A stretch of DNA of 29,753 nucleotides from a virus. The DNA lies in IMG/VR virus record IMGVR_UViG_3300009032_000257, positions 1 through 29,753 of that record; one strand, given 5' to 3'. The translations under genes and the position numbers were made by a program. Below the pieces are notes generated by a model. It was given only the letters and a program-made list of their open reading frames with translations. It made no database searches and was not told where the DNA came from. Position 1 is the first letter of the stretch, and each line of letters starts with the position of its first letter. Below are positions 1-29,753 of the stretch, piece by piece.

Positions 1-1458
1 ATGGCTACGTACAATTTTGAGAAAAAAGCTGCAGAAGAAATGAATCGAGTTCCCCATAACGACGGCGCGATCAAAGTCGATGGGTGGATGAACGTCCTCA
101 CGGGTCTTGGCATTCGAGGAAGAGACAAAAACATCAATGCTCATTTCCGAATGGAAAGAATCTTTGAGCAGACAGAGCTGGATCAGCTCTACAGATCGGA
201 TGGCGTTACACGACGAATTATAGATCTCGTGCCATCGGAAATGGTCCGCCAGGGATGGGAAATTGAAGGCGATTCAAACCAAGACGTCAATTGCAAGATG
301 GAGGAGATCAAAACCAACCATAACTTGACTACCCTCCTTCGGTGGGCGCGATTATATGGTGGAGCCCTCTGCGTCATGGGGATTGCCGATGGACTCCCCT
401 TAGATGAACCTGTCGATGAAAGAAATATTCGAGATGTCAAATGGCTCCACGTCTTCGACCGATACCAATCTTTTAGCCGCGATGGAACCTTTGAAAAGGA
501 TCTCAATAATCCCAATTACGGGTTTCCAAACGTCTACACAGTCAATGATACACGCACAGGAGCCCTTTTCTATGTGCACCATTCGCGCATCCTGAGAGCC
601 GATTGGTCCATGCTACCTCCAAGACAGCAAAACTTCAATAATGGATGGGGTGACCCGCTTCTTCAATCCATCTATGACGAACTTCGCAATTACTCCACAG
701 CCTTTGCCAATGCCGGTCTCATCATGCAAGACTTCGTCAACTATACCCTTTCCATCCCGAATCTTGCAGAACTGATCAGCTCGCAATGTTCAGATAATCA
801 GGTGATGAAACGGCTTGACTTGCTCAATTTAACTAAAAGCGCAACCAATACGATGATATTGGATGCAGAGGAGAAATATGAAAAGGCTTCCACAAATATC
901 TCTGGGATCCCAGAGCTTCTCGATCGCTTTATGCTGGCTTTATCTGCGGTCTCTGGCGTTCCAGTATCCCTCCTCTTCGGAAGAAGTGCGGCAGGAATGA
1001 ATGCAACAGGAGATAATGACGTTAGAAATTTTTACGATATGGTTAAGCAAGAACAAGAAGCCAAGCTCAAACCGATGTTGGAAAAGCTCACACGCTACAT
1101 TATGCTCTCTAAAGATGGGGCTTTTGAAGGCGTTGAACCGGACAACTGGTCAATCCAATTTGTGCCATTATGGCAAAACACCGAGGAACAAGAGGCCATC
1201 GTCAGGAAAATCGTCGCAGAAACAGACGCCATTTATCTCGATCGAGGAGTGCTTGATGCTGCTGAAGTGGCTGTCTCTCGTTTCGGTGGCAACCGCTGGT
1301 CTATGAATACGGAAGTGGATCTCGAGTCGAGAAAAAATGGATATGATCCCGCTGAAGTTTCCGAGTTGGAAAGAGAGAAGAAAGAACAAGAGACTCCCCC
1401 ACCAGGTATTGGCCCTGATTTTATGCCTACAGGACTCAGAACTCGCTCGACTGTTTAA
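1..1458 (+). CDS. Phage portal protein, DUF1073 family
   Basis: A 485-residue protein with the features of the DUF1073/Phage_portal_3 family. The N-terminal third has a D-x-W-x-N-x-LTGLG stretch (residues 27-37), then an EL-x-x-LYRSD segment (59-67) and an R-R-I-I-D-L-V-P/GWEIEG stretch (71-90), the usual order in this family. The portal is a dodecameric ring at one capsid vertex through which terminase pumps DNA and to which the neck attaches. The C-terminal 40 residues are charged and proline-rich. Position directly before a MuF protein, protease and capsid genes supports the call. The window begins exactly at the ATG, so the ribosome binding site, and any longer N-terminus or upstream terminase gene, cannot be seen. 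Databases may label this family 'anti-CBASS Acb1-like'; I see no reason to infer an anti-defence role here. Confidence 0.88.
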   Translation: MATYNFEKKAAEEMNRVPHNDGAIKVDGWMNVLTGLGIRGRDKNINAHFRMERIFEQTELDQLYRSDGVTRRIIDLVPSEMVRQGWEIEGDSNQDVNCKMEEIKTNHNLTTLLRWARLYGGALCVMGIADGLPLDEPVDERNIRDVKWLHVFDRYQSFSRDGTFEKDLNNPNYGFPNVYTVNDTRTGALFYVHHSRILRADWSMLPPRQQNFNNGWGDPLLQSIYDELRNYSTAFANAGLIMQDFVNYTLSIPNLAELISSQCSDNQVMKRLDLLNLTKSATNTMILDAEEKYEKASTNISGIPELLDRFMLALSAVSGVPVSLLFGRSAAGMNATGDNDVRNFYDMVKQEQEAKLKPMLEKLTRYIMLSKDGAFEGVEPDNWSIQFVPLWQNTEEQEAIVRKIVAETDAIYLDRGVLDAAEVAVSRFGGNRWSMNTEVDLESRKNGYDPAEVSELEREKKEQETPPPGIGPDFMPTGLRTRSTV

Positions 1459-1479
1459 CATTTTTTGGAATATGAGTGC

Positions 1480-2331
1480 ATGGTTTCAATTGATCAAATT
1501 GCCAAAATCAGACAAAGGCGTGTTGGAAAACCTAACATTGTCAGATTGAAAAAACCGCCTATATGGCACTTCCCCTCTTCTCAAGAAAGGGAGTACATGC
1601 GAATTCTTTTCTCTCTCACAAATGAATTAAAAGATCTCATCAAAAAGATCATCATCCCAGCGATTCCACAATTGATTTACGAGGTAGAGTCTTTTTATCC
1701 ATCCTCTGATGCAAGGAAAGATGATTTTCAAGATGAAATAAAAAGATTGATAAATACTGTCATACAAGATATAAAGGGTAAAACAGACGAAACGATTGCT
1801 GAAGCCGAGAAAGTCGGCACAAGGATCGCCTGGTATAATAAAAAGCAGTTCGATCGAATCACCAATTCCGTTTTTGGGATTGATATTTTTATCGACCAGC
1901 CCTGGCTGCAGGATCAGTTAAAACTGTTTGCAAGCCAAAATGCTCAATTAATCCGCTCCATTCCAGCGCAGGAGCTCTCTCAAGTCGCACAGACTATCGA
2001 GAGAGGCTTGCAGGAAGGCAGCAGATTTCACTCAATGACTCAAGAAATCCACGAAAGATTCGGAATTACTCGACGGCGCGCGAAATTGATCGCAAGAGAT
2101 CAAACATCTAAGCTTAACGCCAGCTTGACTAAACTCAGGCAGCAAGAGCTCGGTGTGGAAGAGTATGTCTGGCAAACGGCAGGAGACGAAAGAGTTCGTC
2201 CCAGCCACAAGGCCCACGATGGCAAAAAGTTTCAATGGGATAATCCCCCAAAAGATACCGGCCATCCAGGAACAGACATCAATTGCCGCTGTGTAGCAGT
2301 TCCAGTTTTAGAAGGACTCTTAGACATCTAG
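1480..2331 (+). CDS. MuF-type minor head protein
   Basis: About 283 residues. The C-terminal part is a Phage Mu F-like domain: ARDQTSKLN (about 205-213), then DERVRPSHKAHDG (236-248) and GHPGTDINCRC (261-271), the Asp/His/Cys-rich signature of the family. The first 200 residues are mostly helical and divergent. MuF proteins are minor capsid components that sit near the portal and may be ejected with DNA. I chose ATG 1480, with TTTTTTGGAA about 10 nt upstream, over an in-frame TTG at 1465 that has no ribosome site. The gene follows the portal by 21 nt, the standard portal-MuF order. No extra toxin domain follows the MuF domain; the protein ends 12 residues after the Cys motif. It is followed by a 138-nt gap holding a phased CCAN array. 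Confidence 0.85.
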   Translation: MVSIDQIAKIRQRRVGKPNIVRLKKPPIWHFPSSQEREYMRILFSLTNELKDLIKKIIIPAIPQLIYEVESFYPSSDARKDDFQDEIKRLINTVIQDIKGKTDETIAEAEKVGTRIAWYNKKQFDRITNSVFGIDIFIDQPWLQDQLKLFASQNAQLIRSIPAQELSQVAQTIERGLQEGSRFHSMTQEIHERFGITRRRAKLIARDQTSKLNASLTKLRQQELGVEEYVWQTAGDERVRPSHKAHDGKKFQWDNPPKDTGHPGTDINCRCVAVPVLEGLLDI

Positions 2332-2348
2332 ACTCGAATATTCAATAG

Positions 2349-2432
2349 CTGGACATCCAGCCATACAGTTTCCCAATAACCCAGTCCCCCACCAATCAAA
2401 CAATCCAGACAAACAGACATCCAGCTACCCAT
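2349..2432. repeat. Phased CCAN/NTGG tetramer array (array 0, in head operon)
   Basis: The gap between the MuF and protease genes (2332-2469) holds nine CCAN or NTGG tetramers starting at 2349, 2357, 2361, 2373, 2381, 2389, 2405, 2421 and 2429. All starts are 1 modulo 4. Only one CCA in the stretch (2392) is out of register. The tetramers are separated by 4, 8 or 12 nt. The same phased pattern recurs next to and inside the partition genes about 20 kb away, so I read this as a remote member of one family of protein-binding sites. It is the only sizeable gap in the head operon. Confidence 0.75.
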
Positions 2433-2469
2433 CCTATTATTTATTAAAGTTTTAGATTTTGGTGGATCA

Positions 2470-3747
2470 ATGAAGCTAAACGATGTTGCGCGTTTTGATA
2501 GAGGACAAGTCAAAGGCGATGCTTTCGTCACAGATGAAGGCTATATCAAAGCCAATGCTGTGGTCACTCGCACCGGCGTTTTCCTCTATAAAAATCCAGA
2601 TGGAACCGTTCGGAATGAGCTCCGCCATCCAGATGACGTCCTGAAAAACGATAGTCTTAACAGCATGAAAATGATTCCCGTCACAAATGGGCATCCACAG
2701 GAACGGCTTATCACAGCTGAAAATGCTAAGCGTCTTGCCATCGGCTACACAGGGGAGACCATCACCCATGATGGAGAATTCATCCTTTCCAATTTCGTCA
2801 TTACAGATTTAGACAGTGTCAAGGAAGTCCGAGAGAGAAACCGAAGAGAACTTTCCTTAGGATATACCGTCGACCTTATTCCGGAAGAGGGTAGTTATAA
2901 CGACCAGCCCTACAACTTCCGTCAGACCAATATTAAATACAATCACCTAAGCATTGTCGACAATGCCAGAGCTGGCAGTGAGGCAAGAATAGCATTAGAT
3001 AGTTGCGATGCAGAAGAAATCTTAAGAGAGGAGGCCACTATGGCTAAAAGGAAAGTAAAATTCGACGATGACGAGGTTTTGATGGAGGACAATGTGGCTG
3101 ATCGCGTGGAACAGCTCATGGCCCGCATCAATAATCTCGAGGAAGAGAAGAGAAAAATCCAAGAGGAAAAGGACAAATTAGAAGCCGAACTGAACACAAT
3201 GAACAGCGAAGACGAAGAGACAGAAGAGGAAAAGGAAGAAAAAGAAGTGGGGTACATGTCCAAAGAAAACCCACATGCAACCCATGAGCCCGCAGTCAAG
3301 GCTCCGAATGGAGAAAAAGTGCCGATGAAGCCTCAAGACAAGGAAAAAAGGGAAAATGAGAAGTACAACAACATGGATTCTACCTATATCCGAAATCTCG
3401 TTAAAGAGCGGGTAAAATTGCAAAAGATTGCAGAGAGCGTCTTGGATGCAAAAACTTTGGCCCGAGTTGATGAAATGCCTGACTTGGAAGTCAAAAAGGA
3501 AATTATCAAAGCGCGACAAAAACACGCAAATTTAGATGGCAAAAGCAACCTCTACATTCAAGCGAGATTTGATGCGCTGATTGAGGACATGTCGCCACCG
3601 CAATCCCAAGTGATTGCAAATCCTGTCGAATACAGAACTAAGTCAGATCAAAAGCCTGGCGACGATGCTCAATACGCTCGTCAAGCCATGATCGACAAGA
3701 TGAAAAACGGCTATAAGCTCGGAGGTAAAGTACCATGCCACAACTAA
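2470..3747 (+). CDS. DUF2213 prohead protease fused to scaffold-like region
   Basis: A 425-residue protein. Residues 1-180 match the DUF2213 fold: a TNGHPQ motif with His75, RRELSLGYTVD with Ser129, and a NHLSIVDNARAG motif (158-169) with His159. These resemble the His/Ser/His arrangement of S78-type prohead proteases, so His75, Ser129 and His159 are candidate catalytic residues. Residues 205-260 form a strongly charged, Glu/Lys-rich coiled coil, and 260-425 are polar and probably flexible. That layout fits a protease with an appended scaffolding region that is digested during capsid maturation. ATG 2470 follows GGTGGATCA. The end overlaps the cement gene by 13 nt. Position before capsid genes supports the role; protease activity is inferred from motifs only. 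Confidence 0.78.
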   Translation: MKLNDVARFDRGQVKGDAFVTDEGYIKANAVVTRTGVFLYKNPDGTVRNELRHPDDVLKNDSLNSMKMIPVTNGHPQERLITAENAKRLAIGYTGETITHDGEFILSNFVITDLDSVKEVRERNRRELSLGYTVDLIPEEGSYNDQPYNFRQTNIKYNHLSIVDNARAGSEARIALDSCDAEEILREEATMAKRKVKFDDDEVLMEDNVADRVEQLMARINNLEEEKRKIQEEKDKLEAELNTMNSEDEETEEEKEEKEVGYMSKENPHATHEPAVKAPNGEKVPMKPQDKEKRENEKYNNMDSTYIRNLVKERVKLQKIAESVLDAKTLARVDEMPDLEVKKEIIKARQKHANLDGKSNLYIQARFDALIEDMSPPQSQVIANPVEYRTKSDQKPGDDAQYARQAMIDKMKNGYKLGGKVPCHN

Positions 3748-4517
3748 GTTATCCCTTTTTAATGGATGTCGGGAGTGTAGGCCTTTTAGCCGATTCAGGC
3801 TTCAGGAACGTCCTCTCTCCAAGAGCATTCGAAAATTTCAATACTGGTCTTGGACTGGCGAAAGTCATTGGCCAAGATTACGTCGTTCGTCTTCCAGAGT
3901 CCAATCTATCAACGATTGTTCTCAGTGGAGACTTGATCACAGCCAACGTGATTAATGTGAGCGTCAATGGAGTCGCATTGGCACCGATTACCTTTGCCAC
4001 TTCTCACTTAGCAACGATGAACGCAATTGCTGCGGCCATTTTGGCTCAGCCCAATATTGCTTCTGCAGTTGTTGGAGGAGCCGGTAATCACACTCTGACT
4101 GTTACGGCTACAGAAGGCAATGTCGCGATTGTGAATTCCTTTGTGGTGACTCTTGGCGCCTCACAAGCGACAGCGACGATCACAAACACAACGCAAGATA
4201 CTTTCTATGGCGTTGGAGCAAGAACACAAAACAAGCCAAACCCATTGAATCCAACCGGGTCCTTTGGAAACCCTATTTATCTCGAAGGAGATTGTGTTTC
4301 GTTGCTGACGAAGGGTCGTATCTATGTCGCTGCAGAGCAAACCGTCACCAGCGATAGCCCAGTTTACTGGAGATTTGCTGCCAACGGTCTACTGCTTCCA
4401 GGTGGCTTCCGCGGAGATTCCGATAGCGGACGAGCTATTGTGATTCCAGGTGCAAGATATACTGTTGGAGCTACAAGTGGTGCCCTTGCAACATTAGAAA
4501 TCAACTTACCGAATTAA
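3735..4517 (+). CDS. Capsid cement/decoration protein with inserted surface domain
   Basis: A 260-residue protein encoded immediately before the major capsid gene. Residues 1-60 and 152-260 look like a small capsid cement (decoration) protein of the Gp24 type: an N-terminal MPQLSYP segment, a central GxPIYLEGD stretch (178-186), and a C-terminal SPVYWRFAANG...LPGGFRGDSD region (208-230). Between these halves, residues about 61-151 are a separate domain that recurs in the sheath and baseplate J proteins. Ordinary members of this family are about 130-170 residues, so the extra length here is accounted for by the insertion. The ribosome site is GGAGG at 3721-3725. The head location and family call are fairly secure; the role of the inserted domain is unknown. 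Confidence 0.68.
   Translation: MPQLSYPFLMDVGSVGLLADSGFRNVLSPRAFENFNTGLGLAKVIGQDYVVRLPESNLSTIVLSGDLITANVINVSVNGVALAPITFATSHLATMNAIAAAILAQPNIASAVVGGAGNHTLTVTATEGNVAIVNSFVVTLGASQATATITNTTQDTFYGVGARTQNKPNPLNPTGSFGNPIYLEGDCVSLLTKGRIYVAAEQTVTSDSPVYWRFAANGLLLPGGFRGDSDSGRAIVIPGARYTVGATSGALATLEINLPN
3915..4187 (+). repeat. Recurrent inserted domain, copy A (in cement protein)
   Basis: Codes for residues about 61-151 of the cement protein. Shared landmarks with the other copies are SVNGVALAPITFATSHLATM (76-95), IAAAILAQPN (98-107), and the end VVTLGASQATATITN (137-151). The text most like it is copy D in the baseplate J protein, which shares TFA-SHLATM and a VGG-x-x-N-x-T segment. Boundaries are estimated by eye from where the match to the other copies begins and ends. 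Confidence 0.75.
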
Positions 4518-4529
4518 GGAGAGGGTAAA

Positions 4530-5459
4530 ATGGATAGAATTGTTAGCGTTAATCTCGACTCCGCAGAGACTGCGTTCTTTGCTCGTGAGCTTGAGTCCAT
4601 CAAATCAAAATCATACGACATCGAGTTCCCTCCTTTAAAGGCAACGAAGCTAATCCCAGTTAGCACAGAAGCCGGTGCGGGAGCGGAATCGATCACCTAC
4701 CAATCATTTGAGGAAACAGGTCTTGCTCGAATTATTTCGAGTTATGCCGATGACTTCCCTCGCTGCGATATTCGCGGTAAGGAATTCATCACTCCAGTGA
4801 AGTCGATTGGAGCGAGCTACGGTTATTCGATGCAGGAAATTCGCGCGGCGATGTTTGTTGGACGCAGTCTAACTCAGCGCCAAGCCAATGCCACTCGAAG
4901 AGCCAATGATCAAAAAGTCAATCGTTTGGCCTGGTTCGGAGACACGGCATCCAATGTCCTCGGCTTAACAAACAACCCAAACGTCCCCTCAGCTTCAGTC
5001 CCTGCTGATGGTGTGGGAGCATCTACACTTTGGACAACGAAGACACCAGATCAAATTTTGCGCGATATGAATCAGCTGACCAATGGCATTGTCGCTCTGA
5101 CAAATGGCGTTGAGATGCCCAATACGCTGATTCTCCCAATCGACCAATATACCCTGATCGCTTCCACCGCTCGTTCCTCTAACAGCGATACAACAATTTT
5201 AGAGTACTTTATTCAGAACAACCCGTTCATCACAACCGTTGACTGGGTAGCCGAATTAAAAGGTGCAGGGCCTGGCGGAGTAGACATCATGATCGCCTAC
5301 GATAAGAACCCGGATAAACTCACCATGGAGATCCCGATGCCATTTACTCAATACCCGCCTCAAGAACGCGGACTTGAGTTCATCGTCAATTGTGAATCTC
5401 GCTATGGCGGAATCATCATCTACTATCCACTTTCATTGGCTATCGGGGAGGGTATCTAA
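4530..5459 (+). CDS. Major capsid protein, DUF2184 family
   Basis: A 309-residue protein with the features of DUF2184 capsid proteins (HK97 fold). It has an early E-x-x-x-x-K...P-x-L...LIPV segment (residues 22-44), then IRGKEFITPVKSIGASYGYS (80-99, typical of this family), an NRLAWFGD loop (about 131-138), and a C-terminal MPFTQYPPQERGLEF stretch (271-285) before a final YGGIIIYYP strand (293-301). It would form the capsid shell. AAGGAG at 4516-4521 gives a strong ribosome site. It follows the cement gene by 12 nt and touches the next gene. The N-terminus shows no long delta domain, which fits a separate scaffold on the upstream protease protein. Confidence 0.88.
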   Translation: MDRIVSVNLDSAETAFFARELESIKSKSYDIEFPPLKATKLIPVSTEAGAGAESITYQSFEETGLARIISSYADDFPRCDIRGKEFITPVKSIGASYGYSMQEIRAAMFVGRSLTQRQANATRRANDQKVNRLAWFGDTASNVLGLTNNPNVPSASVPADGVGASTLWTTKTPDQILRDMNQLTNGIVALTNGVEMPNTLILPIDQYTLIASTARSSNSDTTILEYFIQNNPFITTVDWVAELKGAGPGGVDIMIAYDKNPDKLTMEIPMPFTQYPPQERGLEFIVNCESRYGGIIIYYPLSLAIGEGI

Positions 5460-5846
5460 ATGGCATTAGTCAAGTACAACGGTAAGAATGTCTACTATTG
5501 TAACTTCACAAGCCGTCTTATGCCTGGGATCAACGAGGTTCCGGAGGGCGAACTCAAAGCCCTCCTTCTTCATCCCCTATTCCAATGGAGGGTGGAGGAA
5601 GGAATCGTTGTGCTCATTCCCGAATCCACGGAAAAAGAGGCTGACGGCAAGAAGTCAATCAAGGAAATGCTGAAATTTATTCCTCAAATTTACGATCGCG
5701 ACTATCTCAATCGGATTATTGAGAGCGATGGCCGTGACAAAGTGGTAGAAGCTGCAAAAAAACAGCTCCACAAAATTTCCCATCAACCAGAGAAAGAAGA
5801 AGAGAATGAGCATTTCGGATCCGATACCAAGTCAAACGATAATTGA
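5460..5846 (+). CDS. Small head-module protein, unknown function
   Basis: A 128-residue protein starting one base after the capsid stop codon. Residues 18-50 (TSRLMPGINEVPEGELKALL and the following HPLFQWRVEEG) resemble short proteins often found after phage capsid genes, with a 'PG-N-VP' turn and a helix ending in a Glu-rich loop. A second helical part (75-110) carries YLNRIIESDGRDKVVEAAKK, and the last 20 residues are acidic and disordered. It probably belongs to capsid or connector assembly, by position alone. The gene overlaps the next one by 41 nt. I do not recognise a named family with confidence. Confidence 0.6.
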   Translation: MALVKYNGKNVYYCNFTSRLMPGINEVPEGELKALLLHPLFQWRVEEGIVVLIPESTEKEADGKKSIKEMLKFIPQIYDRDYLNRIIESDGRDKVVEAAKKQLHKISHQPEKEEENEHFGSDTKSNDN

Positions 5847-6225
5847 CACCCTGTTTGTCATCGCGCCTCAGTTCTATACGACTGATCCTGTGAAACTGGC
5901 GAATTACAACACCATGATTGGATTGTTGCGATGCCAAGTCAATGAGAGGGTCTTATCGTGCTGCGGTGTTCTGGCTTATGTGTATCTCCTTGCCCACTGG
6001 CTGCAATTGCAAACCAACCCTCAGATAGGCGTGGCAAGCAATCTTAGTGAAGGAGATCTTTCCATTGGATTAGCGATCTCGCCAGACTCATCGATCCTCA
6101 ATGCGACTCAATATGGCAGACTATACAAAGACTTAATCAAACGAACCGTCATCGGTTCAACTGTGACTAATTTACCCCCTAATTTTACGGTGTTTAATGA
6201 GACGTGCGGTTGTCAGGGATATTGA
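5806..6225 (+). CDS. Head-tail connector protein, DUF4054-like
   Basis: A 139-residue protein resembling the DUF4054 connector family. It opens with a helical region containing a hydrophobic APQFYTTDP motif (20-28), has a central YVYLLAHWLQLQ helix (58-69), then GEDLS-like GDLSIGLAISPDSS (83-96) and NATQYGRLYKDLIKR (99-113), which fit the AHLL...S-x-G...YG-x-x-x pattern of the family. Such proteins form the ring joining the portal to the neck. Start ATG 5806 has purine-rich GAAGAAGAG upstream and lies inside the end of the previous gene, suggesting translational coupling. The C-terminus has a Cys-rich tail (ETCGCQGY). Confidence in role comes from similarity by eye and position. Confidence 0.62.
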   Translation: MSISDPIPSQTIIDTLFVIAPQFYTTDPVKLANYNTMIGLLRCQVNERVLSCCGVLAYVYLLAHWLQLQTNPQIGVASNLSEGDLSIGLAISPDSSILNATQYGRLYKDLIKRTVIGSTVTNLPPNFTVFNETCGCQGY

Positions 6226-6682
6226 CTTGGGTTTTGACGAGATACAAAAGCAGGTCGCCTTGCTCGATGGATCGTATGTTTTAGTTGGCTTTCAAGAGGG
6301 CACAAAAACAAAACAGCAGACCAAAGGGCAAAGAGAAAAGAAGGCTGGGTTTTCAATGGCTGAGATTGCAGCAGCCAATGAATTTGGAACCAAGTCCATT
6401 CCTGCTCGCCCTTTCATGGCCACAAGTTTTGATGAAAATCGAGCCAAGATCAACAAGGCAATCCAAGGGGAATACGCCAAAATTTTAGACGGAAAAAGCA
6501 CGACTGAAAGATCTCTGGGGTTGATTGGACTCTTGGGGGCAAAATTTATCGTTCAGAAAATCCGCGCAATCACTACCCCACCAAACTCACCACGAACCAT
6601 AGCCATCAAGAAAAGTTCAAAACCCCTCATCGACTTTGGACAAATGGTGCAATCGGTGCGCCATAAGGTGGTGCTGAAATGA
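6197..6682 (+). CDS. Phage neck/tail-completion protein (HK97 gp10-like)
   Basis: A 161-residue basic protein with the pattern of virion-morphogenesis or gp10-like neck proteins: a VLVGFQEG strand (31-38), a Lys/Gln-rich loop, then MAEIAAANEFGTKSIPARPF (54-73), which is the hallmark 'A-x-x-x-E-F-G-T-x-x-I-P-A-R-P-F' of that group. The C-terminal PPNSPRTIAIKKSSKPLID (127-145) and a final VQSVRHKVV strand are also typical. It would complete the head-tail interface. The start overlaps the connector gene by 29 nt and has no strong ribosome site, so an alternative start a few codons in is possible. The end overlaps the next gene in an ATGA junction. Confidence 0.72.
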   Translation: MRRAVVRDIDLGFDEIQKQVALLDGSYVLVGFQEGTKTKQQTKGQREKKAGFSMAEIAAANEFGTKSIPARPFMATSFDENRAKINKAIQGEYAKILDGKSTTERSLGLIGLLGAKFIVQKIRAITTPPNSPRTIAIKKSSKPLIDFGQMVQSVRHKVVLK

Positions 6683-7035
6683 CCTCACCTTTTGAAATCT
6701 TTAGAACCCCTGTCACACTGCGCCGGTTTCAAAGCGGCGGCTATACCAATGGCCGATGGACAGATGGAAGCTTTATTGACAGTGCAATCACCTCGAGCAT
6801 TCAGCCTTTGAAAGGAGAAGAGATGCAGGAGCTTCCAGAAGGGAGAAGAGATTCAGAAGGCTATAAACTCTACACATCCACCTTGATAAAAACAATCACA
6901 AGCCTCAACCCCGATTTAATCTTATTTTTTGGGAAAACGTTCGAAGCGATCCAGGTGTTTCCTTGGCAAAATAACAGCAATTTTGGGTTAGTCAATCACT
7001 ATAAATACTTAGTCTTACGACTAGAAGGACAATAA
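6679..7035 (+). CDS. Head-closure/head-tail joining protein
   Basis: A 118-residue beta-rich protein that looks like phage head-closure or joining proteins. VTLRRFQSGGYTNGRWTDG (12-30) is followed by SSIQPLKGEEMQELPEGRR (39-57), a pattern (strand, 'G-x-W-x-x-G', 'QP...LPEG-R') common to this group. The C-terminal strands (FEAIQVFPW, HYKYLVLRL) finish a small barrel. It would cap the connector after packaging. It begins in an ATGA overlap with the gp10-like gene, so the two are likely coupled. No unusual composition is visible. Confidence 0.65.
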   Translation: MTSPFEIFRTPVTLRRFQSGGYTNGRWTDGSFIDSAITSSIQPLKGEEMQELPEGRRDSEGYKLYTSTLIKTITSLNPDLILFFGKTFEAIQVFPWQNNSNFGLVNHYKYLVLRLEGQ

Positions 7036-7036
7036 A

Positions 7037-7208
7037 ATGAAAGCAAAAATGATCTCAGACACATCTTACATGGTATTAGAAAGCCGTCTCAATGAATTTT
7101 TAGGAGAGGTTGCGACCAATACCTGGAAGCTATTCGACGTCAAATATGACACCTTTTATCAGCAAGGCTTTGAACTGCATTCTGTTCTCGTCCTCTATGG
7201 AGTAGAAG

Positions 7209-7219
<11 letters not shown>
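7037..7219 (+). CDS. Small Cse60/DUF2758-like protein
   Basis: Only 60 residues, with AGAAGG about 9 nt before ATG 7037. The layout resembles the small Cse60 (DUF2758) family: an N-terminal strand KAKMISDTSY, a helix with LESRLNEFLGEV (14-25), a WKLFDVKYDTFYQQ strand (31-44) and a final HSVLVLYG strand (48-55). That family was named from a Bacillus sporulation protein but also occurs in phages, where its role is unclear. The gene sits between head-closure and neck-terminator genes and overlaps the latter by 11 nt, so it is probably translated. The family match is by pattern only. Confidence 0.5.
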
Positions 7220-9631
<2,412 letters not shown>

Positions 9632-9648
9632 ATACTTAGGAGATAATT

Positions 9649-10083
9649 ATGTCAGTAAGAACTTATGACCCCAAACAGGTCATTATTACCGTGGGTGGAG
9701 TTCCAATAAGCGGATTCGCTGATGGGACTTTCTTAACCGTTGATAGAGATGACGATCAATGGGTGAAAGTTACAGGTGCAGATGGCACGAGCACACGCAT
9801 CAAGAGTAATAATCGCTCAGGAAATATGACGATAATCTTAAAACAATCAAGCCCTAGCAATGATGTGCTCTCAGGGTTTGCTAACGTTGATGAGTTAACC
9901 AATGCAGGTGTCGTGCCTATCTTAATCAAAGACTTGAGCGGAAATTCTCTCTATTTTAGTGCTACTGGCTGGGTGAAGAAATATCCTTCTTCTGAATTTG
10001 GAAAAGATTTAGCTAACCGTGATTGGGTTTTGGACCTAGTTGACTTAGATGTCTTTGTGGGTAGCAATGGAGTAAACGTCTAA
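9649..10083 (+). CDS. Tail tube protein, DUF3277 family
   Basis: A 144-residue protein with the features of DUF3277: RTYDPKQVIITVGGVPISGF (3-22), ADGTFLTVDRDDDQWVKVTG (24-43), then ADGTSTRIKSNNRSGNMTI (44-62), the 'G...R-x-x-x-x-x-x-G-x-x-x-x' pattern of myophage tube proteins. The C-terminus has an RDWVLDLVDLDVFVG strand pair. It would polymerise into the inner tube on which the sheath contracts. AGGAG at 9637-9641 precedes the start. Its stop codon overlaps the next start (TAATG), so the chaperone is probably coupled. Confidence 0.82.
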   Translation: MSVRTYDPKQVIITVGGVPISGFADGTFLTVDRDDDQWVKVTGADGTSTRIKSNNRSGNMTIILKQSSPSNDVLSGFANVDELTNAGVVPILIKDLSGNSLYFSATGWVKKYPSSEFGKDLANRDWVLDLVDLDVFVGSNGVNV

Positions 10084-10559
10084 TGATTGAAACACGCGAA
10101 AAACAAATTAACGGGTCGGTGTATACTTGTACACAATTGCCTGCAAGAAGGGCCTTGCGAATGAAAGCAAAGCTCTTACGAATTTTCGGGCCGGCTTTAG
10201 CTCACTTATTCCTTCCAGGAGGCAAAGATCAAAGCATGACAGGTCTCCCCTTTTCAAAAGGAGAAGCCGTCAAAGCTGTTGAATCTTTAATGTCTCAATT
10301 AGATGACAAAACATTTGAGAATTTAGTCCTTGAGCTATGCCAAGGAGTCAGAAAAGAAGGAATGGAATTGACCGATTCTGTAATAGATGTTGAATTTGCA
10401 GGTGATCTACCCACTTTGATGCAGGTTTTGGCCTTCGTTGTGGATTGCAATTTCGGTTCTTTTTTTGGGGAGAGCGGTATTGGAAGCCTATTCAAGGAAG
10501 CAACACCGATGCCGCAGACTCGTCAGCCAGATACGAGAAAAACCTCCATACGGAATTAA
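10083..10559 (+). CDS. Tail assembly chaperone, short (G-type) product
   Basis: A 158-residue protein between tube and tape measure, the standard place of tail assembly chaperones. The sequence reads MIETREKQINGSVYTCTQLP, then RRALRMKAKLLRIFGP (18-33) and a helical body with ESLMSQLDDKTFENLVLEL (66-84), like the structural/chaperone proteins of related myophages. It has a T TTT TTT heptamer at codons 127-128, beyond which normal translation adds only a 30-residue tail rich in Pro, Thr and Arg. A downstream ORF in the -1 frame overlaps it, as in lambda G/T. The protein binds the tape measure during tail assembly and is not in the mature virion. Confidence 0.75.
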   Translation: MIETREKQINGSVYTCTQLPARRALRMKAKLLRIFGPALAHLFLPGGKDQSMTGLPFSKGEAVKAVESLMSQLDDKTFENLVLELCQGVRKEGMELTDSVIDVEFAGDLPTLMQVLAFVVDCNFGSFFGESGIGSLFKEATPMPQTRQPDTRKTSIRN

Positions 10560-10720
10560 AAGATGAGTTCCTTCTCTGGCGGTTAATATTAGAAGGAATA
10601 GCCTCTTTAGAGGAAATCGAGCGCACATGGAATCTAGATGATCTGTTGAGGGCAAATGCCTTACTGGATATGCGACTCGACCTGATGGAAGAATCTAAAA
10701 GGAAAGGGTCGAAGAAATGA
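10083..10720 (+). CDS. Predicted -1 frameshift tail chaperone fusion (G-T type)
   Basis: If ribosomes slip back one base at 10460-10466, the first 128 residues of the short chaperone are joined to 84 residues read in the other frame (from TGG 10466 to the stop at 10718-10720), giving about 212 residues. The T-type part is helical: HTELKDEFLLWRLILEGIAS and EEIERTWNLDDLLRANALLD, which is like second-chaperone domains. The downstream frame has no good start codon with a ribosome site of its own within the overlap, and its open part begins just before the slip site. Its stop overlaps the tape-measure start in an ATGA junction. The fusion is inferred; no stimulatory structure was confirmed. Confidence 0.7.
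10460..10466 (+). promoter_or_regulatory. Programmed -1 ribosomal frameshift site, T TTT TTT
   Basis: The heptamer T-TTT-TTT is in the correct phase of the chaperone frame (codons TTT 10461-10463 and TTT 10464-10466) and is followed by GGGGAG. This is a canonical X-XXY-YYZ slippery site. A -1 shift here enters exactly the open frame that runs to 10720. Confidence 0.72.
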
Positions 10721-11823
10721 CAGTCGTTAGAGAATTAGTCACCAGATTGGGCTTTCAAGTCGATCAAAGAGGCGTTGAGCAATTTAATCGCACAATCATT
10801 GGTTTTAAAACAAAATTTGCTATTGCAGCAACAGCTGCAACGGCTTTTGTAGCTAAAACACTAGATTTCTTTAATGACATTGCAAATGCCACCTTAGATG
10901 CAAATGATCTGGCAAAGAGCATTGGCATTTCATTCGAAGAGTTTGTCAAGCTAAGAAAAACAGCTGAAGAGTTCAGGATCGATCCGAAGAATTTTGATAC
11001 TGCTCTTTCTAGCTTGAATAAGATGCTTCAAGACGCTCAGTGGGGAATGGGGCAACTTCAAGAAATCGCTTATTATACTGGGATCGAAATTAGAGATAAT
11101 TTCACTGGTGAATTGAAAAATGCCAATCAATTATTTATAGACATCCTCAAGCACATTAATACCCTCAGCAATGACAGAGACAAACTAAAGGTTGCCGTAG
11201 CCTTTTTTGGGGAAAAAGACGCCCAAAAATATATAGATTTTGCCAAGGCAGCGGGCGATAGTATTGAGCTGCTAACTCAAAAACACACAGAATATGCTAA
11301 AGCCCTAAAAGATGGGATTCCAAGTCTAAGTCAATATTCAAGGAATTTAGGTACTTTCAAGAACCAACTGACACAACTGACAGAGGTTTTCGTTGTAAAG
11401 CTCCTGCCTGCCATAACTGAGGCTCTGGGGATCTTCACTCAAATTTTGAATGGAGATGCCTTTAAAGGTTTTGGGATTATAGCCGATAAATTTTCAACTG
11501 AAGGGATTAAGAGTGGTTTTTCGTTCATTGCGGATGCAATAACTGAAGAAGTTGCCAAATTATTCGGAGGAGAAACTCTTAATATGGTTAAAAGAAGAGT
11601 AGCCGAAGAGGACGCTTTCTTTTTCAATGCCTTAATAGAGCAACAAAAACAAGGAAAACTCCCAGCCAATTTCAATATCAACACCAAAGTTGATATGCAG
11701 ATTCCACCTGGAACGACGGATCAGCAGCAAATCTCTATTCGTCAATCTTTCGATGAAGCCTTTGATAATGCCTTCATAGATAAGATCAGAGAGATTTATA
11801 ACAACAATCCGCAGGTGGAGTAA
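10717..11823 (+). CDS. Tail tape measure protein, short
   Basis: A 368-residue, mostly helical protein after the chaperones, which is the tape-measure position. The start has VVRELVTRLGFQVDQRGVEQF (3-23), the common opening of many tape measures ('L-x-x-x-L-x-F-x-x-D-x-x-G'), followed by an Ala-rich hydrophobic helix (FAIAATAATAFVAKTLDFF, 34-52) and a region with DANDLAKSIGISFEEF (62-77). The C-terminus is polar. Tape-measure length sets tail length, at roughly 0.15 nm per residue in well-studied phages, which would give a tail of the order of 55 nm. No lysozyme or peptidase domain is visible. It begins in an ATGA overlap and ends overlapping the next gene by one base. Confidence 0.75.
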   Translation: MTVVRELVTRLGFQVDQRGVEQFNRTIIGFKTKFAIAATAATAFVAKTLDFFNDIANATLDANDLAKSIGISFEEFVKLRKTAEEFRIDPKNFDTALSSLNKMLQDAQWGMGQLQEIAYYTGIEIRDNFTGELKNANQLFIDILKHINTLSNDRDKLKVAVAFFGEKDAQKYIDFAKAAGDSIELLTQKHTEYAKALKDGIPSLSQYSRNLGTFKNQLTQLTEVFVVKLLPAITEALGIFTQILNGDAFKGFGIIADKFSTEGIKSGFSFIADAITEEVAKLFGGETLNMVKRRVAEEDAFFFNALIEQQKQGKLPANFNINTKVDMQIPPGTTDQQQISIRQSFDEAFDNAFIDKIREIYNNNPQVE

Positions 11824-12467
11824 TGGTTTTATCTCTGCTATTTGGAAAAAAATATCCTAGTCCTAAAGTTGGGTCGATTGATCTAGACGTTACCATTCGC
11901 GAAGAACACCGGTTTTCTTCGCGCGTAACGAATTATCCAATCGAGGACGGTACAATCATATCAGATCACATTATCAATGAACCTGACGTATTAGTGCTGG
12001 TAGGCCTTGTCTCAGATACTCCCCTTAGTATATTTGCGCCTTTTAATCGCTCGATTGATGCGTTTAATCGTCTAATAGCCCTTCATCAATCAAGGCAACC
12101 TGTGACCGTTGTGACTGGATTAAAAGTTTACCAAAACATGGCAATTACGGTTTTAGATGTGCCAAGAGATGTGAAGACAGGGCAATCTTTAACTTTTACC
12201 ATCGAATTACAAAGGCTCGTCATAGACACTAGCGTTAGATTGCAACTCGATCAAGGAAATGTTTTCGGTGGTGTTCAAAATAAGATCCCCAGAGACATCG
12301 TAGCTTCTAATGCGAATTATCCTCTTATTCAAAATGATCCGGTCAACAGCTTAAAAGATCAGGCTTCGAGTGGTATTAATGTAGGTGTTCAATCGTTAAT
12401 CCCTGTTCAACCAACAATTCTGCCTAATGTACTGGCTAGTAAAAATCAAATTTTAGGGGTGGTGTAA
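11823..12467 (+). CDS. Baseplate protein with Dit-like N-terminal domain
   Basis: A 214-residue protein. Residues 17-130 look like the Dit-like N-terminal domain of phage baseplate proteins: IDLDVTIREEHRFSSRVTNY (19-38), PIEDGTIISDHIINEPDVLV (39-58), a central LIALHQSRQPVTVVTGLKVY (84-103), and a strand set VPRDVKTGQSLTFTIELQ (113-130). This is the 'E-x-x-x-x-x-x-V-x-x-H-P-V-E-x-G-x-x-I-x-D-H' theme of the family. The rest is Gln/Pro-rich and disordered. It would ring the tube end under the tape measure. It shares one base with each neighbour. Confidence 0.68.
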   Translation: MVLSLLFGKKYPSPKVGSIDLDVTIREEHRFSSRVTNYPIEDGTIISDHIINEPDVLVLVGLVSDTPLSIFAPFNRSIDAFNRLIALHQSRQPVTVVTGLKVYQNMAITVLDVPRDVKTGQSLTFTIELQRLVIDTSVRLQLDQGNVFGGVQNKIPRDIVASNANYPLIQNDPVNSLKDQASSGINVGVQSLIPVQPTILPNVLASKNQILGVV

Positions 12468-12787
12468 TGCAGATCATTCCTTTTAAAGAACCGGCTCAAT
12501 GGCAAGAACAGATTGAATTGGATGCTCAAACATTCGTTTTATCTTTTAGATGGAATGCCATGAATGAATATTGGGTCATGGACATCTTAACTCGCGATTT
12601 AGTTCCTATCATCCTTGGGATAAAAGTTGTTGCGAACTACGACCTGACTTCTCAATTTGTCAATGATGGCAAACCCCAAGGAGACATTGTTTGCCAAAAT
12701 ATCATTGGGGGAGAAGGGAAAATCCAGCGTCTAGATATGGGAGAAGTCACCGAACTCGTTTATTATTCTCTTGGGGAGTTCGTTTAA
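12467..12787 (+). CDS. Baseplate plug protein, Pam3 gp18-like
   Basis: A 106-residue protein. QTFVLSFRWNAMNEYWVMDI (21-40) and a LILGIKVVANYDL-like stretch (47-61), followed by a GDIVCQNIIGGEG loop and a final YYSLGEFV strand, match the small beta-sandwich 'plug' found between Dit-like and hub genes in many myophages (Pam3 gp18 type). It would close the central channel of the baseplate until contraction. Overlaps the preceding gene by one base and abuts the hub gene. The match is by pattern and position. Confidence 0.66.
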   Translation: MQIIPFKEPAQWQEQIELDAQTFVLSFRWNAMNEYWVMDILTRDLVPIILGIKVVANYDLTSQFVNDGKPQGDIVCQNIIGGEGKIQRLDMGEVTELVYYSLGEFV

Positions 12788-13651
12788 ATGGCAAGATTTG
12801 ATCGAATAGCATCTGTAGAAGTTGGATTGAGAAACGATACGTTCAATGGCTATATTGGGACGATCAGGCTTTCAGCTCTTCGCATTTCCTTTTCTATACA
12901 AAAGAATTTAGCCTGGTCAACCAATACTGCTTCTGTCAAAATTTGGAATCTCAGCCAAGAAAATAGAAATAGGATCAAAGATTATGGAGACCAAGTTATA
13001 TTATCCGCCGGGTATAGACAAGATGCAGGCGAACAGCTCCTTTTCATTGGCAATACCACCCAAGTCAGCCATGCCTATGATCAGCCAGAAATCGTCACCA
13101 CACTTGATTGTGGAGACGGAGAAAGAATTCTTAACCAGAAATCTATTACTGTCAGTTTCAAGGAAAAGGTCCCAGTGCGCCAGGTTGTGCAAACGATCGC
13201 CGATCAACTTGGGCTATCTATTTCTGAGTTTACTGCTACTGACAACGTTGTTTATGAGCAAGGGTTCGAATATGCTGGAATGGGTAAAAATGCCCTAGAC
13301 AAAGCAGTTTTAAGACTCGGTCTAAGATGGAGCGTTCAAAATGGAAAGCTTCAAATCATCCCTCAATACGGAACCACTTCAAAACCAGCCGTAGAAATCA
13401 ATGCCGATACCGGCATGATCGGAATTCCCCAGCGTTATACAGATAAAAGAGCCGCTGTCTATTTGAATGGCCCTAGAACTGGATATATTATTCAGACAAC
13501 TCTTCGTCCCGATATTCTCCCAGGCGATAGGCTCAATATCAAATCTGAAAGAATCGGACTGAATGGCCCATATGCTGTTTTTTCGATTAGACACGAAGGC
13601 GATTTATTCGGTCCTCATTGGAGATCCACAATGGAGGTAATTTTAGTATGA
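12788..13651 (+). CDS. Baseplate hub protein (gp27/gpD-like)
   Basis: A 287-residue protein. The N-terminus has the strand pair LRISFSIQKNLAWSTNTASV (31-50), which is typical of hub proteins, followed by WNLSQENRNRIKDYGDQVIL (53-72) and YRQDAGEQLLFIGN (76-89). A middle helical domain carries KVPVRQVVQTIADQLGL (127-143), and the C-terminal domain has GIPQRYTDKRAAVYLNGPRT (211-230) and a final GPHWRSTMEVILV strand. The family forms the trimeric hub that links the tube to the spike. The order plug-hub-spike is as expected. The start directly follows the plug stop codon. Confidence 0.72.
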   Translation: MARFDRIASVEVGLRNDTFNGYIGTIRLSALRISFSIQKNLAWSTNTASVKIWNLSQENRNRIKDYGDQVILSAGYRQDAGEQLLFIGNTTQVSHAYDQPEIVTTLDCGDGERILNQKSITVSFKEKVPVRQVVQTIADQLGLSISEFTATDNVVYEQGFEYAGMGKNALDKAVLRLGLRWSVQNGKLQIIPQYGTTSKPAVEINADTGMIGIPQRYTDKRAAVYLNGPRTGYIIQTTLRPDILPGDRLNIKSERIGLNGPYAVFSIRHEGDLFGPHWRSTMEVILV

Positions 13652-13664
13652 AAGGCGATGAAGC

Positions 13665-14315
13665 ATGACCACTATAACTGATGCCTTGAGACAAGCGATT
13701 CAATTTCAGCTTTATGACCTACACACCGCTTTGCCTGGCGTCATCGTTTCTTATGATTTTGCGAAGCAGAAAGCTGAGATTCAACCGACTTTAAAAAAAA
13801 GCTATTTAGATGGAACGACTTTGGAATTGCCCATTTTAAGCAATGTCCCAGTGATTTTTCCAAGAGCAGGCGGTGCCAGTTTGACTTTCCCAGTTGTTCA
13901 AGGTGACACTTGCTTGCTTTTGTTTATTGAAAGAAGTACCGATCTTTGGAAGTCAGTAGGCGGCAACGTAGCTCCTAATGATTCGAGAAAATTTGATCTA
14001 TCCGATGCTGTGGCAATCATGGGTCTTTTCCCTTTCATAGAAAATTCTTTAGCAGAGAACAACTCGGACGTGCTTTTAACTTACAAAAGCTCTAGTATAA
14101 GAATCAAAGAAAGCGGTGACATTCAAATTGACACTGCTGGTAAAGTGGCCATTGGGAACAGCTCTACGGAAGTTCTCGATATTGTCAGTAAAATACTGGG
14201 AATTTTGACAACTTCGGTGACAACCGCCGTTGGAGCACCAATCTTCCAGGGTACTGTGCCGACATATGCCACATTGAAAGTATCTATAGATGCTCTCAAA
14301 GGGACAATCCCTTAA
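13665..14315 (+). CDS. Baseplate spike, Gp138 N-terminal OB-fold family
   Basis: A 216-residue protein. Residues 20-115 fit the Gp138/gpV-type OB-fold: ALPGVIVSYDFAKQKAEIQP (22-41), LPILSNVPVIFPRAGGASLT (54-73), FPVVQGDTCLLLFIERSTD (74-92) and a WKSVGGNVAPNDSRKFDLSD stretch. The following region (about 123-160) has the short, repeated beta-strand pattern LLTYKSSSIRIKESGDIQI that normally forms the triple-stranded spike. It would be the membrane-piercing tip. It is preceded by a very short ORF in another frame (13648-13668) that I regard as a by-product. An 86-nt non-coding gap follows. Confidence 0.74.
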   Translation: MTTITDALRQAIQFQLYDLHTALPGVIVSYDFAKQKAEIQPTLKKSYLDGTTLELPILSNVPVIFPRAGGASLTFPVVQGDTCLLLFIERSTDLWKSVGGNVAPNDSRKFDLSDAVAIMGLFPFIENSLAENNSDVLLTYKSSSIRIKESGDIQIDTAGKVAIGNSSTEVLDIVSKILGILTTSVTTAVGAPIFQGTVPTYATLKVSIDALKGTIP

Positions 14316-14343
14316 AAATTACTCAATCGTCACATAGTCTCGA

Positions 14344-14392
14344 TTAACTCAAATACCCATACGTAAACGTATTAGGAATCGTTTTGAGTTAA
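14344..14392. repeat. Nested inverted repeats in baseplate operon gap
   Basis: TTAACTCAAA at 14344-14353 pairs with TTTGAGTTAA at 14383-14392 (perfect 10-bp arms). Inside the loop, ATACG (14359-14363) pairs with CGTAT (14368-14372) around TAAA. The outer arms can be extended with one bulge. The element fills most of the gap before the gp25-like gene. It has no T-run, so it does not look like a classic terminator; an RNA-processing or protein-binding role is possible. Confidence 0.5.
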
Positions 14393-14401
14393 CGAGGCTT
14401 C

Positions 14402-14764
14402 ATGAAAGATATTGCGCTAGACACAACAACTGGCGATTTACTCTTACAAGATTTTGACTTGCAATTAGTTGAGGATCAAGACCAGATCGCTCAAAATTTA
14501 GCCATTCGTTTGCGCTTTATTTTGGGTGAATGGTTCCTAGATATCACAGCAGGTATTTCCTATTATCAAGATTTTTTCATCAAAGCCCCCAATCAAATTC
14601 GAATGGAAAGCGTTCTTAAACAAGAAATTCTTTCCACTCGAGGCGTAAACCAAATTCTCAATTTCTCAAGTAATTTCGATGCTACCAGGCGAATTTACTC
14701 AGTGACTTTCTCTGTGGACACTGTCCAAGGGCAAATCACCCTAACGCAGGAATTGCTAACATGA
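14402..14764 (+). CDS. Baseplate wedge protein, gp25-like
   Basis: A 120-residue protein of the T4 gp25/P2 W-like (DUF2634) group. DIALDTTTGDLLLQDFDLQL (3-22) is the usual opening, followed by VEDQDQIAQNLAIRLRFILG (23-42) and EWFLDITAGISYYQDFF (43-59), the hallmark 'Q-x-x-x-x-L-x-x-x-x-GEW-F-L-D-x-x-x-G-x-x-Y'. The C-terminus is a beta-hairpin. It is a conserved part of the wedge that starts sheath assembly. GAGTTAACGAGG precedes the start and lies partly in the inverted repeat described at 14344-14392. It overlaps the next gene by an ATGA-like junction. Confidence 0.83.
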   Translation: MKDIALDTTTGDLLLQDFDLQLVEDQDQIAQNLAIRLRFILGEWFLDITAGISYYQDFFIKAPNQIRMESVLKQEILSTRGVNQILNFSSNFDATRRIYSVTFSVDTVQGQITLTQELLT

Positions 14765-16749
14765 CATTTGGTTTAACCTCTCAGGGTTTTAAAGCTAAAA
14801 GATTAGTCGACATTCAAACGGATTTAGAAAATCAGTTGCTTGCAGAATTTGGCGATATCAACTTAGATCCTCAGTCTATCTTCGGCCAACAAATCGGAGT
14901 TTTTTCAAAAGTTTTAGCAGATCTTTGGGAAAATATGGAGGATGTTTATTTTAGCCAATACCCCAATTCAGCCGAAGGAATTAGCTTAGACAATGTCGTT
15001 CAATTTAATGGCATTACACGCCTTGCAGCTCAACAGACTAGAGTCACAGGTGTATGCGTTGGATTAGAAGGCACTCTTATCAATCAAGGAGCGCTCGCTA
15101 GAATCCCCGATACTGGAGCTGTATTCTTTTCTCGAGAAAACACGATCATCACGCGGACACAAGCAGCATCTGCAACTTTTCAAGTGACTGCATTGGCAGC
15201 TCAAATTTACACGGCTTTAATCAATAATCAGGCCTTTTCCTTCTCTCGACCTATCATTACTTTCACAGGGAGCTTTGTCGCTTCTAATTCCATCGTAGCC
15301 ACTATTAATGGAATCCAATTAGCAGCGGTTTCCTTTACTACCGATAACAACACTACTTTGGGCCTATTAGCAACACAAATTGCCACCTCTCCCGCCGTTC
15401 TTTCTGCAACTCCAACAAATCCTAATATCATTACCATTATTCCAAACGTTGGATTCAATGTTGTAGTCAATTCGATCGTTATTACAGGCGGAGTCAGCCA
15501 GCCAACCTATGCAATAACTTACCAAACTCCAGCATCGAACAACGCACTAACGGCATCTTTGACCTCTGTGATCAATTCAGGTGCTCAGCCAATAACTGCC
15601 ATAGACAACATGAATGGAACTATAACCATCAATGCCGATGATTCAGATGTTCCATTTTCGATCGCTGTTGGAACTAACCTAAATATTACAGCTCAAGCCA
15701 CTCCAGTTATTTTCTTGTCTCAGGATTTCGGACCAATTGTCGCTCCTATCAATACTTTGACAGAAATCTTAACCCCTATTTCTGGATGGATATCAATAAA
15801 TAACCCTAAAGCTGGATTGACAGGCCGTTTCATTGAAACAGACGCTGAATTAAGAATCCGTCGAAATAACTCGCTACGATTATTAGGAGCCGGAACCGTT
15901 GAATCTATTAGAGCAAGACTGCTTCAACAAGTTCCTGGAGTCACTTCCGCTTTTGTTTTCGAGAATAGAACTTTGATTCAAGAACCCATTTTGATCGTAT
16001 TAAATCAAGATTTAGTCGCAGGTAACACCATCGTCGTCATCCTAAATGGGGTGACATTGCCCACCGTTACCTTTGCGATTTCTCATTTAGCCACCATGAG
16101 CGTGATAGCTGCTTTGATCCAAAATCAGCCAGAAGTTGTTACAGCAACCGTTGGCGGAACGGCCAATAGAACAATCACAATGAATATGGCGAGCGCTATC
16201 GAAGTGATAATGATTCCTAATGACTTTACTGTCAGTGGAGGTGCTTCGCAAGCAACAGCGGTTATTAAAGGTGGAAGATTTCCAAAAAGCTTTGAAGCTG
16301 TCGTACAAGGAGGCACTGATGCTGACGTCGCAAATAAAATCTGGACCACGAAACCAGCAGGTATCCAAACATTCGGCAACACTGCGTTTACCATCACCGA
16401 CTCACAAGGTGAATTCCAAGTCATCAATTTTAGCCGACCTACCCCCATCTACATTTGGGTTACGGTTGCCTTAACTCTATACGCTGAGGAAGTATTTCCT
16501 CCTAATGGCCAGGATTTAGTAGCTGCAGCCATTAATACTTACGGATCTAATTTAGGTATAGGTGTAGACGTCCTATTGCAACGCGTACTTGCTCAGATTT
16601 TCAATGTGCCTGGTATCGCAAGTGGTGTAATGCAAATCGCAGCTACAAATTTACCTGGTGACAGTCCCCTGTTTGCTACGGCAGATATCGCTATCGCAGA
16701 AAATGAAGTTTCTATCTTTGATCTAACAAGAATAACGGTGACAGTATGA
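14761..16749 (+). CDS. Baseplate J/gp47-like wedge protein with two inserted domains
   Basis: A 662-residue protein. The N-terminus has the usual gp47/J opening (GFKAKRLVDIQTDLENQLLA, 9-28), and a middle region has GRFIETDAELRIRRNNSLRL (355-374) and VESIRARLLQQVPGVTSAFV (380-399). The C-terminal core has KSFEAVVQGGTDADVANKIW (509-528) and KPAGIQTFGN (531-540), both characteristic. Two insertions interrupt this framework: residues about 164-254, within a YTALINNQAFSFS module, and about 408-503, between FENRTL (400-405) and GGRFPKSFEAV. Both belong to the recurrent domain also seen in the cement and sheath. The wedge joins gp25-like and gp6/gp53-like parts of the baseplate. Confidence 0.85.
   Translation: MTFGLTSQGFKAKRLVDIQTDLENQLLAEFGDINLDPQSIFGQQIGVFSKVLADLWENMEDVYFSQYPNSAEGISLDNVVQFNGITRLAAQQTRVTGVCVGLEGTLINQGALARIPDTGAVFFSRENTIITRTQAASATFQVTALAAQIYTALINNQAFSFSRPIITFTGSFVASNSIVATINGIQLAAVSFTTDNNTTLGLLATQIATSPAVLSATPTNPNIITIIPNVGFNVVVNSIVITGGVSQPTYAITYQTPASNNALTASLTSVINSGAQPITAIDNMNGTITINADDSDVPFSIAVGTNLNITAQATPVIFLSQDFGPIVAPINTLTEILTPISGWISINNPKAGLTGRFIETDAELRIRRNNSLRLLGAGTVESIRARLLQQVPGVTSAFVFENRTLIQEPILIVLNQDLVAGNTIVVILNGVTLPTVTFAISHLATMSVIAALIQNQPEVVTATVGGTANRTITMNMASAIEVIMIPNDFTVSGGASQATAVIKGGRFPKSFEAVVQGGTDADVANKIWTTKPAGIQTFGNTAFTITDSQGEFQVINFSRPTPIYIWVTVALTLYAEEVFPPNGQDLVAAAINTYGSNLGIGVDVLLQRVLAQIFNVPGIASGVMQIAATNLPGDSPLFATADIAIAENEVSIFDLTRITVTV
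15250..15522 (+). repeat. Recurrent inserted domain, copy C (baseplate J, first)
   Basis: Codes for residues about 164-254 of the baseplate J protein. Landmarks are TGSFVASNSIVATINGIQL (169-187), FTTDNNTTLGLLATQI (192-207), and VVNSIVITGGVSQPTYAITY (235-254). It follows the QAFSFSRP strand of a host module whose helix resumes at NNALTASLTSVIN (260-272). The position is equivalent to the one occupied by copy B in the sheath. Confidence 0.75.
15982..16269 (+). repeat. Recurrent inserted domain, copy D (baseplate J, second)
   Basis: Codes for residues about 408-503. Landmarks are LNQDLVAGNTIVVILNGVTL (414-433), TFAISHLATMSVIAALIQNQ (437-456), a VGGTANRTITMN stretch (464-475) and VSGGASQATAVI (491-502). 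It is closest by eye to copy A in the cement protein. Unlike copies B and C it is in a loop of the J core, not in a beta-alpha module. Confidence 0.75.
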
Positions 16750-16754
16750 TAGAA

Positions 16755-16782
16755 ACCATTTTGCTAACGTCAACGAAATGGT
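16755..16782. repeat. Short inverted repeat before DUF2612-type gene
   Basis: ACCATTT at 16755-16761 pairs with AAATGGT at 16776-16782 over a 14-nt loop. It occupies the 58-nt gap between the J and DUF2612-type genes. There is no T-run after it, so a terminator is unlikely. Confidence 0.35.
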
Positions 16783-16807
16783 CTAAGCGGCTGTTTGAGG
16801 TGGTGAC

Positions 16808-17563
16808 ATGGTTAGAATAACCAATCACGTTCAAAGAGCAATTGCCCTTTTAGCAGGTCAATTTCAGCAAAGCCTTGTCGATGGAGAATATAGCCGTTTT
16901 CAAAGGTTAATTCGTGCTTTTGTCACTTCAATGCAAGAAATAGACAATGTCGATCAAGACTTAAAATTTCAACGCTCTTTAGAAACGTCTACTGGAGATC
17001 AGCTTGATGGGATTGGTCAAATTCTTGGACTCCAACGTTTACCGGATGAGTCTGATGAAGATTATAGAGAACGATTGAAGTTTCAAATTTTTATAAACAA
17101 GGCAAATGGAACCCCTGAAGAAGTCATTACCGTTCTTCAGTTCCTCACAAAGGCGAATAAGATCCGTTATCATGAGTATTATCCAGCAGCTTTTCAAATG
17201 TCAACTGATGGTCTGGTATTTCCAGTTCCTCCCGAACAACTCGTTACTGCTATTCAATCTGTCAGTCCGGCGGGCGTTCAATACACTCCAATTACTGCGA
17301 CTTATAATGTTCCGCTGCCTTTTATTTTTAGTGGCGACCCCATCGAGGATTTACTTCTTGTCGCACCTGACGAAGCTGATCCATTTGATTTGGTAAATTT
17401 AGAAATAAACACAGGCGATCTTCTAGCTGTGCAAGCTGGCAGGGTGATTAATCCAGATTTCGGTGGAGGATTTGCCGAATTTGGAACCCCAATTGATACC
17501 ACTGGGGCTGGACAATTAGCTGAAGTCATTATGTTTAACGGCTCTCAGCCACCAATACCTTAA
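16808..17563 (+). CDS. Baseplate protein, DUF2612 family
   Basis: A 251-residue protein. The helical N-terminal part has FQRLIRAFVTSMQEIDNVDQ (31-50), then the segment TGDQLDGIGQILGLQR (62-77) and DESDEDYRERLKFQIFINKA (80-99). That 'A-x-G-x-Q-L-D-x-x-G-x-I-x-G-x-x-R...S-D-E-D-Y-R-x-x-L' pattern is diagnostic of DUF2612 and related Mu gp48-like proteins. The next part (103-120) has TPEEVITVLQFLTKANKIRY. The C-terminus is Pro/Asp-rich. The family bridges the J wedge and the fibres. GAGGTGGTGAC precedes the start. Confidence 0.78.
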   Translation: MVRITNHVQRAIALLAGQFQQSLVDGEYSRFQRLIRAFVTSMQEIDNVDQDLKFQRSLETSTGDQLDGIGQILGLQRLPDESDEDYRERLKFQIFINKANGTPEEVITVLQFLTKANKIRYHEYYPAAFQMSTDGLVFPVPPEQLVTAIQSVSPAGVQYTPITATYNVPLPFIFSGDPIEDLLLVAPDEADPFDLVNLEINTGDLLAVQAGRVINPDFGGGFAEFGTPIDTTGAGQLAEVIMFNGSQPPIP

Positions 17564-17573
17564 GGAGTTAACA

Positions 17574-18056
17574 ATGGTACTTAAACCTTCAATTTTACCT
17601 GAATGGGCTGAAAACGATGTTGTAGATCCCATATCAGGTCAAAACAATGTGCTGGAGCCACCTACTGAAAAAAAATTAGAAGGCTGGGCCCGATTGGAAT
17701 TTCCTCCTCGAAACTGGTTCAATTGGTTAGGAAGATACACCAATCGCTGGTTGTCCTTCTTAAAACAACAAGAGGAATTGGCCATTTTAACAGACGGAAA
17801 TGGAGTCGGTCTTTTCCCCTACGACGGAACTGTAGGAACTTTGATCACTCTAACCGCCGTAGATTTAGCAAACCCCACTCGATACATTTTTGCCGTTGGA
17901 GCAAAAAAGTCAGGGCTTGCCCCTACATTGACGGTTGTTTCAAATAATACATTAACGCTTGGCGCTGGGACCTTAGCAGGAAACCAAATCGTAAGTGGTG
18001 GAATGGCTTCCAATATTCTTGTTTGGGGTCAGACAAAAACCTACCCAACAGCTTAA
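17574..18056 (+). CDS. Tail fibre attachment-type protein
   Basis: A 160-residue protein. The first 65 residues match the N-terminal motif of many myophage fibre proteins: LPEWAENDVVDPISGQNNVL (8-27) followed by KKLEGWARLEFPPRNWFNWL (33-52) and a Trp-rich helix. This region usually docks fibres to the baseplate. The rest is a Gly/Thr/Val-rich beta region (80-160) without known enzymatic motifs. It is short for a complete fibre and probably acts as an adaptor for the proteins that follow. AAGGAG precedes ATG 17574, and the stop codon is followed at once by AAGGAG for the next gene. Confidence 0.62.
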   Translation: MVLKPSILPEWAENDVVDPISGQNNVLEPPTEKKLEGWARLEFPPRNWFNWLGRYTNRWLSFLKQQEELAILTDGNGVGLFPYDGTVGTLITLTAVDLANPTRYIFAVGAKKSGLAPTLTVVSNNTLTLGAGTLAGNQIVSGGMASNILVWGQTKTYPTA

Positions 18057-18064
18057 GGAGATTT

Positions 18065-18694
18065 ATGTCAGTACAAATTCCAGGTTTACCAGTCGCTTCA
18101 ATCGCTAATGATGCAGATACAACCATCATTCGACAAGGATTAACGGATAAGCAAGTGACCGTCGATAAAGTTCGATCTATTGATATTTCTCTTTTCCCCA
18201 CTTTACCGACTGGATCAGCTGTAGCAAGTGATCTTTTTATGGTAAGACGTGCTTCGAGTAATTATCAGATTCGGTTTGATCAAGTGGGTTTACCAGCAGG
18301 TACATTATGCTGGTTTTATCAAAATGTGGCTCCAGACGGATGGGTCGCAATCAATTTTTTACAGGATTGTGTTTTAGCTTTGCGTGGAGGCCTTTATGGT
18401 CCAGCAGGAAATACTGTAGCAGGAACTTGGCAGCAGTCAGATGCTACTCTGAATATTAATCAAATCCCTAATCACAGTCACAATATTATTTGCGGTAAGG
18501 ATACTGACAACTCGAAAATTACCCATGTTAAAGGTACTCGAAACGAAAACGATTCTCCTCGACCAAGAGCGCCAACAGAGGGAATTACTGGGGCCTCAAC
18601 CAATTTATCAACCAATCAATGCTTACCACACAATCACGGTTCTTCTTGGAGACCGTTGGCTGTAGTAGGAATTTTATGTCAAAAACAAGCTTAA
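18065..18694 (+). CDS. Tail collar-type fibre protein
   Basis: About 209 residues from ATG 18065, which has TAAGGAG just upstream; a longer reading from 18023 would run into the previous gene and lacks a ribosome site. The C-terminal half looks like a phage tail-collar domain: PAGTLCWFYQNVAPDGW (77-93), then a segment leading to NINQIPNHSHNI (130-141) and LPHNHGSSWRPLAVVGILCQ near the end. The paired H-x-H sites are often metal-binding in short fibres. The N-terminus (1-70) is a probable trimerisation and docking part. It is expected at the host-contact face. Confidence 0.68.
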   Translation: MSVQIPGLPVASIANDADTTIIRQGLTDKQVTVDKVRSIDISLFPTLPTGSAVASDLFMVRRASSNYQIRFDQVGLPAGTLCWFYQNVAPDGWVAINFLQDCVLALRGGLYGPAGNTVAGTWQQSDATLNINQIPNHSHNIICGKDTDNSKITHVKGTRNENDSPRPRAPTEGITGASTNLSTNQCLPHNHGSSWRPLAVVGILCQKQA

Positions 18695-18710
18695 CTCAAT
18701 AGGTAACTCA

Positions 18711-19091
18711 ATGGAATGCACTTCATGCGGTGAAAATTGTCCTTTCGTAAAGGCAAAATTATGTTCTTCGGAAAACCAATGCCCTAACTATTTGGAATCT
18801 TGGTGGCAGGAAAATGGGCAAGGGCAACCAAAAGTGATTAAAGATTGCGCTCCTAAAAGATTGCTGCTCCAGCAACAAACCGAAGTCAACCGCATTTTTG
18901 CCCTCCAACAATCGATTGAAGAAATGAGAAACAGGTTTCTAATCCTCGAAAGCTCCCTGATACAACTCATTGCTCAAAGTCAAGAATACATCACCCAAGA
19001 AATCAAACTATTAGAATCCCCAAAAAAGACATCCAACAAACTCAAGCCTAAATTAAAGCGTATAACGGCGAGTTCTAAAAAGAACGAATAG
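18711..19091 (+). CDS. Cys-rich coiled-coil protein, unknown
   Basis: A 126-residue protein I do not recognise. The N-terminus has a run of cysteines at 3, 6, 10, 18, 24 and 46 (CTSCGENC then CSSENQC), suggesting metal binding or disulfide bonds. Residues 55-100 form a likely helical coiled coil (QQQTEVNRIFALQQSIEEMR and ILESSLIQLIAQSQ), and the last 25 residues are strongly basic (Lys/Arg). It lies within the fibre cluster and probably serves fibre assembly or attachment, but that is position only. The ribosome site (AGGTAAC) is weak. Confidence 0.55.
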   Translation: MECTSCGENCPFVKAKLCSSENQCPNYLESWWQENGQGQPKVIKDCAPKRLLLQQQTEVNRIFALQQSIEEMRNRFLILESSLIQLIAQSQEYITQEIKLLESPKKTSNKLKPKLKRITASSKKNE

Positions 19092-19131
19092 CTTGAAATT
19101 CGTTTAAAAAAATAACAAGAGGGATAGAAAA

Positions 19132-19800
19132 ATGGCTCACAATTCATCAGTCAACCTAGATATCTCTAACCTATCGGTTGGATTTAGCATTGGTGGTGGT
19201 ACCACCAAAAGAACAGTCACACATAATGGTAGTGGAGATTTCACTCTCACTAACCAATTTGCTGGCGCTGGCGTTTATACATTTCCAAATAGAGCTGCAG
19301 ATACTCTGATAGGATTTGCTGACTATACTGCGAAAGGAATTATCCTTGTTGGCACAGGAGCAGGTACATTCACTCCTTTGAGTGTCGGAACAGATAATTT
19401 TGTTTTAACAGCCGACTCAGCTCAAACTTCAGGTGTTAAATGGGCTGCTTCGTCAGGTGGCAGTGGTGGCGTTACCTCTTGGGTAGATGTCACGGGTACT
19501 TCTCAAGCAATTGCCGTTAATACCGGATATATCGCTGATAATGCATCTTTGTGCACATTGACCCTTCCAGCGACAGCAGCACAAGGAACAGTTTTCAGAA
19601 TTGCTGGAAATGGCGCAGGTGGTTGGTTATTAGCACAGAATGCATCCCAAACAGTTAAATTTGGAAACGTGGCAACAACTGCTGGGGTTGGTGGAAGCCT
19701 AGCCTCGACAGACGCTGGAGATGCCTTAGAGTGCCTTTGCGTAGTTGCCAATACGACATGGAGAGTTCTAAGTTCAGTCGGAAACTTAACCGTTGTTTAA
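19132..19800 (+). CDS. Probable tail fibre or spike protein
   Basis: A 222-residue Gly/Ser/Thr-rich beta protein. Residues 20-100 are short strands typical of a fibre shaft ([19 protein letters not shown], 22-40; [12 protein letters not shown], 51-62). The C-terminal 90 residues have the recurrent fibre-tip pattern: a [20 protein letters not shown] stretch (117-136), [20 protein letters not shown] (142-161), [20 protein letters not shown] (163-182) and [20 protein letters not shown] (195-214). That tip is seen in many phage host-contact proteins. AGAGGG precedes ATG 19132. Confident as a fibre-type protein; no receptor can be inferred. Confidence 0.65.
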
Positions 19801-19833
19801 ATTCGTGTGTGAAATACTTTAAAGGAGAAATTG

Positions 19834-20133
19834 ATGAGCAGTAGATATGCAGTCATAGATCAAAATAATGTGGTTACCAATGTCATTATGTGGGATGGAG
19901 TGACTCAATGGCAACCGCCAGCAGGTTACGTGGTAAAAGAAACCCAGGAAGCTGCAATTGGAGATATATGGATGGAAGCCTTACAGGATTATGTAAGACC
20001 TCTTTCTATTATGAGACCTCCTGAGGATGATACCAGCAAAGCTGAGAGAGAAGCCGCCTATAACGAAGCTAAAGCACGGTTAGCAGCAAGTATTTTATCT
20101 GTAAATTTACAAGGATCGTTAGAGTCCTTCTAA
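19834..20133 (+). CDS. Tail fibre assembly-like small protein
   Basis: About 99 residues, from ATG 19834 with AAAGGAGAAA upstream (a TTG one codon earlier is less likely). The layout resembles fibre assembly chaperones: an initial YAVIDQNNVVTNVIMWDG strand pair (about 5-22), a WQPPAGY motif and ultimately a charged C-terminal helix with AEREAAYNEAKARLAAS (about 71-87). Such proteins help fold or trimerise fibres. It lies between the spike-like protein and the two glycine-rich adhesins, so it could serve either. The family match is by pattern. Confidence 0.55.
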   Translation: MSSRYAVIDQNNVVTNVIMWDGVTQWQPPAGYVVKETQEAAIGDIWMEALQDYVRPLSIMRPPEDDTSKAEREAAYNEAKARLAASILSVNLQGSLESF

Positions 20134-20149
20134 CGAATAAGGAGTATTT

Positions 20150-21025
20150 GTGGCCACAAATAATGCTATAAACGGTTCAATTAAGATCACTACTTATACT
20201 TCTAGTTCTGGAACATGGACAAAGGACTTTCGTACGAAGTGGATAGAAGTATTTTTATGGGGCGGAGGTGGTGGTGGAGCTTCCGGAAGAAAAGGAACTA
20301 GCGCTTCATCTTCCGGAGGAGGAGGTGGTGGTTCTACAGGTTCAGGATATTTTGCAGCTCCTTCTTCATTTTTTGGATCCACAGAGTCTTATACAATTGG
20401 AGCTAGCGCTGGTGGGGCAGTAGCCCAAACCGTAGATGCGACAAATGGTAATAATGGAACTGCCGGAGGTAATACAACATTTGGAAATATGATAGCTGTT
20501 GGTGGAGGTGCGGGCCAAGGCGGAGGAACTTCATCAGGTATCAATGGCGTCGGTGGAGGATTAAACACTTCATATGCTATTTCCTCCGTTGTAACTAATC
20601 CTGGTGGTGCTGGAAGAAATACCGCAGGAGATACAACAGCAGCAGTAATTACTTTTTCACCTACAGGAGGTGGCGGTGGCGGCGGTGGTGATACTGTTAC
20701 TGCAAGATCTGGAGGATCTGGCGGGGCAATTAATAATTCAAATGGTGTTACTTATGTAACCGGCGGAACCGCAGGAATAGAAACAGGCACGCTAAATGGT
20801 GGTAACGGAAATCCTTCTGTGACTAGCGGTGGATTAATTTGTGGTGGTTCTGCTGGCGGTGGCGGCGGCGGAGCAAAAGCTGGAGCGACAGGTGGAACTG
20901 GCGGAAATGGAGGTAATCCTGGAGGTGCTGGTGGTGGCGGAGGCGGGGGAATATCCGCACAAGCCAATTCAGGAGCTGGTGGTACAGGCTCCGCTGGTAA
21001 AATAATAGTCATCGAGCACTTCTAA
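20150..21025 (+). CDS. Glycine-rich tail adhesin, first paralogue
   Basis: A 291-residue protein starting with GTG 20150 (ATAAGGAG upstream). The N-terminal part has the Gly_rich-type start: TTYTSSSGTWTKDFRTKWIE (14-33) then VFLWGGGGGGASG, a beta-strand that leads into poly-glycine segments. The body is about 40 percent glycine with GGGGGG blocks and interspersed Ser/Thr/Asn loops, ending in GKIIVIEHF. Proteins of this kind often act as phage receptor-binding tips, where glycine loops fold into polyglycine helices (T2 gp38 style). A paralogue follows at once, and the two share a 54-bp exact stretch. High glycine coding makes the opposite strand open, but that is a shadow. Confidence 0.72.
   Translation: MATNNAINGSIKITTYTSSSGTWTKDFRTKWIEVFLWGGGGGGASGRKGTSASSSGGGGGGSTGSGYFAAPSSFFGSTESYTIGASAGGAVAQTVDATNGNNGTAGGNTTFGNMIAVGGGAGQGGGTSSGINGVGGGLNTSYAISSVVTNPGGAGRNTAGDTTAAVITFSPTGGGGGGGGDTVTARSGGSGGAINNSNGVTYVTGGTAGIETGTLNGGNGNPSVTSGGLICGGSAGGGGGGAKAGATGGTGGNGGNPGGAGGGGGGGISAQANSGAGGTGSAGKIIVIEHF
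20861..20914 (+). repeat. 54-bp exact direct repeat, copy 1
   Basis: Identical to 21746-21799. It starts GGCGGCGGCGGAGC and ends AATGGAGGT. It lies in the first glycine-rich adhesin and encodes the GGGGAKAGATGGTGGNGG segment. Its identity over synonymous positions suggests recent duplication or gene conversion. Confidence 0.85.
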
Positions 21026-21037
21026 AAAGGGGTAAAT

Positions 21038-21910
21038 ATGGTTTTACGCAATAGTATAAATGGTTCAACTAAAGTCTCTACCTTTACTTCTTCTGGAACA
21101 TGGACTAAGGACTCTCGTACTCAGTGGGTTGAAGTATTTTTATGGGGTGGAGGCGCTGGCGGTGGTTCTGGGAGAAAAGGATCATCTACAGTATCTTCAG
21201 GTGGGGGAGGAGGAGGTTCTGGAGGAGCAGGATACTATACGATTCCTGCTTCTTTTTTTGGTGATACCGAATCATATTCAGTGGGAGCATCTGCAAATGG
21301 TGGTGTAGCACAAACCACAGATAACACAAACGGTAATGCTGGAACATCGGGGAATAACACAACATTTGGAAATTTGATAAGTGCTGGTGGAAATCCTGGA
21401 AATGCAGGGACAACTACTAACACTTCTGCCTCTTCTGGTGGTAATTTATACACTGAATTTGCTCCTTCGATTGCTGCTAGCACGGGTACTGGTGGAACTA
21501 TAGCTTCATCAACTAGCGTACAAGCAGTAGTAGGTAATATATTACCTACTGGAGGAGGCGGCGGTGGTGGCGGTGATACGGGCACTGCAAGATCTGGGGG
21601 ATCCGGTGGCAATATTACAAATGCAAATTCTATTGTGAAGATAACCGGTGGGTCCGGAGGAATAGAAACAGGAACCCTAAACGGTGGTAATGGAAATTCT
21701 GCCCTTACGACCGGAGGTTTAGTTAGTGGTGGTACTGGTGGTGGAGGCGGCGGCGGAGCAAAAGCTGGAGCGACAGGTGGAACTGGCGGAAATGGAGGTT
21801 TCCCTGGTGGTGCCGGTAGTGGTGGTGGAGGAGGGATATCTTCGCAAGCCAATTCAGGAGCAGGCGGTACAGGCGCTGCTGGTAAAATAATCATCATTGA
21901 ACATTTCTGA
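21038..21910 (+). CDS. Glycine-rich tail adhesin, second paralogue
   Basis: A 290-residue tandem copy of the preceding gene. It begins with SINGSTKVSTFTSSGTWTKD (6-25) and VEVFLWGGGAGGGSG, and keeps the same Gly-rich layout, a GGGGGGGGDTGTARSGGSGG block, and the end GKIIIIEHF. The two proteins differ most in their middle loops (about 100-165), the part that would be expected to contact receptors. AAGGGG precedes ATG 21038. It is the last gene of the late operon; a 687-nt gap follows. Confidence 0.72.
   Translation: MVLRNSINGSTKVSTFTSSGTWTKDSRTQWVEVFLWGGGAGGGSGRKGSSTVSSGGGGGGSGGAGYYTIPASFFGDTESYSVGASANGGVAQTTDNTNGNAGTSGNNTTFGNLISAGGNPGNAGTTTNTSASSGGNLYTEFAPSIAASTGTGGTIASSTSVQAVVGNILPTGGGGGGGGDTGTARSGGSGGNITNANSIVKITGGSGGIETGTLNGGNGNSALTTGGLVSGGTGGGGGGGAKAGATGGTGGNGGFPGGAGSGGGGGISSQANSGAGGTGAAGKIIIIEHF
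21746..21799 (+). repeat. 54-bp exact direct repeat, copy 2
   Basis: Identical to 20861-20914, in the equivalent place in the second glycine-rich adhesin. Confidence 0.85.
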
Positions 21911-22096
21911 TATTTCTGATCAAATCTTTGACTAAAGTTTCTAGAACGATTTCTGCTTTGATTATTGAGTGAGGTGGCAGAGGTAGAAGTTGCTCTAGAA
22001 TGTTCATTTATCAATGCAATGCTGCTTCACTATGAGTCACAGAAGCAGTGAATATTGGAATTGGTAGAATTAGAATCGAAGTTCGATACATAATCA

Positions 22097-22148
22097 ATGG
22101 CTGGGAAACCAACCATATAGCTGGAAAACCAGACAACCACCTATCCAT
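22097..22148. repeat. Phased CCAN/NTGG tetramer array (array 1)
   Basis: Eight tetramers start at 22097, 22101, 22109, 22113, 22121, 22129, 22137 and 22145, all 1 modulo 4 (ATGG, CTGG, CCAA, CCAT, CTGG, CCAG, CCAC, CCAT). Every CCA or TGG in the stretch is in register. AT-rich 4-nt spacers separate most. It shares a 17-bp exact repeat (22125-22141) with array 2 (22428-22444). Confidence 0.8.
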
Positions 22149-22303
22149 TCAGAAATGCAACATCTTTTAATATCCATGCTCATCTCGAATAAATAGACTG
22201 AACCGTTGTGAATTTTGATTTAAAGATAGAAGAAAATTCAACCGGTGAATCCTTAGCATATCGCAACAAAATGGCAATTATAAAGTAAGCCGATTAGAAT
22301 AAA

Positions 22304-22495
22304 ATGGTTGGGTTTCTGGAATTCTGGTTAAACATATAAATGGATTCCCAGAAATCCAACCAACCAACCATCTGGAAATCTTTTAAACCAGCCACCATAC
22401 CAGCAAGCCACTGAACTGGACATCCATAAAACCAGACAACCACCCGACATTCCTACTATCCATCCAGCTGGGTGTCCAGAAAATAAGCCATCCAG
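22304..22495. repeat. Phased CCAN/NTGG tetramer array (array 2, main)
   Basis: Twenty-five CCAN or NTGG tetramers in one 4-bp register over 192 bp. Starts are 22304, 22308, 22316, 22324, 22340, 22348, 22356, 22360, 22364, 22368, 22372, 22388, 22392, 22400, 22408, 22416, 22424, 22432, 22440, 22460, 22464, 22468, 22476, 22488 and 22492. Only one CCA (22395) is out of register. The array is mixed in orientation (NTGG is the reverse complement of CCAN). It lies upstream of parA, which fits a centromere-type site; chance alone would place only about a quarter in any one register. Confidence 0.85.
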
Positions 22496-22597
22496 TTTTG
22501 ATTATAACTACTTTGTTTTTTATAAAGGGGATCAGCCTTTCTCTTTCGTTTTAAAGAAGAGAAATGAGCCTAATGAGAACGACTAGGCGCCGGACAT

Positions 22598-22768
22598 TTA
22601 CTTCACATTCATTTTTTCTAGTACACTTGAAAGAATGAAATCATTCATGCTCTTGTCGTTCTGAGCAGCCATAATCCTGATCGCTTTTCTCGTTTCAGGG
22701 GAACATTCCAAAGTAATTCGAGCCCTTTTTGGCTTCTCAGGCAATTCTTTAACAGGTTTTTTAGCCAT
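22598..22768 (-). CDS. Small ribbon-helix-helix DNA-binding protein
   Basis: A 56-residue protein on the minus strand. A basic, flexible N-terminus (MAKKPVKELPEKPKRA) is followed by the RHH core: strand ARITLECS (16-23), helix PETRKAIRIMAAQ (24-36), a turn with NDKS, and helix MNDFILSSVLEKM (41-53). This is the size and layout of CopG/Arc or ParG-type proteins, which bind DNA as dimers of dimers. GAAGAAGG lies 6-14 nt before the start. It is divergent from parA, with inverted repeats between them, so it probably represses parA and/or itself, or binds the nearby CCAN arrays. It could also be an antitoxin, but no toxin gene is adjacent. Confidence 0.72.
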   Translation of the reverse strand: MAKKPVKELPEKPKRARITLECSPETRKAIRIMAAQNDKSMNDFILSSVLEKMNVK

Positions 22769-22931
22769 TTCTTACCTTCTTCTTGTATCGATTTGCTATC
22801 ACCATTATTGAGATGCTCCTCATCTTAGCAGCATCATTGATTCCAGTAAATCATCAATTCACTGTTTACTTAAATAGGCGACTGGATTAGATTGGTGGCT
22901 TACGGACTCATTTAACCCAAGGACTCAATCA
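22769..22931. promoter_or_regulatory. Divergent promoter/operator region between RHH gene and parA
   Basis: Holds two candidate operators: AGATG-5 nt-CATCT at 22811-22825 and ATTGAT (22836-22841) with ATCAAT (22853-22858). GGACTCA is repeated at 22904 and 22921, the second just before ATG 22932. Promoter boxes are not clear enough to place. Binding by either RHH protein is a guess from the layout. Confidence 0.4.
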
Positions 22932-23714
22932 ATGTTCAAAATAGCCATCTCCAATCAAAAAGGAGGATGCGGGAAAACGACCTCTAGCATCAACCTTGCG
23001 GCTGGTTTAGCTTATGCGGGCAAAAAAGTCTTACTGATAGACTTAGACCCTCAAGGCAACTCCACAATAGGCCTAGGAATCAAAACAGAGAATCGTCAAA
23101 CGATTGCTGAATTGCTTTGCCAAGAAGAATGCGAAGTCAAAGATATCGTGCAAGACACCTATATAGAAGGTCTTCATATCCTTCCCTCAGATGTATCTTT
23201 AGCTGTAGCAGACGTCAAACTCGCTCAAATTCAAGCTAAAGAATTCGCTCTTCGTTCAAAACTAGTCGATCTCACCTATGATTATATAATCATTGATACC
23301 TCCCCTACATTTGGCACTCTTCTTACAAATGCTGTATTGGCAGCTGATTATATTATATTGCCTGTTGGGCTAGACTACTTCAACCTAGCTGGGATGCAGA
23401 ACTTCATGGATACCATCAACCGAACAAATAAGAAAGTCGGTCAATTGGTCAATCATCGCGCTGAAATTCTAGGAGTGCTATTCACTTTCTTCAAAATGTC
23501 TACCAATCATTCGAAAAGAATCTTCGATGCGATTAACGACCTCTTCGGAGACAAAGTCTTTAATACACGAATTCCTGAAAACGTTAAATTAAAGGAATCA
23601 CAAGAAGCAGCTAAAGCTATTTTCGATTTCGATCCTAATTGTTCAAGTGCTAAAGCTTACAATGATTTTACAAATGAACTAATGGAAAGGCTAGGTGCAT
23701 ATGTCAGGAATTAA
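22932..23714 (+). CDS. parA: ParA-type partition ATPase
   Basis: A 260-residue ParA/MinD-family ATPase with no N-terminal HTH, so it is of the small (type Ib-like) class. The deviant Walker A is KGGCGKTT (residues 10-17), with the signature Lys at 10. Walker A' is LLIDLDPQGN (34-43), and Walker B is YIIIDTSP (about 117-124). The C-terminal part has RIPENVKLKESQ, as in other ParAs. ATP-bound dimers coat the nucleoid and move plasmids by interacting with a centromere-bound partner. The next gene, a RHH protein, overlaps by 14 nt, and phased CCAN arrays lie on both sides, as expected for a par locus. AAGG lies about 10 nt before ATG. Confidence 0.9.
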   Translation: MFKIAISNQKGGCGKTTSSINLAAGLAYAGKKVLLIDLDPQGNSTIGLGIKTENRQTIAELLCQEECEVKDIVQDTYIEGLHILPSDVSLAVADVKLAQIQAKEFALRSKLVDLTYDYIIIDTSPTFGTLLTNAVLAADYIILPVGLDYFNLAGMQNFMDTINRTNKKVGQLVNHRAEILGVLFTFFKMSTNHSKRIFDAINDLFGDKVFNTRIPENVKLKESQEAAKAIFDFDPNCSSAKAYNDFTNELMERLGAYVRN

Positions 23715-24213
23715 CGAAATCAAGAAAAAAGCCAAGTTGTCAATAGATGAAATGTATGATAATCAGCCAGTTGGGAAGCTGGACAACCAGAAAGAAGGGA
23801 AACAAGAAAGCAAACAAACAATCCAGCCAGCCAGCCAACTAGAAAACAAGCCAGACTCCCACCCAACCGGAAGTCCATCTTTCCAGGAAGTAAGCCAGGC
23901 TCTTAACAACAAAGCTGGCCACACAACAATCCAACAAAATGGAAAGCTGGAAACTAATCCGGTTATTAAACAAGAAACTCAAACAACCCGTCCAACGACC
24001 ATATTCCCAACAACAAAGCAGCAAACACAAAAAATCCCGACCTATAAAATGACCTTTAATTTAACCGAAGACATTTACAAAGCTTTCAATGATCTTTATG
24101 CAAATCGGATGCTACAAGGATGTAAGACAGAAAAATCTGAAATGATCTGCGAGGCCATTCAGTGGCTTATTAAAATGGAAGAAGAACAGCAAACACAACA
24201 AACAGAGAAATAG
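23701..24213 (+). CDS. Putative centromere-binding protein with C-terminal RHH
   Basis: About 170 residues from ATG 23701 (GAAAGG upstream); a GTG two codons earlier is possible. The N-terminal 110 residues are Gln/Asn/Pro/Ser/Lys-rich and disordered. The C-terminal 50 residues resemble RHH: a strand YKMTFNLTE (about 114-122), helix DIYKAFNDLYANRM and helix TEKSEMICEAIQWLIKMEEE. The gene overlaps parA by 14 nt, the usual parA-parB/parG arrangement. The N-terminal coding region also carries a 19-box phased CCAN array, so the low-complexity protein sequence may be a by-product of DNA-site selection. Called a ParB/ParG functional analogue; it is not a ParB/Spo0J family member. Confidence 0.65.
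   Translation: MSGINEIKKKAKLSIDEMYDNQPVGKLDNQKEGKQESKQTIQPASQLENKPDSHPTGSPSFQEVSQALNNKAGHTTIQQNGKLETNPVIKQETQTTRPTTIFPTTKQQTQKIPTYKMTFNLTEDIYKAFNDLYANRMLQGCKTEKSEMICEAIQWLIKMEEEQQTQQTEK
23767..23950. repeat. Phased CCAN/NTGG tetramer array (array 3, inside coding sequence)
   Basis: Nineteen tetramers start at 23767, 23771, 23779, 23787, 23823, 23827, 23831, 23835, 23851, 23859, 23863, 23875, 23883, 23895, 23915, 23919, 23931, 23939 and 23947, all 3 modulo 4. No CCA or TGG in the stretch is out of register. The 4-bp register is kept through a 3-bp reading frame. Confidence 0.85.
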
Positions 24214-24246
24214 TTGGCTTTGAGAGAAGTCTAACAGGGACTGAGC

Positions 24247-26592
24247 ATGATTGACAATTTGGTAAAAGAAAAACTAAAGGCCTCTATACGCATTGAGGAG
24301 GTGGCTGAACATCTAGACCTCCATCATAAATTAAACCTCAAGCGCGTTGGTGGTTATTTGGTTGGAAAATGCATTTCAGGGCATGAGTCAAAAACCGGTC
24401 AATGCTTCAGGCTAGGTTCTGGATGGAGCCAATTTCATTGCTTTAGCTGTAATGAATCCTTTGATGTAATAGAACTTGTTCAAATGGAAAAAGGCTTTGG
24501 CTATGTGGATGCATGCAAATATCTAGCAGAAACCTTTCGCTGTGATTTACTAGACGAGTTGCAGAGATATAAGCCCATTGCTCCTGAAACTAAAAAATCT
24601 TACGCTCTCGCCAACCTGTATGAATTGGTCTTCGAATATGGAAAAACCCTGCTCGCGAAGAAAGAAGGAAAAGAAGCATTTCAATATCTGACTGAAGTAA
24701 GAGGGTATGATACTGCTAAGCTTTTGACGACAGAATGGATTTATTGGCCCAAGGACGCGCAAATAAGAGAACACCTAAGGTCCCAGCTTCCACCAGAAAG
24801 ACATCACGAAATAAGCGAAATTAAACTCAATGGCGCGGGTGGTGATCTTTTTAGAGCAGCGCTTCCTTATAGAGACAAGTTTGGAAAAATATTAGGCTTT
24901 GCAAAAAGAGCAACCATCAAAGAAGGAGCTCCAGATTCCGATGGAAAACTTTATAGATGGAGCTATACAGCGGGTCTCAAAAAAGACGATCTTTTCAATA
25001 TTTATAAATGCAAACGCGAAAGCCAGCTTCTTCTCGTTGAAGGACTTCCAGATGCAGCCTATCTCCCTAGCCTTGGAATTCAAAACATCGTTGCAACAGG
25101 TCAAGGGGATTTATCTTCTAAGCACCTCGAAAGTTTAAAGATTTATGAAATAGAAAGTGTCGTTATTATTTTTGACAATGATTCTAAGGATAGCAAAGGG
25201 GAGATTGGATCTATTGAAAAGGCTAAAAAAGCCTCTGACATTTTGGAAGCAAATGGAATCAAAGCATTTATTCTTCCTCCTCATCTACTCAGTCCGTTTA
25301 AGGATCCAGATGAATTCGTCAAAGCCAATGGTCATGATGCATTTAAAAAATTGATCCAAGAAAATGCTCAATCACGAGCGAGATGGCTTCCTTCCTACCT
25401 TGCTTATAAAGACGACCTAAACACAGACATGGGTCGTTATTCTGCATTAGGAAGAGCCTCCAAAGAATATGTTAAAATTGAAGATGCTTTAGACAAGAGT
25501 ATCTTTAAGCAAGAAATGGAAGCAATTTTTAATCTGAGTCCTAATGAAATTGATGACATTATGGCTAAATCTCTAAAAGAGCAAAAAAAGAAAGATGAAG
25601 AAGAAAATTACAAAAAATCACTTGCAGAAGCTCAAAAGCTCATTTCACTCGGAGAGATAAAGAAAGCTGAGCAGATTCTTTCTCAAGTAAAAAAAGAGCA
25701 TAAAAAAGATGACTTTCTTCTTAAGCCTTATACTGTAGAAAACCTAAAGCAAGATTTATCAACTATTCAAGAAGGCCTGAAAACCGGATATAAATCACTT
25801 GATGCCACAATTCAAATCCCTCAAGAAGCCATCACCATTATTGCGGGAAGGCCCTCCCATGGAAAAACAACCGCATTGCTTAATTTTTTCGTCAATATGG
25901 TCAAGCTCTACCCAGATAGAGAATTTTACTTTTTTTCTTACGAAGAACCTAAAAATCAAATTCTGTTAAAAGTTCTGAATATCCTAACTGGGGAATTCAT
26001 CAATGAAGCCAATAACCTTGGTAACCTAGAAGGATATCTGAGAGGTGGTTTTACAAAAAATCCTAAGATCAATGAAGGAGTTGCTCTTCTTCAATCTCTG
26101 ACTGAAAGCCATAGATTAGTTGTTAGTGATTTTCCTTATTTTGTAGATGACCTAAGCAAAGTCATTGCCAGTTTGAAAGAACGTGGAAAAATGGGGGCAA
26201 TTTTCATTGATTATATTCAAAAAATAAAATTCAAAGGAAGATCTTCTACAAGACAGCTTGAGCTGCAAAAAATCTCTGAAACAATTCTGGAAACAGCAAA
26301 ATTCAATTCAGTTCCGATTATTCTTGGAGCACAGTTTGGAAGGGGGAACACCAAGCAAGAAGTTTTACGCCTCGATAATTTGCGTGAAGCTGGCGATATT
26401 GAAAACGATGCTAAGCTTGTTTTAGGTATCTGGAATGAAGCTAAAGAAAAATCAGACAGCAAGGGAGAGTCCCTCATGAGTCGAACTGTAGATTTCGATC
26501 TTGTTGTTCTTAAAAATCGCAATGGCCCATCCAATCAAACCATCTCTTTGGTATTTGACAGGCCCTTGTCTACACTAAGAGAGAAAAAATGA
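24247..26592 (+). CDS. Fused primase-helicase (zinc finger, TOPRIM, DnaB-like)
   Basis: A 781-residue protein. The N-terminus has a CHC2-like zinc site: Cys42, His46, Cys65 and Cys68. A TOPRIM domain follows, with LLLVEGLPDA (261-270; Glu265) and VVIIFDNDS (305-313; Asp310, Asp312). The region 440-490 is a charged helical linker. The C-terminal DnaB-like helicase has Walker A GRPSHGKT (534-541), a Walker B region GAIFIDYIQKI (650-660), and ILGAQFGRGNTKQ...LREAGDIENDA (692-721), typical of DnaB motifs. It would unwind and prime the plasmid. Chlamydial plasmids encode a DnaB-like helicase without a primase part, so this is a T7 gp4-like arrangement. It overlaps the next gene in an ATGA junction. 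Confidence 0.88.
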   Translation: MIDNLVKEKLKASIRIEEVAEHLDLHHKLNLKRVGGYLVGKCISGHESKTGQCFRLGSGWSQFHCFSCNESFDVIELVQMEKGFGYVDACKYLAETFRCDLLDELQRYKPIAPETKKSYALANLYELVFEYGKTLLAKKEGKEAFQYLTEVRGYDTAKLLTTEWIYWPKDAQIREHLRSQLPPERHHEISEIKLNGAGGDLFRAALPYRDKFGKILGFAKRATIKEGAPDSDGKLYRWSYTAGLKKDDLFNIYKCKRESQLLLVEGLPDAAYLPSLGIQNIVATGQGDLSSKHLESLKIYEIESVVIIFDNDSKDSKGEIGSIEKAKKASDILEANGIKAFILPPHLLSPFKDPDEFVKANGHDAFKKLIQENAQSRARWLPSYLAYKDDLNTDMGRYSALGRASKEYVKIEDALDKSIFKQEMEAIFNLSPNEIDDIMAKSLKEQKKKDEEENYKKSLAEAQKLISLGEIKKAEQILSQVKKEHKKDDFLLKPYTVENLKQDLSTIQEGLKTGYKSLDATIQIPQEAITIIAGRPSHGKTTALLNFFVNMVKLYPDREFYFFSYEEPKNQILLKVLNILTGEFINEANNLGNLEGYLRGGFTKNPKINEGVALLQSLTESHRLVVSDFPYFVDDLSKVIASLKERGKMGAIFIDYIQKIKFKGRSSTRQLELQKISETILETAKFNSVPIILGAQFGRGNTKQEVLRLDNLREAGDIENDAKLVLGIWNEAKEKSDSKGESLMSRTVDFDLVVLKNRNGPSNQTISLVFDRPLSTLREKK

Positions 26593-28235
26593 GCAACATG
26601 AACAATACCAAAGAAAAACCTAAGTCAAAAAAAATAAAAAAGCCTTCAATTCCACTTGTTGGAGAACTCATTATTCCTCCAAAGGATACGGAAACAAGTT
26701 ATCAACTCCATGTCGTTGATAAAAAAACTGGAAAAACCGTTGAAATTTTAGATTCTGTTGAAGACATACAATTGCTTGGCATGTCGCTCAAAATTAAATC
26801 ATCAGAAAAACAAGAGTGGGAATCCGCCATATCACCTATACAAAGCTTTTCTCCCAATCAGCTTGTCTCTTTGAAAAATATTCTGAATGAAATGGGCCCT
26901 ACTGCTCAACGCTCTCTTATAGAAGAAGCTATTCAGAATATTATCGACCAATCGTCAAATAAAGATACTTTTGCTCTTCCATCGCATGCTCTCATGTTTA
27001 CGTTGCTTGCTATGTTTGCCGGAAAGCCAGATATGATTCCAAGAAGACTTTTAAGCAAGCCTCATTCCGAATGGACTGCTATAGAGCAAAAAGAAGCCGA
27101 AGAATTTTTGTCTTCAATATTAAAAGTCGAAAAAAGCACTTCCTATTTGAATGGACGGGAAACAATCGAAGAAAAATATATTGCAGTCGTAAGCGATAAT
27201 CCAAAAGTAGAAGCACAGGCTGAAATTGACATCTCGCTTTTCAAATCTGACATTCACTTCAGAGAAGTTAGCTTAGCCCTTTATATCAAGCGTACATTTG
27301 GTGCTGAAGGATTGCGTCATCTTCTAGGTTTCTTAATTGGCCTAGAAGAAAATTTTAGAAAAGGCCATTTCATTTGGAGTGTAAATGATCATTTAGCAAG
27401 ACTTGGTCATAGAAAAAAGGCTAATGGCACCTATGACCATGAATTAAAGAAGACTGCCAGCGAAATTATCAGGGTCTTTCAGAGCCTTTTTATCACGGCC
27501 AGAAAAAAAGAGGGGAAAAAAGAGGTCATTCAAGGAGAACGCCTTTTTAGCATCGATGGATTTAGACAAGAGATATTCGATAAGGTTATCATCGATGAAA
27601 AAATCAAGCTAAGAGCAACTGATTTTTGGTATAAAAACGCATTTGAACCAAAAGATGGACAGTCAGCCAAATACACCAAACTTCTAAAGAAAATTGCTCA
27701 AGAGAACCATCGCGAGCATCCTCTAACGATTTATCTAACCCCACTATTGGCCATCTTCTGGAGAATGAATCCTCAACAGAAAATATCCATTCGCAGCTTA
27801 ATGGACTGGTGCGATTTAGATCCATCAGGAAGATATAAGATGAGAGACCTTAGATCTCTAGAGTCCGAGCTTAGCTATATGAAAGAGCATGGATACCTAG
27901 GAGACTGGTCTCATACAGGAGAAAAGTTTTTGCCTTCTGAGTGTGCAGATCCCTTTAGTTGCTCGCTTACACTGACCCCACCTGAGTGGTTAGGGCAAGA
28001 ATTAAGACTCGTACAAGCAAATAGAGAAATACCAGCACTGGAGAAAAAAGAAGATAAAATCCTTGGCATTGAAGAATTTAAGGAGATATACAAAAAATCC
28101 AAACTTAACGTTAGGCAATTTGGCAATCATCTTGGTATCACTGGACAAATGGTCAGTTTTCTCCTAAATGAAAAGAGGCACATTACGAAAGAAGTCTCTG
28201 ACAAAGTGAGGGCATTTGCTGACAAATTTTCGTAA
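26589..28235 (+). CDS. Probable plasmid replication initiator
   Basis: A 548-residue protein. The first 35 residues are Lys-rich. Middle helical regions include VSLALYIKRTFGAEGLRHLL (about 227-246), a HFIWSVNDHLARLGHR segment and LTIYLTPLLAIFWRMNPQQK (about 379-398), reminiscent of winged-helix Rep proteins. The C-terminus is an XRE-like HTH: KLNVRQFGNHLGITGQMVSF (about 508-527) followed by LLNEKRHITKEVSDKV. Location right after the helicase (ATGA overlap) and right before a 1-kb region with iterons, the first of which (28231) overlaps its end, supports a role as origin-binding initiator. I do not recognise an exact family, so the function is inferred from context and HTH. Confidence 0.58.
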   Translation: MSNMNNTKEKPKSKKIKKPSIPLVGELIIPPKDTETSYQLHVVDKKTGKTVEILDSVEDIQLLGMSLKIKSSEKQEWESAISPIQSFSPNQLVSLKNILNEMGPTAQRSLIEEAIQNIIDQSSNKDTFALPSHALMFTLLAMFAGKPDMIPRRLLSKPHSEWTAIEQKEAEEFLSSILKVEKSTSYLNGRETIEEKYIAVVSDNPKVEAQAEIDISLFKSDIHFREVSLALYIKRTFGAEGLRHLLGFLIGLEENFRKGHFIWSVNDHLARLGHRKKANGTYDHELKKTASEIIRVFQSLFITARKKEGKKEVIQGERLFSIDGFRQEIFDKVIIDEKIKLRATDFWYKNAFEPKDGQSAKYTKLLKKIAQENHREHPLTIYLTPLLAIFWRMNPQQKISIRSLMDWCDLDPSGRYKMRDLRSLESELSYMKEHGYLGDWSHTGEKFLPSECADPFSCSLTLTPPEWLGQELRLVQANREIPALEKKEDKILGIEEFKEIYKKSKLNVRQFGNHLGITGQMVSFLLNEKRHITKEVSDKVRAFADKFS

Positions 28236-28337
28236 ACAAAAGCGACCTATCTGAATCACAAAAGAAATATTCATTTTTTTGCGCTTAAACACTAGAAACT
28301 TAGAGGGAAATTGATATTCAAAAAAATGGTTAGTTCT

Positions 28338-28363
28338 TGTAAACAGTGTAAACAGAAGCGACC
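28338..28363 (+). repeat. Iteron unit 2 (tandem TGTAAACAG)
   Basis: TGTAAACAG is repeated directly, followed by AAGCGACCC. The unit recurs, slightly diverged, at 28926-28952 and 29108-29134. Confidence 0.7.
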
Positions 28364-28516
28364 CTTCTTATGCACTGAGAATACCCTGTTTGTAAACAGG
28401 ATCGCCCATCCTCAATCTCAATACCGCCCCCTCTCGTTCACGAGACCGCCCCTTCTCAATCCCAGCATGTTTTGTAAGTGCTTAATTTTGTTAGACTTAT
28501 CCTTAAGTAAACAACC

Positions 28517-28870
28517 CTAATTATATTCAACTAGAATATAAATGTTTACAGCTTCGCAGTAAACAGGCTCTCTCCCGCTTCGCTCCGAGAGCCAAGGAAA
28601 AACACATCTTAAAATAAAGATACCTTGCCTAAAGTATTTTATTTTATCAAAGTCGCTCACTTTCCCACCAGTTGCAATGTTTTTTGCTATTGTTTCTGAA
28701 AAGGTAGTCTCAAAAAAACTCAATGTGAGGCTAACCTTTTCTGAATGTGCGACGGACCTATTTGAAGAAAAAACAAAGATTTGTGCAAACTCTTTTCTGC
28801 ACTCGATTAGCAAATGATTGATCATGACGGTAAAGAACCCAAACCTCTTTGGTATTGCTCGTGTAAGCAT
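28517..28870 (-). CDS. Doubtful minus-strand ORF in origin region
   Basis: Could code for 117 residues from ATG 28870. Residues about 22-75 look protein-like (ECRKEFAQIFVFSSNRSVAH, TLSFFETTFSETIAKNIATG), but there is no purine-rich ribosome site and it overlaps inverted GTAAACA motifs, the GC-rich hairpin and an imperfect hairpin at 28698-28741 (GAAAAGGT with ACCTTTTC). It might be a remnant or part of a dispersed repeat. I cannot assign a function and consider it more likely not a gene. Confidence 0.22.
   Translation of the reverse strand: MLTRAIPKRFGFFTVMINHLLIECRKEFAQIFVFSSNRSVAHSEKVSLTLSFFETTFSETIAKNIATGGKVSDFDKIKYFRQGIFILRCVFPWLSERSGREPVYCEAVNIYILVEYN
28566..28593. repeat. GC-rich hairpin in origin region
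   Basis: GGCTCTC at 28566-28572 pairs with GAGAGCC at 28587-28593 around a 14-nt loop. It lies just after the inverted TGTTTAC/GTAAACA pair. It may be a replication structure or a weak terminator, though no T-run follows. Confidence 0.5.
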
Positions 28871-29237
28871 CAGGAGGCTGAATTTAGATAATAGGACGAT
28901 GTCCTCTCAAATAAAAATGGCATCTTGTAAACAGTGTAAACAAAATCGACCCTCTTCATTCACAATATTGAAACGTAACTCATTATTCAGCCTGGGAAAA
29001 CAGAAATGTTTTTTTATATCAGAAAAGTGAAAAAAACCTCGTTCATTATAGTATGAATAGATTTCTTAGACTTATCAACGAAAGGTTTTTGAATCGAGAA
29101 AAAAGCTTGTAAACTTGTGTAAACAGAAGCGACCTTCCTGATTCACATGAGTTATTTTTTTTTGAATTTGCTTTTTTCCTTATATGAAAAACACGGGGTC
29201 AGTTCAGAATTCGGCTTATAAAGCACGTTAAGGATTT

Positions 29238-29753
29238 TCATCTTCGATCACTTATTTTTGTCGTTCTTTCCAATATCCAATCTGTCATAATATTTAGTGC
29301 TGAAGGCGCTATTGTTTCTTCAGTTTGTTCATACTCATCCCACGATCCTATCACGCATGTTTGGAACGCATGATTGAGTTTTGGCAACGCAATGATTGTA
29401 TAGTCTTTATTGCCAGCTTTTTTGAGCGCTTTATCGATTAAAGGAAGGTTTTGTTTTGAAGATACCACTAGATCAATTTCACCGTTCAGCACTAACGTAG
29501 GAATGGTAATATGTCTCAAAGCAGTAGAAGGTTCATAAGAAAAGTAAAAATGACCCCATGGAGAATTGAATCTTTCTATGAATTCTTCAGTTACGATAGA
29601 ATGCATATTAACCCACGTTTTTTGATTCTCAGTCAATCCAGAGAAAGCGCCGATTAAAATCGGCATAGAGTTGTAGATGAAAGAGCTATACGTTGAAGTT
29701 TTAGCAAAACACAACGGCCACGAGTCATGCGCGGACAGTCGAGAGGTTGTACG
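29238..29753 (-). pseudogene. Alpha/beta hydrolase, C-terminal part (cut by window end)
   Basis: A minus-strand frame open from the window edge to the stop TGA (29240-29238), 171 residues. The C-terminal 120 residues resemble a family of S33-like alpha/beta hydrolases: SPWGHFYFSYEPSTAL, ITIPTLVLNGEIDLVV (with the expected acid Asp) and LPKLNHAFQ (with the catalytic His), then EETIAPSALNIMTDWI. The nucleophile Ser would be upstream of the visible part. The first 30 visible residues (RTTSRLSAHDSWP and the following) do not look like the family, so the gene may be broken or fused upstream; or it may simply be continuous beyond the window. Only the 3' end can be called. Confidence 0.6.

Follow-up and report, generated by a model that had tools for sequence, protein, structure and literature searches.

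A probable DNA site for a chlamydial plasmid ParA

Chlamydial plasmids have ParA without ParB homologs, according to a 2021 survey (PMC7846284), and we found no description of a chlamydial plasmid centromere in the open-access literature. On which DNA site would such a ParA act, and through which partner? The question is raised by a 29,753-nucleotide virus record (IMGVR_UViG_3300009032_000257; the whole stretch is called the window here), which has portal, capsid and tail genes together with parA and a primase-helicase gene, and in which CCAN/NTGG tetramers (boxes) are arrayed in a 4-bp register. The closest annotated relative of the window is Criblamydia sequanensis plasmid 1 (89.5 kb; ParA identity 99%), which carries phage structural genes as well as metal-resistance and other genes; its phage-like genes were described in the same survey (PMC7846284). 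The parA product of the window matched Pfam AAA_31 (3.5e-53) and the phrog_164 ParA-like partition protein (1.3e-62), and is a ParA-family Walker ATPase such as type Ib ParA-RHH partition systems have. After the primase-helicase gene comes a gene for a 548-aa putative replication protein (26589-28235). The features of the locus are collected in Table 1.

Table 1. Box arrays and genes of the par region in the window
Feature	Position	Strand	Observations
Dispersed intergenic array	2349..2432		9/10 boxes in phase, p 1.2e-4; between minor head gene and next phage gene
Small intergenic array	22097..22148		8/8 boxes in one phase; p 6e-5, marginal alone
Main intergenic array	22304..22495		25/26 CCAN/NTGG boxes on a single 4-bp lattice (17 CCAN, 8 NTGG)
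Small RHH protein, 56 aa, TacA/HicB-like	22598..22768	-	Conserved in phage-plasmids, missing from other array-bearing genomes
parA, Walker-type partition ATPase	22932..23714	+	phrog_164 ParA-like; 76% identical to P. naegleriophila pPNK ParA
Putative centromere-binding protein (parB-like gene), 170 aa	23701..24213	+	Start overlaps parA stop by 14 nt; weak RHH support
In-gene array	23767..24010		21/22 boxes in one 4-bp phase, p 1.5e-11; linker-coding part of parB-like gene
Primase-helicase, replication neighbour of the par module	24247..26592	+	DnaG-type zinc finger, Toprim and DnaB C-terminal domains

The boxes keep a single register

A first-pass annotation of this DNA had counted 25 CCAN/NTGG tetramers at positions 0 modulo 4 in the main array. 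The count is exact, and the sole other CCA, at 22395, lies in phase 3. For 25 of 26 boxes in one of four phases, p = 7e-14. The annotation had also proposed a phase count along the whole element against randomised sequence, and this count upholds the register: the whole window was simulated 300 times with a trinucleotide-Markov model, and across all stretches of 200 bp or less no simulated p fell below 1.5e-5 (5th percentile, 1.2e-4). When 26 non-overlapping boxes were placed at random in 192 bp, at most 17 fell in one phase (20,000 trials). The eight single-phase boxes of the small array had likewise been counted correctly, with a p that is only marginal after correction for the whole window.

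Two arrays had been missed. One lies within the 23701-24213 gene, directly downstream of parA; its boxes occupy all three codon positions, so that the register is independent of the reading frame. The other, between head genes, has a conserved position: an array is found at the same place in two related genomes (G235 and G240) and on Criblamydia plasmid 1, and at the same gene end in a third genome (G237). The main array, described as "upstream of parA", is flanked by the upstream tail-region gene and the small RHH gene, whose 3' ends converge on it; it does not lie at the promoter of parA.

Related IMG/VR records, Criblamydia plasmid 1 and Chlamydiae MAGs have arrays of this box and pitch, in every case together with a full-length second gene. 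The arrays of Criblamydia plasmid 1 include one at 84.5-84.7 kb. Among the relatives examined, those with a full-length gene after parA carry arrays, and in nearly all of them the linker region of that gene has one. Many of these arrays belong to close relatives, and hence not all are independent; the in-phase tally of 458/473, taken over stretches picked for arrays, is descriptive and has no test value. Two relatives (L013 and L016) have a further array ∼5 kb downstream. CCA arrays kilobases away from par were seen at L013:13705-13916, L016:13761-14000 and G115:C12:67214-67684, and some of them overlap other ORFs.

The lattice is conserved and appears to be read as a whole

Between close relatives, the CCA bases of intergenic arrays had 0.06-0.08 substitutions per comparison; the fourth box base, at 0.34, changed 4-6 times faster, and the spacers stood at 0.24. 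Inside the gene, the values were about 0.03-0.05, 0.19 and 0.08, respectively. The sole indel in the aligned intergenic array measures exactly 4 bp. At one lattice site the window has CTGG where relatives have CCAT or CCAG, with the register kept, which indicates that orientation is free and register fixed. In lattice tetramers that are not boxes, G is under-represented at position 2 and C at position 3, a rule that is reverse-complement symmetric; hence, the whole lattice appears to be read. Neighbouring boxes (n = 434) are spaced by 8 bp in 197 cases, by 4 bp in 120, by 16 bp in 55 and by 12 bp in 30. That 8 bp is the commonest spacing suggests an 8-bp step per dimer, with two registers allowed.

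A register could also be left by slipped-strand growth of CCAA or CCAG, the arrays then being a decayed tetranucleotide microsatellite or a compositional artefact. Tandem Repeats Finder did return two short perfect runs of about four copies (CCAA x3.8 at 22356 and CCAG x3.8 at 23823), but no repeat array, which makes the CCA/TGG pattern a register rather than a conventional tandem repeat. CCAN and NTGG share one lattice; a homologous site carries the box in opposite orientations; the fourth base and the spacers drift but CCA stays; synonymous codons favour the boxes; and one relative uses another box at 8 bp (see below). We consider this explanation very improbable.

The in-gene array is probably not a by-product of the protein code

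If the linker of the window is encoded with random synonymous codons, 9.4 ± 2.5 in-phase boxes are expected, against 21 observed (0/3000 trials). The same null gave 0/3000 in each of five relatives (L003, L005, L013, L015 and L016), and 4/3000 in L006, whose array is split by a frame-preserving shift. L007, which has a short linker, carries a weak in-gene array (7/9 boxes), reached in 72/3000 trials. A stricter null, the permutation of each gene's own codons, gave a mean of 16.3 in-phase boxes for the window, with 44/3000 trials reaching 21; the corresponding figures were 193/3000 in L005 and 0/3000 in L003, L013 and L016.

The part of the signal that own-codon permutation retains is what would be expected if the array were a mere by-product of a repetitive Q/P/N/T-rich linker protein. 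The randomisation of synonymous codons and the permutation results in L003, L013 and L016 argue against this. Moreover, the linker protein sequence diverges among relatives while the lattice persists, the N- and C-terminal parts being conserved, and the fourth box base is more variable than the spacers even within the gene. We therefore give the by-product explanation little credence. The codon statistics indicate that in most long-linker members synonymous codons are chosen such that the boxes stay in register, and the simplest account would be selection on the DNA lattice, which the disordered linker follows.

The same architecture was found with a different box. The gene after parA in genome G081 (locus L024) encodes a 144-aa relative of the 23701-24213 product. 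Here the boxes are AAGT/ACTT, on an 8-bp lattice, and they occur in the intergenic region past the gene (11/12) as well as inside it (8/9). Random synonymous codons reached the in-gene count in 1/5000 trials. That the architecture recurs with a different box speaks against a compositional accident, and in favour of box and binder having co-evolved. We propose, as a reading on which we are evenly divided, a coding centromere: a segregation site inside the gene of its own binder, in the part that codes for a disordered linker, whose amino acids would be largely dictated by the DNA, recurring with at least two box types, CCAN at 4/8 bp and AAGT/ACTT at 8 bp. Such a recurrence would imply that box and DNA-binding domain evolve together.

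The product of the gene after parA is the likely binder

The first-pass annotation had read the arrays as an RHH-type centromere next to two RHH genes. The comparative evidence strengthens the centromere reading and shifts the choice of protein. The small RHH gene is absent from two whole genomes, G001 and G002, both of which bear arrays, and this makes its product an unlikely binder. The likely predicted binder is the 23701-24213 product, and the small RHH protein is probably not one.

As to "two RHH genes", the fold of the 23701-24213 product is weakly supported. The protein has a conserved N-terminal peptide (MSGI..KKKAKLS.DEM), a variable disordered linker and a conserved C-terminal domain of a possible strand followed by two helices. 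In the AF2 model, residues 22-54 and 56-103 have a pLDDT <50, and the two helices follow a strand-like segment in RHH order; the model is a monomer, and the ribbon of an RHH protein forms only in the dimer. One family member matched RHH_3 at an E value of 0.0028, which is weak, and four matched an Arc-like repressor family at 0.04 or worse. The Pfam search gave nothing above the cut-off, Foldseek with the full model and with the domain gave no useful match, and neither the full protein nor the domain nor a short relative had a meaningful match among solved structures. Alignment to the small RHH family with hhalign reached 2% probability, and the phage database search returned no relative. Matches to OCM3 and nucleoporin structures were discarded, being confined to the low-complexity linker. 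In its position directly downstream of parA, its flexible N-terminus and its conserved C-terminal domain, the product resembles the partner protein of type Ib systems.

RHH proteins are usually repressors, and the arrays might be operators, for the small RHH protein or for the 23701-24213 product, that control transcription and have no role in segregation. The small RHH gene is adjacent to the main array, and the parS sites of pSM19035 overlap promoters (PMC9499535). Nevertheless, the main array between convergent 3' ends and the array in coding sequence are not at promoters, G001 and G002 carry arrays without the small RHH gene, and arrays of 20-30 boxes far exceed usual operators. An operator function on its own is thus unlikely, and binding by the 23701-24213 product at centromere sites remains our preferred reading.

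Arrays track the C-terminal domain of the ParA partner

Some related ParA proteins, up to 76% identical, have a partner of the CT583/Pgp6 type. At two such loci, L054 and L009 (one and the same as L053), no array was found, and motif-agnostic scans of L009, L053, L054, L026, L057 and L058 revealed no 4- or 8-bp array. No array was found either in L023, where parA is accompanied by a 120-aa relative; the period-12 and period-9 signals seen in L023 and L009 match what codon-related or short repeats would give. Among short RHH relatives without parA (L025, L027-L044, L046 and L047), arrays are mostly absent.

The CT583 protein of P. naegleriophila pPNK is similar to the 23701-24213 product only over residues 1-25 (64% identity), from which it follows that the array tracks the C-terminal domain; the CT583/Pgp6-type C-terminal region is not found in the 23701-24213 product. 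The Pgp6/CT583-type partners at L009:9767-10519 and L054:2267-3016 share the N-terminal MSGI..K.KAK.S.DEM with the RHH-like partner. The shared peptide suggests a common ParA contact joined to an exchangeable DNA-binding half, in which case Pgp6 might serve the Pgp6-type chlamydial plasmids as centromere-binding protein.

A typical iteron is a direct repeat of about 17-22 bp. If the arrays were iterons of a replication origin, bound by an initiator such as the 26589-28235 product, or if they served both replication and partition, the primase-helicase and putative replication genes directly after the par module and the extra array ∼5 kb downstream in L013 and L016 would find an explanation. What is conserved, however, is only the tetramer lattice, in both orientations, and Tandem Repeats Finder gave 4-bp and 12-bp stubs and 9-bp repeats rather than iterons. 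In addition, the arrays track the parB-like gene: L006 and L007 keep them with different replication genes after it. We judge a role as iterons to be unlikely.

A probable type Ib-like partition system with distributed sites

Taken together, the comparisons of sequences make it quite probable that a family of chlamydial phage-plasmids and plasmids has a type Ib-like partition system, in which the arrays are the cis-acting centromere sites and the 23701-24213 product the binder. The sequences show the register, the conservation of box and register, the co-occurrence with the 23701-type gene, and DNA-level selection inside the gene. Array binding and coating, ParA contact, ATPase stimulation and segregation are what we infer. 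In this scheme, the product's C-terminal RHH-like dimers would occupy CCAN boxes whichever way these face, usually in steps of 8 bp but with 4-bp offsets tolerated, and would coat the whole lattice; the basic N-terminal peptide would touch ParA and trigger ATP hydrolysis. In type Ib systems, an N-terminal tail with an arginine finger stimulates the ATPase (PMC5016525). The sites would be distributed beside par, in the head-gene region and in the linker-coding stretch of the binder's own gene, providing several attachment points, as in N15. The array 20 kb from par could have another role.

Short repeated boxes near the par operon, which type Ib systems have, are represented by the small and main arrays and occur also in the relatives. 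ParFG-parH of TP228 (type Ib, with the RHH protein ParG) likewise consists of a ParA-type ATPase followed by a small protein with a flexible N-terminal tail and a C-terminal DNA-binding domain, and parH has degenerate tetramer boxes with AT-rich spacers, direct and inverted (PMC7308502, PMC5016525). The window differs in its CCAN box, a much denser 4-bp lattice, several dispersed arrays, an array inside the binder's gene and a binder linker of 60-110 residues. It lies outside the ParG/parH subgroup, with its ParG-type tetramers at 8-bp spacing, both by its box and by the frequent 4-bp spacing (120/434).

In Delta/Omega/parS of pSM19035 (RHH protein Omega), as in the window, a replicon has several arrays of short boxes in either orientation and contiguous register; its parS consists of heptads in both orientations, at least 4 of which must be contiguous (PMC9499535). 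The Omega sites are 7-bp heptads at promoters, whereas the window has a 4/8-bp lattice at non-promoter and coding positions. The first-pass annotation had taken mixed orientations as a departure from precedent, which does not hold, since both parH (PMC5016525) and the pSM19035 sites (PMC9499535) mix direct and inverted boxes. The CCAN box does depart from precedent, as it remarked, and so do the closeness of the 4-bp pitch, under which 8 bp is preferred, and the siting in coding sequence.

A centromere inside the binder's coding sequence is known from ParA-ParT-parS of the Streptomyces plasmid SCP2 (PMC12260392). There, parT holds a single 18-bp inverted repeat for a ParB-like clamp protein, whereas the window has a phased array of ∼240 bp in a linker-coding region and an RHH-like protein. 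Chlamydial Pgp5 (ParA)/Pgp6 (CT583 family) shares with the window a homologous ParA and a partner gene directly downstream, with the N-terminal likeness described above; the C-terminal part of the partner is unrelated, and the loci are without CCA arrays. The phage-plasmid N15 is, like the window, a prophage-plasmid with several ParB-binding sites (four IR sites; PMC7205306), but its Sop system has a SopB-type protein and single inverted repeats.

One class of chlamydial plasmids thereby gains a candidate centromere-binding protein (a candidate ParB) and a candidate centromere; the arrays are probably the long-missing centromere that prevents loss of these phage-plasmids at cell division. The strict 4-bp register allows predictions at single-base resolution about the polymerisation of an RHH-like protein on DNA. 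In the linker-coding region a single sequence would both encode protein and act as predicted binding site, the linker being free to follow the DNA. How box and DNA-binding domain change together could be studied in the natural experiment that the CCAN and AAGT families provide.

Other features of the element and its relatives

On Criblamydia plasmid 1, a gene of the aminoglycoside phosphotransferase family (L008:7724-8623) stands between the array and the small RHH gene, and the annotated hypothetical protein HXH92_RS00295 (L008:7506-7685; NZ_LK031773.1 64010-64189) sits on a box array and may be a spurious ORF. In L018 (G002:C114) the parA frame begins abruptly behind tail-gene-like sequence; the assembly is probably chimeric, or the element has suffered a deletion. 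In the tail region of the window, 20150-21025 and 21038-21910 encode tandem paralogous glycine-rich proteins with GGGGGG-rich repeats, the last copy of which varies among relatives. A module of ∼90 residues (..NVSVNGVALAPITFATSHLATM..GASQATATI..) is repeated among the structural proteins, once in the 3735-4517 gene, twice in the 14761-16749 gene and, by eye, also in the 7745-9631 gene; it is possibly a shared decoration domain.
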